NCBI GenBank assembly: GCA_017536445.1
Contig: JAFXHJ010000008.1
Coordinates: 1 to 52,503 of the forward strand
DNA: 52,503 bases
Direction: 5' to 3'
From: Clostridia bacterium
GTDB lineage: Bacteria; Bacillota; Clostridia; TANB77; CAG-465
The position numbers and the translations under genes are program-made. Below the pieces are notes generated by a model, which did no database searches, had not been told where the DNA came from, and saw only the letters and a list, made by a program, of their open reading frames with translations. Within the stretch, counting starts at the first letter, position 1; each line of letters opens with the position of its first letter. Below, in pieces: positions 1 through 52,503 of this stretch.

Positions 1-159
1 ATATTCCTCAGTATAATTTTGTTTATTTACTGTATTTTTTGAACGTCCTATTATTCCACTATCTTCTAAAGATATTATTGCTGTTGCTGCAAGTATCGCC
101 ATTACAAGAATGGTTATGCTTAAAACTATTAACGATATACCCCTTTTCTTTTTTATCAT
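1..159 (-). CDS. Prepilin-like surface protein, N-terminal part (cut by window edge)
   Basis: Fifty-three codons, open to the first base of the window, start at ATG 159-157 behind the ribosome site GGAGGCAAC. The product begins MIKKKRGISLIVLSITILVM, a short basic stretch, a Gly and a long hydrophobic helix, as in type IV prepilin-like (class III) leaders. From base 41 upward it is almost identical to the 5' end of the gene at 284-1639 (176 of 177 positions over 41-217 versus 1521-1697), synonymous sites included. Divergence begins near residue 40. It is therefore the next cassette in a tandem array. The C-terminal part lies outside the window, so its function cannot be judged. The usual Glu at mature position 5 of pilins is a Val here. 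Confidence 0.8.
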   Translation of the reverse strand, partial: MIKKKRGISLIVLSITILVMAILAATAIISLEDSGIIGRSKNTVNKQNYTEEY

Positions 160-217
160 TTGTTGCCTCCATAAATATTATACCCTTAGTTTATATCAAA
201 CTAAGGGTATAGTCAAT
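41..217. repeat. Tandem 5'-module repeat, copy 1 (partner 1521-1697)
   Basis: A 177-bp direct repeat, 1480 bp from its partner, differs at one position (142 versus 1622). It contains the palindromic promoter, ribosome site and first 40 codons of both prepilin-like genes. Similarity continues more weakly over 1-40 versus 1481-1520. Because synonymous sites are conserved too, this reflects recent duplication or gene conversion rather than protein-level selection alone. Confidence 0.85.
180..210. promoter_or_regulatory. 31-bp palindrome over the promoter of the partial prepilin-like gene
   Basis: Perfect 13-bp arms (ATACCCTTAGTTT and its complement) are separated by 5 bp. On the minus strand TTGACT (216-211) abuts the palindrome, and an extended -10 (TGATATAAA) sits across its centre, 15 bp from TTGACT. 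The right arm ends in a second -10-like TATAAT just before the ribosome site. It is identical to the element at 1660-1690. No T-run follows, so it reads as an operator on a promoter rather than a terminator. Confidence 0.55.
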
Positions 218-283
218 ATCGATTTTTACTTATTATTTTTATAATATGTACACGTTATTATTTTTTACCTTTTTCGATAGAAT

Positions 284-1639
284 TTATTCCGCTACAACAT
301 ATACATTATATCCATCCTCTGAATGTACCTTTACAAGTCTTCCAGGCATATCATAATCGCAATATATTAAAGAGCCTGGTATAAAATTACGATTTGCTAT
401 TTGGCTCCAAACCTCAAGCTTTAATATATAAGGAAGTACATATGAGCCTGCTTGCGAAGTCAAAGCCGCACCATCAAACATTACCATATTTTCTGCATTG
501 TATATTATATCTGAACTATTTAACTCTCTAAACACATCAACACTTGTTGCCGTTGAGTATATACTAGGATTTTCTGTAGTGTAACTTGAATTAGGACTAT
601 TTAACGTACTTTCAACGTTTACTGCTATCGTTCCATCGCCGTTTACTTGAAACATTGGGCATTTATTTACAGTAATAGCTCGAGCATAAGTATCTAATAT
701 TTCACCAGTTGAATAATAATATTTATCATAGTTCGAAATGAGCGTACCATAAGCAATAAATATCCAACTTCCTCTTCTAAATTTTAAACCTAAAGCATCA
801 TATTCCGATTTCGTCATGCCAGCTTTTAATACATAAACCGGATTATAATCCTTATCCATAGCATCGCATAATATAGTATGTTCTGCTATATTCGAAGCCC
901 ATTCAACCGTACAAGAATAGTCAGAAATTGTAAATGGCCTATTCGCAACTAATGGCGTATCTCCTGTTATTACATTTTCTGTTACAACAACTGTACAACT
1001 TGCACTTGTAGAACCATATTTAGCAGTAACAACTGCCGTTCCACCCGATTTCATTGTTATTGTCGCCGTATTTCCATTTCCTGCTACCGTTACTATGCTA
1101 GTATTATTACTAGCCCACGTTAACGCGCCAGATATATTTGCCGTTGTTGCTGTTATTGTTTCTGTCGCTGTACTTCCACTATTTATTGTTTTAGATATCA
1201 TTGTTTTATTCAATGTTATTGTCGATGCAGAGCCACCATCTCCAACATTACTGTCTGATTGGTTGTACCCAACAATTATTATTTTTAAATCATTAGGCCC
1301 ATTTTGAGATACAATAACATCAAGTCCAGTTTTCGTAGTTACAGTTTTACTTCCATCAGCATTTGTTATTATTTCAGATTCTATTAATCCTTTATTTGTT
1401 AATTCGGTAATATATTCGTCTACCGTTATTGTTCCTAAATTATCTGTAAGTATTCCGTTTTTAATCACTTGTAACCTTGTATATTCTTCAGAATAATTAT
1501 TGTTTTTAACAGTATCTTTCGAACGTCCTATTATTCCACTATCTTCTAAAGATATTATTGCTGTTGCTGCAAGTATCGCCATTACAAGAATGGTTATGCT
1601 TAAAACTATTAACGATATACCTCTTTTCTTTTTTATCAT
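284..1639 (-). CDS. Prepilin-like surface protein with one Ig-like (BIG2-type) domain, 451 aa
   Basis: The protein has a short Lys/Arg N-terminus and a hydrophobic helix (residues 7-30) of class III signal type (KKKRG followed by ISLIVL). A linker comes next, then one bacterial Ig-like BIG2-type domain at about 140-221 (starts ITLNKTMIS, ends CTVVVTEN). The C-terminal region of about 230 residues, rich in Tyr, Asn and Ser, is not recognised. It is probably exported and displayed on the surface. Mature position 5 is Val, not the Glu that classical pilins need for assembly, and no pilus machinery is encoded here. The ribosome site is GGAGGCAAC before ATG 1639. The promoter lies inside the palindrome 1660-1690. 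Its first 119 bases and upstream region are repeated at 1-217. Confidence 0.75.
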   Translation of the reverse strand: MIKKKRGISLIVLSITILVMAILAATAIISLEDSGIIGRSKDTVKNNNYSEEYTRLQVIKNGILTDNLGTITVDEYITELTNKGLIESEIITNADGSKTVTTKTGLDVIVSQNGPNDLKIIIVGYNQSDSNVGDGGSASTITLNKTMISKTINSGSTATETITATTANISGALTWASNNTSIVTVAGNGNTATITMKSGGTAVVTAKYGSTSASCTVVVTENVITGDTPLVANRPFTISDYSCTVEWASNIAEHTILCDAMDKDYNPVYVLKAGMTKSEYDALGLKFRRGSWIFIAYGTLISNYDKYYYSTGEILDTYARAITVNKCPMFQVNGDGTIAVNVESTLNSPNSSYTTENPSIYSTATSVDVFRELNSSDIIYNAENMVMFDGAALTSQAGSYVLPYILKLEVWSQIANRNFIPGSLIYCDYDMPGRLVKVHSEDGYNVYVVAE

Positions 1640-1697
1640 TTGTTGCCTCCATAAATATTATACCCTTAGTTTATATCAAACTAAGGGTATAGTCAAT
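1521..1697. repeat. Tandem 5'-module repeat, copy 2 (partner 41-217)
   Basis: Partner of the repeat at 41-217. Recombination between the two copies would delete the complete 284-1639 gene and place the downstream cassette behind this promoter without breaking the reading frame. Confidence 0.85.
1660..1690. promoter_or_regulatory. 31-bp palindrome over the promoter of the 284-1639 gene
   Basis: Second copy of the 13-5-13 palindrome seen at 180-210. On the minus strand TTGACT (1696-1691) and the extended -10 TGATATAAA (within 1677-1670) are overlaid by the two arms. The element lies between the end of the thioesterase gene (1709) and the start of the surface-protein gene (1639). It is consistent with a dimeric repressor or activator site, but no regulator gene is adjacent. 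Confidence 0.55.
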
Positions 1698-1708
1698 TAT
1701 TCTTTGCT

Positions 1709-2431
1709 TTATTCTAATTCTATTAATGCGTGTACTGTTTTATCATCTTCGCTTGTTATTACTACAACGTGTTTATTTTCAACATTTGCATATTTACATT
1801 TAACAGTTTCGCCTAATTTTATTTCTTTTTTATATGTTATTCTAACATCGTTAAATAATCTTTTTTCGTATACTTCATCAGGTAAAACTTCATATGCTAA
1901 ATCTAAATAATATAAATTGTGCATATGTCCAATAAAATCTATGTCTTTTCTTTTTACAGTATATAACATCTCATTTGTATATTCTTCAGGTGCTTTTATC
2001 TTTTCTAAATCTTCCTCAAATACTTTTCTTTCTGATTCTGATTCGTATTTAGCAATCATTGTTTCATCTGGTTTAACAATGCTTCCTTTTTCTGTATTTA
2101 TTAATAACCACTTTGAAGTTCCAATTACACAAAGTTCTCCTTTAGAATTATACATATTAAAGTCTCTGTTTGCATAGTATTTTTCTATACTTCTAGACCA
2201 TGTGTCTATATGTAATTCCTCGCCATATTCTATTCTTTTTATACTTCTTATTTTCCACTCTAAAAGTATCCAAGATAAATGTGTTTCATTGCTATTATTT
2301 AGTCCATAGCCAAGACTATCTGAATGATGTCCTGCTATGTTTTCAAAAAACTTTAGAATAGCTTTATTACCTAAAATATTATCTTTTTCTATATCTTTTA
2401 ATCCTATTTTAGCTGTTTCTTTAAATATCAT
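1709..2431 (-). CDS. Acyl-ACP thioesterase, 240 aa
   Basis: Hydrolyses the thioester of acyl-acyl carrier protein to release free fatty acid in the cytoplasm. Length and layout fit the bacterial acyl-ACP thioesterase family: two hotdog domains, the first carrying the substrate-facing segment (about 1-140) and the second carrying the conserved DIDFIGHMHNLYYLD stretch with the His/Asn active-site pattern. The start codon overlaps the fmt stop as ATGA, so it is translationally coupled to fmt and is the last gene of the rpoZ-priA-def-fmt operon. This placement is unusual for a lipid gene. Substrate chain length cannot be told from sequence. Confidence 0.8.
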   Translation of the reverse strand: MIFKETAKIGLKDIEKDNILGNKAILKFFENIAGHHSDSLGYGLNNSNETHLSWILLEWKIRSIKRIEYGEELHIDTWSRSIEKYYANRDFNMYNSKGELCVIGTSKWLLINTEKGSIVKPDETMIAKYESESERKVFEEDLEKIKAPEEYTNEMLYTVKRKDIDFIGHMHNLYYLDLAYEVLPDEVYEKRLFNDVRITYKKEIKLGETVKCKYANVENKHVVVITSEDDKTVHALIELE

Positions 2432-3396
2432 ATGAATAGTTCTCCTGTTTGTATTTTACCACCACGAATATAATCTCCACATCCCATTAACTTAGAGCCT
2501 GCTGGTTTTATTCCTTTTAGATTTATATATCCATCGTTACATTTTACTGCTAATATGTTCTTTTTATCGTTTAGATATACAACTTCACCACATTTAGCAG
2601 CACTATAGTCTTCTTCTAGTTCTACTCTTTCTGCAAGATAAATTTTATATGTTTTTTCTTCATCTATTAAACACCAAGCAGATGGAAACGGATTTGTTCC
2701 TCTTACTAAATTTACAAGTGTATCTACATTTTTGGTAAAATCTAATTTTGTATTATCCTTATCTAACATTGGAGCCATAGTACATTCTTCTGGTTGGACT
2801 ATACTTTCAAGTTTTCCATCATTTGCTACTAATCTTTCTAGGTCTTTTACTAAAGTTTCTGCACCTAATATCATTAGTTTATCATGAAGAGTACCGTATG
2901 TATCTAATGCATCTATTTCTACTTCTGCTTTAGTTATCATATTACCAGTATCCATTCCTTCATCCATAAACATAGTAGTAACGCCAGTTATCTTATCCCC
3001 ATTAATTACAGACCATTGTATAGGAGCCGCCCCTCTATAATTTGGAAGCAATGATCCATGTACATTTATACATCCAAATCTAGGATAATCTAGTACATAT
3101 TTAGGAAGTATCTTTCCATATGCCACAACTACTATTAAATCTGGATTTAGTGTGTTTAGTATTTCTTTTACTTCTTCGTTATTTCTTAATTTTACTGGTT
3201 GGTATACAGGTATATTTTTTGATAATGCATACTCTTTAACTGGAGGTGCCATAAGTTTCATACCTCTACCTTTTGGTTTATCTGGTTGGCAGAATACTCC
3301 TACAATGTTAAAAGCGTTATCTACTAACGCTTCTAAACTTCCTTTTGCATAATCTGGAGTACCCATAAATACTATTCTTAAATCTTGTTTTAACAT
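2428..3396 (-). CDS. fmt: Methionyl-tRNA formyltransferase
   Basis: Transfers a formyl group from 10-formyl-tetrahydrofolate to Met-tRNA-fMet before translation initiation. The 322-aa length is typical. The catalytic set is visible: Asn111 and His113 in INVHGSLLP, the SLLPNYRGAAP loop (115-125) and Asp149 in MDEGMDTG. The C-terminal tRNA-binding barrel follows from about residue 205. It lies 12 bp downstream of def, the standard def-fmt pair, and overlaps the thioesterase by 4 bp. Its tRNA substrate gene is also in this window (23093-23168). Confidence 0.95.
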   Translation of the reverse strand: MLKQDLRIVFMGTPDYAKGSLEALVDNAFNIVGVFCQPDKPKGRGMKLMAPPVKEYALSKNIPVYQPVKLRNNEEVKEILNTLNPDLIVVVAYGKILPKYVLDYPRFGCINVHGSLLPNYRGAAPIQWSVINGDKITGVTTMFMDEGMDTGNMITKAEVEIDALDTYGTLHDKLMILGAETLVKDLERLVANDGKLESIVQPEECTMAPMLDKDNTKLDFTKNVDTLVNLVRGTNPFPSAWCLIDEEKTYKIYLAERVELEEDYSAAKCGEVVYLNDKKNILAVKCNDGYINLKGIKPAGSKLMGCGDYIRGGKIQTGELFI

Positions 3397-3408
3397 TTAT
3401 GTTATATC

Positions 3409-3960
3409 CTACTTTCTTTTACAATTTTTATTTTTCTTTTTTGTTTTTTCTTGTTCTTTTCTTTCTAATTCTTCTGCTTCACGCTTTGCCGCTTCTATTT
3501 CTTCATCACTTAATTTGTATACATCATATGCCTTATCTAAGAAAAGTACACCATCTAAGTGATCTATTTCGTGACAAAGAATTACTGCTTCTAAATCTTC
3601 TGCTTTTAATGTTTGTTTTTTGCCGTCCATATCAAAATACTCAACTGTAACATTTTTAGGTCTGTCTACATTTCCAAATACATTTGGAGAACTTAGACAA
3701 CCTTCTTCACCAGTTTGTGAGCCAGATTTTTTAGTAATAACTGGGTTAATTAAAACCCTTGGGCCTGTTCCTGGATCTATTACAATTATTCTTTTAAGTA
3801 TTCCCACTTGAGGTGCAGCAAGTCCTACACCATCATATTTATACATAGTATCTACCATATCTAGTGCTAGTTCACGTATTTTATTATCTATTTCTTCAAT
3901 TTCTCTAGAACGTTTTCTTAAAACTTCATCTGTATCATATCTAATATTTCTAATTGCCAT
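3409..3960 (-). CDS. def: Peptide deformylase
   Basis: Metalloenzyme that removes the N-formyl group from nascent proteins. All three family motifs are present: GVGLAAPQ (45-52), EEGCLS (85-90, metal ligand Cys88) and HEIDH (130-134, metal ligands His130 and His134, catalytic Glu131). The 183 residues include a Lys/Glu-rich tail from about 160 (ends KKKNKNCKRK) that exceeds the catalytic core. It sits between priA and fmt in one operon, 26 bp after priA. Confidence 0.96.
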   Translation of the reverse strand: MAIRNIRYDTDEVLRKRSREIEEIDNKIRELALDMVDTMYKYDGVGLAAPQVGILKRIIVIDPGTGPRVLINPVITKKSGSQTGEEGCLSSPNVFGNVDRPKNVTVEYFDMDGKKQTLKAEDLEAVILCHEIDHLDGVLFLDKAYDVYKLSDEEIEAAKREAEELERKEQEKTKKKNKNCKRK

Positions 3961-3986
3961 TTTTAATTCCTTCTATTCTATATTAT

Positions 3987-6221
3987 TTAACCAAGTCTTA
4001 CAGGATTCTTAACTAGAGAAACCGTAACACTTACATCTTTAATTTTATCATAAATATCCATATTTTCAATGAGTTTATCTAAAACTTTATTATCTACTTT
4101 AGTTTTTATTATCATTTGTATCCTATATTTATTATTTATTTTACTTACAAAAGGTGCTTTAGGTGAATATACCTTATATAGGCTCTTTTCTTTATTAAAT
4201 ATATTATATATTTTTTCGCTGTCTTTCATAAGTTTTGTTTTATCTTTAGATGTTAGTTCTACTACCACTATATCTACAAATGGTGGGTAGCCTGCCATCT
4301 TCCTAAACTTAATTTCCTGCTCATAAAAATCTAAATATGAATTTTCACTTACAGAATTCAATATATAATTTTCTGTATCATAAGCTTGAAGAATTACTCT
4401 ACCCTTTTTATCTCCACGCCCTGCTCTTCCTGCCACTTGAAGCAGATTAGAAAATGCCTTTTCAGATACAGTGTAATCATCTCCTGCCATATAGTCTGCA
4501 TTAACTACTCCTACTAGTGTAACATTTGGTATATCATGGCCTTTACTTATCATCTGAGTTCCTACAAGAACATCTACATTCTTTTCTTTAAACTCATTTA
4601 ATATTCTTTCGTGTGAGCCTCTTTTAACTGTTGTATCCATATCTAATCTTAAGGTAGTTATTCCTGGGAATGTTTCTAAAAGTTCTTTTTCTACTCTTTC
4701 AGTTCCCATTCCGCCTTCTTCTAAAGTATCTGCAGAACATATTGGACATATGTCACTTAACTTTTCACAATATGAACAATAATGGCAAAGTAACAATCCA
4801 TTCTTTCTATGATACGTTAAATTAACATCACAGTTAGGACATCTTAATGTTTTTCCACATGTTTTACATGTTATATACGAAGAAAAGCCACGTCTATTTA
4901 AGAATACAAATGCCTGCTCTTTTCTCTTTATATTTTCTTCTATTTCCTCTTTAAGCCTTGTAGATAATATTCTAGATTTATTTACAACCGCATCTTGTTT
5001 CATATCTACAATTTCTACCTCGGGTATAACGCTTGTACCTGGACGTGTTAACATTGAGTAATAATCTATTTTTTCTTCCATAGCTTTATACATTGTACAT
5101 ACATCTGGAGTTGCAGAACCTAATACAAGATTTGCATTATTAAGAAATGCTAGTCTTGTAGCCACCTCACGCGTGTTATACTTTGGTGTAGTCTGTGATA
5201 CATAACTTGTGTCATGTTCCTCATCTATTATTATTAATCCCAAATTTTTAAATGGAACAAATAACGCAGATCTTGGTCCTATTACAATCTTTGCTTTACC
5301 TTTTACAATTCTTTTATATTCCGTTTGTCTTTCTAAAGTAGTCATTTTACTATGCAAAACAGATACCACTTCACCAAAACGAGATATAAATCTACGTTTT
5401 GTTTGGTCTGTTAAAGATATTTCTGGTACAAGTACAATCGCATCTTTTCCTCTATTTAAGCATTCTTCTATTATTTGAAGATATACTTCAGTCTTGCCAC
5501 TACCGGTAATGCCGTGTATTAAAGATACTCTAAATGTATCTAAGTTTCTAATTATTCCATCTATAGTTCTTTTTTGTTCTATTGTTGGAGTTAACTTTTC
5601 AGTTCTTGTTATTTTAGAATAATCTTCTATTGCAGTGTCTTGTTTTACAAGTTTAATATATCCTTTTTCTTCTACCGTTTTTATTATATTTCTAGATATA
5701 CCTAAAGTATTAATTATATCTTCTATTGGTATATTATTATTGTCTTCAAGCTCTCTTAACAACTTAATATGTCTTGCACTTGTTATTTTTCTGCTTTCTA
5801 TATCACTTTCTATTTCTTCTTTAGTTTTATCTAGAGCTACAACCGTTATTTGTTTACCAACAAGTTCCTTTTGCTCTAACTTTTTATTTGGTGTTGGTGG
5901 TAACATTAATTTAAGTGCCGTATATACGTTGCAAAAGTACATTTTAGACATCCATTTAGCTAAAGAAAGTCTTTTCTCATCTAAATAACTGTTTTCATCT
6001 AAAATCTCTTCTACACGCTTTAATTTATCTAGCTTGTCCGATTCTTCATCTTTTAATATCTTAACAATTATTCCTTCACGACTACTACCTTTGCCACTTC
6101 CAAAGTTTACTCTTACTCTCTTGCCAAGCTCTACTAATTCTTCGTTTTCTTCTTTTATTTTATAATCATAAACTTTATTAAGTTTATGTGCTGCATTATC
6201 TATTAAAATTTTAACTACCAC
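3987..6221 (-). CDS. priA: Primosomal helicase PriA (GTG start)
   Basis: 3'-to-5' DNA helicase that reloads the replisome at stalled forks. The 744 residues show the N-terminal DNA-binding region, Walker A GITGSGKT (237-244), the helicase box DEEH (333-336), and a Cys-rich zinc insertion (starts CKTCGKTLRCPNCD, ends CPIC) between the helicase lobes. Helicase motifs VGTQMISKGHD and VAGRAGRG follow. The start is GTG 6221, seven bases after a perfect AGGAGGTGAT ribosome site. No ATG is nearby in frame. It lies in the usual rpoZ-priA-def-fmt order. Confidence 0.95.
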   Translation of the reverse strand: MVVKILIDNAAHKLNKVYDYKIKEENEELVELGKRVRVNFGSGKGSSREGIIVKILKDEESDKLDKLKRVEEILDENSYLDEKRLSLAKWMSKMYFCNVYTALKLMLPPTPNKKLEQKELVGKQITVVALDKTKEEIESDIESRKITSARHIKLLRELEDNNNIPIEDIINTLGISRNIIKTVEEKGYIKLVKQDTAIEDYSKITRTEKLTPTIEQKRTIDGIIRNLDTFRVSLIHGITGSGKTEVYLQIIEECLNRGKDAIVLVPEISLTDQTKRRFISRFGEVVSVLHSKMTTLERQTEYKRIVKGKAKIVIGPRSALFVPFKNLGLIIIDEEHDTSYVSQTTPKYNTREVATRLAFLNNANLVLGSATPDVCTMYKAMEEKIDYYSMLTRPGTSVIPEVEIVDMKQDAVVNKSRILSTRLKEEIEENIKRKEQAFVFLNRRGFSSYITCKTCGKTLRCPNCDVNLTYHRKNGLLLCHYCSYCEKLSDICPICSADTLEEGGMGTERVEKELLETFPGITTLRLDMDTTVKRGSHERILNEFKEKNVDVLVGTQMISKGHDIPNVTLVGVVNADYMAGDDYTVSEKAFSNLLQVAGRAGRGDKKGRVILQAYDTENYILNSVSENSYLDFYEQEIKFRKMAGYPPFVDIVVVELTSKDKTKLMKDSEKIYNIFNKEKSLYKVYSPKAPFVSKINNKYRIQMIIKTKVDNKVLDKLIENMDIYDKIKDVSVTVSLVKNPVRLG

Positions 6222-6252
6222 CTAATCACCTCCTAACTATGACAAAAGAGGG

Positions 6253-6813
6253 TTATCTACCCTCCCACTTGCCATATTCTTCAATTATTCTATTTGATGC
6301 TTCATCTGGAGTTAAATCTGAAGTATCTATTACATAATCATAATTAGATAAATCATGTATATCTACATCATATAACTCTAAATATCTTTCTTTTTCTGAC
6401 TCCTCGCGAGCTAGAATAGCATCACGTGCTTCTTCAACAGACTCATACTTTTCTTCTTTACCTCTTGTTTTAGAAGCTTCAAAAAGTCTCTTAGATGCAA
6501 CATCTAATGTTGATGTCATGTATACTTTAAATGCTTTTGGGGCAATATAGAAACCAAGTCTTGCATCTATTACAATCTTATTGCTATTTTTTACTTTTGC
6601 TTGTGTATTAAACTCTACTTGCTTATCTATATCTGGATTTTTGTCTACATAACGACTAAATTCCACTAAACTCATATTTTTTTGTCTAGCAAGTTCTCTA
6701 AATGATGTGCTTGCTTTATACAGTTCAAACCCAAGTTTATTTGCAACTATTTTTGCAACTTCGGTTTTCCCAACAGCTATATTTCCCGTTATACATATCA
6801 TCTGTTTTTTCAT
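6253..6813 (-). CDS. Cytidylate-kinase-like P-loop nucleotide kinase, 186 aa
   Basis: Small P-loop kinase with Walker A GNIAVGKTE (about 10-18), a substrate lid rich in Arg/Lys/Glu in the middle, and the DTSDLTPDEA segment near the C-terminus seen in the AAA_18 / Cytidylate_kin2 group of (d)CMP kinases. It probably phosphorylates a nucleoside monophosphate, but the exact substrate is uncertain. It lies 12 bp after rpoZ. In many Firmicutes guanylate kinase sits beside rpoZ, and here this different kinase occupies the neighbourhood. The ribosome site is GAGGAAAA. Confidence 0.65.
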   Translation of the reverse strand: MKKQMICITGNIAVGKTEVAKIVANKLGFELYKASTSFRELARQKNMSLVEFSRYVDKNPDIDKQVEFNTQAKVKNSNKIVIDARLGFYIAPKAFKVYMTSTLDVASKRLFEASKTRGKEEKYESVEEARDAILAREESEKERYLELYDVDIHDLSNYDYVIDTSDLTPDEASNRIIEEYGKWEGR

Positions 6814-6825
6814 ATATTTTTCCTC

Positions 6826-7065
6826 TTATTCAACAACATCCTCAATTATTGCGTCAGCTATTTGTTCTTGTTCATTCATTGCTACCGTTACTTTTCCTGC
6901 ATCAATTTCTTTAGTAGCTACATCTACTGGATCAGATATATCTGGATCTCCTTCTTCTACTCTTTTATTAGAAATTTGTCTTGCTCTTTTAGCAACTGCT
7001 AGTGCCACTTCGTATCTTGTTCCTACTTTTGGCATAACATCGTTTACGCTTGGTTTTGCTAACAT
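6826..7065 (-). CDS. rpoZ: RNA polymerase omega subunit
   Basis: A 79-aa omega subunit that aids assembly of RNA polymerase around beta-prime. The family signature is clear: starts MLAKPSVNDV, then GTRYEVALAVAKRARQI. I set the start at ATG 7065, preceded by TTAGGAGGAATAATA, rather than at an upstream ATG (7146) that lies before the promoter and would add unrelated residues. It is the first gene of the operon that runs through fmt and the thioesterase. Confidence 0.93.
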   Translation of the reverse strand: MLAKPSVNDVMPKVGTRYEVALAVAKRARQISNKRVEEGDPDISDPVDVATKEIDAGKVTVAMNEQEQIADAIIEDVVE

Positions 7066-7096
7066 TATTATTCCTCCTAAATTCAACACTATAAAT

Positions 7097-7125
7097 ATTC
7101 TAACATACCACATATATTTTTGCAA
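7097..7125 (-). promoter_or_regulatory. Sigma-A promoter of the rpoZ-priA-def-fmt operon
   Basis: On the minus strand TTGCAA (7125-7120) and TAGAAT (7102-7097) are separated by 17 bp, 32 bp ahead of the rpoZ start. It also supports the shorter rpoZ start. Confidence 0.7.
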
Positions 7126-7160
7126 TAATTTATAGTTAAATAACATAGATAAAAATATTA

Positions 7161-7179
7161 AGCTAAAGCAAATTTAGCT
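7161..7179. other. Hairpin between divergent promoters
   Basis: AGCTAAA and TTTAGCT pair around GCAAA. On the plus strand a T-run follows. It stands between the rpoZ promoter and the promoter of the 7253 gene. It could be a weak terminator or operator; its role is unclear. Confidence 0.35.
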
Positions 7180-7180
7180 A

Positions 7181-7209
7181 TTGTTTTTTTATTTTGTTTA
7201 TTATACAAT
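7181..7209 (+). promoter_or_regulatory. Sigma-A-like promoter of the 575-aa protein gene
   Basis: TTGTTT (7181-7186) and TACAAT (7204-7209) with a 17-bp spacer, 43 bp before the start codon. Confidence 0.5.
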
Positions 7210-7252
7210 TTAATCGTAAGATTATATATTTTATATTATACGGAGGATAAAA

Positions 7253-8980
7253 ATGGGTTATTCAGATTTGGAACATTTCAAAGAAGATTTTAATGCATCA
7301 GATTATTTTGTAGGAATCACAGAATCATTAATAGATAAATTATTAGAATACGAGTATATCTCTTCTTTTAAGTTACCACATTATATTCATAAACTTACAA
7401 ATAATATATCTGAACTAAGAATTGATACAAATAATCCTTATGAATACAAAACAGGATATTATGACGCAAACAAAAAAGAGCTATATATAAAGAACACAAA
7501 AAATGTACCAGCCACCTACTTACGTTTGTTATATGCGTTAACAACAACAGAAGTGGATAATAATGTGTATGAAACTGGATACGCAACAACTAAATTATCT
7601 ACAGAAAACTATAAACTTTGTCATTATAACTTTGGTATAAACCGTGCTATAATGTCTAACTTGGTATACAAACTATGTAATTTAGTTCCTTCTTCATTAC
7701 AAATAATGGAAACTAGACAAACAAACACGCATAACTTTTTAGGGTTTAAAATCGAATCCCAAAACGATATGTATTATTTAGAAGGTAAAATTCTAAGCGA
7801 ACTTTGTTATGTTTTAGATTTAGATCAAGAAGTTTTATACAATGGTCTATTTACAAGACATCCTATGAAAATATTAAACAAAGCCTTTAAGAAGAAGAAA
7901 TTTACACGCAGTGAAGATTTTCTTATTGTTTTAGATAACATTAGTAGAAAATATTCTACATACAACAAACTTGTATTCTTATCTCAAAAGTTAAATGATA
8001 ACTATGTTGAATATAAAAAGAATGTTTTAACAAGTGATGTTAATGATATACATAAAGAGCAGGCTTTAATAGAACAAGAAATTGCGTTTGTTCTTGAAAA
8101 ATTAAAAAGAGATAGCGAAGTTATAAAACCATCTGAAGACGACGAAAATGAAATAATAGTTGAAGATTTAGATGATGTTTATGAATATACTTCTGGACTT
8201 GCAGAGACTATACAAAATCTATATGACGAGTTAAGAGAACAAATTATATATATACAAGATATTTTAGCAGAACAACTTATCGAAAGTTCTAAGCACTTAT
8301 CTTATACTCTTTATGCAAGTCGTTTAAAATGTTTTAACAATCTACTTATAGTACCTAACAAGAGATTAAGCGATAAAATTGAAGAAATAATAATGTTTAA
8401 ACTAATGCCTGAGTCTGAAGTTACTGGAAGCAATCTTGTAGATAAAATTAAGTTTGCTTTAATAGAACAAATTCTTGCAGAACGAGATTACTCAGATATA
8501 TCTAATACCTTCTCTTTCTACAATATCGACTCATTAGAAAATGCTGAAAAAGGTTCATGTTTAATTATACTTAATTCTTCAAGACCACCTTCTAAAATAT
8601 TAGAGATTTCTGGTTTAGACGAGGCTGGTCACAATTATACTTTAACACCAGTTCCATTAGATAATTTAAATCATATATTGAATACTGGATATTCTGCTTT
8701 CTTTGTTGGAAATATAGAAAAGTTATATACTGACTTAAAAAACAATTATAAAAAGTTTTCAAATATACCTTTGGAACAAATTTATGTATTTGAATATGAT
8801 TCAAAAAAATATCTTTTAGTTCATACAAATAACGGTCCGCATATAGTTTCATTCTCTTCGCAAGCGATTAGGAACTTTCAATTACAACCGTTATCTGAAA
8901 AATATAAAGTATTTGGTAAATCTGTAGTTAAATCTAGAGAAAAGACTTCTTCTTCATTACCTACTTTATATAAAAAGTAA
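7253..8980 (+). CDS. Unrecognised cytoplasmic protein, 575 aa
   Basis: I do not recognise the family. The start MGYSDLEHF follows a good ribosome site (CGGAGGATAAAAATG). There is no signal peptide or membrane helix. It is a soluble, Leu/Asn/Tyr-rich protein with a charged central part (about 245-340) that looks helical and coiled-coil-like (contains IEQEIAFVLEKLKRD and an acidic patch EDDENEIIVEDLDD). A Ser/Lys-rich C-terminus follows. It is monocistronic, with its own promoter and a bidirectional terminator at 9040-9069, so it is not tied to neighbouring pathways. Base composition matches the local AT-rich background, which argues for a resident gene. Confidence 0.7.
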   Translation: MGYSDLEHFKEDFNASDYFVGITESLIDKLLEYEYISSFKLPHYIHKLTNNISELRIDTNNPYEYKTGYYDANKKELYIKNTKNVPATYLRLLYALTTTEVDNNVYETGYATTKLSTENYKLCHYNFGINRAIMSNLVYKLCNLVPSSLQIMETRQTNTHNFLGFKIESQNDMYYLEGKILSELCYVLDLDQEVLYNGLFTRHPMKILNKAFKKKKFTRSEDFLIVLDNISRKYSTYNKLVFLSQKLNDNYVEYKKNVLTSDVNDIHKEQALIEQEIAFVLEKLKRDSEVIKPSEDDENEIIVEDLDDVYEYTSGLAETIQNLYDELREQIIYIQDILAEQLIESSKHLSYTLYASRLKCFNNLLIVPNKRLSDKIEEIIMFKLMPESEVTGSNLVDKIKFALIEQILAERDYSDISNTFSFYNIDSLENAEKGSCLIILNSSRPPSKILEISGLDEAGHNYTLTPVPLDNLNHILNTGYSAFFVGNIEKLYTDLKNNYKKFSNIPLEQIYVFEYDSKKYLLVHTNNGPHIVSFSSQAIRNFQLQPLSEKYKVFGKSVVKSREKTSSSLPTLYKK

Positions 8981-9039
8981 ATAAAAAAGATTAAGTAAAA
9001 ACAAAATTATTATGAAAACTAAAAAGAATAGTATAAACT

Positions 9040-9069
9040 AAAAAGAGAGCGATTTATCGCTCTCTTTTT
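9040..9069. terminator. Bidirectional intrinsic terminator
   Basis: A 13-bp stem (AAAAAGAGAGCGA / TCGCTCTCTTTTT) with loop TTTA lies between the convergent genes ending at 8980 (+) and 9080 (-). It has A- and T-runs on both sides. Confidence 0.9.
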
Positions 9070-9079
9070 ATATTTAATT

Positions 9080-9820
9080 TTAAATTGCAGTACACATTAC
9101 GACCGTGTCTCTACAGATTTTTTTGATGACGCATTTCTCATCTTTGTAATAAACAGTATCGCCATTTGCTACTACAGTTCCTTCTGGTCTAGGTATTTTT
9201 CTCCTTCCTCTGTTGTCGTATACAGAGACGTTTTTGTTGAATGCAAGTACACACTGCTTACCTACTATTCTTGCAGGCAGTTCAATGTCTTCGTTTTTTT
9301 GCTCCGTTTCAGTATTTACAGGGACAATTACCGGTGCATCTTCCTGCTTTGAAGCAAGTTCTCTGATGTGTTTATCGATCTGGGCATATGCTGCAACACG
9401 TGCTCTCGATACCGAAAGCAATTCCACGTTAAGCTCTTTCAGTTTTGCCTTAAAACTTTGGTCTCTATCGCAAGTGATAAGTCTAATGGTATATCCTTTC
9501 TTATGATACTTTTCCACTGTGTATACCACCTGTTCATCAACCGCCCAACTTCGAATAGCATCGCTGGCAACTTCTACGTGTAGCATAGGATTGCGTATAT
9601 TACCTTCAATAAACTTGTAAATTTCTTTACAATTATCGTTGTTACGTCTTCCCACGCTGATTTCATGACTCACGCCTTCGGGAATAATGAGTGTCACCAA
9701 CCCTTCTTGCAAGGTTTTCTTAAAAAGTTCAAAGTGATTGCTAAGAGCCGAGGTATCCCACACCTCATACTGTCCAGTCCGTCTCCTAAACAGATTCATA
9801 ATAAACCTAAATACTGCCAT
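9080..9820 (-). CDS. PIN-domain-like protein with C-terminal beta domain, 246 aa
   Basis: The N-terminal 140 residues look like a PIN nuclease fold: VWDTSAL with Asp22, acidic residues at Glu48 and Glu53, Asp95 (AVDEQ), and a late LITCDRDQSF motif with Asp118 and Asp120. Such domains are metal-dependent RNases, often in toxins or RNA-processing factors. After a polar linker (about 155-180) a small beta-rich region (187-246) resembles a nucleic-acid-binding appendix. No antitoxin-like partner is adjacent. The protein starts MAVFRFIMNLFRRR, basic and hydrophobic. Its DNA is visibly richer in C and G than its neighbours, which suggests transfer or different codon selection. The nuclease call is inference. 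Confidence 0.55.
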   Translation of the reverse strand: MAVFRFIMNLFRRRTGQYEVWDTSALSNHFELFKKTLQEGLVTLIIPEGVSHEISVGRRNNDNCKEIYKFIEGNIRNPMLHVEVASDAIRSWAVDEQVVYTVEKYHKKGYTIRLITCDRDQSFKAKLKELNVELLSVSRARVAAYAQIDKHIRELASKQEDAPVIVPVNTETEQKNEDIELPARIVGKQCVLAFNKNVSVYDNRGRRKIPRPEGTVVANGDTVYYKDEKCVIKKICRDTVVMCTAI

Positions 9821-9884
9821 AGTTTTGTTTTTCTCCTTTTTAAAATTTAGTTAAATTTTTAAATAAACGCACGGCTACAAATAT

Positions 9885-9913
9885 ATTGTACCACTTTTTA
9901 AGTGTTATGTCAA
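9885..9913 (-). promoter_or_regulatory. Promoter of the PIN-like gene with inverted repeat in the spacer
   Basis: On the minus strand TTGACA (9913-9908), 17 bp, then TACAAT (9890-9885). The spacer holds an inverted repeat CACTT-N3-AAGTG (9892-9904), where a repressor could sit between the two boxes. Confidence 0.7.
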
Positions 9914-9962
9914 TCATTGCCGCGTTTTGTTCGTGTTTTCAAGTTGTTTTATTTCTTTTTCG

Positions 9963-9991
9963 TTGACTTTTATATCGTTTTTTAATATAAT
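9963..9991 (+). promoter_or_regulatory. Sigma-A promoter of the ttcA-family gene
   Basis: TTGACT (9963-9968), 17 bp, TATAAT (9986-9991). Transcription should begin near 9998, only about 10 bases before the start codon, so the ribosome site GGTGAT is at the very 5' end of the mRNA. This rules out the longer open frame that begins at 9927. Confidence 0.8.
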
Positions 9992-10007
9992 TTTATTTGG
10001 TGATTTT

Positions 10008-10772
10008 ATGTTACAAAAAATAATTGGAAAAACAAAAAGGGCAATAGAAGACTTTAATATGATAGATGAAGGTGACAAAATAGCTGTTGGATTATCTGGT
10101 GGTAAAGATAGTATTACACTTTTATATGCGTTGTATTATCTTCAAAAATTTTATAAAAAACATTTTACTATAATGGCAATAACTATACATACTGGAAGCA
10201 ATAACTTTGATACAACAGAACTTCAAAGAATCTGTGATGAACTAGGTATAGAATATTTAGTATTTAACTCTAACATAGCAGATGTTGTATTCAACATTCG
10301 CAAAGAGGAAAATCCTTGTTCTTTATGTGCTAATATGCGTAGAGGTATGTTAAATAGCTTGGCTGTAGAACATGGGTGCACTAAAGTAGCATTGGGGCAT
10401 CATATGGACGATGTAATGGAAACGTTTATGATGTCACTTCTTCTAAACGGAAGAATACACACCTTTGCACCGGTTACATATCTTAGCAGAAGTAATGTAA
10501 AAACTATTCGTCCAATGATCTATGTAGAAGAAAAATTAATACGTGCCGTAGCAAGAGAAAAGAACTTCCCTGTTCATCCAAAAACTTGCCCTGCGGACGG
10601 GTTTACTAAAAGAGATTATATGTCTGATTTAATACACAATTTACAAAAAGATATTCCTAGAATAAAAGAGCATATTTTTGGAGCCATTAAACGTTCTAAA
10701 ATAGAAGGATGGGTTAGAGAACCTGAAGAGGAAAAATTAGATCTTCCTGAAGTGAACGAAGAGTTAGATTAA
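10008..10772 (+). CDS. TtcA-family tRNA 2-thiocytidine synthetase
   Basis: PP-loop ATPase that adenylates and thiolates a tRNA base (C32 in the TtcA branch). The 254 residues carry the PP-loop SGGKDS (30-35), the CSLC pair Cys104/Cys107, the motif GHHMDD (130-135) and a third Cys (194) in PKTCPADG. These Cys residues are expected to bind a [4Fe-4S] cluster. The start is ATG 10008, fixed by the promoter and by GGTGAT. It is monocistronic, divergent from the PIN-like gene, and ends in the terminator 10805-10828. Members of this family are often annotated generically as tRNA 2-thiocytidine biosynthesis proteins; the exact base modified here is inferred. Confidence 0.85.
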   Translation: MLQKIIGKTKRAIEDFNMIDEGDKIAVGLSGGKDSITLLYALYYLQKFYKKHFTIMAITIHTGSNNFDTTELQRICDELGIEYLVFNSNIADVVFNIRKEENPCSLCANMRRGMLNSLAVEHGCTKVALGHHMDDVMETFMMSLLLNGRIHTFAPVTYLSRSNVKTIRPMIYVEEKLIRAVAREKNFPVHPKTCPADGFTKRDYMSDLIHNLQKDIPRIKEHIFGAIKRSKIEGWVREPEEEKLDLPEVNEELD

Positions 10773-10804
10773 ATCTATAATATAATGTATTTTATTTAAT
10801 ATTT

Positions 10805-10828
10805 GGAAGCAAGCTTACGCTTGCTTCC
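10805..10828. terminator. Intrinsic terminator after ttcA-like gene, overlapping the opposing stop codon
   Basis: A 10-bp stem GGAAGCAAGC / GCTTGCTTCC with loop TTAC is followed by TTTCTTCTTT. The last codons and the stop of the convergent gene (10815-11258) are inside the stem. Confidence 0.85.
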
Positions 10829-11258
10829 TTTCTTCTTTAAACTCTTTCGTACTAATTACTTGAGTAGTATTCATATAATAGTCATGGCTAGACATAACAT
10901 CTTCTAGTCTGCTTTTTATATCACATATATCATAACAATTTATTATATATCCATTAAAATTATTAATATCTAAAAATTTATTTACATTAGAAACAAACTT
11001 CTCGTTACCATGTACTACAAATACAAATTCTTCTTCATCATAATTATTAAGCATATTTTCATTTAGCCATTCACTATAATACATTCTATCCTCTATTCTT
11101 TTATAAAATTTAGATATTATACTTTTAACTTTTTTAGTTTCATTTTTTTCGTTTATATATATAATTTTCACATTATCCAAATTATTAGAAATATAATTAT
11201 TAGCAATGATACAAGCATGTGTAGTATTTACCGTAAAACAACATAATTTATTCTTCAT
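10815..11258 (-). CDS. Unrecognised protein, 147 aa
   Basis: I do not recognise the family. It is a small soluble protein with alternating strand/helix pattern (VKIIYINEK, EEFVFVVHGNEKFV, FNGYIINCYDICDI), perhaps a Rossmann-like alpha/beta fold, with several Cys and many Asn. The ribosome site is GAGAGGTAAAAACAAATG, and a good promoter lies upstream. It is divergent from spoIIR. It ends inside the shared terminator. Confidence 0.65.
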   Translation of the reverse strand: MKNKLCCFTVNTTHACIIANNYISNNLDNVKIIYINEKNETKKVKSIISKFYKRIEDRMYYSEWLNENMLNNYDEEEFVFVVHGNEKFVSNVNKFLDINNFNGYIINCYDICDIKSRLEDVMSSHDYYMNTTQVISTKEFKEERKQA

Positions 11259-11283
11259 TTGTTTTTACCTCTCTTATATAAAT

Positions 11284-11312
11284 ATATTACCAGTTATTTC
11301 CAGTGTAGTCAA
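11284..11312 (-). promoter_or_regulatory. Sigma-A promoter of the 147-aa gene
   Basis: On the minus strand TTGACT (11312-11307), 17 bp, TAATAT (11289-11284), 25 bp before the start codon. Confidence 0.65.
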
Positions 11313-11333
11313 CGAAATATTTTATACACTTTT

Positions 11334-11363
11334 GTATAATTTTGGTAATTTTCTCACATAATA
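11334..11363 (+). promoter_or_regulatory. Forespore-type (sigma-G/F-like) promoter of spoIIR
   Basis: GTATA (11334-11338), 18 bp, CATAATA (11357-11363). This fits the sigma-G consensus and partly fits sigma-F, whose GG at the start of the -10 is absent. In Bacillus spoIIR is transcribed in the forespore by sigma-F. No sigma-A -35 box is present at 17 bp. Confidence 0.55.
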
Positions 11364-11379
11364 CTTTTAGGTGATACCA

Positions 11380-11931
11380 ATGAAAAAATATAAATTTACT
11401 TTATACATATTTATACTTGCGTTTTTTATATTAAATATTACATTAATGCTTAATATATTTAATGCAAAAAACAATATCGACAGCTATATTAGATTACATA
11501 TCGTTGCAAATAGTGACAGTATTTCTGATCAAATACTAAAACTTCAAGTCACCAAAAACATAAACGAATATATTGCTAAAACAACTAAGAGTATATCCGA
11601 TAAAAAAGACTACCTATTTGTAATACAAAATAATATATATAACATATTATCTATAGCTCAAGATACAATTACAAGCAACAATTCAAATTATAAAGTTTCT
11701 GCACTAATTGGAAATATTAAACACGAGGATAAAAAATATAATAATAAGTTAATGGAAGCCGGAACATATCTTTCATTAAAAGTTATTATCGGCGATGGCA
11801 ACGGCGAAAACTGGTGGACTTTATTATATCCTTCGCTTCCAAATGAATTATCCATAGAAGATTCTTTGTCTAACGAAAACATACATTTTAAATCTAAAAT
11901 ATTTGAATTATTTAAGGGATTATTTGACTAA
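11380..11931 (+). CDS. spoIIR: Stage II sporulation protein R
   Basis: Forespore-secreted signalling protein that triggers SpoIIGA to process pro-sigma-E in the mother cell. The 183 residues have an N-terminal hydrophobic anchor/signal (about 6-27), the hallmark RLHIVANSDS (39-48 region), and the later GDGNGENWWTLLYP segment typical of the family. The ATG at 11380 is preferred over the in-frame GTG at 11371, because that GTG is part of the ribosome site AGGTGAT. It is monocistronic, ending in the terminator at 11931-11965. Its presence implies that the organism forms, or descends from formers of, endospores. Confidence 0.92.
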   Translation: MKKYKFTLYIFILAFFILNITLMLNIFNAKNNIDSYIRLHIVANSDSISDQILKLQVTKNINEYIAKTTKSISDKKDYLFVIQNNIYNILSIAQDTITSNNSNYKVSALIGNIKHEDKKYNNKLMEAGTYLSLKVIIGDGNGENWWTLLYPSLPNELSIEDSLSNENIHFKSKIFELFKGLFD

Positions 11932-11965
11932 AAAGGCAACTATCTTACGATAGTCGCCTTTTTTA
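11931..11965. terminator. Intrinsic terminator between spoIIR and the 11968 gene
   Basis: Stem AAAAGGC-A-ACTATC / GATAGT-C-GCCTTTT with loop TTAC and one mismatch, then a T-run. It serves the convergent gene too. Confidence 0.85.
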
Positions 11966-11967
11966 TG

Positions 11968-13437
11968 TTATTTTATATATAATGCTGGTCTAAAACCTAA
12001 CAATCTTCCTTCTACTGAAGTTGGATCAATTCCCGAACGATATGCAACAGTACAGTTTGTTCCAGTCATACCCGCAGTTCCTCCACGTTGTACGCGTTTA
12101 TCTGTAGAATTCCCCTCCATTGTTAATTCAGAAACATTACCTGCCATATCATATATATTAAATATATTTGCCTTTTTATATCCGCCTGTACTTAACAAAT
12201 ACCATCTATCTGTAAGTAATGGTTTAGATATAAAATTCCCCCAAGGGCCCCAATAATATACATACACCGCATATTTAGTATTAGGATTCGCCTCATCTTG
12301 ATCTATAACCACTTCTTTAAATACACCTCTTTCTTCTGTATCTAGTATATTTAAATTTGGATTCAACTCCGTCCACCAATCAAGAGTCCTATCCCATTGT
12401 ACGCCATATGTTAATGTAGAAACTACTCCATATGTCGTTTCTTCTTTTGGATATAATGCTCTAGAAAGTGATACCGCTCCATCGTCTCTTACTTCATTAC
12501 TCATTGATGATCCCCATGCCGGTTCATTATATGGATATTTCCCCATAGTAACCGATAGATCTTTATATGTTCCATCAGATATCTTTACTCTTTTTGCTAT
12601 ATATCCATGCCAAGTTCCGTTTAATGTAAAATATTCCGTTTCCGAACCACCCATCTCATATCGAGCCATATAAAAGCCACCATATTTCTTTACGCTTTCA
12701 TACATAGCTGTTGCTTCTTGTAATGTTTTAGAGGATACATAACTTGTATTTTGTGTTGCGCTTGGCATATTATTTTCATCTAGTAACAGTTCCCAATATC
12801 CTTCTCCACCCAACTCGTAAGATATTTGTGATTCTTCGTTTAAGAAATCTTGCCTTCTAAATTGAGTTTCAAATTTATCTCTATCTACTGGAATCCACAC
12901 AAATTGATTTCTGTTTTCTAATGAATGTTGATGATTTGGATCTACTGTAGCTATGTTTGTTACTCCGTCTTCTATCTCTTCCTCTGTTAGTGCATATATT
13001 ACTAGTCCGTTATTCTTTTTTCCTTCGTTAGGATATGGTGATTTTACAAATCCTATTGGTATTGGCACTCCATCTGATGTTATTTCTCTCACACTTGCTT
13101 TCCATTCCTCTGGAACGTCTATTTTTATACTTACAGCTACTCCTTTATTTGTAACTTCTATTACATATTTGTCTTTATCTATTTTATTATCTGTAATTAC
13201 TTTGTCTACTGCTTCTTGTAGTTTTGCAACTTCTCTTTCTCCAGCTGCATATGCATCCGCCCATGCAATCGATGCAATTTGCTCAACTTGTTTTATATCT
13301 GTTTTATTAACAGCATCAGATGCTTGATTTATTATATTTGTATTGTTTAATGTTATTACTACACTTGCCGCTAAAATTACCATAACTATTATGGTAATAA
13401 CCAGTACTATTAGCGATATACCTTTTTTCTTTTGCAT
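11968..13437 (-). CDS. Prepilin-like surface protein with FGE-sulfatase/C-type-lectin-like tail, 489 aa
   Basis: It begins MQKKKGISLIVLVITIIVMV, the same class III leader as the other surface proteins here, with helix to about residue 30 and a linker to about 130. The remainder (about 185-489) resembles the formylglycine-generating-enzyme / C-type-lectin fold: FVWIPVDRDKF early, GGFYMARYEMG, then NIYDMAGNVSEL, RVQRGGTAG and a final GFRPALYIK. In other bacteria that fold often serves as a ligand-binding or diversified surface domain. No reverse transcriptase or template repeat is visible, so this is not shown to be diversified. It has its own promoter, and its gene follows the PBP1A terminator. 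Confidence 0.75.
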   Translation of the reverse strand: MQKKKGISLIVLVITIIVMVILAASVVITLNNTNIINQASDAVNKTDIKQVEQIASIAWADAYAAGEREVAKLQEAVDKVITDNKIDKDKYVIEVTNKGVAVSIKIDVPEEWKASVREITSDGVPIPIGFVKSPYPNEGKKNNGLVIYALTEEEIEDGVTNIATVDPNHQHSLENRNQFVWIPVDRDKFETQFRRQDFLNEESQISYELGGEGYWELLLDENNMPSATQNTSYVSSKTLQEATAMYESVKKYGGFYMARYEMGGSETEYFTLNGTWHGYIAKRVKISDGTYKDLSVTMGKYPYNEPAWGSSMSNEVRDDGAVSLSRALYPKEETTYGVVSTLTYGVQWDRTLDWWTELNPNLNILDTEERGVFKEVVIDQDEANPNTKYAVYVYYWGPWGNFISKPLLTDRWYLLSTGGYKKANIFNIYDMAGNVSELTMEGNSTDKRVQRGGTAGMTGTNCTVAYRSGIDPTSVEGRLLGFRPALYIK

Positions 13438-13464
13438 ATTATTTTCCCCTTTTCCTTTGATTAT

Positions 13465-13493
13465 ATATTACTATATATATATTATTATTTCAA
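13465..13493 (-). promoter_or_regulatory. Promoter of the 11968-13437 surface protein gene
   Basis: On the minus strand TTGAAA (13493-13488), 17 bp, TAATAT (13470-13465), followed by the ribosome site AAAGGGGAAA. It lies directly after the PBP1A terminator. Confidence 0.6.
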
Positions 13494-13504
13494 TAGATTA
13501 CAAT

Positions 13505-13535
13505 AAAAGAGTTGCACCTCACGTACAACTCTTTT
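13505..13535 (-). terminator. Intrinsic terminator of the PBP1A gene
   Basis: AAAAGAGTTG pairs with CAACTCTTTT (complementary arms on either strand) around an 11-base loop. A T-run follows on the minus strand. It lies 8 bp after the stop codon. Confidence 0.8.
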
Positions 13536-13542
13536 ATTCTGT

Positions 13543-16161
13543 TTATTTCCAACTCATCATACTTCTAATCAATCCATAGTATGTCAAACGTTGTGTAGTT
13601 GTTCCTTCCTCACCTGTTCCAGGTGTTGTTGGTGTCTCTGGTGTTCCAGGATTTGTAGGTGTCTCTGGCGTTGTTGGCGTTCCTGGAGTTTCCGGTGTTG
13701 TTGGATCACTTGGGTTAATTGGATTTTCAGGATTCTCTGGCACCTCTGGAATCTCAGGTTCAACAACTGGAGCACTTGTATGTAATGTACAAGTTTTAGT
13801 TGGTGTTATATATTTTTTATCACTCGTTTTTGTATTTGGCTTATCTCTAGTTATTGTAGAGATTTCTACCAATTCTTCATATAGTTCACAAAATTCTGTT
13901 GGTAATAATTTTGATGTCTTACATACTTTCACTAGTTTATGTACTTCACATTCCGCTGTTGGTACTGTTCCTGACGCAAATATTTCAGATTTTACTACAT
14001 TCTTTTCATATGCTCTACATGCATCTGTAGCAACCAATCCAGATAAAGTACACACTGTAGCTTTAACAATTCCTTTTGGTTTGCTAAATGATGCTGCTTT
14101 AAGATTCTTATGTATAGTCTTCATTACATTTGTCCATACAACTGTGGCGGTATATGGATATGTTCCTAAAGTTTTTCTTGAACCTATTGTTGTTGGTTTA
14201 TCATAGCCATTCCATACAACTGCTGTATAGTATGGTGTATATCCTGCAAACCATTGGTCTTTATCATCAGTTGTGTTACCTGTTTTACCTGCTATTTGTA
14301 TTTTTGTAGAGAACTTAGCAGATGTACCTGTACCACTTGATACAACAGTTCTTAAGCAGTCTGTTAACATATATGCTGTTGTTTCAGACATTACTTTAGT
14401 AAATTTAACTTCGTTTACTAATACTTCTTTTCCTTCATAATCTAAAACTTTAGTATATAACTTAGGTTCTGTATAAACACCTCCATTTGCCATTGTAGCA
14501 TATGCAGCTGCCATATCTATAACTTTAACGTTAGCTGAACCTAAAGCCAAAGATAAGTTTTTATTTGCTTTTTCTGTTAATGTTGTTATACCCATACTTT
14601 GAGCAAATCTTAAGGCATAACCTAAATCTATAGATTTTAATGTTTTAACCGCTGGGATGTTCATTGATTGATTTATTGCTTCTCTTACAGAAACATAACC
14701 ATAATAATATCCATACCAGTTAGTTGGTTTATATCCACCAAAATTTACTGGAACATCGTCAATACCCATACCTGGATAAGATTCTCCAAGCTCGAAAGCT
14801 GGTCCGTATGCTGCTATTGGTTTAAATGTAGAGCCAGGTTGTAATTTAGATTCTGTAGCTCTGTTATAATCTAATCCTGTTTTTTCTCCTACACCACCAA
14901 GCATACCCACAACATTACCTGTTTTGTTATCTAAAACAATCATAGCACATTGCATCATACCTTTTTTCTTATCGTTATAGAAATATTTAGTATTTGCTGC
15001 TTGCTTGTCTATTGATGCTTGTACTGTTGGATCTATTGTTGCATATATTGTATAACCGTTAGACGCAACCATATCTCTTGCCGCTTGATATGTAATGTTC
15101 ATTGCTTCGGCTAAGTCTTCGGCAACCGCTTTCCATACAGCGTCTCTTGCATAAGATTGAACTGCTGATGTTGATGCTATTTTACCTTTCTTGAATACTA
15201 ATTCATAAGATATTGCTTCATCATATTGTTCCTTAGTTATCTTGCCAATTTCAAGCATTTTATTCAATACAACTTTTTGTCTATCTATTAGTTTTTCTTT
15301 ATTCTTTTCTCCGTTATATGGATTTGTTACTTCTGGTAATTGTATTGAAGCTGCTAAACATGCCGATTCTGCTAAGTTAAGATCTGCTACTGTTTTAGCA
15401 AAGAATGTTTGAGCTGCCATTTCTATACCATTAGCACCTTCTCCAAAGTATATCTTATTTAGATACGCTTCTAAGATATCTTCTTTTTCTAGGTTTCGTT
15501 CAAGCATTATTGAGCGATACCATTCTCTTATCTTTCTCTTCCAACTGCCCTCATTATCTTCAGTTATATTTTTGACTAACTGTTGAGTAATTGTACTTCC
15601 ACCGAAAGAAGAAGAACCTCTATTAAGGACAAATGTAACTATGGCTGCACCTGTTCTCTTAATGTCCACACCAAAGTGTGTCCAGAATCTTTCGTCTTCA
15701 ATTGCTACAACTGCATCCACTAAATGTTTAGGTAATTCTTCGTAGTCTGCCATAAGTCTGTTTTCACCTGAGTTTACAGTTCCTAATTGATTGCCTTTAC
15801 TATCTAATATTGTAGTTGTTAATTTTAGATTCTTAAGTTGTGAATAGTCTACTGTCGATGTTTCGCTTATAATGTCATTCAAAACATACAAAACAACACC
15901 ACAACCTATTACAAATAATGCTAGTCCTACAAAGAAAAATACTTTGAAAATTCTCCAGAATAATTTTTTCTTCTTTTTAGGTTTTTCACCGTTTTTTTCT
16001 TTCTTAGATTTTTTACCTTTATTTGCTTTTTTCTCTAATTTAGCTTTTTTCTTTTCCTCTTTTTCTTTTGCTTTATCTCTATCTAATTTTACTCTTTTTA
16101 ATTTCACTTTTTTACCTTTTTCGGGTTTTATTAAATTGTCCATTTCATTATCTGACAACAT
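13543..16161 (-). CDS. Class A penicillin-binding protein (PBP1A), 872 aa
   Basis: Bifunctional peptidoglycan synthase. A long Lys-rich cytoplasmic head (about 1-65) precedes one membrane helix (about 70-93). The GT51 glycosyltransferase shows EDERFWTHFGVD and GGSTITQQLVKN. The transpeptidase shows active-site Ser in QPGSTFKPI, then SMN (NQSMN) and KTG (AGKTGNTTDDKDQWFAGYTP). The external tail of about 50 residues is built of Pro-Glu-Thr/Asn-Pro-Gly units and ends with TQRLTYYGLIRSMMSWK. I use ATG 16161. The in-frame GTG at 16167 is inside the ribosome site GAGGTGATA. Confidence 0.93.
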   Translation of the reverse strand: MLSDNEMDNLIKPEKGKKVKLKRVKLDRDKAKEKEEKKKAKLEKKANKGKKSKKEKNGEKPKKKKKLFWRIFKVFFFVGLALFVIGCGVVLYVLNDIISETSTVDYSQLKNLKLTTTILDSKGNQLGTVNSGENRLMADYEELPKHLVDAVVAIEDERFWTHFGVDIKRTGAAIVTFVLNRGSSSFGGSTITQQLVKNITEDNEGSWKRKIREWYRSIMLERNLEKEDILEAYLNKIYFGEGANGIEMAAQTFFAKTVADLNLAESACLAASIQLPEVTNPYNGEKNKEKLIDRQKVVLNKMLEIGKITKEQYDEAISYELVFKKGKIASTSAVQSYARDAVWKAVAEDLAEAMNITYQAARDMVASNGYTIYATIDPTVQASIDKQAANTKYFYNDKKKGMMQCAMIVLDNKTGNVVGMLGGVGEKTGLDYNRATESKLQPGSTFKPIAAYGPAFELGESYPGMGIDDVPVNFGGYKPTNWYGYYYGYVSVREAINQSMNIPAVKTLKSIDLGYALRFAQSMGITTLTEKANKNLSLALGSANVKVIDMAAAYATMANGGVYTEPKLYTKVLDYEGKEVLVNEVKFTKVMSETTAYMLTDCLRTVVSSGTGTSAKFSTKIQIAGKTGNTTDDKDQWFAGYTPYYTAVVWNGYDKPTTIGSRKTLGTYPYTATVVWTNVMKTIHKNLKAASFSKPKGIVKATVCTLSGLVATDACRAYEKNVVKSEIFASGTVPTAECEVHKLVKVCKTSKLLPTEFCELYEELVEISTITRDKPNTKTSDKKYITPTKTCTLHTSAPVVEPEIPEVPENPENPINPSDPTTPETPGTPTTPETPTNPGTPETPTTPGTGEEGTTTQRLTYYGLIRSMMSWK
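13608..13742 (-). repeat. Pro/Thr/Gly-rich degenerate repeat in the PBP1A tail
   Basis: Imperfect repeats with the core ggtgttgttggtgtctctgg encode PETPGTPTTPETPTNPG-type sequence. The same codon pattern recurs in the LCP protein tail (24424-24640), so the two wall enzymes share a similar low-complexity extracellular tail. Confidence 0.65.
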
Positions 16162-16177
16162 TATCACCTCGATATAT

Positions 16178-16206
16178 ATTTTACTACAAATATATATAAT
16201 TTACAA
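16178..16206 (-). promoter_or_regulatory. Promoter of the PBP1A gene
   Basis: On the minus strand TTGTAA (16206-16201), 17 bp, TAAAAT (16183-16178). The start point would fall just before GAGGTGATA, giving a very short leader. Confidence 0.6.
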
Positions 16207-16217
16207 GCATAATACAC

Positions 16218-16252
16218 AAAAAGAATACCGCTAAATAAGCGGTATTCTTTTA
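16218..16252. terminator. Intrinsic terminator after the 79-aa gene
   Basis: Stem GAATACCGC / GCGGTATTC with flanking A- and T-runs, immediately after the stop of 16253-16492. Confidence 0.85.
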
Positions 16253-16492
16253 TTAGCACCAAATGTGGTCTCTGTACGCTCTCATAACATATCTTTTAGG
16301 TAATTTCACTTCCTCAATGTAAATCAGTTCTTCGCAATGACTACATCTTGTATAAAAGTTAATCCGTCCTTTATACCCAGTATTCATTGTTCCTAAGCTA
16401 TCGCATTCTACGTCATACGACGCTCCACAGCTACATTTAGCTCGTACAGTTTCTTTTTTTGGTTCTTTCTTTTTCTTATTCCAAAACGCCAT
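16253..16492 (-). CDS. Small Cys-rich, zinc-ribbon-like protein, 79 aa
   Basis: I do not recognise a named family. A Lys-rich head (MAFWNKKKKEPKKE) is followed by a likely zinc ribbon with Cys20, Cys22, Cys50 and Cys53 (KCSCG and RCSHCEE), and by a final Cys79. It is probably a small nucleic-acid- or protein-binding ribbon. It has its own promoter and a leader hairpin, and the ribosome site AAGGAGGTAGCA. The DNA is less AT-biased than its neighbours, like the PIN-like gene at 9080. Confidence 0.65.
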   Translation of the reverse strand: MAFWNKKKKEPKKETVRAKCSCGASYDVECDSLGTMNTGYKGRINFYTRCSHCEELIYIEEVKLPKRYVMRAYRDHIWC

Positions 16493-16512
16493 ATTGCTAC
16501 CTCCTTATTAAA

Positions 16513-16536
16513 TTCGGCATTTTTCTTATTCCGAAT
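16513..16536 (-). other. Leader hairpin of the 79-aa gene
   Basis: In the transcript ATTCGG and CCGAAT pair around about 13 bases, between the -10 box and the ribosome site. It has no T-run, so it is not a terminator. It could affect mRNA stability or translation. Confidence 0.4.
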
Positions 16537-16538
16537 TA

Positions 16539-16567
16539 ATTATATACTAAATATGTCGTTTTTTCAA
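16539..16567 (-). promoter_or_regulatory. Promoter of the 79-aa gene
   Basis: On the minus strand TTGAAA (16567-16562), 17 bp, TATAAT (16544-16539). It lies just beyond the 3' end of the U32 peptidase gene. Confidence 0.75.
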
Positions 16568-16571
16568 GGAA

Positions 16572-18869
16572 TTACATAATATTGTATCTTACACTATATT
16601 TATTTCTTAAATTTTCTGGATACTTCCTTTTATTTCTTACTATCTCAGTTATACAATCTGTGCTATCTGGAACTATATTGTATTTTTTGTTATATGCATC
16701 TTCAATATAATATTTTCCTTGTTTACATACAGCTTTACATTCGTTCTTTTCTTCGGCATTAGATACAAAACTTGCTAACATACAATATCTTGTGGTCATA
16801 GCAGTTGCTAAGCCCTCTACAAGCTCCACATTTTTAATTTTAGCCATTTTTTCTATATCTGCATCTTCCGTTTCAAATATAGGAGTAACAATGTCTAAAT
16901 CCTTAAAATGCGAGGCAGAAAAGCTATTAAATACATTTAGCGTATACTCACCAATTAATTCTATGCTATATTTTTCTTTAAGTTCTATTGCAAGCGGTAA
17001 ATATCCTACATTGCCAATTACTATACCACTTATTCCCTCTTTAATAAGTCTTTCTATATTTTCTCTAATATATTCATCTAGATTTTTTAGAATAACATTT
17101 GGTATATGCATATATACTTTTGTTTTACCCACATATTTTAATATATCTTTTTCATATTCCTTGAATGCTCTTGCTGGAACATACAGTTTGTCTAGATTTG
17201 TTTCATATCTCTCATTACAAAGAGCAATGTAATCTTCGTTTGGATTATATCTATACATAAATATTGCTGTTGTTTTTGGCAAAGTCTTTTTACTAGATTC
17301 TGTTTTCAAATCTTGTTCTTTAACAATTATTTCTTCTCTTTTTACAAGTCTACTCTCTTCTATTTTCTCTACCAAAGCTCTTCTCAACTCATTTAATTTA
17401 GATACTGGTACAAACAATCCTTCATCTATGTCTGCTTGTATATTATTAAATATGGTTGCTGTATCTTCTGTTTTGCTAAACACTTCTTTAAGTTTTTCTT
17501 CTGTTACACCAACACTTTTACTTATCTCTGGAATATATTCTAATTCTATAAATATATCTTTATCCAAAGATTTAGCAGAAATATTTGTATCTTTTTTTAT
17601 AGTTACAATTACACTTTCTTCTACTCTTTTTTGTTTTTCTTTTTTCTCTAAATATTCTCTAGATTCTTTATTTAGTTTATTATCTGACGTTTTATATACT
17701 ATATCTTTTGCTTCTACTTTACCTTTAACATCTCCAAGATATACAATACTTCCTTTTTTACAGTTTGTATTTAATATATTGCCCTTTTCATCTTTAATAC
17801 AAGTAACAACAAAAGATACTGGGCCATCAATAGTTACTGCTTCTACACCATCATGAAGATCTATATCTTCTTCTAATTTAATCTTTATATACTTATCCTT
17901 TTTAGCCAAAACTTGTCCTAAATATAAACCTGTGTTTTTAGGAGTTACATCTGATATGCTTCTTTTATATCTTACGCCATTTAGATAGCCATCACATTTT
18001 CCACTACGGTTAAATAGTTGAAGTAGTTCTTTTTCTGTATTATTTTCTACAACATAATTATTATCTACTGCTTTTCTATATCTGCTAACAACACCTGCTG
18101 TATATTCTACTGTTCTGTTTCTTCCTTCTATCTTAAAAGATTTGACTCCTGCATTTTTTAATGCTTCTAAAGTATCTAATCCATATATATCTTTCTTACT
18201 TAAAATATATCTATCCTTAATAACAGCTTCTTTTTTAGATTCGTTATATAACGAATACTTCATTCTACATGGTTGTGCACAGCTTCCTCTATTAGCACTT
18301 CTTTCACCTATTAACGCGCTTGCCATACATTGACCAGATACCGAAACACATAATGCACCATGTACAAATATTTCTACTTCCATAGATATATTTTTTGTTA
18401 TATATTCTATTTCTTCTACACTTAGTTCTCTGCCCAGTACCACTCTAGAAAAGCCTAAAGACTCTAAATATTTTGCTTGTTCTAAGTTAAGTACACTCAT
18501 TTGTGTACTTGCATGAAGTGGTAAGTTAGGCATAAATTTATGTATTAAAGTTGCAATTCCTATATCTTGTACAATAACTGCATCAAGGCCTTCTTTATAC
18601 AAAGTACTAACTATATCTAAAGCTTCTTTAATTTCACTATCTAAAAGAAGTGTATTAAGTGTTAAATATACCTTAACGTTCCTTTTATGCGCATAATCTA
18701 TTGCTGTTATATATTCTTCTATGCTCAAATTATTTGCCATAGTACGTGCATTAAATTTGTTTACACCCATATATACGGCATGAGCCCCAGCATTAACTGC
18801 AGCTACGAATGCTTCGTAACTACCTGCTGGAGCTAATATTTCTACTTCATTATCCATATTATTTTTCAT
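16572..18869 (-). CDS. U32 family peptidase / RlhA-like protein, about 765 aa
   Basis: It belongs to the peptidase U32 family of radical-free, Fe-S-type RNA or cofactor hydroxylases once called collagenases. The N-terminal barrel starts VEILAPAGSYEAF, and the family core EIFVHGALCVSVSGQC...RGSCAQPCRMKY lies at about 170-210. A second half (DUF3656-type linker and a further barrel-like segment with Cys cluster EKNECKAVCKQGKYY) follows, as in long U32 members such as E. coli RlhA (23S rRNA C2501 hydroxylation). I choose ATG 18869 (7 bases after GGGG) rather than ATG 18875, which is only one base from it. It is the last gene of the secG-rnr-trmB operon. Exact substrate is unknown. Confidence 0.85.
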   Translation of the reverse strand: MKNNMDNEVEILAPAGSYEAFVAAVNAGAHAVYMGVNKFNARTMANNLSIEEYITAIDYAHKRNVKVYLTLNTLLLDSEIKEALDIVSTLYKEGLDAVIVQDIGIATLIHKFMPNLPLHASTQMSVLNLEQAKYLESLGFSRVVLGRELSVEEIEYITKNISMEVEIFVHGALCVSVSGQCMASALIGERSANRGSCAQPCRMKYSLYNESKKEAVIKDRYILSKKDIYGLDTLEALKNAGVKSFKIEGRNRTVEYTAGVVSRYRKAVDNNYVVENNTEKELLQLFNRSGKCDGYLNGVRYKRSISDVTPKNTGLYLGQVLAKKDKYIKIKLEEDIDLHDGVEAVTIDGPVSFVVTCIKDEKGNILNTNCKKGSIVYLGDVKGKVEAKDIVYKTSDNKLNKESREYLEKKEKQKRVEESVIVTIKKDTNISAKSLDKDIFIELEYIPEISKSVGVTEEKLKEVFSKTEDTATIFNNIQADIDEGLFVPVSKLNELRRALVEKIEESRLVKREEIIVKEQDLKTESSKKTLPKTTAIFMYRYNPNEDYIALCNERYETNLDKLYVPARAFKEYEKDILKYVGKTKVYMHIPNVILKNLDEYIRENIERLIKEGISGIVIGNVGYLPLAIELKEKYSIELIGEYTLNVFNSFSASHFKDLDIVTPIFETEDADIEKMAKIKNVELVEGLATAMTTRYCMLASFVSNAEEKNECKAVCKQGKYYIEDAYNKKYNIVPDSTDCITEIVRNKRKYPENLRNKYSVRYNIM

Positions 18870-18881
18870 ACCCATTCCCCT

Positions 18882-19160
18882 TTATTTACTCTTTATTTGT
18901 TTGTTAAATAAATAAAGTGTTTTGTTATTTGCTTCATCTGTTACAATTGAATAGCAAATACCTTCTTCATATATTTTTTTGCCTGTTTCTGTAGTTTCTA
19001 TTCTAGAATTTGTAAACACAGTTGGTTTAGAATTTGTAAACATCATATAATCTACTCCAAAAAGGCATCCCCATAAAAGTACTATAACAACTAGCACAAT
19101 TGCTATTGTTGAAAATACTACCTTTACTTTTTCTCTTTTTTCATATTGATCTAATAACAT
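18882..19160 (-). CDS. Small single-pass membrane protein, 92 aa
   Basis: I do not recognise the family. The N-terminal 12 residues are charged (LLDQYEKREKVK), followed by one membrane helix (about 13-36) and a short external region with many Thr/Asn. It lies 15 bp downstream of trmB and 12 bp upstream of the U32 gene, in the same operon. The ribosome site is AGGAGAATGT. Confidence 0.6.
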   Translation of the reverse strand: MLLDQYEKREKVKVVFSTIAIVLVVIVLLWGCLFGVDYMMFTNSKPTVFTNSRIETTETGKKIYEEGICYSIVTDEANNKTLYLFNKQIKSK

Positions 19161-19175
19161 ACATTCTCCTCTATA

Positions 19176-19829
19176 TTAATTAAATTTTGCTATTAATTTA
19201 TATATAGGTCCATTTACCATGAATTTAGCTTCGTATTCTGTCATTATATTTGGCTCTTCATCATCTAATTTTCCAGCATCTATATCTGCATGTAAATTTA
19301 ATGTTAGATACTCAAATGACATTTTGTTTTTGTTCATATTCTTTAGCGAATACTCAAACAGACTTCTATTATCTGTCTTAAATTCTATTACAGAACCTTC
19401 TTTTAATATATCTTTATATACTTCTAAGAAAGCATCAGATGTAAGTCTTCTTTTTTCATGTTTCTTTTTAGGCCACGGATCACTAAAGTTAAGATATATT
19501 TTATCTACTTCATGATTACCAAATAATTCTTTTAATTCTAAGGCGTTGAAATCTAGAACCTTAAGATTATCTAATTTCTTTCCGATTTCTTCTTCATATC
19601 TTGCAATCTTTTTAGTTGCTAAAGATACTACACCTTTATTTAGTTCTATTCCTATGTATAGATTTTCTGGATGGCGATTAGCACATTCTGCAATAAACGC
19701 ACCTTTACCAATACCTATTTCTAAACATATATTTTGATATTTACTTTTATCTAAAGATTTTATATCTCTTAAATATTTATCTGATGATGCTAAAATTTCA
19801 TCGCAGTTTTTAACATTTCTTTGTCTCAT
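19176..19829 (-). CDS. trmB: tRNA (guanine-N7-)-methyltransferase
   Basis: S-adenosylmethionine-dependent enzyme that methylates G46 in the tRNA variable loop. The 217 residues show the SAM-binding motif EIGIGKGAFIAECA, then the family signature NFSDPWPKKKHEKRRL. The terminal region KFMVNGPIYKL is typical. Start ATG 19829 follows AGGAG. It lies 11 bp after the membrane-protein gene of the secG-rnr operon. Confidence 0.95.
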   Translation of the reverse strand: MRQRNVKNCDEILASSDKYLRDIKSLDKSKYQNICLEIGIGKGAFIAECANRHPENLYIGIELNKGVVSLATKKIARYEEEIGKKLDNLKVLDFNALELKELFGNHEVDKIYLNFSDPWPKKKHEKRRLTSDAFLEVYKDILKEGSVIEFKTDNRSLFEYSLKNMNKNKMSFEYLTLNLHADIDAGKLDDEEPNIMTEYEAKFMVNGPIYKLIAKFN

Positions 19830-19840
19830 AATTTCTCCTG

Positions 19841-20551
19841 TTATACAAGTAAAGATTTAGCATATGATGCTATAAGTTGTAGCACACTTATTATTATAGT
19901 AACATTTACTATTTGGAATAAATCTAAATCTTTTTTCTTGCTTTCTAGTTCTTTTATTTTATCTTTTCTTTTCTTTTCTATTGCCTTAACTTTATCTTTT
20001 TTATTTGTAGCTTCAAATATAGCTAGGCCTAAATCCATTGAATTTTTGCTTTGCACACTTTTTATTCTTTGAGAAAGTGTTGCATTGCGGCATATATAGA
20101 AACCAATAGCTGTAGCAATAGCTAAGAATAGTAGGTTTAATAACATTGGTAATATATATACCAGTGTTCCTTTCATCCTACCTACTGTTAATACATAGTT
20201 TGCAAAGTACATACATTCAGTAGATATACCAGCCGCGAGACCAACTACAGGAATATACATGTATGGAACAACTCCCGCAAAGACAATAATTGCTAATACT
20301 TGTATTCTTTCTATCCAATCACTTACAAATGTTACATCTGGTTTATCATATTTAAATGATGCGGGCGAATATAGCACCGAACCTATAGAAAACAATGCTA
20401 TTGCTAGTAATATTAATGTTATCTTTAACAAATTATTCTTTACGAAATCATATGTTTCTTTTATGTATGATTTAAATGTCATACCAGAAAATCTTGCCTT
20501 GAATAATTCTTTGAAACTCTTTTTTTCTTTTCTTTCCTTTTTATATTTCAT
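19841..20551 (-). CDS. Multi-pass membrane protein, 236 aa
   Basis: A basic N-terminus (KYKKERKEKKSFKEL) is followed by a helix near residues 40-62, a hydrophobic block at about 85-125, another at 130-160, a charged coiled segment (KDKVKAIEKKRKDKIKELESKKKD), and a final helix. This gives about four to five membrane segments. A distant relation to the SpoIIM/DUF95 group is possible but unproven. It starts one base after the rnr stop and is coupled with rnr and trmB. Confidence 0.6.
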   Translation of the reverse strand: MKYKKERKEKKSFKELFKARFSGMTFKSYIKETYDFVKNNLLKITLILLAIALFSIGSVLYSPASFKYDKPDVTFVSDWIERIQVLAIIVFAGVVPYMYIPVVGLAAGISTECMYFANYVLTVGRMKGTLVYILPMLLNLLFLAIATAIGFYICRNATLSQRIKSVQSKNSMDLGLAIFEATNKKDKVKAIEKKRKDKIKELESKKKDLDLFQIVNVTIIISVLQLIASYAKSLLV

Positions 20552-20552
20552 A

Positions 20553-22691
20553 TTATCCCCTACTTAAACAAAAATCTATTTGTTTTGTGTGTTCATCGGC
20601 TCTTGCAACAATTACCTTTACCTTCTGGCCTATTTCATACTTTTTACCAGTTCTTTCTCCGATTAACACCATTTCTTTTTCATGGTAAATATAATAATCA
20701 TCATCTAGGTTAGACATTGTAACTAAACCTTCAATTGTATTATCTAATTTTACATAGATGCCAAATCCAGTTACAGAAGATATTACTCCTTCATATTCAT
20801 CGCCTAAATGTTTTTTCATATATTTAGCCATGAATAAATCATCAAATTCTCTTTCAATTTCTGTAGCTGTTTTTTCGCATTCGCTACTAGACACTGCATA
20901 TTTTTCTGATTTGTATTGTAATTTTTCTAAAGTTCTATCGTCTAGTACATAACCATTATCTAGATATTTAGATATTACTCTATGAATAAATAAATCTGGA
21001 TATCTTCTAATTGGTGATGTAAAGTGACAATAATCCTTAAAGTTAAGCCCAAAGTGTCCTAAACATTCTTCTGAGTATTTAGCAAGTTTTAAGGATCTTA
21101 AAAGCATTTTAGAAACTATCATATACTTTTTCTCGTCGTTTTCAAATGTTTCTAATGCTGTTGCTAAAGCTCTAGGATGTATTTTATTTATACCTTTAAT
21201 GCTTGAACCCATATTCTTAAGCATTTCATTTAATTCTCTTAATTTTTCTAAATCTGGAGTTTCGTGAATTCTATATATAAACGGAGCCTCTAAATCTCTA
21301 AATGTTTTAGCTACAACTTTATTTGTAACTAACATAAACTCTTCTATTATTGAGTTTGATACACCAATTTTATATGGCATTACATCTATTGGTTCGTTAT
21401 TTTCATCTAAAACAAAGTGAGTTTCTGGAATATCAAAATTAATACTACCATTTGCAACTCTCTTTTTATTTAGAATTTCATATAACTCTTTCATAAGCAT
21501 AATATCTGCCTTATATGGAGCGTACTCTTTTAATGTTTCTTCATTCTCTCCATTTAATACTTCTTCTACCTTATGGTAAGACATACGCTTTTTAGAGCAT
21601 ATAACAGATTTATATATTGTGCTAAATATAACCTTAGCATCTTTGTTTATTATCATATCTACAGAAAGAGCTAATCTAGTTTCACCTTCTGTTAAACTAC
21701 AAATCCCGTTAGATAATGTTCTTGGAAGCATTGGTATAACTTTACCTGGTGTATATATGCTTGTCCCTCTTTTTATAGCTTCTTTATCTATCTCACTACC
21801 TTCTGTAACATAGTGACTTACATCGGCAATATGTACAGATAGTTTATATTCTTCGTCAGATATCTTTTCAACAGAGATAGCATCATCTAAATCTTTTGCA
21901 TCATCGCCATCTATCGTATAAATATTCTTATCTATTAAGTCTACTCTAGAGGTAATGTCTTCATCAGAAATAACAGAAACTTGTTCTGCTTCATCTATTA
22001 CTGCTTTAGGAAATTTTTCATCTATTCCATAGCTCTTAAGTATTACTGCTTGTTCAATATCTCTATCTGATTTATGCCCAATTACTTCAATAATTTTACC
22101 TTCAGCTTTTCTATTTGCTGTTGGATACTTAGTAATTTTAATAACTACTCTATCTTTATTTTGCACGCCTTGAAGTAGTTTGTATGGTACATACACATCT
22201 TCAATTACTCTTCCTTCTACACTAACAAAGCCAAAAGAATCATTCTTTTCTACAGTACCAACAAAAGTAGCTTCTCCACGTTTAATAATCTTCTTAACCG
22301 TACCCTCTAAGCTCTTTCCTTCTTCTTTATGGCCATTAGTTTCTACTAGAACAATATCTTCATCAAAAGCGCCATTAGTACACTCACGAGATATGTATAT
22401 ATCTTTAACATCTGCGTCTGTAGATAAAACGCGAGCGAAACCAAACCCTTTGGATTTGGCTTCAAACTTACACACGAACTTTGAAGTGTTGTTTGGTACA
22501 CATATACGTTTGCTGTCATCTATATATATTTTACCACTCACTTCTAGTTTATTTATTATTTTTTCGAACTCATTCATATCATCCTTAGGAACGCCGAAAA
22601 CGACTGCAATTTGTTTTGCAGTCATTATCTTATATTCTTTAGAATTAACATATTCTAATATTCTATTACTTCTTTCTTCAAACTCTTTCAT
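20553..22691 (-). CDS. rnr: Ribonuclease R
   Basis: 3'-to-5' exoribonuclease that degrades structured RNA and acts in quality control. Domains in order: winged-helix-like N-terminus, cold-shock domains (about 70-215), RNB catalytic domain with Asp cluster DGDDAKDLDDAIS, and a C-terminal S1 domain (GVISSVTGFGIYVKLDN). The long open frame could begin at GTG 22697, but that GTG is within the ribosome site AGGTGG; ATG 22691 is preferred. It lies 9 bp after secG. In many Firmicutes smpB follows secG-rnr, but it is absent here. Confidence 0.95.
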   Translation of the reverse strand: MKEFEERSNRILEYVNSKEYKIMTAKQIAVVFGVPKDDMNEFEKIINKLEVSGKIYIDDSKRICVPNNTSKFVCKFEAKSKGFGFARVLSTDADVKDIYISRECTNGAFDEDIVLVETNGHKEEGKSLEGTVKKIIKRGEATFVGTVEKNDSFGFVSVEGRVIEDVYVPYKLLQGVQNKDRVVIKITKYPTANRKAEGKIIEVIGHKSDRDIEQAVILKSYGIDEKFPKAVIDEAEQVSVISDEDITSRVDLIDKNIYTIDGDDAKDLDDAISVEKISDEEYKLSVHIADVSHYVTEGSEIDKEAIKRGTSIYTPGKVIPMLPRTLSNGICSLTEGETRLALSVDMIINKDAKVIFSTIYKSVICSKKRMSYHKVEEVLNGENEETLKEYAPYKADIMLMKELYEILNKKRVANGSINFDIPETHFVLDENNEPIDVMPYKIGVSNSIIEEFMLVTNKVVAKTFRDLEAPFIYRIHETPDLEKLRELNEMLKNMGSSIKGINKIHPRALATALETFENDEKKYMIVSKMLLRSLKLAKYSEECLGHFGLNFKDYCHFTSPIRRYPDLFIHRVISKYLDNGYVLDDRTLEKLQYKSEKYAVSSSECEKTATEIEREFDDLFMAKYMKKHLGDEYEGVISSVTGFGIYVKLDNTIEGLVTMSNLDDDYYIYHEKEMVLIGERTGKKYEIGQKVKVIVARADEHTKQIDFCLSRG

Positions 22692-22700
22692 ATCCACCTA

Positions 22701-22937
22701 TTACTTAGTTACTGTAATTGTAGTTGCGAAGCATAATACTACGAATGCAATTCCTAAATATATAGTTAATTTAGATAATACTCCATCTAAAGTTTTTCCT
22801 TTATTTGCACCATAGAATGTATTTCCTAATGCTGCAGAAGCCCCATCTTTAGAACTTTGTAGCATTACTACTATTGTTAACGCAACTGCTACTATTATTG
22901 TTAATGCTATGCATATCCATGCAATCCATCCAATCAT
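22701..22937 (-). CDS. secG: Preprotein translocase subunit SecG
   Basis: A 78-aa translocon component with two membrane helices (about 4-26 and 55-73) and the typical inter-helix text VVMLQSSKDGASAALG...FYGANKGKTLDG. I use ATG 22937 after CTGGAGGGAATAAA. The longer open frame from 22985 would run through the promoter. It is the first gene of the operon secG-rnr-membrane protein-trmB-small membrane protein-U32. Confidence 0.92.
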   Translation of the reverse strand: MIGWIAWICIALTIIVAVALTIVVMLQSSKDGASAALGNTFYGANKGKTLDGVLSKLTIYLGIAFVVLCFATTITVTK

Positions 22938-22971
22938 TTTATTCCCTCCAGTTTGTAATTTTAACACAAAG

Positions 22972-22982
22972 ATTATACCATA
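22972..22982 (-). promoter_or_regulatory. Extended -10 promoter of secG operon
   Basis: On the minus strand TGG-TATAAT (extended -10, TATAAT at 22977-22972). TTGTTG is upstream at an 18-bp spacing. It lies 35 bp ahead of the secG start. Confidence 0.6.
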
Positions 22983-23051
22983 CATATATATAATTTACAA
23001 CAAAAGAAATAAAAAAGTTTGCCTGTTTTTTCAATTTTTTTAATATTTTTG

Positions 23052-23080
23052 TTGACATTAACATACAATTATATTATACT
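23052..23080 (+). promoter_or_regulatory. Promoter of tRNA-fMet
   Basis: TTGACA (23052-23057), 17 bp, TATACT (23075-23080). Transcription would begin about 6 bases before the tRNA. Confidence 0.85.
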
Positions 23081-23092
23081 AATAACATGCAT

Positions 23093-23168
23093 CGCGGGGT
23101 AGAGCAGTCGGCAGCTCGTCGGGCTCATAACCCGAAGGTCACAGGTTCAAGTCCTGTCCCCGCAACCA
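23093..23168 (+). tRNA. Initiator tRNA-fMet (CAU)
   Basis: A 76-base cloverleaf with encoded CCA and anticodon CAT at 23126-23128. Initiator identity is shown by the C1:A72 mismatch at the acceptor end (CGCGGGG / CCCCGCA) and by three consecutive G:C pairs in the anticodon stem (GGG/CCC). It is a single-gene unit between its own promoter and the terminator at 23176-23206. Confidence 0.95.
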
Positions 23169-23175
23169 TAAATTA

Positions 23176-23206
23176 AAGAAGAGTGAATAATCACTCTTCT
23201 TTTTTA
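23176..23206. terminator. Bidirectional terminator after tRNA-fMet
   Basis: An 11-bp stem AAGAAGAGTGA / TCACTCTTCTT with loop ATAA and a T-run. The convergent gene's stop codon is directly at its edge (23207). Confidence 0.9.
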
Positions 23207-24085
23207 TTATTCATTTGTTGTTTCAACAACTTCTTTTTTATTTTTCCCCTTAAAATGTGGCATTTTAGGTTTAATATCATTAACAGATATAGTAACTCCA
23301 AATATTAATTTTACAACCCATAACATTACAAATAACACACCTACCGGTATTACGCATGCTGTTATTAATAATATAGCTATAGCATTCATAAAGTTGCTTA
23401 CTAAGTCTTGTCCTTTTTCGATTAACTTTTCAACTGTATTTCCTACGCTAGAAACCACATTAGAAACAGCTCCTGTTATTTTATCCCATACGTTAGTTTC
23501 TTTCTTTTCTTCCTTTTCTTCAACTTTACTATTTTGAACATCTTTAGCTTGTTCAATCGTTTTGGATATTTCACCGCCATAATTATCTTCAATAAACATA
23601 CTTAATTTTACACTTACTGGAACTATTGTAAATATTATTAACCCAAAAGCCACTAGTTTAAATGCTAGCACTTTAAGCTTTTCTTTCTTAGCAAAAACAT
23701 ATGTTGCTGTCAGCACACAAGCTGCCGGTATTAGTATTAAGAATGTTAAGTTACCCGTTAAAGTTAATAATATCTTTTCTAAAAATATGACTCCTAATAC
23801 TATTAATAGATATCCACTCATATCCATAAGTTGATTAGCTATCGGGGTTGTCGCATCGCCTGGTGCCGCTGCAAGTATCGTTGCAGCTCCTGCTGTTGTT
23901 GCAGTTAAACCAATTACTTGTCCTTCTTTCTCATTTAAATGTTGTATTGATTTTTGATGAAATTTCTCACTTCCAAAAATATCAGCCAAAACAAACATTG
24001 AAACTAGAGCTATTACAACAAGTCCTACTGCAATCCCTATTTTAATTAATATTTCTTTGTTGTTAATAAAAAAATCCTTATCCAT
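23207..24085 (-). CDS. Unrecognised membrane protein, 292 aa
   Basis: I do not recognise the family. It has a membrane helix at about 12-34, then two or three more at about 85-130 and 140-165 (YLLIVLGVIFLEKILL, FLILIPAACVLTATYVF), and a charged, coiled segment (about 185-230, EEKEEKKETNVWDKI). A C-terminal helix (about 237-262) and a basic tail complete it. Ala/Thr-rich stretch TATTAGAATILAAAPGDATT lies before the second helix. The ribosome site is AAAGGAGGAAAA. No clear sigma-A promoter is seen, and a perfect 12-bp palindrome TTTTCGCGAAAA lies in the upstream region (24122-24133). Confidence 0.65.
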   Translation of the reverse strand: MDKDFFINNKEILIKIGIAVGLVVIALVSMFVLADIFGSEKFHQKSIQHLNEKEGQVIGLTATTAGAATILAAAPGDATTPIANQLMDMSGYLLIVLGVIFLEKILLTLTGNLTFLILIPAACVLTATYVFAKKEKLKVLAFKLVAFGLIIFTIVPVSVKLSMFIEDNYGGEISKTIEQAKDVQNSKVEEKEEKKETNVWDKITGAVSNVVSSVGNTVEKLIEKGQDLVSNFMNAIAILLITACVIPVGVLFVMLWVVKLIFGVTISVNDIKPKMPHFKGKNKKEVVETTNE

Positions 24086-24121
24086 TTTTCCTCCTTTATA
24101 TACACCCTAACAGCAAATGTA

Positions 24122-24133
24122 ATTTTCGCGAAA
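24122..24133. promoter_or_regulatory. Palindrome upstream of the 292-aa membrane protein gene
   Basis: Perfect 12-bp palindrome TTTTCGCGAAAA about 40 bp before the start codon, notable in this AT-rich context. It may be a regulator site. Confidence 0.35.
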
Positions 24134-24208
24134 ACATTCACTATGTCCTTTTATACACATAAATATTATCACACGAATCAACATTATTCAACAATTTACA
24201 ACATATAT

Positions 24209-24241
24209 AAAAAAGATAGAGTATCTTGCCTCTATCTTTTT
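24209..24241. terminator. Terminator of the LCP protein gene
   Basis: A 12-bp stem AAAAAGATAGAG / CTCTATCTTTTT with an 8-base loop, just after the stop at 24253. Confidence 0.9.
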
Positions 24242-24252
24242 ATCTATTCATA

Positions 24253-26400
24253 TTATTCTGCTGAACCTTCTGTTGAATCATCGCTACCTGTATCCGGAGT
24301 TGGTGTTGGTTCCGGAGTAGGTTCGGGTTTAGGCTCAGGTTTTGGTTCTGGTTCAGGCTCTGGTTCAGGTTCCGGAGTAGGCTCTGGTTCTGGCTCTGGT
24401 TCTGGAGTAGGCTCTGGATCAGGAGTTGTACCCGGATTTTCAGGAGTTGTACCTGGATTTTCAGGAGTTGTACCTGGATTTTCAGGAGTCGTTCCTGGAT
24501 TTTCAGGTGTTGTACCTGGATTTTCAGGAGTCGTTCCTGGATTTTCAGGTGTTGTACCTGGGTTCTCAGGTGTTGTACCTGGATTTTCAGGAGTTGTTCC
24601 TGGATTCTCAGGTGTTGTTGGAGTCTCTGGCGTTGTTGGAGTTGTTGTTTCCTCCTTCTTCTCTTCTTCTTTCTTTTCCTCCTCATATACACCTCTTGGA
24701 ACTACTAGCTTATCATTGTATTTAGATAGGCTTATTGAACCACCTTCTAATAATTCACCATCAAGTATTTGATTAATTAATTTTGTTGCTTGTTTAATAT
24801 TTCCCGCATAAGGAATCATAACATAAAGTAATCTCTTGCCCATAGAATATGTTCTTTCGCTTGATCCCAAACCACTTAATGCTGTTGAAGATACTGTCCA
24901 TTTTGCATTATCTGTTATTTGCATTCTTACTAATTCAACCATTTTTTCTGTAGACATATTCGTTTGGAAACTTCCTTTTACTGAAGCTAATATATCATCA
25001 AATTTAGTAAGGATTGTTGTTGATGTAACTTTTTGAATTATTGCATCTATAACTGCTTGTTGGTTTTTACCTCTTGTTGCATCTCCACCTGGTAAAGAAT
25101 ATCTTTCTCTAGCAAAAGCTAATGTTTTCTTACCATTTAATTTATTTAATCCTTTTTTAATTTTGTATTTTCCTATTTTTGTTGTGAATGCATATTCAGA
25201 GTCTACTTCTACTCCACCAATTGCATCAACAATTTTTACAACTGAATTAAAGTTTACTTTTACATAGTAGTTTATATCTATATTTAATAAATCTTCTACT
25301 GTTTTAATAGATTTTTCTACACCGTATATACCTGCGTGTGTTAATTTATCTCTATATCCACTTGTACCATTTAATTTTACATAGTAGTCTCTAGGGATGT
25401 TTACAAGCAATACTTGTTTAGTTGTTGGATTTACTGAAACAACCATATTAACATCACTTCTAGATTTAGAAGGCATTTTTGCAGCACGTGAATCTATACC
25501 ACTTATGTATATATTGAATGGTTTTTCTGTTACAGCTACATCTTTAACTACTTCTGGCATTTTATCTTCAAGATTAAACTCATGAAGAGTAGTAATTTGC
25601 TCTCTGAAATCTGGATAATCTTCTTCAATAAGATCATAGTACGCTTCTTCCACAAGAATTGCGTCTACAGATTTATCTATTAACTTTTTAGCCAATTCAT
25701 GAATGTCATCTGTTTTTTCAGACATCATTACTATAGCTTCTTTAAGTTTTGCCATAGCTTCTTCTGTTTCGCCCATTTCATTATCATAATACATTAATAA
25801 TTTATATGATAAATCTTCTAGCTTTTTATATTCACCGTCTTTTAATACAACTAATGCATAAGCCTTAGTTTCTACAACTTCACTGTCTATTTCTTTTAAT
25901 ATGTCTGTAGATTCACCTAAAATTGAATTTACATATATGCATACAGCTACTATTGCAGCAGCAAAAACTCCGAATATCACTTTTACTATACTACTAAATT
26001 TCTTCCATAAAGTAGTTGTTGCTAACATACCTACTAATATTGCTAATCCGCCGCCAAAAACGAAATATAATATCTTCATATAATTTGCTGGTATTAAATT
26101 AAGGTCGTTATTTAATTTAACTCCTCTTACAAAAGTTATTATTAAAATAACTGTTGCAACTAATGTTAATACTCCTGTTACTATTCTAATTATTTTCTTT
26201 GTTTTTGTATCTTCAAAAGGCTTTTTCTCTTTTATCTTCTTTTCTTTCGGTTCTTTTACCTTTTTCTCTTTAACTTTTTTCTCTTTTATAGGAGAATCGT
26301 TAGCTTCTACCTTATTTCTTTTTAAGAAAAGTTTTTTATTTTCTTCTCTTTGTTCTTTTTCTCTTCTTCTTATTTCCCTTTGTTCTTTTCTGCTTTCCAT
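24253..26400 (-). CDS. LytR-CpsA-Psr (LCP) family cell-wall ligase with repeated Pro-rich tail, 715 aa
   Basis: It attaches wall polymers (teichoic or capsular type) to peptidoglycan at the outer membrane face. A strongly charged cytoplasmic head (Lys/Glu/Arg, 1-65) precedes three membrane helices between about 66 and 155. The LCP domain (about 295-470) shows the lipid/phosphate-binding pattern: ISGIDSRAAKMPSKSRSDVNM, VNIPRDYYV, AGIYGVEKSI and the later FARERYSLPGGDATRGKNQQAVI. From about 590 the extracellular tail is nine copies of TTPENPG, then a PEPTPEPEP stretch. The protein is much longer than plain LCP enzymes because of this tail. The promoter is at 26425-26453. Confidence 0.9.
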   Translation of the reverse strand: MESRKEQREIRRREKEQREENKKLFLKRNKVEANDSPIKEKKVKEKKVKEPKEKKIKEKKPFEDTKTKKIIRIVTGVLTLVATVILIITFVRGVKLNNDLNLIPANYMKILYFVFGGGLAILVGMLATTTLWKKFSSIVKVIFGVFAAAIVAVCIYVNSILGESTDILKEIDSEVVETKAYALVVLKDGEYKKLEDLSYKLLMYYDNEMGETEEAMAKLKEAIVMMSEKTDDIHELAKKLIDKSVDAILVEEAYYDLIEEDYPDFREQITTLHEFNLEDKMPEVVKDVAVTEKPFNIYISGIDSRAAKMPSKSRSDVNMVVSVNPTTKQVLLVNIPRDYYVKLNGTSGYRDKLTHAGIYGVEKSIKTVEDLLNIDINYYVKVNFNSVVKIVDAIGGVEVDSEYAFTTKIGKYKIKKGLNKLNGKKTLAFARERYSLPGGDATRGKNQQAVIDAIIQKVTSTTILTKFDDILASVKGSFQTNMSTEKMVELVRMQITDNAKWTVSSTALSGLGSSERTYSMGKRLLYVMIPYAGNIKQATKLINQILDGELLEGGSISLSKYNDKLVVPRGVYEEEKKEEEKKEETTTPTTPETPTTPENPGTTPENPGTTPENPGTTPENPGTTPENPGTTPENPGTTPENPGTTPENPGTTPENPGTTPDPEPTPEPEPEPEPTPEPEPEPEPEPKPEPKPEPTPEPTPTPDTGSDDSTEGSAE
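24431..24619 (-). repeat. 21-bp tandem repeat (9 copies) encoding TTPENPG
   Basis: Nine copies of the unit cctggattttcaggagttgta (minus-strand reading gives TTPENPG), with small synonymous differences (gtc/gtt, ggt/gga). All copies keep the frame, so length can change without breaking the protein. It is a candidate for copy-number variation between strains. Confidence 0.9.
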
Positions 26401-26424
26401 TTTATATTTTCACCCTCGCTTGTC

Positions 26425-26453
26425 ATTATATCACTTGTAAAAAGTATTATCAA
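26425..26453 (-). promoter_or_regulatory. Promoter of the LCP gene
   Basis: On the minus strand TTGATA (26453-26448), 17 bp, TATAAT (26430-26425), followed by GAGGGTGA as ribosome site. Confidence 0.75.
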
Positions 26454-26486
26454 CAATATTATGTATATTAACTTAAAATTAATATA

Positions 26487-26513
26487 AAAAAAGAAGTAGT
26501 TCGAAACTACTTC
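26487..26513 (-). terminator. Terminator of tRNA-Met
   Basis: A 9-bp stem GAAGTAGTT / AACTACTTC with a CGA loop. A T-run follows on the minus strand. It lies 5 bases after the CCA end. Confidence 0.85.
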
Positions 26514-26517
26514 AATG

Positions 26518-26594
26518 TGGTAGCGGCGATTGGAATCGAACCAATGACCTTTCGGGTATGAACCGAACGCTCTAGCCATCTAAGCTACGCCGCC
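26518..26594 (-). tRNA. Elongator tRNA-Met (CAU)
   Basis: A 77-base cloverleaf with encoded CCA. The anticodon CAT lies at 26560-26558. The acceptor GGCGGCG / CGCCGCT has paired ends (G1:U72) unlike the initiator. The overall sequence matches elongator Met tRNAs of Firmicutes (TAGCTTAGATGGCTAGAGCG D-arm, GGTTCATACC loop). A CAU tRNA for Ile (lysidine type) is less likely. Confidence 0.92.
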
Positions 26595-26607
26595 GACTAC
26601 GTATATA

Positions 26608-26636
26608 AATATACACTAGTTAAGGTAAATTGTCAA
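26608..26636 (-). promoter_or_regulatory. Promoter of tRNA-Met
   Basis: On the minus strand TTGACA (26636-26631), 17 bp, TATATT (26613-26608), about 13 bases before the tRNA. Confidence 0.8.
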
Positions 26637-26690
26637 TATCTTTTTTTACTTTTTGTGTATTTTATTTAGCACTATAATTTTATTAAAACA

Positions 26691-26718
26691 AATAAGAGAT
26701 GGTTGCCCACCTCTTATA
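26691..26718 (-). terminator. Terminator after fabG
   Basis: ATAAGAG-A-TGG / CCA-C-CTCTTAT stem with loop TTGC and one mismatch. On the minus strand a T-rich stretch follows. Confidence 0.7.
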
Positions 26719-26731
26719 TTATTTGCAATAA

Positions 26732-27469
26732 TTAAATTACCATACCACCATTTGGACTTATTACTTGTCCAGTAATATATCTTGCGTTATCTGACGCTAA
26801 GAATAATACTAGTTTAGCAACTTCTTCTGCTTCACCAAGTCTTCCCATTGGTATATCTTTTTTAATTAATTCTATGTCGTTTTCGTCATATTCTTTGAAT
26901 ATCATATCAGTAGCTATAGTCCCTGGTGCAACTGTATTTACTGTTATGTTGCTTGGAGCCAATTCTTTAGCTAACCCTTTAGTTAATCCTATAACACCTG
27001 CTTTTGATGCAGAATACGCCACTTCACACGAGCTGCCTGTGATTCCCCATATCGAAGAAACATTTATTATAGCTCCATCTTTTTTAGATAGCATGCCTTG
27101 CTTTAATGCAGATTGAGTTACATTAAATACACCTGTAAGGTTTACATCTAATACTCTTTTCCATTCATCTTCTTCTAAATCTGTAAATAGTCCTACTTGT
27201 GAAATACCCGCATTATTTACTATTACATCTATTCCACCAAATTCTTTTACAGCATATTCTACCATAGCATCAACTTCATCGCGGTTTGTTACATCCGCTT
27301 TGAACATTTCTACTACGCCATCACAACCTTCTAAATCTTTAACTATATCTTTAGCAGATTGTTCTGAACGATTGTAATTTAGAAGAACATTATATCCCGC
27401 ATTAGCAAAGGCATATACTATCGCCTTGCCGATTCCTCTAGAACCTCCTGTTACAAGTGCTGTTTTCAT
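26732..27469 (-). CDS. fabG: 3-oxoacyl-ACP reductase (FabG-type SDR)
   Basis: NADPH-dependent reductase of the fatty-acid elongation cycle. The 245 residues are a standard short-chain dehydrogenase: nucleotide loop TGGSRGIG (7-14), NNAG (85-88), catalytic Ser138/139, Tyr152 and Lys156 (YSASK). Start ATG 27469 follows AAGGAGGCATATAC. It lies 40 bp downstream of the large coiled-coil protein with no terminator between, so both share a transcript. No other fatty-acid-synthesis gene is adjacent, so a different SDR substrate cannot be excluded. Confidence 0.85.
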   Translation of the reverse strand: MKTALVTGGSRGIGKAIVYAFANAGYNVLLNYNRSEQSAKDIVKDLEGCDGVVEMFKADVTNRDEVDAMVEYAVKEFGGIDVIVNNAGISQVGLFTDLEEDEWKRVLDVNLTGVFNVTQSALKQGMLSKKDGAIINVSSIWGITGSSCEVAYSASKAGVIGLTKGLAKELAPSNITVNTVAPGTIATDMIFKEYDENDIELIKKDIPMGRLGEAEEVAKLVLFLASDNARYITGQVISPNGGMVI

Positions 27470-27509
27470 ATGTATATGCCTCCTTATTATTTATTTTATA
27501 TTTTAATTA

Positions 27510-29303
27510 TTAACCGTCTATATCATGACCAGTAAATTCCACCGTTGGTTCTTCAGTATCTTTTTTTTCAACGATAGTCTCTTTAACTTCTTCTGGTGAA
27601 TATACATTGGCTGATAGATTATCCATCATATCTACCTTATCTGGAGCATCAGCACCTTTTTCTGTCTCCGCTTTTCCCTTATGTTCCACTTCACTTCTTG
27701 AAGCTAAGGCTGCCGCCAGTGCTGCATCTCTCATAGTTCTATCTTGATCTGCCACCGCTTCTCTTCCTACTCCATCTATATCCGCTCTTACAGAATCACG
27801 AACTGCTTGAGAAGCTGGATCTATTTCAGTAGATGCTGGTAAAGAATCTATTTTGTCTCCACCTGTTAACCAAGCTATAGGGTTAAGTCTTCTTTTAGCT
27901 TTTACTTTTTTGTGAACATCTAATGTCTCTCTGAATGTTTCCATTCTTCCTAATTCTTTTTTAGCTAATGCGTATAATCTCTCATCTTCGCCGCTTAATT
28001 CTCTGCCCGCTGCTAATCTTGTATCTCCTTCTTCAACAACTTTTGCATAAATAGCTTCTGCTTTTATTCTAGTTTTAGGATTTGAAGCTAATGCCTTTAT
28101 TCCTTTCCAAGACGCTAGCTCTATACTTGGTACTACACCTTCACCAAAATCTTGTTTTGAATCTATTCCATACACTTTTTCTATTTGAGATACTGGTTCT
28201 TTATATTCTTTTACCATATAATGGCCCATAGCTGTAAATAGAACTTTAGCCTTATTTCTAAATAACCCAGTAGTTATTCCGTATTTAGTATAAGCTGCAG
28301 GATCTGACATAAGTGGTAACAATTTCTTCATATGTACATCTTTTAATTGTTTTTCTTTAGCAAGTCTATATATACTGTTGAATTCTTCAACCGTTAGTTC
28401 AGCTGGTGCTTCTGGCGCTGCAGGGCTAGAAGTTCTACTTCCACCTGGAGTCGTTGTACTGCTTCCACCTGGAGTTGTTGTATCATTTCTACCTGGAGTT
28501 GTTGTGCTACTTCCACCTGGAGTTGTTGTATCATTTCTACCTGGAGTTGTTGTGCTACTTCCACCTGGAGTTGTTGTGCTGCTTCCACCTGGAGTTGTTG
28601 TATCATCTCTACCCGGAGTTGTTGTGCTGCTTCCACCTGGAGTTGTTGTATCATCTCTACCTGGAGTTGTTGTACTGCTTCCACCTGGAGTTGTACCTGG
28701 AACTGCTGTATCATCTCCACCTGGAACTGTTGTATCATTTCCGCCTACTACTGGATCATCTTTTGTTCCAAAGTTTTTCTTAGCTCTTTCTATTCTTTTT
28801 TCTAACGCAGATAAATCATCTATTTCTTCTTGCGTAAATACACCTTTATCTTTAAACAAAGCCAATATTGGCAATAATTTTTTCTTCTGGTCTGTTATTT
28901 TCTTTTTAATTGATTTTTCGCTTGGTATTTTCTTAAGATCTCTATCTATACCTTCTATTTCCGCTTGATAAATTCTTATTTTGTCTTTATCTCCTGCTTC
29001 ACCTTTTTCTATTTCAGTATCTATTTCTGCTTGTAACTCAGCTTTTCTTTTTTCTGCTTTTTCTTTGAATTCTTCATTTGTTCTTATTTTATCTTCCAAA
29101 CCGGCTATAGCTTCCATTATTTCAGCTTTAGCTTTATTAGCAAGTCCAATTATACTTTCTTCTAAGCTAGCAATAGCATTATCAAAACCAGCAACGGTAT
29201 TTGTTCTTTCTTCATCAGTTAAATCATCTCTACCTTCTGCGGCTGCTTTATCTGCAACAAGCTTTTGGTATTGTTCTTCTAATATTTCATAATCTTTTCC
29301 CAT
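27510..29303 (-). CDS. Unrecognised coiled-coil protein with Thr-Pro-Gly octapeptide repeats, 597 aa
   Basis: I do not recognise the family. Residues 1-175 are highly charged, predicted helical and coiled-coil ([26 protein letters not shown]). Residues 203-290 are 11 units of eight (TTTPGGSS alternating with TTTPGRDD or TTTPGRND). Residues 305-470 are a helical, basic domain ([37 protein letters not shown]). An acidic, Ala-rich tail ends [11 protein letters not shown]. There is no signal peptide or membrane helix, so a cytoplasmic location is likely despite a surface-protein-like repeat. The ribosome site is TAGGAGGGCG. It lies 12 bp after a 41-aa coiled-coil gene. Confidence 0.7.
28434..28697 (-). 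repeat. 24-bp tandem repeat (11 units) encoding [16 protein letters not shown]
   Basis: Eleven in-frame 24-bp units of two alternating types (GGSS and RDD/RND endings). The alternation suggests a 48-bp higher-order unit that was later partly rearranged. Units are nearly identical at the DNA level. Confidence 0.9.
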
Positions 29304-29315
29304 TTTTTCGCCCTC

Positions 29316-29441
29316 CTATTTTTTTAGTTCGTCTACTTTCTTTTGTAGCTCTGCTAGTTTTTCTAAATCTTCTGTAGCTTTCTCTAATTTTTCTACGTCT
29401 GCATTAATTTCTTCTTCAGTGTAGAATTTCTTTTCTTCCAT
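29316..29441 (-). CDS. Small coiled-coil protein, 41 aa
   Basis: A very short gene: ATG 29441, stop TAG at 29318-29316, preceded by GTGGAGGTATATATT. The product MEEKKFYTEEEINADVEKLE continues as a charged helix with a heptad pattern (LEKLAELQKKVDELKK). It is cotranscribed with the 597-aa coiled-coil gene, whose ribosome site overlaps the stop region. A direct partner role (helix pairing) is plausible but inferred. It is below usual gene-calling size. Confidence 0.75.
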   Translation of the reverse strand: MEEKKFYTEEEINADVEKLEKATEDLEKLAELQKKVDELKK

Positions 29442-29456
29442 AATATATACCTCCAC

Positions 29457-29470
29457 ATGCAAATTTGCAT
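29457..29470. promoter_or_regulatory. 14-bp palindrome in the leader of the coiled-coil operon
   Basis: Perfect palindrome ATGCAAATTTGCAT between the -10 box and the ribosome site of the 41-aa gene, near +10 of the transcript. It suits a repressor site. Confidence 0.5.
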
Positions 29471-29484
29471 ACTCTTATAACTCA

Positions 29485-29513
29485 ATACTAACATATATAA
29501 AAAAATATGTCAA
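29485..29513 (-). promoter_or_regulatory. Promoter of the coiled-coil/fabG operon
   Basis: On the minus strand TTGACA (29513-29508), 17 bp, TAGTAT (29490-29485). Confidence 0.75.
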
Positions 29514-29572
29514 CGTTTTTTTATATGTTTTTCGGGGTATTCCAAGGCTTCAGCGCATATAATATATATAAC

Positions 29573-29601
29573 TTGACATATTTTATGTTTTAAGTTAAAA
29601 T
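29573..29601 (+). promoter_or_regulatory. Promoter of glmS
   Basis: TTGACA (29573-29578), 17 bp, TAAAAT (29596-29601). Transcription would begin near 29608, so the leader includes about 55 bases before the ribozyme cleavage site and the ribozyme itself. Confidence 0.75.
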
Positions 29602-29661
29602 ATTAGCCGTAAAGTATTTTTAAACTTAAAGGAGTGAGTTTAAAAAAAGTTTAAGAATATT

Positions 29662-29812
29662 AGCGCAGGGTTTTGCTAGATATAGCAAATTGACGAGGAT
29701 GATAGTTATCGAAGAATCAGCGGGTGCTATCACGGTTTAATGGGATCGACATATAGGTACAAAAGGTAAAATTCGGGAATTACTACAAAAAGCCTATAAT
29801 CCAAAAGTACAT
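29662..29812 (+). ncRNA. glmS ribozyme (glucosamine-6-phosphate riboswitch)
   Basis: Self-cleaving riboswitch upstream of glmS. Cleavage is expected between A29662 and G29663 (A|GCGC). The catalytic core is recognisable: AGCGCAGGG, a P2 hairpin GTTTTGCTAGATATAGCAAAT, then TTGACGAGGATGATAGTTATCG (the conserved TTGACGAGGATG), CAGCGGGTGCTATCACGG and AATGGGATCGACAT. The 3' part forms an extended P4 with TATAGG / CCTATA. Binding of glucosamine-6-phosphate triggers cleavage and mRNA decay, repressing glmS. The right boundary is approximate. Confidence 0.93.
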
Positions 29813-29840
29813 TGAAAATAGAATATGGAGGATTATTATT

Positions 29841-31637
29841 ATGTGCGGAATTATAGGATACGCTTCAAAGAATTTAGATTCTTGTAGCGTTGCATTGTCA
29901 TGCTTAAAAAACTTAGAATATAGAGGTTATGATTCCTCTGGTGTCGCTACTAGCGAACAAGGAAAAATCAATATGTATAAGGCGCAAGGTAAAATCGCTA
30001 ATCTAGAAGAGAAAATTAAAGATCATGAAATTTCTGCTTCTACTGCAATTGCGCATACTAGATGGGCTACACACGGAGAGCCAAGTGAGACTAACGCTCA
30101 CCCACATAAGGTTGGGCACGTTACTTTAGTGCATAATGGAATCATTGAAAACTATTCAGATATTAAACAGGATTTATTATCTAAAGGAATGAATTTTGTT
30201 TCTGAAACAGATTCTGAAGTTGCATGTGGATACATTAATTATATGTATGAACAAACGGGAGATAAAATGGCAAGTATAAAAGCCGCTTGTGATGAATTTA
30301 GGGGTTCTTATGCTCTACCTATCATCTTTGATGATGAGCCAAATACAATTTATGCTGTTAGAAAAAACAGCCCTTTGATCGTTGGTAAAAGCGATGATGG
30401 TAACTTTGTATCTTCTGATGTTTCAGCAATATTAAATTATACAAATAAATATGTATTGTTAGATAATGATGAATTCGTTAAAGTTACAAACGATAATGTT
30501 GAAATATTTGACTCAAACCTAAACAAGATAGAAAAGAAAGTAGATACTGCTACTTGGAGCGCTGTAGAATACCAAAAGAACGGTTATGACCACTTTATGT
30601 TAAAAGAAATCTATGAACAACCTAAAGTTGTTAAAAACATATTAGGTAAATTCTATGATGACATAGACTTCACAAAATACGACAATATACACATTGTTGC
30701 TTGTGGTAGTGCTATGCATGCTGGTATGGTTGCTAAATACCTTTTAGAAAACAATGCTAAAATTAGAACTACAGTAGAAATAGCTTCAGAATACAGATAC
30801 AAAGAAAATCTAATTACGCCTTCTACTCTAGTTATAATAATATCTCAATCTGGTGAAACTGCAGATACTTTAGCTGCATTACGTCTTGCAAAAGAACAAG
30901 GTGCGTATGTTTTAGCTATAGTTAATGTTGTTGGTTCTTCTATCGCTCGTGAAGCAGATAAAACAATATACACTTATGCAGGACCAGAAATAGCTGTTGC
31001 TACAACTAAAGGTTATTCTTCACAAGTTGCTACATTAACAAACGTAGCTCTTACAATAATGAAACAAAAGGGATTATTAGAAGATTCTGTTATGGATACA
31101 TTCTATAAAGATATAGAAAAAATAGAAACATTAGCAGAAGATTTAATTAATTCTAGAGATATGTATAAAGCTATTGCAAATAAGTTATATACTCACGAAA
31201 ATGTATTATACATTGGACGTGGCATAGATAGTGCAAGTTGTATGGAAGGTTCTCTAAAACTTAAAGAAATTTCATACATACACTCAGAAGCGTATGCAGC
31301 AGGCGAATTAAAACACGGTACAATATCACTTGTAGATCAAGGAACACCTGTTATAACTATCGCTACAGTAGACAATCTATATGAAAAAACTATAAGCAAT
31401 CTAAAGGAAACAAAAGCTCGCGGAGGTTATACTCTACTTATTACTACAGAAAATCAAAATGTAGATAATATAAAAGACTCACTAGATGATGTAATTATAT
31501 TGCCTAAAGTTTCTGAATTTTTAGAGTCACTTCTAGTAGTTATTGTTCTTCAATTAATTGCTTATGAAACAGCTATACTAAGAGGCGCAGATATAGACAA
31601 ACCAAAAAATCTTGCTAAATCTGTTACTGTTGAATAA
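29841..31637 (+). CDS. glmS: Glutamine-fructose-6-phosphate aminotransferase (isomerising)
   Basis: First step of UDP-GlcNAc synthesis: fructose-6-phosphate plus glutamine to glucosamine-6-phosphate. The 598 residues show the N-terminal class II amidotransferase with Cys2 (MCGIIGY), GYDSSG, HTRWATHG, and two SIS sugar-binding domains (CGSAMHAG, SQSGETADT, KELKHGT-type region AAGELKHGT, IGRG). The last residues KPKNLAKSVTVE are the family's standard end. The ribosome site is TATGGAGGATTATTATT. It is controlled by the ribozyme at 29662-29812. Confidence 0.97.
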   Translation: MCGIIGYASKNLDSCSVALSCLKNLEYRGYDSSGVATSEQGKINMYKAQGKIANLEEKIKDHEISASTAIAHTRWATHGEPSETNAHPHKVGHVTLVHNGIIENYSDIKQDLLSKGMNFVSETDSEVACGYINYMYEQTGDKMASIKAACDEFRGSYALPIIFDDEPNTIYAVRKNSPLIVGKSDDGNFVSSDVSAILNYTNKYVLLDNDEFVKVTNDNVEIFDSNLNKIEKKVDTATWSAVEYQKNGYDHFMLKEIYEQPKVVKNILGKFYDDIDFTKYDNIHIVACGSAMHAGMVAKYLLENNAKIRTTVEIASEYRYKENLITPSTLVIIISQSGETADTLAALRLAKEQGAYVLAIVNVVGSSIAREADKTIYTYAGPEIAVATTKGYSSQVATLTNVALTIMKQKGLLEDSVMDTFYKDIEKIETLAEDLINSRDMYKAIANKLYTHENVLYIGRGIDSASCMEGSLKLKEISYIHSEAYAAGELKHGTISLVDQGTPVITIATVDNLYEKTISNLKETKARGGYTLLITTENQNVDNIKDSLDDVIILPKVSEFLESLLVVIVLQLIAYETAILRGADIDKPKNLAKSVTVE

Positions 31638-31676
31638 TCCTTTTAGTATAAACAAAATTTAAATAATATATAAAAT

Positions 31677-31715
31677 AAAAAAGAGTGTTAACTTAATTGT
31701 TAACACTCTTTTTTA
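31677..31715. terminator. Bidirectional terminator between glmS and the mre-pbp2 operon
   Basis: A stem AAAAAGAGTGTTAAC / GTTAACACTCTTTTT with loop TTAATT, with flanking A and T runs. Confidence 0.9.
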
Positions 31716-31739
31716 TTTATTTGATTTATAAATTGTTAT

Positions 31740-32042
31740 CTATTCTTCCATATTAGTTTTAGAATCGGTTGTAGCTTTCATCTCTCCATACTTTTTATAC
31801 ATCTTTACGAATAATGCTACTAATATAACTACTCCTAAAGCAAGCATTGCAATTCCGCCTAAAATAGTTTCTTCTAGCATTAAGACTCCTACAAGAAGTA
31901 TTAATCCAGTACCCAATAAATAAAGTAATATAATTATTATAGCTAATAATACTCTTAGAGCTTTAGGAACCTTCTTGTTCTCGCTTGCTTCTACTCCAAC
32001 TTCAAAAATTAATTCTATTAAAAATTCAATTAAATCTTCCAT
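31740..32042 (-). CDS. Small membrane protein, 100 aa
   Basis: I do not recognise the family. It has an amphipathic acidic N-terminus (MEDLIEFLIELIFEVGVEA), and two membrane helices at about 29-52 and 56-80 with a short turn. The C-terminus is charged and polar (YKKYGEMKATTDSKTNMEE). It is the last gene of the mreBCD-pbp2 operon, 10 bp after pbp2, so it may be involved in elongation, but that is only context. Confidence 0.6.
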   Translation of the reverse strand: MEDLIEFLIELIFEVGVEASENKKVPKALRVLLAIIIILLYLLGTGLILLVGVLMLEETILGGIAMLALGVVILVALFVKMYKKYGEMKATTDSKTNMEE

Positions 32043-32052
32043 ACATTTTCTC

Positions 32053-34134
32053 CTAATATTTTATACTTGGTACTAATACTTCATTTACCTCTTTATTAAC
32101 ATTTTCATTAGATATATCGAAGTATTCTTCAAGTATTGGTTTTACAATGTTCGCAACAGCTGTACCAGAATCTCCGTGTTCTACTATTGCAACAACTGCT
32201 ATTTGTGGATTTTCTATTGGTGCAAATCCAACAAATACTCCATTTGGATGTCCACTAGATACTTGAGCTGTTCCTGTTTTACCAGCAACTTCTATATCTG
32301 AATTCTTAAATACAATATATGATGTGCCACCTTGTTCTGATGTAACAGATTTCATTCCTTCTACTACCGCATCAACATGTTTTTGATTTAAATCTAATCT
32401 TGTAGATATGAATTTATATCCTGTTACTTTTTCTGCGTGAGCTAACAAATCCTCCGACGACACATATTCATCTTCTGCATTTACTACGTTTTTAATTACT
32501 GTTGCTCTGTTTAATGTTCCACCATTTGCAAGCGTTGCTATATAGTTTGCAAGTTGCACTGGTGTAAACGAATTATATGATTGTCCAATTACAGCAGATA
32601 ATGTATCTCCTAGATACCAATCCATATTTTTATTAGCTCCTGCTATCATACCTTTAGCCTCGCCATAAAGTTCTACGCCTGTTTTATTTCCAAGTCCAAA
32701 CATCTGACAATATTTAACAAGGTTGTCTATTCCCATTCTTCTACCTACTTCATAGAAGAAGCAGTTGCAAGATACTTTAATTGCGTCGCTTACATTTACC
32801 CATCCATGAGTTCTGCCATAATATGAATATACCCAACACATTGGACGGTTTGCATATTCATATCTTCCGTTTGCTTTTATCTTTTCACTGATTGTTATTA
32901 CTTTACTATCTAAACCTGCTAACGCACTTAGCATCTTAAATGTTGAACCTGGTGAATATGTTCCAGATATTGCTCTATTAAACATAGGCTTGCTTGTGTT
33001 AGCCATAATCTTTTTCCAAGAACTATATTTTATCCCAGATACAAATTCATTCGGATCAAATGTCGGGTAGCTTGCCATTGCAAGAATTTCTGCACTATTT
33101 ACATCTATTGCTACTACAACTCCAGATGTAGCATCAGACTTTTTAGAATAACCAGGGGCACCAGTTCTAATGTTGTTTATTACCTTTTTAAGATTCTTTT
33201 CTGCTACTTGTTGCAATCTATAGTCTATTGTTAAAGTTACGTTGTTTCCAGAGTCCGCCTCTTTATATATATATTCTCCTGCTATTTCTCCTTCAGCATC
33301 TACTTCTGTTCTCTTTATGCCATTACTTCCCTTTAAGAAGGCTTCCATAGTGGTTTCTATTCCCATTTTACCAATAATACTGTTATATGTGTACCCTTCA
33401 TCTTTTAGTTCTTTGTATTCTTCATTACTAATTTTACTTACATATCCTAAAAGATGTGATGCTATTGTACCGTTTGGATAGTATCTTTTAGAGTTGACAT
33501 TTATCTCTATACCTGGCAGTTCGCTTTTTAGTTCTTCTATCATCGCCATTGAGTTATATGATATATCTTTTGCTAATGTTACAGATCTAAATAACGAAAA
33601 TGGATTTGTTCCTATTTCATATCTTAGTGCAACTAATTTATTCTTAACATCATTTGACACATTAAGTTTATTTAAATCATATTTAATGTATAGATAATCT
33701 AATATTTCTGCTGTTGTGCTTTTGGTGTCTATATCATAAGTTTCACAAACTTTTACTCTATCCTCATTGCTATGGAACTCATTATCTTCCATCGGGAAAG
33801 ATGATGTGTACTCATCTTTATTTTGTTCTAATATATTTAACACTTTAAGTAATGTATTATTTAAGTTTTCATCTCCAACTTTAAATATCTCCACATCATA
33901 CGCAAGTTTACTTGTTGCTAATACTACTCCGTTTCTATCATAGATTTCTCCACGTGGTGCTTCTATAGTAGTTTCTCTTAACATTTTCTTTTCTGATTGT
34001 TCTCTATAACTTGCTCCATTTATTATCTGAAGATCTATTAAACGCAAAGCAAAAACAATCCCAATAATTATTACTAGGATTTTTAAAATTAATATTCTGT
34101 TTTCAAAAAAATTAATATTAATCTTTAACTTCAC
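32053..34134 (-). CDS. mrdA: Penicillin-binding protein 2 (elongasome transpeptidase, GTG start)
   Basis: Class B transpeptidase that cross-links lateral-wall peptidoglycan with MreBCD and RodA. A single N-terminal membrane helix (about 10-32) precedes the dimerisation domain (starts RGEIYDRNGVVLA). Active-site Ser is in SPGSTFKML, followed by SCN (KVSCNCFF) and KTG (VAGKTGTAQV). The start is GTG 34134, nine bases after GGAG. It lies 6 bp downstream of mreD. Confidence 0.93.
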   Translation of the reverse strand: MKLKININFFENRILILKILVIIIGIVFALRLIDLQIINGASYREQSEKKMLRETTIEAPRGEIYDRNGVVLATSKLAYDVEIFKVGDENLNNTLLKVLNILEQNKDEYTSSFPMEDNEFHSNEDRVKVCETYDIDTKSTTAEILDYLYIKYDLNKLNVSNDVKNKLVALRYEIGTNPFSLFRSVTLAKDISYNSMAMIEELKSELPGIEINVNSKRYYPNGTIASHLLGYVSKISNEEYKELKDEGYTYNSIIGKMGIETTMEAFLKGSNGIKRTEVDAEGEIAGEYIYKEADSGNNVTLTIDYRLQQVAEKNLKKVINNIRTGAPGYSKKSDATSGVVVAIDVNSAEILAMASYPTFDPNEFVSGIKYSSWKKIMANTSKPMFNRAISGTYSPGSTFKMLSALAGLDSKVITISEKIKANGRYEYANRPMCWVYSYYGRTHGWVNVSDAIKVSCNCFFYEVGRRMGIDNLVKYCQMFGLGNKTGVELYGEAKGMIAGANKNMDWYLGDTLSAVIGQSYNSFTPVQLANYIATLANGGTLNRATVIKNVVNAEDEYVSSEDLLAHAEKVTGYKFISTRLDLNQKHVDAVVEGMKSVTSEQGGTSYIVFKNSDIEVAGKTGTAQVSSGHPNGVFVGFAPIENPQIAVVAIVEHGDSGTAVANIVKPILEEYFDISNENVNKEVNEVLVPSIKY

Positions 34135-34140
34135 TTTTCT

Positions 34141-34638
34141 TTACTCCATACCTCTATTTATTTTTGCTAGGATAAAGAACAGCACATATGCCGAAAGTAT
34201 ATTTAATAATATACTTTTTACTATCGCAAATATTACTGTTATTATTCCTACTGTTATTCCCACACTAAATATATTTATTAACAGTGTTAATACTTCAAAT
34301 ATCCCCATTCCAATTGTTGTATATACCGCAACTGAAAATGGTGTGTCTTGCTTGTATACATTTTTCATGCTTTCAAGTATTATACTTAAAAGTGTAAATA
34401 TTACAAAATATTTTGCAAGTGTATGTCCAAGTACAATGTCTGTTAACACACCTGCAACCATTGATAAATACACATGCCTTTTGAATGAATTAACCATTAT
34501 TGTTACTATTACAAAGCACGCAACTAAATTAAATTTTGTACCAAATAATTCAGTATTATTAAACACATTAAGTTGCAATATTATAATTAACAAAAGTAAT
34601 AATATATTTAGAATATATGTTAATACTTTCTTTAACAT
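34141..34638 (-). CDS. mreD: Rod shape-determining protein MreD
   Basis: A 165-aa integral membrane partner of MreC. Four to five hydrophobic segments cover most of it, with typical central text MVAGVLTDIVLGHTLAKYF. It lies between mreC (9 bp) and pbp2 (6 bp). Confidence 0.88.
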   Translation of the reverse strand: MLKKVLTYILNILLLLLIIILQLNVFNNTELFGTKFNLVACFVIVTIMVNSFKRHVYLSMVAGVLTDIVLGHTLAKYFVIFTLLSIILESMKNVYKQDTPFSVAVYTTIGMGIFEVLTLLINIFSVGITVGIITVIFAIVKSILLNILSAYVLFFILAKINRGME

Positions 34639-34647
34639 TAAACTCCC

Positions 34648-35490
34648 CTACTTTACTATTATACCTACCATATCTAAAGAATCTAAATTAACGAACGTTT
34701 CTACTATAGCGTATCTATCTATTTCATTTTTCTTATTCTTTATACTTTTAATTATACCTACCGGTATTCCTTTTTTATATAACCCGCCAATACCTGTTGT
34801 ATATACCTTTTCACCTTCAGAAAGTTCTGTGTCTATTGGTATATTTACAAGTTTTACGGTATTGCTACCGGTTAGACTATATTCACCTTTTATTAAAGCA
34901 AGTTTGTTTATATTTGAAATTTGAACACTTACAGATGTACCTGGTTCTAGTATAGTTGTAACTACACTTGTATTTTCATTTACTTCTGAAATATATCCAA
35001 CAAGCCCTTGTTCTGCTATTACAGTTTGTCTTTTTTCTATTCCATCTTTAGAGCCTTTGTTTATTACGAATGTTTCATTCCATGATTCGTAATTTCTAGA
35101 AATTATATTTGCATAAACTTTTTCAAAGTGACTGTAATTTTCTTCAATTTTTAACAAATCTCTCAAATCTTCATTCTCTACTTCTAAAGCATCTAATTCT
35201 ACTTGTAACTGTTTTGTTTTAGCAAGTTCTTCTTCAAGTTCGGATATTTTCTTATTTAATTTTTTAGTATTACCAAAGAAAGAAGTCCCGTCTTTAAATA
35301 CCCCAGTTACCGTTCCTGTTATTCCATCTACAAAACTTACAACTGTAGATGATACTTTAGTCATAAAAGGAACCTTTAATATGGCTAGTAAATAAATTGA
35401 TATAATTACGCAAACTGCGATAATTATACCAATCATTATTTTATTCTTTTTTTCTTTTCTTCTTAGTTTGGCATCCCTCATGTAATTCAT
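34648..35490 (-). CDS. mreC: Rod shape-determining protein MreC
   Basis: Membrane-anchored scaffold of the elongation complex. The 280 residues show one N-terminal helix (about 16-40), a coiled coil (about 75-115, starts NKKISELEEELAKTK), and a beta-rich external domain with YANIISRNYESWNETFVINKGSKDGI and the later GLVGYISEVNENTSVV. It lies 11 bp after mreB. Confidence 0.92.
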   Translation of the reverse strand: MNYMRDAKLRRKEKKNKIMIGIIIAVCVIISIYLLAILKVPFMTKVSSTVVSFVDGITGTVTGVFKDGTSFFGNTKKLNKKISELEEELAKTKQLQVELDALEVENEDLRDLLKIEENYSHFEKVYANIISRNYESWNETFVINKGSKDGIEKRQTVIAEQGLVGYISEVNENTSVVTTILEPGTSVSVQISNINKLALIKGEYSLTGSNTVKLVNIPIDTELSEGEKVYTTGIGGLYKKGIPVGIIKSIKNKKNEIDRYAIVETFVNLDSLDMVGIIVK

Positions 35491-35501
35491 AGTTATGCTC
35501 C

Positions 35502-36518
35502 TTATTTTCTTCTAGTTTTAATTGATTTCTTAAGTACTTCTATATTAGATAATGCACTTCCAACTCCTCTTGCAACACATTCTAATGGATTGTTTGCAAT
35601 ATATACTGGAATTCCTATTCTATCTGATATATATCTATCTATATTTTTAATATATGCTCCGCCACCACAAACAGCTATGCCTTTTTCCATAATGTCCGCC
35701 GCAAGTTCTGGAGGTGTCTTTTCTAGTGTTATATTTATAACTTTAATTATATCTTCTAATATTCTTCTCATTGCCGCTTCGATATCTGATGTTGTTACAG
35801 TTATTGTATCTGGTAACCCCGTTGTTAAGTTTCTACCTTTAACTTGCATCCTTTCTTCTGTCATTGATGAAAAAGCAGCACCTATTGTATTTTTAATTTC
35901 TTCTGCTATATTGTCTCCAATAAGTACATCAAATTTATTTTTAACATATTCAATTATATCTTTATCTAGATCATCCCCAGCTACACGTATGGCATTAGAA
36001 ATAACTATTCCTCCTAATGATATAACCGCAACTTCAGTAACTCCTCCGCCGATATCTATTATCATAGCACCTTCTGGGCTATCCACTTTAATACCAGCAC
36101 CTATAGCAGCTGCCATTGCTTCTTCCATTACATATACTTCTTTTGCTCCTGCAAGATGTGCAGTTTCTTCTACAGCTCTTTCTTCAACATCTGTAACTCC
36201 AGATGGTACACATATTACTACCCTTGGTTTAGATAACATACTTTTATTTGTACATTTTTTGATGAATTCTTCAAGCATCATTCTTGTTCCATAGAAGTTT
36301 GCAATAACTCCACCTTTTAAGGGTTTAACTGCAAGAATATTATCTGGTGTTCTACCTAGCATTTCTTTTGCCACATTGCCAACCGCTAAGACATCTCCAG
36401 TCACATCATTAATTGCAACAACTGTTGGTTCTTTTAGTACAATACCTTCACCTTTAACATATATTTGTGTTGTTGATGTTCCTAAATCTATTCCAATATC
36501 TTTTGCCATCAGTTTCAT
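35502..36518 (-). CDS. mreB: Rod shape-determining protein MreB
   Basis: Actin-like filament that directs lateral wall synthesis. The 338 residues carry the ATPase phosphate loops GIDLGTSTTQIYVKGEG and IIDIGGGVTEVAVISLGG and the adenosine-contact CGGGAYIKN. The start ATG 36518 overlaps the radC stop as ATGA and has GGGGGGAAG upstream; the ATG three codons later is possible too. It is followed by mreC, mreD and pbp2. Confidence 0.96.
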   Translation of the reverse strand: MKLMAKDIGIDLGTSTTQIYVKGEGIVLKEPTVVAINDVTGDVLAVGNVAKEMLGRTPDNILAVKPLKGGVIANFYGTRMMLEEFIKKCTNKSMLSKPRVVICVPSGVTDVEERAVEETAHLAGAKEVYVMEEAMAAAIGAGIKVDSPEGAMIIDIGGGVTEVAVISLGGIVISNAIRVAGDDLDKDIIEYVKNKFDVLIGDNIAEEIKNTIGAAFSSMTEERMQVKGRNLTTGLPDTITVTTSDIEAAMRRILEDIIKVINITLEKTPPELAADIMEKGIAVCGGGAYIKNIDRYISDRIGIPVYIANNPLECVARGVGSALSNIEVLKKSIKTRRK

Positions 36519-37237
36519 AATATTCTTCCCCCCATAAATAGTGAATTGTTTGTTTCTTTTATACTTGTATATCCATTATTACCAATAATTATATGATCTA
36601 AAACTGTTATATCAAAAACAGCTGCATATTCTATAATCTTTCTAGTTAACAATACATCTTGCCTACTTGGTGTCGTATCCCCACTTGGATGGTTATGTAC
36701 TAACACTATAGAACTAGCTAGTTGTTTTATTGGTTCGCTTAAAATCTCTTTAGGCGAAACCATAGATTTATTAGTTGCTACTATACTCACTGTTATAATA
36801 GATTTAACATACGCCTTGGCATCTAATAACACAACTTTCACTTGTTCTGTTTTTAAATCTTTAAGTTCGCTAGCAAGCAAATCATATATTGTTTTTGGAC
36901 TTGTTATCTTTGTTTTTATTTCGTTTAATTTATTACTATTTATTCTTTTAGCAAGTTCTAACACAGCTTTAATTTGTATAGCCTTTACTCTGCCTATACC
37001 AGGCACCATCATAAGTTCGGCTATAGATGCTTCTTCTAAATACTTAAGTCCTTCATGTCCATTTGTGTGTTTACTTAAAAGAAGTCTAGCTACATCTATT
37101 GAGTTAAACTCTTTAGAGCCAGATTTAATTATTATTGCTAAAAGTTCTGCATCCGTAAGTACTAAGCCTCCATACTTTTCAAATTTTTCATATGGTCTAT
37201 CCTCAAAAGGAATGTTCTTAATACTTAATTTATCCAT
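36515..37237 (-). CDS. radC: RadC/JAB family protein
   Basis: RadC-family protein with a helix-hairpin-helix N-terminus (LMMVPGIGRVKAIQI) and an MPN/JAMM metalloprotease-like motif HNHPSGDTTPSRQD followed by acidic D. Length 240 is normal. DNA-repair function is disputed for the family. It is 3 bp after the DUF4321 gene and coupled to mreB by a 4-bp overlap, a standard clostridial order. Confidence 0.93.
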   Translation of the reverse strand: MDKLSIKNIPFEDRPYEKFEKYGGLVLTDAELLAIIIKSGSKEFNSIDVARLLLSKHTNGHEGLKYLEEASIAELMMVPGIGRVKAIQIKAVLELAKRINSNKLNEIKTKITSPKTIYDLLASELKDLKTEQVKVVLLDAKAYVKSIITVSIVATNKSMVSPKEILSEPIKQLASSIVLVHNHPSGDTTPSRQDVLLTRKIIEYAAVFDITVLDHIIIGNNGYTSIKETNNSLFMGGRIL

Positions 37238-37240
37238 TTA

Positions 37241-37483
37241 TTACACTTTCTTCACAATAAACAATGCTATCACTAACCCTATTATTGATGCTATATTTAA
37301 ATCCATCATAAATCCAAAAGTAACTTTAATAATACTCAAATCTAAAGTTAATGGATTGGTTAATCCCAAAGCTTTACCATATGCTAAAAAGCTAAGTGCT
37401 GGCACACTGGCTGCTAATGAGCCTAAATATCCCCCTATAATTATTCCAGAAAAAACTATTAATGTTTTAATAAGATTTTTCAT
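37241..37483 (-). CDS. DUF4321-family membrane protein, 80 aa
   Basis: Short membrane protein of the DUF4321 type. It starts MKNLIKTLIVFSGIIIGGYLGSLAA and has two to three hydrophobic segments (about 3-25, 49-75). I use ATG 37483 after AAAGGAGGAAACA. The longer open frame from 37540 would cross the promoter. It is the first gene of the DUF4321-radC-mreBCD-pbp2 operon. Confidence 0.8.
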   Translation of the reverse strand: MKNLIKTLIVFSGIIIGGYLGSLAASVPALSFLAYGKALGLTNPLTLDLSIIKVTFGFMMDLNIASIIGLVIALFIVKKV

Positions 37484-37511
37484 TGTTTCCTCCTTTGTTT
37501 TACACGTCTTC

Positions 37512-37540
37512 ATTATATAACGAAACCCTAAATATTTCAA
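37512..37540 (-). promoter_or_regulatory. Promoter of the radC-mreBCD-pbp2 operon
   Basis: On the minus strand TTGAAA (37540-37535), 17 bp, TATAAT (37517-37512). Confidence 0.75.
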
Positions 37541-37597
37541 CTATATTACAAAAATATGTCATTAAATTTTTTCACAAAATTCTACTTAAATCTACAA

Positions 37598-37626
37598 TTG
37601 CATTTTTACAAAAATTATAGTAGAAT
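37598..37626 (+). promoter_or_regulatory. Promoter of mscL
   Basis: TTGCAT (37598-37603), 17 bp, TAGAAT (37621-37626), 25 bp before the start codon. It sets the mscL start at 37652, not in the upstream open frame. Confidence 0.7.
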
Positions 37627-37651
37627 ATTGTCATTGAAAAGGGGTAATATT

Positions 37652-38167
37652 ATGGGTAAAAAAATAGATTTAGAAAAAGAACAAGAAAAATTAAAAAAAT
37701 TAAAAGAAAAGGCTGAAAAAAAATCTAAAAGCTTTTTAACAGAATTTAAACAATTCGCTACTAAAGGCAATGTAATAGATATGGCTATTGGTGTTATTAT
37801 AGGTACTGCGTTTACTAAAATAGTAAATTCACTTGTAAATGACGTTATAACTCCATCGCTATCTGTTCTTACAGGCAAAATAGATTTTTCTAGCTTATTT
37901 GTATCATTAGATGGTTTAACATATGAATCTGTAGAAGCTGCTAAAGAAGCTGGCGCGACAGTAATTAACTATGGTCAATTTTTAACAAATATAGTAGACT
38001 TTTTAATGGTAGCTTTGTGCTTATTTATTTTCTTCAAGGTATTCTTCAAAGCTAGACGTAAAGAGGCTCCAAAACCAGTAACTACTAAGAAATGTCCTTA
38101 TTGCTTAAGCGAAATACCACTTGAAGCAACTCGCTGTGCTCATTGCACATCTGAATTAAAGGAATAA
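37652..38167 (+). CDS. mscL: Large-conductance mechanosensitive channel with C-terminal zinc ribbon, 171 aa
   Basis: Turgor safety valve, a pentameric membrane channel. A Lys/Glu-rich N-terminus (about 1-28, longer than in E. coli) precedes the two helices of the pore: FATKGNVIDMAIGVIIGTAFTKIVNSLVNDVITP and later FLTNIVDFLMVALCLFIFFK. The C-terminal 28 residues form a zinc ribbon (Cys148, Cys151, Cys163, Cys166: CPYC and CAHC), a common addition in Gram-positive members. The ribosome site is AAAGGGGTAATATT. Confidence 0.93.
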   Translation: MGKKIDLEKEQEKLKKLKEKAEKKSKSFLTEFKQFATKGNVIDMAIGVIIGTAFTKIVNSLVNDVITPSLSVLTGKIDFSSLFVSLDGLTYESVEAAKEAGATVINYGQFLTNIVDFLMVALCLFIFFKVFFKARRKEAPKPVTTKKCPYCLSEIPLEATRCAHCTSELKE

Positions 38168-38178
38168 AATATTAAACT

Positions 38179-38214
38179 AGAACACCCAGTAGAAATTCTA
38201 CTAGGTGTTCTTTT
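38179..38214. terminator. Terminator after mscL
   Basis: A stem of AGAACACC-C-AGTAG and CTACT-A-GGTGTTCT with loop AAATT and a T-run. It is also usable by the convergent CapA-like gene. Confidence 0.85.
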
Positions 38215-38235
38215 ATTATATATATCACACACATA

Positions 38236-39414
38236 TTATTCCATATACATAACTAATTTATTATCTGTTATGTGGCAATTCTTATTATCGCCTGCGATGT
38301 ATTTTAAAAATTCCGTTGCACTTTTAGCATTATAATCTTCCATAAGAATTGTTTGTTTCTTAGCATTTATATATGTTGGTGTTATTTCTATTTTTTTAAG
38401 CTTTCCTTGTTCGTTGAATGTGAAATCAAATATTCCAGATTTTTTACCACTTTCATAACTTGTATCATGCATTAAATATCCAACACTATATATTATTGGT
38501 TTATCTTTATACATTTCTATTGGATATACACCTAAAGAATGTGAACCTATTACAACATCTGCTCCAGCTTTTATTAGAGCCTTATATGTATTCTTCATAC
38601 CACTTGTTATAGTATGAGAATTTTCATTTCCTAAATGTGTCATTACAATAACTGCTGATGCACTTTCTTTTGCTGTCTCTATTAATGTTTTTACTCTATT
38701 TAAGTTGTATGTCATTATTCCTGCAGAAGTATAACTAGAGTCACTTCCTATTGTTTCATTACATACACCTATTAATGCAACTTTAATTCCTTCTTTTTCT
38801 ACATATATTATTGAATTATTTAGTCCTATTAAATCATAATCTTCTTGTAAAAACTTCTTAGTGTCATTTAATATTTCTTTGCCAAAATCCAAGATATGAT
38901 CTGTTGCAAGGTTTAATCCATCTATTCCTAACGCATTAAATGCGTTATCTATGTCTGCAGTTACTATATATTTAGAATTCGTTTCTCCAAGTTCTTCTAA
39001 ATCTACAATGTTTGTAGCTAAGTGTGCCATAGTGTAATCTGAATCTTTAGCGTATTCTGATATGTGTCTAAAAGCACTCATATAGTTGTATTCTACATTT
39101 TTACCTACTTTTCCACCCATCATTATCTCGCCAAGTGTTGTTATTGTTAATTCCTTCACTGGTTCATAACCATCTTCTTCTTCGAAAACATTTACACTTG
39201 CATCAGATTCTATTATTTCACCATTTGATTCATAGCCTGATTGTGCTTTATTATTACTTATAGCAGTAGATATTAACGAAACTCCTACTACTATGCTAGC
39301 CAATACAGCTATAATTAAACAGCCCAAAGCCACAAGTTTAAAGTTTATATTATATCTGCCTGCACCTTTTCTTCTTCTAGTGATTGTACGACCACGTCTT
39401 GTACTGTTCCACAT
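38236..39414 (-). CDS. CapA/PgsA-type capsule or poly-glutamate synthesis protein, 392 aa
   Basis: Calcineurin-like metallophosphatase-fold protein of the bacterial capsule synthesis family (PGA_cap). An Arg-rich head (MWNSTRRGRTITRRRKGAGR) precedes one membrane helix (about 25-49). The outer domain shows TITTLGEIMMGG, then the conserved HLGNE and IGSHSLGVYPIEMYKDKPIIYSVGYLM. Start ATG 39414 follows AAGGAGATAAGAGG, and lies within mtaB (70-bp overlap). Whether it makes polyglutamate is unknown, as no other cap genes are adjacent. Confidence 0.82.
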   Translation of the reverse strand: MWNSTRRGRTITRRRKGAGRYNINFKLVALGCLIIAVLASIVVGVSLISTAISNNKAQSGYESNGEIIESDASVNVFEEEDGYEPVKELTITTLGEIMMGGKVGKNVEYNYMSAFRHISEYAKDSDYTMAHLATNIVDLEELGETNSKYIVTADIDNAFNALGIDGLNLATDHILDFGKEILNDTKKFLQEDYDLIGLNNSIIYVEKEGIKVALIGVCNETIGSDSSYTSAGIMTYNLNRVKTLIETAKESASAVIVMTHLGNENSHTITSGMKNTYKALIKAGADVVIGSHSLGVYPIEMYKDKPIIYSVGYLMHDTSYESGKKSGIFDFTFNEQGKLKKIEITPTYINAKKQTILMEDYNAKSATEFLKYIAGDNKNCHITDNKLVMYME

Positions 39415-40631
39415 AACCTCTTATCTCCTTTCGCACTTACCTTTATATAATTCTCTGTATACCCTAAAAGGACTCCGTCAGTATAATTCTCAAAAAGTAC
39501 TTTTACCTTTTTTCCTAAATACATATTTAAGAATTCTTCATTTAATTTTTTACTTAAATTAAGTATTATATTACTTCTTTCCTTTTTTACTGCACCATCT
39601 ATTTGATTATCCATCTTCGCAGCTCTTGTATAGTTACGTTTAGAATACTTAAATACATGTATTTCTGTAAGTCCCATTTTATTTATTGTATCTATTGTAT
39701 CTTCAAATTCTTCATTTGTTTCACCAGGGAATCCAACAATTACATCTGCGGCAAGATAAGGATTATTAAAATACCTCTTTAGATTACCACAAACTTCTAT
39801 TAGAAGTTCCTTGCCATATTTTCTATTCATGCGTTTAAGTACTTCTGTATTTCCGCTTTGCATAGATATATGAAAATGCGGACATAGTTTAGTATATCCA
39901 GTTAATCTTTTTATATTTTCTTCAGTTAAGAATCTAGGCATCATAGAACTTAATCTAATTCTTTCAAGGCCTTCTATTTTTTCTAGTTCATCTATTACAT
40001 CGAACAAATCTAAACCATTCAAGTCTTGTCCATAAGATGCAACTTCGATACCTACTAGAATTATTTCTTTAACTCCAGCATTTACTAAAGATTTTGCTTC
40101 TTTAACAATACTGTCTAATGCTCTACTTCTGACTCTACCCCTTACGTATGGTATTATACAATACGAACAGAAGTTATTGCAACCGTCTTCTATCTTAATT
40201 TCTTCACGGATTTCATATCCGCTTTTCATAGTTCCAACATCTTGATATTTTTTAACTGCATTAACGTCCGTAAGTATTGTTTTCTTATTTTTTGTTTTCA
40301 AATATTCTTCTACTATTTCTAACAGATTAGATTTATCTTCATTACCTAGAATAATATCTGCATCAAATTCCTCTAAATGTTCTTTTTTTCCTTCAACACT
40401 ACAACCCAAAACTGCAATAATTGCGTCTTTATTATTGTGTCTTGCACGAGACAACATTTGTCTTGTTTTTCTATCGCTCATATTGGTAACAGAACAAGAA
40501 TTTACAACATATACGTCTGCTTTATCCTCAAAATCTACAACAGTATGTCCTGTTTCTTCAAATTTCTCTTTTAACAAGTCTGTTTCGTAATGATTAACTT
40601 TACAGCCTAGCGTTAAAAATGCTACTTTCAT
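39345..40631 (-). CDS. mtaB: tRNA (N6-L-threonylcarbamoyladenosine(37)-C2)-methylthiotransferase MtaB
   Basis: Radical-SAM enzyme that adds a methylthio group to t6A37 of ANN-decoding tRNAs. The 428 residues show the N-terminal UPF0004 cysteines Cys10, Cys46 and Cys77, the radical-SAM cluster CNNFCSYC (Cys151, 155, 158), and a C-terminal TRAM domain. Length and motif order fit MtaB rather than MiaB. It starts on the last base of the glycosyltransferase stop (TAATG) and overlaps the CapA-like gene by 70 bp. Confidence 0.93.
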   Translation of the reverse strand: MKVAFLTLGCKVNHYETDLLKEKFEETGHTVVDFEDKADVYVVNSCSVTNMSDRKTRQMLSRARHNNKDAIIAVLGCSVEGKKEHLEEFDADIILGNEDKSNLLEIVEEYLKTKNKKTILTDVNAVKKYQDVGTMKSGYEIREEIKIEDGCNNFCSYCIIPYVRGRVRSRALDSIVKEAKSLVNAGVKEIILVGIEVASYGQDLNGLDLFDVIDELEKIEGLERIRLSSMMPRFLTEENIKRLTGYTKLCPHFHISMQSGNTEVLKRMNRKYGKELLIEVCGNLKRYFNNPYLAADVIVGFPGETNEEFEDTIDTINKMGLTEIHVFKYSKRNYTRAAKMDNQIDGAVKKERSNIILNLSKKLNEEFLNMYLGKKVKVLFENYTDGVLLGYTENYIKVSAKGDKRLCGTVQDVVVQSLEEEKVQADII

Positions 40632-41767
40632 TATTTTCCCTCGTTATATATTTTTATTACTTCATCTACGATAGTCTTAGTTGAATTTGGTTTACCTATT
40701 ACCTTACACATTTCAACCATTTGTTTCACTCTTTGTTCATTATACATAGCTATATCTAATACATGCTCTATTGGTTCGTTTTTGTATGTTCTTATAGCCG
40801 TACCGTTGTTTATAAAATAGTTTGCATTTTGTTCTTCTTGACCTGGTATTGGATTAATTATTACCATTGGCTTACACATAGCTAAACATTCTGTTGATGT
40901 TAATCCCCCTGGTTTAGTTATTACAAAATCACTTATTGCCATAAGTTCAGGCACTTTATTTGTATAACCTAAAATGGTTATATTCTTTCCAGAAGTTGAT
41001 GCTATATTTTCAAATCTCATTTTTTGTTTTTCATTTCTACCTGTTACAGCTATTAATTGGAAATCATAGTTAGTTTTTAGTAAATCTTCAAATATTTTTT
41101 CAGATTTACCAAGACCTAAGCCGCCACCTGCAAAGAATAATAATGTTTTCTTGTTTTCATCAAGATTAAATTCTTTTCTTAATTCTTCTTTATCATATTC
41201 TAAGCTAAATCTTTCAGAAACTGGAATACCTGTAACCATTATTTTAGACTCAGGTACACCATATTTTCTTATACAATCTTGCTTCATTTCAGAAGTTGCA
41301 ACCATAAGTCTATCTATATATTCATTACCTTCAAGCCACATATTATGAATACCATAATCTGTCATAATACTTACGATGTTTCCTCTTACTTTGCCTTTTT
41401 TCTTTAAGTATGCACACATATGTGATACAAATGGGTGTGTTGAAATTATTATATCTGGATTAGTTATTCTTATCATCTTCTTAAGACGAATTGTTAACGC
41501 TTTATTTACCATTTTGTTAACTTCACCAATTGTATTAAATTCAGCTTTATCTGAACGTTTATACATTGTTCCCCATAGTCTTGGCGCACGTCTAGTTACA
41601 GACGCATATCCCTTAACTATTAATTTGTTTGTTAATGCCGAAGAATACTCCAGTCCATCTTCATAGACTACTTGTACATCATCTAATTTTTCTAGAGCCT
41701 CTTTAACAGATTCTGCAGCTTTCAAATGTCCATTTCCTACTTTAGCATATAACAATAATACTTTCAT
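40631..41767 (-). CDS. Diacylglycerol glycosyltransferase (MGDG synthase/UgtP-like), 378 aa
   Basis: GT28-type glycosyltransferase resembling processive diacylglycerol glucosyltransferases, which make membrane glycolipids and lipoteichoic-acid anchors. It shows [13 protein letters not shown] early (10-22), the [10 protein letters not shown] segment (about 110), [16 protein letters not shown] and the nucleotide-sugar site [31 protein letters not shown]. It starts 15 bp after the tRNA-Gln 3' end behind CGGAGGAATTAAAAT and shares the tRNA's promoter. The sugar donor is uncertain. Confidence 0.83.
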
Positions 41768-41782
41768 ATTTTAATTCCTCCG

Positions 41783-41857
41783 TGGCTGGGGTAGTAGGAT
41801 TCGAACCCACGAATGGCGGAGTCAGAGACCGCAGCCTTACCACTTGGCGATACCCCA
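41783..41857 (-). tRNA. tRNA-Gln (CUG)
   Basis: A 75-base cloverleaf with encoded CCA; acceptor TGGGGTA / TACCCCA and discriminator G. The anticodon is CTG at 41825-41823. Overall it resembles Gln tRNAs of Firmicutes, including U1:A72. The top pair of the anticodon loop, 31:39, is T opposed to T, an odd mismatch. It is followed by one base and then the ribosome site CGGAGGAATT of the glycosyltransferase, without a terminator, so the tRNA heads a protein operon. Confidence 0.92.
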
Positions 41858-41867
41858 ATACATGTGT

Positions 41868-41896
41868 ATTATATCACTTTATATGTGTATTTGCAA
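41868..41896 (-). promoter_or_regulatory. Promoter of tRNA-Gln and the glycosyltransferase-mtaB-capA operon
   Basis: On the minus strand TTGCAA (41896-41891), 17 bp, TATAAT (41873-41868). Start about 10 bases before the tRNA. Confidence 0.75.
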
Positions 41897-41907
41897 GGAT
41901 TATACTA

Positions 41908-41936
41908 TTGCATATCTCCTCCTTATATGATATGCT
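41908..41936 (+). promoter_or_regulatory. Promoter of the 142-aa membrane protein
   Basis: TTGCAT (41908-41913), 17 bp, TATGCT (41931-41936). The start point would be near the ribosome site AGGTGAT, another nearly leaderless mRNA. Confidence 0.55.
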
Positions 41937-41953
41937 CTAGCTAGGTGATAAAA

Positions 41954-42382
41954 ATGGATAAACCGGGAAAGTTTTTCAAAAATTTATTTATAGTATTAGC
42001 TATTGTTATACTTGTATATGGACCTGCCCCATTTGTTATAGCTTATGATTCATTAATTGAACCTATGTATTATAAACATACTAATGAAAATTCCACAGTG
42101 TCTGTTATATTAGATTACTTTATTGATGATGTAGAAAATATTGATGTACAAACTTACGCACGTAATTTAGCAAGTAAAAATAATACTAATATTCATACAT
42201 TATCTAAAGTAATAACAACAATTTTTACATACTATCTAATTATTGTTACCGTAATATTAATAGGTCTTGGTATTTATTTACGCAAGAAGAATGATAAAGA
42301 AGCTTCAAACAATTGCTTTATATCTTCAGCAATATTAGTTATTGGAACAATAGCATATTTTATAATAATCAACTTAAATTAA
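41954..42382 (+). CDS. Unrecognised membrane protein, 142 aa
   Basis: I do not recognise the family. It has a short basic N-terminus and helices at about 10-32, 88-108 and 119-140, with an external Asn/Asp/Tyr-rich loop. I start at ATG 41954. The in-frame GTG at 41945 is part of AGGTGAT. It has its own promoter and terminator, divergent from tRNA-Gln. Confidence 0.6.
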   Translation: MDKPGKFFKNLFIVLAIVILVYGPAPFVIAYDSLIEPMYYKHTNENSTVSVILDYFIDDVENIDVQTYARNLASKNNTNIHTLSKVITTIFTYYLIIVTVILIGLGIYLRKKNDKEASNNCFISSAILVIGTIAYFIIINLN

Positions 42383-42389
42383 TGAACTT

Positions 42390-42429
42390 AAAAAGCATCT
42401 AAATATATAGATATATTTAGATGCTTTTT
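42390..42429. terminator. Bidirectional terminator between 42382 and ligA
   Basis: A 19-bp stem (AAAAAGCATCTAAATATAT and its complement) with a two-base AG at the tip, so the last pairs open to form the loop. A- and T-runs flank it. Confidence 0.9.
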
Positions 42430-42457
42430 ATTTTCAATTCTTAATATGTATATTTAA

Positions 42458-44494
42458 TTATATCCCGTATCTATTCTTAAACTCTGTATAGTCTACTATC
42501 TCTACACCCAGTTCATTTGCTTTATCTAATTTAGAACCAGCATTTTCTCCAGCTATAACTAGGCTTGTTTTCTTAGAAACAGAACTAGATACCTTGCCAG
42601 AATGTGATTCAATTAATTTAGATAAATCATTTCTAGATATTTCATCAAAAGAACCTGTTACAACAATAGTCATACCATCTAGCTTGTTCGATGCTTTTTC
42701 TTCTTTAATACCTTTTAGATTTACTCCTGCTTTATCTAGTCTATCTATAATTTCCATTGTCTTAGTTTTAGAGAAGAATTCTACAACACTATCTGCCATC
42801 TTTTCTCCAACTTCATCAATTCTATATAAATCTTCTGATGTCATGTGTGTAAAGTCATAAATGGTATCTACATGCTCTGCTAGCACTTTTGCTGCTTTCT
42901 TTCCTATGTGACGAATTCCCAGGCCAAATATTAGTTTGTCTAATGTATTCTTTTTACTTTCATTTATTGCATCTATTAAATTCTTAGAAGATTTTTCTTT
43001 AAATTTATCTAATCCTTTTACTTGTTCATAAGTTAAGTAGTATATATCTGCTACATCAGATACAAGTCCGTTGTCTATTAGTTGCTCTACTATTGCTTCA
43101 CCAAGACCATCTATATCCATAGCTTCTCTTGATGCAAAATGTTCTATAGCTCTAAATGATTGGGCTCCACATTCGCTATTAGTACATCTTAAAGCAACTT
43201 GTCCTTCTTCTTTTTCAAGTATTTCACCACAAACAGGACATACAGTTGGAACAATATATTCTTGTTGTTTATCTCTTTTAGACATAACTACAGTTGCTAT
43301 TTCTGGGATTACATCTCCAGCTTTTCTAATTTTTACTGTATCCCCTACACGTATATCTTTTTCTTTAATGTAATCAAAATTGTGTAATGTACATTTAGAA
43401 ATTGTTGAACCTGCAACTCTTACCGGAGTTACTATTGCAAGTGGTGTTACTTGTCCAGTACGTCCCACTTGAAGTTTTATTTCTTCAATAACTGTTTCTT
43501 TTTCCTCAGGCGGATATTTGTATGCAACAGCCCATTTTGGTACTTTAGTTGTTGTTCCTAGCGTTTCTCTTAAAGAAAGGTTGTTTACTTTAACAACTGC
43601 TCCGTCTATATCATATGGAAGTGAATCTCTAAGATTACCTATTTCAGTTATACATTCTAACACTTCTTCTATCCCAACGGCCACTTTAGAATATGCTATT
43701 GTTGTTATACCAATTTTTCTTGCATAATCTAAAGACTCACTATGTGTTTCAAACTTCTTTTCAGACTTTTGTACATTAAATACAAATATACTTAGACCTC
43801 TTTGTTTTACAACATTACTATCTAATTGTCTTAATGTACCTGCCGCTGCATTTCTAGAGTTAGCCATTAATGGTTTGCCCGCTTTTTCTAATTCATCATT
43901 TAACTCATCGAATCTAGCACGAGATAGATATACTTCACCTCTAACCTCTATAGTATCATTTGTATTTAGTTTCTCACTAATTTCATCTAATTGTAGAAGG
44001 TTATCTGTTATTTCTTCTCCAACTAATCCATTACCACGAGTAGATCCTTTTTTAAGGACACCATCTACATATTCTAAAGATACCGAAAGTCCGTCTATTT
44101 TTGTTTCAACAACAAACTCTGTATTCTCACCATATTCTTCTGTTACTTTTCTTACGAATTCTTCAACTTCTGCATATGAAAAGACATCATTCAAGCTTTG
44201 CATTGGAACAGCATGCATAGCCTCGCTAAATCCTGCTTTTGCTGCTCCACCTACTCTTTGTGTAGGCGATGACTTTGTAATAAGCATTGGAAACTCAGTC
44301 TCCAATGCTTTTAACCTTTTCATTAACATATCGAATTCGTAATCTGAAATTTCTGGTTTATCTTGGTTATAGTATAGCTCGGAATGGTAATTAATTTCTT
44401 TTCTAAGTTTAGCTATTTCTTTCTTAGCCTCTTTTAATTTACCATCATCTACTTCTACAACTGGTTCGCCAAATAAATTTAACAAATCACTCAT
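42458..44494 (-). CDS. ligA: NAD-dependent DNA ligase
   Basis: Seals nicks in duplex DNA using NAD+. The 678 residues show N-terminal Ia domain, adenylation Lys132 in TKIDGL, the OB fold, Cys4 zinc finger (CPVCGEI and CTNSECG), HhH motifs (AIVEQLIDNG, GLGIRHIGKKAA), and a C-terminal BRCT domain (starts LDGMTIVVTGSFDEI). It follows pgsA by 29 bp with ribosome site AAGAGGTAAAAT in the same operon. Confidence 0.96.
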   Translation of the reverse strand: MSDLLNLFGEPVVEVDDGKLKEAKKEIAKLRKEINYHSELYYNQDKPEISDYEFDMLMKRLKALETEFPMLITKSSPTQRVGGAAKAGFSEAMHAVPMQSLNDVFSYAEVEEFVRKVTEEYGENTEFVVETKIDGLSVSLEYVDGVLKKGSTRGNGLVGEEITDNLLQLDEISEKLNTNDTIEVRGEVYLSRARFDELNDELEKAGKPLMANSRNAAAGTLRQLDSNVVKQRGLSIFVFNVQKSEKKFETHSESLDYARKIGITTIAYSKVAVGIEEVLECITEIGNLRDSLPYDIDGAVVKVNNLSLRETLGTTTKVPKWAVAYKYPPEEKETVIEEIKLQVGRTGQVTPLAIVTPVRVAGSTISKCTLHNFDYIKEKDIRVGDTVKIRKAGDVIPEIATVVMSKRDKQQEYIVPTVCPVCGEILEKEEGQVALRCTNSECGAQSFRAIEHFASREAMDIDGLGEAIVEQLIDNGLVSDVADIYYLTYEQVKGLDKFKEKSSKNLIDAINESKKNTLDKLIFGLGIRHIGKKAAKVLAEHVDTIYDFTHMTSEDLYRIDEVGEKMADSVVEFFSKTKTMEIIDRLDKAGVNLKGIKEEKASNKLDGMTIVVTGSFDEISRNDLSKLIESHSGKVSSSVSKKTSLVIAGENAGSKLDKANELGVEIVDYTEFKNRYGI

Positions 44495-44523
44495 ATTTTA
44501 CCTCTTATAACAACCTATAAATA

Positions 44524-45270
44524 TTATTTTCTAATATCTATATATTTTCCACATTTTCTTACATAGTCTATTGTAGACCAAACTGTAAATATAACTGCTC
44601 CAACTAATGAAATACTAAATCCTACATTTAGTAGTAATTCTCCAAATTCCATTAATCTTCCTTGTGTAGACATAAACTTAAATAATCCATTTGTATCTAA
44701 TAATCCTAATGTTATTGTTATCATTTGGAATGCAGTTTTTATTTTTCCGTATATTCCAGCAGAAATTGTAACACCTGCTTCTGTACCAAACATTCTTATT
44801 GTATTTAATAAGAAGTCTCTACATACTACTAAAACTGTTACCCATGCTGGCACAACTCCTAAACCTGTTAACATTATAAATCCAGATGCTACTAATATTT
44901 TATCTGCAAGTGGATCCATAAGTTTTCCAAATCTAGTTACTATGTTTTTCTTTCTTGCAATTTTTCCATCAACCCAATCTGTTAACGATGCTAAAATAAA
45001 TACTCCTAGAGCTATATATCTTAATCCTACCCATAAATCTTCTAATAATAATAGAACTACAAATACTGGCACTAGACATATTCTAACTACAGTTAATATG
45101 TTTGGTAGATTTATTTTTTCTTTTTTTGTTTTAACATTTGATGTATCGCCAACTTTTTCAACTGCTTCAGTGGCCGGAACATCAAATGTTTCTACCTTTT
45201 CTTCTATGATTTTAACTTCTTTTACTTCTTTCACTTCTACTTTTAACCCTTTTCTTGCTGCTTCTTTCAT
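44524..45270 (-). CDS. pgsA: CDP-diacylglycerol-glycerol-3-phosphate 3-phosphatidyltransferase
   Basis: Makes phosphatidylglycerol-phosphate, the precursor of phosphatidylglycerol. The CDP-alcohol motif D-G-x2-A-R-x8-G-x3-D-x3-D is exact at Asp101, Gly102, Ala105, Arg106, Gly115, Asp119 and Asp123. The membrane core starts near residue 55 (LPNILTVVRICLVPVF). The first 50 residues are an extra charged Lys/Glu/Val segment not needed for catalysis. The promoter is at 45297-45325. It leads the pgsA-ligA operon. Confidence 0.94.
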   Translation of the reverse strand: MKEAARKGLKVEVKEVKEVKIIEEKVETFDVPATEAVEKVGDTSNVKTKKEKINLPNILTVVRICLVPVFVVLLLLEDLWVGLRYIALGVFILASLTDWVDGKIARKKNIVTRFGKLMDPLADKILVASGFIMLTGLGVVPAWVTVLVVCRDFLLNTIRMFGTEAGVTISAGIYGKIKTAFQMITITLGLLDTNGLFKFMSTQGRLMEFGELLLNVGFSISLVGAVIFTVWSTIDYVRKCGKYIDIRK

Positions 45271-45296
45271 TTTTAATCTCCCTCTCTAATGCAAAT

Positions 45297-45325
45297 ATTA
45301 TATTACAATACACTATACTTTTCAA
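45297..45325 (-). promoter_or_regulatory. Promoter of pgsA-ligA
   Basis: On the minus strand TTGAAA (45325-45320), 17 bp, TATAAT (45302-45297). Confidence 0.8.
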
Positions 45326-45374
45326 GTAGTTAAGTATGTTAAATTAAGGTCTAGTAATTTATTTTAATATGTTA

Positions 45375-45380
45375 TATAAT
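45375..45380 (+). promoter_or_regulatory. Probable -10 box of the DUF1294 gene
   Basis: TATAAT 26 bp before the start codon. The -35 region at 17 bp spacing is poor (TAGTAA). Confidence 0.4.
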
Positions 45381-45405
45381 CTAAAATGAAAAAGAGGTAA
45401 AGAAA

Positions 45406-45714
45406 ATGGAATACATATATTTCGGAATATATTTTTTAATAATAAACATCATAGGATTTGTCATGATGTATTCAGATAAGCAAAAAGCTAAGAAGGATCA
45501 ATATAGAACACGTGAAAAATCTTTCTTTGTGGTCTCATTACTACTAGGTGGAATTGGTACATATATTGGTATGTATAAATTTAGACATAAAACACGTCAC
45601 AATCTATTTACTATAGGAATTCCTGTTATGATAGTAATAAACATTGTTAGCATATATTTTATACTTACAGAAGGTTACCTTTTCTATATATCAAATATAA
45701 TTAAAACAATGTAA
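45406..45714 (+). CDS. DUF1294-family membrane protein, 102 aa
   Basis: The signature of the DUF1294 family is present: DKQKAKKDQYRTREKSFF, followed by LLGGIGTYIGMYKFRHKTRHNLF. Three hydrophobic segments (about 3-21, 42-57, 69-96) indicate an integral membrane protein. Function of the family is unknown. Ribosome site AAAGAGGTAAAGAAA. It is followed by a terminator that contains the next gene's ribosome site. Confidence 0.85.
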   Translation: MEYIYFGIYFLIINIIGFVMMYSDKQKAKKDQYRTREKSFFVVSLLLGGIGTYIGMYKFRHKTRHNLFTIGIPVMIVINIVSIYFILTEGYLFYISNIIKTM

Positions 45715-45720
45715 TAATAA

Positions 45721-45760
45721 AATCACTTGTTATACATAATATATAACAGGTGATTTTTTT
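45721..45760 (+). terminator. Terminator of the DUF1294 gene that encloses the next gene's ribosome site
   Basis: AATCACTTGTTATA pairs with TATAACAGGTGATT over 14 bp (one G.U) around a 7-base loop, followed by six T's. The right arm contains AGGTGAT, the ribosome site of the following gene, and its start codon follows in the T-run. Readthrough transcripts would therefore have a masked start. Confidence 0.75.
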
Positions 45761-46310
45761 GTTTAATTTAACATACAAAAATATAATAAAAATAGGCTAT
45801 GTAATATGTTTAGCTGCTGGCTTTCTGCTTCACTTTGCTTATGACTTCTTTAACAACAATTTAATAATAGGGTTATTCACTCCTGTAAATGAAAGTGTAG
45901 CTGAACATCTAAAACTAATATTCTTACCATTTACGTTATTTACAATATTCTTCTACTTCTATTCTAAAAAGAAGATAACAAATCTATTTCTACTATCTTT
46001 TATATCTAATATATTAGGAACAGCTGCAACAACCATCACATTCTACACAGGTATTAAGTTTCTAGGAATGGATAACACAATATTTAACATAGGCACATAC
46101 ATAGTTGGTATGACTATAGCGTTTATTACCTTCTACCTTGGAATATATAACGATAATTTTCAAGACGCTACAAAAGGCTCAAATGAACTCGGAATATGCG
46201 CGTTCCTACTTCTTACTACGTTATTTATAGTTAATACTGTACTCCCAGTAAAGTTGCCTATTAACAAAGACCCTGTAAGTAACACTTATGGAATATTTAA
46301 GATAAAGTAA
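45759..46310 (+). CDS. DUF6512-family membrane protein, about 183 aa (TTG start)
   Basis: A family signature lies in GFLLHFAYDFFNNNLIIGLFTPVNESVAEHLKLIFLPF. Five to six hydrophobic segments span the protein. There is no in-frame ATG before the conserved core. I prefer the TTG at 45759 at normal spacing from AGGTGAT over the GTG at 45750, which is part of that site. Function is unknown. Confidence 0.72.
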   Translation: MFNLTYKNIIKIGYVICLAAGFLLHFAYDFFNNNLIIGLFTPVNESVAEHLKLIFLPFTLFTIFFYFYSKKKITNLFLLSFISNILGTAATTITFYTGIKFLGMDNTIFNIGTYIVGMTIAFITFYLGIYNDNFQDATKGSNELGICAFLLLTTLFIVNTVLPVKLPINKDPVSNTYGIFKIK

Positions 46311-46339
46311 AACACAGAAGCAAAATACTTCTGTGTTTT
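46309..46339. terminator. Bidirectional terminator between DUF6512 and ABC operon
   Basis: A 12-bp stem AAAACACAGAAG / CTTCTGTGTTTT with a 7-base loop. It overlaps the final codons and stop of the DUF6512 gene and lies just after the ABC gene's stop at 46345. Confidence 0.85.
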
Positions 46340-46344
46340 ATTTG

Positions 46345-48183
46345 TTATAACTCAAATTGCGAATTGTATAATTCCGCATAGAAACCATTCTTTTCGATTA
46401 ATGTTTTATGATTTCCTTGTTCAATAATATTACCATCTCTCATAACTAAGATTAAGTCTGCATTTTTTATTGTAGACAATCTATGTGCAATTATGAATGA
46501 TGTTCTATTTTCTGTTAATTTATCCATTGCTTTTTGAACTAACTCTTCTGTTCTTGTATCTACGTTAGAAGTTGCTTCATCTAGTATTAAGAATGGCGCA
46601 TCTTCTATCATACCACGTGCAATAGTAAGTAACTGCTTTTGGCCTGCAGATATACTTTCGTTATCTGATAAAACAGTATCATAATTCTTTGGTAATGTTT
46701 TTACAAAGTGATGTAATCCAACTTCACGGCATACATCCTTTACTCTTTCTATATCTACATCTTCTCTATCATATACTATATTTTCTTTTACTGTTCCTTC
46801 AAATAGCCATGTATCTTGAAGTACCATAGTAAATAATTCATGTATATTTTCTCTAGTTAATTTAGATATATCTACTCCATCTATTTTTATCTTTCCAGAG
46901 TTTATTTCATAGAACTTCATAAGTAGATTTACCATTGTTGTTTTACCTGCACCCGTTGGTCCAACTATTGCTATTTTTTGTCCGGGTTCTACTGATGCTG
47001 TAAATCCTTTTATTGTTGGTTCATCATTACCATCGTATTTAAATACTACATCTTCAAATTCTATTTTTCCTTTAACTTTATTCTTATCTAACTTTTTAGT
47101 AAAGCTTGATTCATCTGTCATTTCCCTCTCGTCTAAGAACTCAAATACTCTCTCACTTGCAGCAGCTGTTGTTTGTATTGAAGTTAAACTTTGCGCTATT
47201 TGTGAAAGTGGTGATGTAAACATCCTTACATAACTTATGAACGCTACTATTATACCAAATTTAATATGGCCATTCATTGCCATTAAAGCACCAACTATAC
47301 ATACTGCAACATATCCAAAGTTACCAACAAAGTGCATTATTGGTTGCATAAGTCCAGATAAGAATTGACTCATTTTATTGCATTTGAATAACTTCTTATT
47401 TAGGTCGTCAAATGTTTCTGCAGCTTGTTTTTTACCATTATATGCTTTTACAACTAGTAGTCCTGAATATATTTCTTCTATATGTCCATTTAACTTTCCT
47501 AGTTCTTCTTGACGCATAACGAAATACTTTTGAGATTTCTTAAGTATTGTACTCATAAGTAAAAAGCCTATAGCTGTTGTACCAACTGCAACTAATGCTA
47601 ATATCCAGTTTGTTATAAACATCATAAGAAGTGTTCCTATAAACATTACTACAGAATATACTAATGTAGATAAAGAACCATTCATTGATTGTGCTATTGT
47701 ATCTACATCGTTTGTTACTATAGATAACACATCACCCGTTTGATGTTTATCAAAAAAGCTAAGTGGTAGTTTGTTTATCTTTTTAGATATTCTACTTCTT
47801 AAACTTCTTGCAAAGTTGTTTGAAAGATATGTCATAGATATTGCTTCAAAGAATCCTGCTAGAGCACTAGTTAAATAAAGTGCCGCTATTGTAAAAGTAA
47901 TTCTTTTAACATTATCCATATTCATTGGAGCTACTAAACCTTTTTCTATTTCATTTGTTAACTCTGCTAATTTATCTGGCGCAGATATAAATATTACTGA
48001 ACTTACTATAGAAAACATTAATCCTATAAACATTAATATTTTCCATTTACCCAATTCTTTTACTAGTCTCTTTACTGCAGACTTAAAGTCTTTTGCTTTT
48101 TCACCAGGTGCTCCTGGAGGACCTCCACCAGGCCCAAATCTTCTAGGAGGTCTTCTTGTTGTTGTGGTTTTCTTATTATCCAT
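46345..48183 (-). CDS. ABC exporter half-transporter, permease-ATPase fusion (catalytic-site partner), 612 aa
   Basis: Second half of a heterodimeric multidrug/lipid-type exporter. A Pro/Gly-rich basic head (RRPPRRFGPGGGPPGAPG) precedes six membrane helices (about 55-335). The ATPase shows Walker A GPTGAGKTT, signature SAGQKQLL (Gly of the classical SGGQ replaced by Ala), Walker B FLILDEATSNVDT with a catalytic Glu, and H-loop IAHRLST. Its start overlaps the upstream partner by 8 bp. Substrate is unknown. Confidence 0.9.
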   Translation of the reverse strand: MDNKKTTTTRRPPRRFGPGGGPPGAPGEKAKDFKSAVKRLVKELGKWKILMFIGLMFSIVSSVIFISAPDKLAELTNEIEKGLVAPMNMDNVKRITFTIAALYLTSALAGFFEAISMTYLSNNFARSLRSRISKKINKLPLSFFDKHQTGDVLSIVTNDVDTIAQSMNGSLSTLVYSVVMFIGTLLMMFITNWILALVAVGTTAIGFLLMSTILKKSQKYFVMRQEELGKLNGHIEEIYSGLLVVKAYNGKKQAAETFDDLNKKLFKCNKMSQFLSGLMQPIMHFVGNFGYVAVCIVGALMAMNGHIKFGIIVAFISYVRMFTSPLSQIAQSLTSIQTTAAASERVFEFLDEREMTDESSFTKKLDKNKVKGKIEFEDVVFKYDGNDEPTIKGFTASVEPGQKIAIVGPTGAGKTTMVNLLMKFYEINSGKIKIDGVDISKLTRENIHELFTMVLQDTWLFEGTVKENIVYDREDVDIERVKDVCREVGLHHFVKTLPKNYDTVLSDNESISAGQKQLLTIARGMIEDAPFLILDEATSNVDTRTEELVQKAMDKLTENRTSFIIAHRLSTIKNADLILVMRDGNIIEQGNHKTLIEKNGFYAELYNSQFEL

Positions 48184-49939
48184 TTGCTAATTCCTCCTCT
48201 GATAATTGTGAAAGTGCTATTTCTTTATACACTTCGCAGTTTTGTAATAATTCTTTATGCGTACCTTGACCTACCATTAAACCTTGATCTAGAACTATTA
48301 TTTTATCCGCATTCATTATTGTACCAATTCTTTGAGCAACAATAATACTCGTTGCATCCTTTGTATATTCTTTAAGGGCTTTTCTAAGATTACTATCTGT
48401 CTTGTAATCTAATGCTGAGAAACTATCATCAAAGATGTATATTTCTGGGTCACGCGCTATAGCTCTTGCTATAGATATTCTTTGCTTTTGTCCACCAGAA
48501 ATATTTGTTCCACCTTGAGCTAGTTCTGTTTCGTATCCTTCATCCATCTTTTCTACGAAATCTTTAGCTTGAGCAATTTCAATTGCTTCTTTAATCTTCT
48601 TTGGTTTCTTTTCGCCTTTACCATTATCCCCATAAGACACATTAAAGTTTACTGAACCATCAAATATTACTGCTTTTTGTGAAACATAGCCTATTTTGTT
48701 GTTTAGGAACTCTTGTGAGTATTTTTTAACATCTACCCCATCTACTAAAACAACACCTTCTGTTGCATCGTAAAATCTTGGTATTAGATTAATTAAAGTA
48801 GACTTACCACTACCAGTTGAACCAATAAATGCTACTGTTTCTCCTTTTTCTGCTTTAAATGAAATGTCTTTAAGTAGATATTCATCTGCGTCTGGATATT
48901 TGAAACATACGTTTCTAAATTCTACTGTTCCTTTTTCCTTAGTTATATTTTCTGCTATTTCACCATCTTTTACAGTTATATCTGTTTCTAATACTTCATT
49001 AATACGCTTAGCTGAAACAGCTGCTCTTGGTAACATTACAAATGTTACAGTAAGCATTAAGAATGACATTATTACTTGAGTTGCATATGTACCAAAAACA
49101 ACCATATCTCCAAATATACCTATCTTACCAGCTATAGGAGAATTCATAATTAATATTGCCCCTATAAAATATATAGATAAAGTTACACCATGCATTACCA
49201 TAGTCATAACAGGATCTAAGAAAGCAAATGCTTTTTGGTTAGATATTTGTAAATTAGTTAATTTGTTGTTAACATCTTCAAATTTATCTTGTTGGTATTC
49301 TTCTGCATTAAATGCTCTAACAACTCTAATACCATTTAAGTTTTCTCTTGTTACTGAGTTTACTTTATCTATTAATTTTTGTACTATCTTAAATCTTGGA
49401 ACAACTGTAGCTATAAGGATTATTATTGCAGTTAAAAGTACTGCAACAGCTACCGCTGTAGCTATACTCCATTCCACACTTTTACCTAATATCTTAGATA
49501 TTGCCCAACATGCTGTGATAGGAGCCTTTACCATATGCATAAGACCTATACCAACTAACATTTGTACTTGACCAATATCGTTTGTTGTTCTAGTAATTAA
49601 GCTGCTAGTAGAAAACTCTTTTACCTCATTTATAGAAAGATTACATACTTTAGTAAATAATTTCTTTCTAATCTTCATAGAAAATGTTGCTGCTAAACTA
49701 GATGTATGGTATTTAGTAAACACCATAAACATTAAACTACCTAGTGCACAAGCAAGCATAAACGCACCATTTGTTAATATATCTACCATCTTGCTTCCTG
49801 CTGTTTGTACAAGAACTGTAACTTCAGACATATAGTCTGGCATTCTAAGTTCTAGACTTACTTGGCATACTACAAGAGTTATTATTAACAAGATACGAAA
49901 TAAATCTTTTTTATTTAATACTTTTAATAATTTAAACAT
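48176..49939 (-). CDS. ABC exporter half-transporter, permease-ATPase fusion (degenerate-site partner), 587 aa
   Basis: First gene of the two-gene exporter operon. Six membrane helices (about 15-300) precede an ATPase with Walker A GSTGSGKST, signature ISGGQKQRIS, Walker B IYIFDDSFSALD and switch region IVAQRIGTI. The catalytic Glu after Walker B is Asp (FDDS), and the H-loop His is Gln, as expected for the degenerate site of heterodimeric exporters. It complements the 46345 partner, so both are needed for one active site. Promoter at 49968-49996. Confidence 0.9.
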   Translation of the reverse strand: MFKLLKVLNKKDLFRILLIITLVVCQVSLELRMPDYMSEVTVLVQTAGSKMVDILTNGAFMLACALGSLMFMVFTKYHTSSLAATFSMKIRKKLFTKVCNLSINEVKEFSTSSLITRTTNDIGQVQMLVGIGLMHMVKAPITACWAISKILGKSVEWSIATAVAVAVLLTAIIILIATVVPRFKIVQKLIDKVNSVTRENLNGIRVVRAFNAEEYQQDKFEDVNNKLTNLQISNQKAFAFLDPVMTMVMHGVTLSIYFIGAILIMNSPIAGKIGIFGDMVVFGTYATQVIMSFLMLTVTFVMLPRAAVSAKRINEVLETDITVKDGEIAENITKEKGTVEFRNVCFKYPDADEYLLKDISFKAEKGETVAFIGSTGSGKSTLINLIPRFYDATEGVVLVDGVDVKKYSQEFLNNKIGYVSQKAVIFDGSVNFNVSYGDNGKGEKKPKKIKEAIEIAQAKDFVEKMDEGYETELAQGGTNISGGQKQRISIARAIARDPEIYIFDDSFSALDYKTDSNLRKALKEYTKDATSIIVAQRIGTIMNADKIIVLDQGLMVGQGTHKELLQNCEVYKEIALSQLSEEELANG

Positions 49940-49967
49940 CTTTTACCCTTCCTCTTACTATTTTCAA

Positions 49968-49996
49968 ATTATATGCTTTAAGAAGGAAAAAGTCAA
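49968..49996 (-). promoter_or_regulatory. Promoter of the ABC exporter operon
   Basis: On the minus strand TTGACT (49996-49991), 17 bp, TATAAT (49973-49968). Confidence 0.8.
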
Positions 49997-50249
49997 CGAA
50001 AACAGTGCTCTAAGACAATATTTCACACAATGAATAAAATATTATTATATAACTTGAATTATATTGTCTTTTTTTATACTATGTAGCATATTATAACAAC
50101 AAAAGGATTAAGGGTAAACTAAAAGGAATGAGCCCTGTAAATTACAGAATTCATTCCTTATCAATTGCTTAATGATACTTGATCAAAAGTATCTAACTTT
50201 TTGGTTTCACTTCATTCAACGAGTAGTTTTTATTTTCATACACTTTATA
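49997..50249. other. Gene-free stretch between the ABC operon promoter and the large surface protein gene
   Basis: It contains a terminator-like hairpin at 50123-50159 and a smaller hairpin at 50175-50194 (GATACTT / AAGTATC). No supportable gene is seen. Confidence 0.5.
50123..50159 (-). terminator. Terminator of the large surface protein gene
   Basis: Outer stem AAGGAATGA / TCATTCCTT and inner stem CTGTA / TACAG. A short T-run follows on the minus strand. It is about 90 bp after the stop codon. Confidence 0.6.
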
Positions 50250-52148
50250 TTAATTTTGTTTTATTAACGAATATCCCGCAGTTCCATTTGGCTTTGCTGG
50301 TATATCTCCGCTTAAACATACTACTGGTCGAATGCCTCTCCAACTCTCACCATCGCCATCAAAACTGTCATCATAATCCAAACCATCAGTAACCGCCCAT
50401 AAATTCGTTACTGAAGCCGGATTCGCCAAAACATAACCTCTATATTCATCTCCTCTATAAGGAAATACTAAAAAATTATCTGGTTCAAGAGGTATATACA
50501 CATCGTTCATATAGTAGTTCTCACCATCGTTATAAGGCGTGTCTAGCGTTGGCACTTTACACATTGCATTCCAACTTGCTATAAATAGCTCTATTGTCAT
50601 TGAACCTATAGCTCCTAACACATAATTTTCACCATATGTCATTTTATTTGCATATCCGGCATATGTTTTTATTAATTCAGCTATTGCTGATTGGTTATAA
50701 TATCTTAAATTTTCTTCTTCTAAGCTATCATGTAATTCTGTGAACTTGTCAGCGTCACCTACTTGAAACAATAGATATCTTTCCATATCTTCTTCCGATA
50801 GAGTTGTTACCGATCTACCAGTATCTATTGACATTCCTGTTATAACATCTTTTGCTACTATATATACATAACCAGTTTTAGGGTCCTCATAAAGTACTTG
50901 CCACTCATCTATTCCATTTGATTCATACTCTACCATTTTACCGTAATCAGCGGGTCCAGTTACTAATGCTCCTAATGTCGATACAGACGCTTTCTCTGTA
51001 ACAGTTATTGTACAAGTTTGTGTTGCTCCTCCACCTGTTACTGTTAATGTTGCACTTCCTGCTTTCTTTAGTGTTACTGTTGCTGTATTATTGTTTCCTA
51101 CTACACTTGCTACTGCTGTATTATTACTTGTCCAGCTTAATGTTTCAGTTATATTTTCCGTTGTTGCTGTTACCGTTACATTCTCTGTTTGTCCAGTTGT
51201 TATTTCTTTTGTTATTGTTGCTGGACTTAATGTTATTTTAGGTTGTAATTCTGTTACTGCTATTTCACAAGTTGCACTTGTTCCGTGAGCTGTAACTGTT
51301 ATTATTGCAGTACCCTCTTGCTTTAATGTCACTGTTGCTGTTTTGTTGTTTCCTGCTACGGTAGCTACATTTGTGTTGTCTATTGTCCAATTTAATGTGT
51401 CTACTACATTTTCTGTTGTTGCTGTTATTGTTACTGTTTTTGTTGAGCCTTTTAATATGCTCTCTATTATTGTTGTTTTATCTAATGATATTGTTGGTGT
51501 TGTTCCTTCTACTGTTACTAAACATTCTGCAACTACCGTTCCATATGTTACTGTTATCTTTGCTGTTCCTACACCCTTCATTGTTACTGTTGCTTTTTCG
51601 TTGTCTCCTTCTACTGTTACAACACTTTCATTATCGCTTGCCCATACTAGATTCCCTACAACGTTTTCTGTTGTTACTGTGATTACTTCTGTTGTTGTGC
51701 CACTTCCTATTATTGTTCCATTTATCGTTGTCTTATCTAATGTTATTTTTGCTTGTTTCTTCTTATTTGATTCTTGTTCTGCTAACGATACACTTACATT
51801 AGACAATCCATCTTGCTTTAGCACTGCTTCAAACCCCGGTGTTACTGTTGTTACTATCTTACTTCCATCTTCACCATCTACTACGTTGCTAGTTATTACA
51901 CCCTCTTCTTGAAGTTTTGCTATATATTCTGTTAATGTTATTTTACCTTTGTTTTTTGCTAGAATATCTCCTTTTACAAGATCAAATTTTGTTAATTCCT
52001 GGTTGTAGTTTTGTAATTTTACCGCATCATTTGCTTTATTTATTATTCCTGCATTGCCTAACGTTAATACTACTGCAGCTGCTAGTATTATCATTACTAT
52101 TATTGTAATTACTAAAACTATTAAGGATATACCTTTTTTCTTTTGCAT
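50250..52148 (-). CDS. Prepilin-like surface protein with three Ig-like (BIG2-type) domains, 632 aa
   Basis: It starts MQKKKGISLIVLVITIIVMI, the same class III leader as in the other three surface genes (helix to about 30). Three BIG2-type repeats follow at about 135-217, 218-302 and 304-386, each beginning ITLDKTTI or similar and ending with a short Cys-containing strand (CLVTV, CEIAV, CTITV). The C-terminal 245 residues (EWQVLYEDPKTGYVYIVA near the start, WRGIRPVVCLSGDI near the end) resemble the DUF6273-type surface module. It is probably displayed. The leader (52149-52382) is complex: see the upstream ORF and terminator. Mature position 5 is Val, not the pilin Glu. Confidence 0.8.
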   Translation of the reverse strand: MQKKKGISLIVLVITIIVMIILAAAVVLTLGNAGIINKANDAVKLQNYNQELTKFDLVKGDILAKNKGKITLTEYIAKLQEEGVITSNVVDGEDGSKIVTTVTPGFEAVLKQDGLSNVSVSLAEQESNKKKQAKITLDKTTINGTIIGSGTTTEVITVTTENVVGNLVWASDNESVVTVEGDNEKATVTMKGVGTAKITVTYGTVVAECLVTVEGTTPTISLDKTTIIESILKGSTKTVTITATTENVVDTLNWTIDNTNVATVAGNNKTATVTLKQEGTAIITVTAHGTSATCEIAVTELQPKITLSPATITKEITTGQTENVTVTATTENITETLSWTSNNTAVASVVGNNNTATVTLKKAGSATLTVTGGGATQTCTITVTEKASVSTLGALVTGPADYGKMVEYESNGIDEWQVLYEDPKTGYVYIVAKDVITGMSIDTGRSVTTLSEEDMERYLLFQVGDADKFTELHDSLEEENLRYYNQSAIAELIKTYAGYANKMTYGENYVLGAIGSMTIELFIASWNAMCKVPTLDTPYNDGENYYMNDVYIPLEPDNFLVFPYRGDEYRGYVLANPASVTNLWAVTDGLDYDDSFDGDGESWRGIRPVVCLSGDIPAKPNGTAGYSLIKQN

Positions 52149-52173
52149 TTTTCATTCCTCCTTCTTTTGCATG

Positions 52174-52220
52174 CAAAAAAAGCAAAGCAGCACATACCTT
52201 TAAGTATGTGTTACTTTGCT
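52174..52220 (-). terminator. Intrinsic terminator within the leader of the 50250-52148 gene
   Basis: In the transcript AGCAAAG and CTTTGCT (7 bp) and an inner CACATAC / GTATGTG (7 bp) form a long stem with loop TTAAAG. Seven T's follow. It lies between the promoter at 52355-52382 and the start codon, so it would stop the gene's own transcript unless it is disrupted: an attenuator arrangement. Confidence 0.8.
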
Positions 52221-52253
52221 AGTTTCTATTTTTATTTGAGGTACAAAAAACGC

Positions 52254-52275
52254 TTCTAATGTTTGTTCATTAGAA
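52254..52275 (-). other. Upstream leader hairpin
   Basis: A perfect 8-bp stem TTCTAATG / CATTAGAA with a six-base loop, between the upstream ORF's repeat and the terminator. The present stop codon of the upstream ORF is inside its 5' arm. Confidence 0.65.
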
Positions 52276-52329
52276 AGTATTGTGTGTGTGTGTGTGTACA
52301 GCCGCAAGGCTTTCAACGTTTTTTATCAT
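52270..52329 (-). CDS. Putative leader peptide with an (AC)8 tract, 19 aa
   Basis: A short upstream ORF with a strong ribosome site (GAGGGTGA, 7-base spacing) begins at ATG 52329, about 20 bases after the expected transcription start. It encodes MIKNVESLAAVHTHTHNTF and stops at TAA 52272-52270, in the arm of the upstream hairpin. The run HTHTH is from an (AC)8 dinucleotide tract (52281-52297). One extra AC would change the frame to a 43-codon ORF that stops at TAA 52202-52200, in the loop of the terminator. Translation is inferred, not shown. Confidence 0.5.
   Translation of the reverse strand: MIKNVESLAAVHTHTHNTF
52281..52297. repeat. (TG/AC)8 dinucleotide microsatellite in the leader ORF
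   Basis: Eight TG units plus one T on the plus strand, 17 bases. Such tracts in bacterial genomes are prone to slippage and often mark phase-variable loci. Confidence 0.85.
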
Positions 52330-52354
52330 TTGTTCACCCTCTTTATGCATTTAT

Positions 52355-52382
52355 TTTATATCATATTATCATCATTTGTCAA
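52355..52382 (-). promoter_or_regulatory. Promoter of the leader ORF and the large surface protein
   Basis: On the minus strand TTGACA (52382-52377), 16 bp, TATAAA (52360-52355). Transcription would begin near 52348. The leader to the ATG at 52148 is about 200 bases. Confidence 0.75.
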
Positions 52383-52386
52383 TGAA

Positions 52387-52415
52387 TGTAACAAAATTTT
52401 CATATGTTTGTTACA
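52387..52415. promoter_or_regulatory. Inverted repeat just upstream of the -35 box
   Basis: TGTAACAAA (52387-52395) and TTTGTTACA (52407-52415), perfect 9-bp arms with 11 bp between. It is centred about 50 bases before the expected transcription start on the minus strand, a usual position for an activator. Confidence 0.55.
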
Positions 52416-52467
52416 ATTCTGTAATATTATATTAACATAAATTTGTGCAAATATCAAGAGGCAAAAT

Positions 52468-52495
52468 AAAAGACTAGTCAAAAACTAGTCTTTTT
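52468..52495. terminator. Bidirectional terminator at window end
   Basis: AAAAGACTAGT / ACTAGTCTTTTT with loop CAAAA. It separates the surface-protein leader from whatever lies beyond. The bases GGAGG follow immediately (52496-52500), and may be a ribosome site of a plus-strand gene outside the window. Confidence 0.8.
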
Positions 52496-52503
52496 GGAGG
52501 CGA

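Follow-up and report, generated by a model that had tools for sequence, protein, structure and literature searches.

The window, by which we mean the whole stretch of 52,503 nucleotides analysed from a Clostridia bacterium (contig JAFXHJ010000008.1), carries on its minus strand a very small gene followed by a large one. The locus raises the question whether the two encoded proteins belong together, and what such a pair might do. An earlier interpretation made from the DNA letters and open reading frames (the sequence-only reading) had described them as a coiled-coil pair with a palindromic operator, linked to fabG and possibly forming a scaffold or a non-classically exported element.

Gene layout and expression signals

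On the minus strand, a sigma-A-type promoter (29485..29513) and a leader with a palindrome are followed by the small gene (29316..29441), the large gene (27510..29303) and a gene for an SDR reductase (26732..27469). The small gene encodes an acidic helical protein of 41 aa and begins with ATG, 8 nt from a GGAGG ribosome site at 29450-29454. Such sites also precede the large gene (597 aa) and the SDR gene, a GGAGG being contained in the gap of 12 bp between the small and the large gene. The SDR gene starts 40 bp past the stop codon of the large gene, and no terminator-like element was seen between them when the sequence was read. For the two ORFs of the pair, the coordinates, sizes and other countable details in the sequence-only reading were all accurate. 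On the other side, the locus adjoins glmS on the plus strand, with the glmS ribozyme (29651-29808) directly upstream of glmS and just past the promoter of the pair.

The promoter proposed ahead of both genes was confirmed as sigma-A-type (TTGACA-17 bp-TAGTAT), agreeing with the consensus at 10 of 12 positions. A match of at least 9/12 was present in 23 of 26 equivalent leaders, compared to 0.5% in shuffles; these promoters are TTGACW-16/17-TATAAT-like and lie 23-43 bp ahead of the first gene. The remaining three leaders belong to genes that lie downstream in a longer operon. Strong promoters of this type and the near-universal presence of the large gene in genus g4 (see below) suggest an important, perhaps abundant protein, which no database covers.

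The promoters also bear on the idea of a protein of the spore envelope that assembles from the cytoplasm of the mother cell. Proteins of this kind have no signal peptide, change rapidly in evolution and bear repeats. All 10 genomes tested, that of the window included, encode SpoIVA, so spore-related roles have to be considered, and the large protein has repeats and no export signal. However, near-consensus sigma-A promoters with 17-bp spacing are unlike those of mother-cell sigma factors, a second promoter being possible, and no spore-coat family was matched in Pfam or NCBIfam. We regard this role as improbable.

The leader contains the perfect 14-bp palindrome ATGCAAATTTGCAT (29457..29470), for which the chance expectation is about 0.011 per 72-bp leader. 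It exists as described, but its interpretation as a conserved operator was abandoned, since the 1.3-Mb genome has no second exact copy of it and it is absent from the leaders of relatives; the palindrome may be incidental. A different element occurs in leaders of class A loci (L061, L063-L066 and L094; classes are given below), where an inverted repeat (AAAGTCAA...TTGACTTTA type) with a T run behind it is located some 50-85 bases ahead of the small gene. This repeat resembles a terminator, and its 3' arm holds the -35 box of the promoter of the pair.

The SDR of the window scored 276.2 bits against the FabG equivalog TIGR01830, which is below the cutoff of 297.75, and passed the cutoffs of the looser FabG subfamily NF009466 (269.7 bits, cutoff 222) and of the YmfI equivalog NF047420 (262 bits, cutoff 238). 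The SDR of G002, a genome of genus g2, reached 249 bits against NF047420 (cutoff 238). Because the YmfI cutoff was passed and the FabG equivalog cutoff failed, the protein is better labelled EF-P 5-aminopentanone reductase, the enzymatic step of YmfI. The linkage to a downstream SDR is thus real, but judged by these profile scores the gene is probably ymfI-like rather than fabG. In B. subtilis, YmfI is described as part of the EF-P 5-aminopentanol modification pathway (PMC5885033). The likeness to YmfI and FabG-family SDRs concerns the neighbour gene and tells nothing about the pair. A connection between EF-P modification and translation of the proline-containing linker of the large protein was considered but set aside, since the linker prolines are single and not polyproline.

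Structure, localisation and homology of the large protein

AlphaFold2 agrees with the earlier description of two helical parts split by a linker, and predicts the linker (residues 179-302, in the full model 177-299) to be disordered. The N-terminal coiled-coil module (N-module; residues 1-178, 28770..29303, minus strand) comprises helices at residues 2-22, 30-99, 106-124, 129-153 and 158-178. Within the linker, the octapeptide repeats G(G/R)xxTTTP (28422..28685, minus strand) number exactly 11, as had been counted, and cover residues 207-294; at the DNA level they form a 24-bp array of 10.8 copies. The helical C-terminal domain (C-domain; residues 303-473, 27885..28397, minus strand) has a length of 171 aa and is predicted with confidence, with a pLDDT of 89 and a pTM of 0.84 when modelled alone from three sequences. 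It is followed by a charged tail (27513..27884, minus strand), modelled for the most part with low confidence and with a single helix predicted at residues 496-544. Another Pro/Thr repeat lies near the pair: an LCP-family wall protein encoded two genes away (24253-26400) has roughly nine NPGTTPE heptapeptides in its C-terminal tail, which correspond to a 21-bp array of 9.5 copies.

Neither the small nor the large protein yielded a significant match in Pfam, NCBIfam, PHROGs or PADLOC, and the large protein had none by sequence in the PDB. Foldseek with the C-domain against PDB and BFVD gave no match at E up to 0.001, and the best Z score in VIA, 7.1, is one that common helical arrangements also reach. 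The predicted fold of the C-domain is possibly new. A fold search with the full model was discarded as a clue to identity, as it matched generic coiled coils only, to which the matches of the N-module were also limited. The absence of homology to a known system, as expected from the sequence-only reading, hence holds for the profile, sequence and fold searches mentioned, and no relevant paper on such a locus came up in a literature search. By sequence, the C-domain was found only in two genomes of g2, another genus of the same family (G002 and G006, both Clostridia MAGs), at ~25% identity. Searches for class A over 191 genomes of the order and for class C over 391 genomes of the taxonomic class gave no convincing member outside the family. 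Of the weak profile matches outside the family, L098, L099 and L149 were inspected and L150 was left out; the first two were unrelated genes and the third was a radical-SAM protein.

These searches weigh on the possibility of an intracellular phage-defence or phage-sensing protein with the N-module as its variable recognition part. A constitutive-type promoter, the lack of an export signal and the replacement of one module between close relatives would fit such a protein. PADLOC, which covers described systems only, PHROGs and phage records gave no significant match, however; the best PADLOC matches reflect coiled-coil similarity, the top one (E 0.014) being to a coiled-coil stretch of DruC. 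Moreover, the locus occupies one fixed site in most g4 genomes and is not patchily distributed in islands. We consider this function improbable. A phage or mobile origin was likewise rejected, as the large protein had no matches in phage records or IMG/VR.

In line with the earlier statement that no export signal is present, the maximum 19-residue Kyte-Doolittle mean of the large protein is 0.99, compared to 2.73 for the neighbouring LCP protein, and there is no hydrophobic export segment. No family member showed a segment in the hydrophobicity scan that could credibly serve for export or membrane insertion; a high score of L080_639 was due only to an overextended GTG start. The protein could still be a surface or secreted protein that is exported without a signal peptide, exposes its N-module to phage, host or neighbours and uses the Thr-Pro-Gly linker as a wall-spanning stalk. 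Module replacement between close species speaks for this possibility, as do the similar Pro-Thr linker of the nearby LCP protein and the neighbouring genes, which are often glycan genes (galE, glycosyltransferases, flippase and CDP-glycerol-transferase-like, named from sequence reading). On the other hand, no member has a signal peptide or membrane segment, and no WXG100 protein was matched in 10 genomes, for which the B. subtilis control was positive. The Thr-Pro-Gly tract is present as described but limited to this species, and the linkers at the same place in relatives are Gln/Ala/Gly-rich or acidic, which is not stalk-like. Export of this kind appears rather unlikely to us.

Substrates of LXG-type type VII secretion have small helical partner proteins of about 100 aa. 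Similar to these substrates, the locus combines a gene for a small helical protein with a gene directly downstream for a large helical protein without signal peptide. It differs from them in the size of the small protein (~43 aa vs ~100), in the absence of WXG100 from the ten genomes and in the lack of toxin and LXG domains: a Pfam scan of P0001 and relatives detected no LXG or WXG domain, and toxin domains, flagellin and spore-coat families gave no Pfam match.

Conservation of the pair and divergence of the N-module

The SDR was used as an anchor, and the region upstream of it was read in about 40 genomes. The reading covered 24 loci that encode a large helical protein in genus g4, a sister genus and the best sampled one in the family. 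In 23 of these, a helical acidic ORF of 39-55 aa sits directly ahead of the large gene, overlapping it by one base in some loci; the co-occurrence in related genomes that had been suggested as a check is thus given. The SDR follows immediately in most g4 loci, while a glycosyltransferase and a flippase (names from sequence reading) are in between in a few. Both genomes of g2 have the large gene directly followed by the SDR and no small ORF, which indicates that the small protein is not universally needed. Conservation of the 41-aa ORF extends to positional counterparts in g4, with purifying selection in class A, but not to g2. Judged from sequence and gene order, the pair in g4 is more than a chance arrangement and is conserved at one fixed chromosomal site in a family of uncultured Clostridia.

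G001, from the same genus as the window, was discarded as a test of conservation, because its contigs stop within glmS and near window position 22332, which leaves the region uncovered. In genus g3, GGDEF-type proteins precede the SDR, and in other families of the order a different, carbohydrate-binding-like gene takes this position (both from sequence reading). In one of these families (L069, L074, L077, L085 and L089), the carbohydrate-binding-like protein upstream of the SDR is conserved and has ~155 aa.

BLAST comparison divided the large proteins of g4 into class A (13), class B (7), class D (2) and singletons, and the small proteins match these classes throughout (A-A 13/13, B-B 7/7, D-D 2/2). 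All class A loci encode small proteins with the C-terminal motif DAHxxFIxxLKxxVNKY, those of class B have a different helix and those of class D carry FIASLKELVY. The small protein of the window weakly resembles several from g4; its score with the L140 small protein was unreached in 300 shuffles, with 23 proteins compared. Purifying selection acts on the small genes of class A (median pN/pS 0.34) and is strongest in the C-terminal half (pN 0.11 vs pS 0.60). When SDR identity was controlled, the identity of the small C-terminal half did not correlate significantly with that of the C-domain (r=0.23, p=0.11). Coevolution of both proteins beyond shared ancestry was thus not significant, and the class matching may reflect shared ancestry alone. 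Profile comparison of the C-domains of classes A, B, C and D found no homology, which leaves a single superfamily of these domains without support; the large proteins of different genera are grouped in one family by their gene position and layout.

The N-module diverges out of proportion to its surroundings, a result that applies to genus g4, the window genus having one relative (G001) with a gap at this site. Between L061 and L063, the amino acid identity is 98% for the SDR, 73% for the C-domain and 16% for the N-module. Across class A, C-domain identity tracks SDR identity (Mantel test, r=0.76, p=0.0002), whereas N-module identity is unrelated to that of the SDR (r=0.04) or the C-domain (r=-0.01), as expected from module replacement. 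At the DNA level, L061 and L063 are ~91% identical up to base 2280, just past the start codon of the large gene at 2264. Identity then drops to about 50%, without BLAST alignment up to about 3138, is 81% over the C-domain, diverges in the tail and returns to 93% from 3955 on. L066 and L094 show the same pattern.

Fast drift of a low-constraint coiled coil, without exchange or selected variability, would offer another explanation. Charged coiled coils tolerate change, and the tail diverges too. Against drift, L061 and L064 share 45% and L063 and L066 share 40% in the N-module at an SDR identity of 87%, compared to the 16% of L061 and L063 at 98%. Drift alone is insufficient, since N-module identity is higher between the more distant pairs, and we regard it as an improbable cause. 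Based on these sequence comparisons, module exchange is the simplest reading of the divergence, and recombination would be its cause.

The large gene can thus be called hypervariable, with half of the protein apparently replaced in some related species between flanking genes of ~90% identity. Such replacement between DNA flanks of ~91-93% identity suggests that the protein is in an arms race or has a partner that changes. Contigs end in or beside the locus in several assemblies (G001 C33/C44, G006 C71, G021 C66, G025 C34/C102, G034 C19, G011 C10). This is possibly a sign of strain-level variation, and variability may also be hidden at this level.

Possible role of the pair

What the analysis shows is the arrangement of the genes, the predicted domains, the type of promoter, the conserved pairing and the disproportionate divergence of the N-module in g4. 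As a role for the pair we tentatively favour, with somewhat less than even confidence, a cytoplasmic, constitutively expressed adaptor or scaffold with an exchangeable arm and a small accessory protein, encoded in a small-large-SDR operon. The three genes would be transcribed constitutively as one unit, and the large protein would stay in the cytoplasm. Its conserved helical C-domain would serve as the fixed core and the disordered linker as a tether, while the N-terminal coiled coil would be the exchangeable arm that binds a partner varying between species. The small acidic helical protein may dock on the large one and aid its folding, oligomerisation or binding. The species of the window would share the N-module behaviour seen in g4.

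The missing export segment, the sigma-A promoters, the pairing in g4, the class matching, the purifying selection and the N-module replacement were counted in favour of an adaptor. Counted against it were the lack of the small gene in g2, the lack of a significant small-large correlation after SDR control and the absence of C-domain homology across classes in profile comparison. In addition, a rapidly exchanged module would be expected sooner in an exposed or immune-related protein than in a scaffold.

More speculatively, the locus might encode a new class of intracellular two-protein device, found at one site in a clostridial family, whose specificity is changed by wholesale replacement of the N-module while core, small partner and flanks are conserved. 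We hold this to be doubtful; if true, its target would have to change fast and might be a phage, a mobile element or a host factor.

Two known types of protein resemble the large protein in part. PopZ, a bacterial hub scaffold, has a helix-disordered linker-helix layout, and the large protein shares this order of parts and the lack of an export signal. It differs from PopZ-type scaffolds in that no Pfam or NCBIfam scaffold family was matched by sequence, and to our knowledge neither exchange of an N-terminal module nor a small partner gene is among the features of such hubs. Flagellin-type hypervariable proteins likewise lack a signal peptide and are encoded at a fixed locus by a gene that is hypervariable in one part and conserved elsewhere. 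Their variable part is the middle, whereas one end varies here, and no flagellin match was obtained in Pfam.

In some species, more large charged helical proteins of other classes are encoded upstream of the pair (L073 657-2360; L076 632-2296; L075 4034-5800; L084 1249-2511), as if the site collects them.
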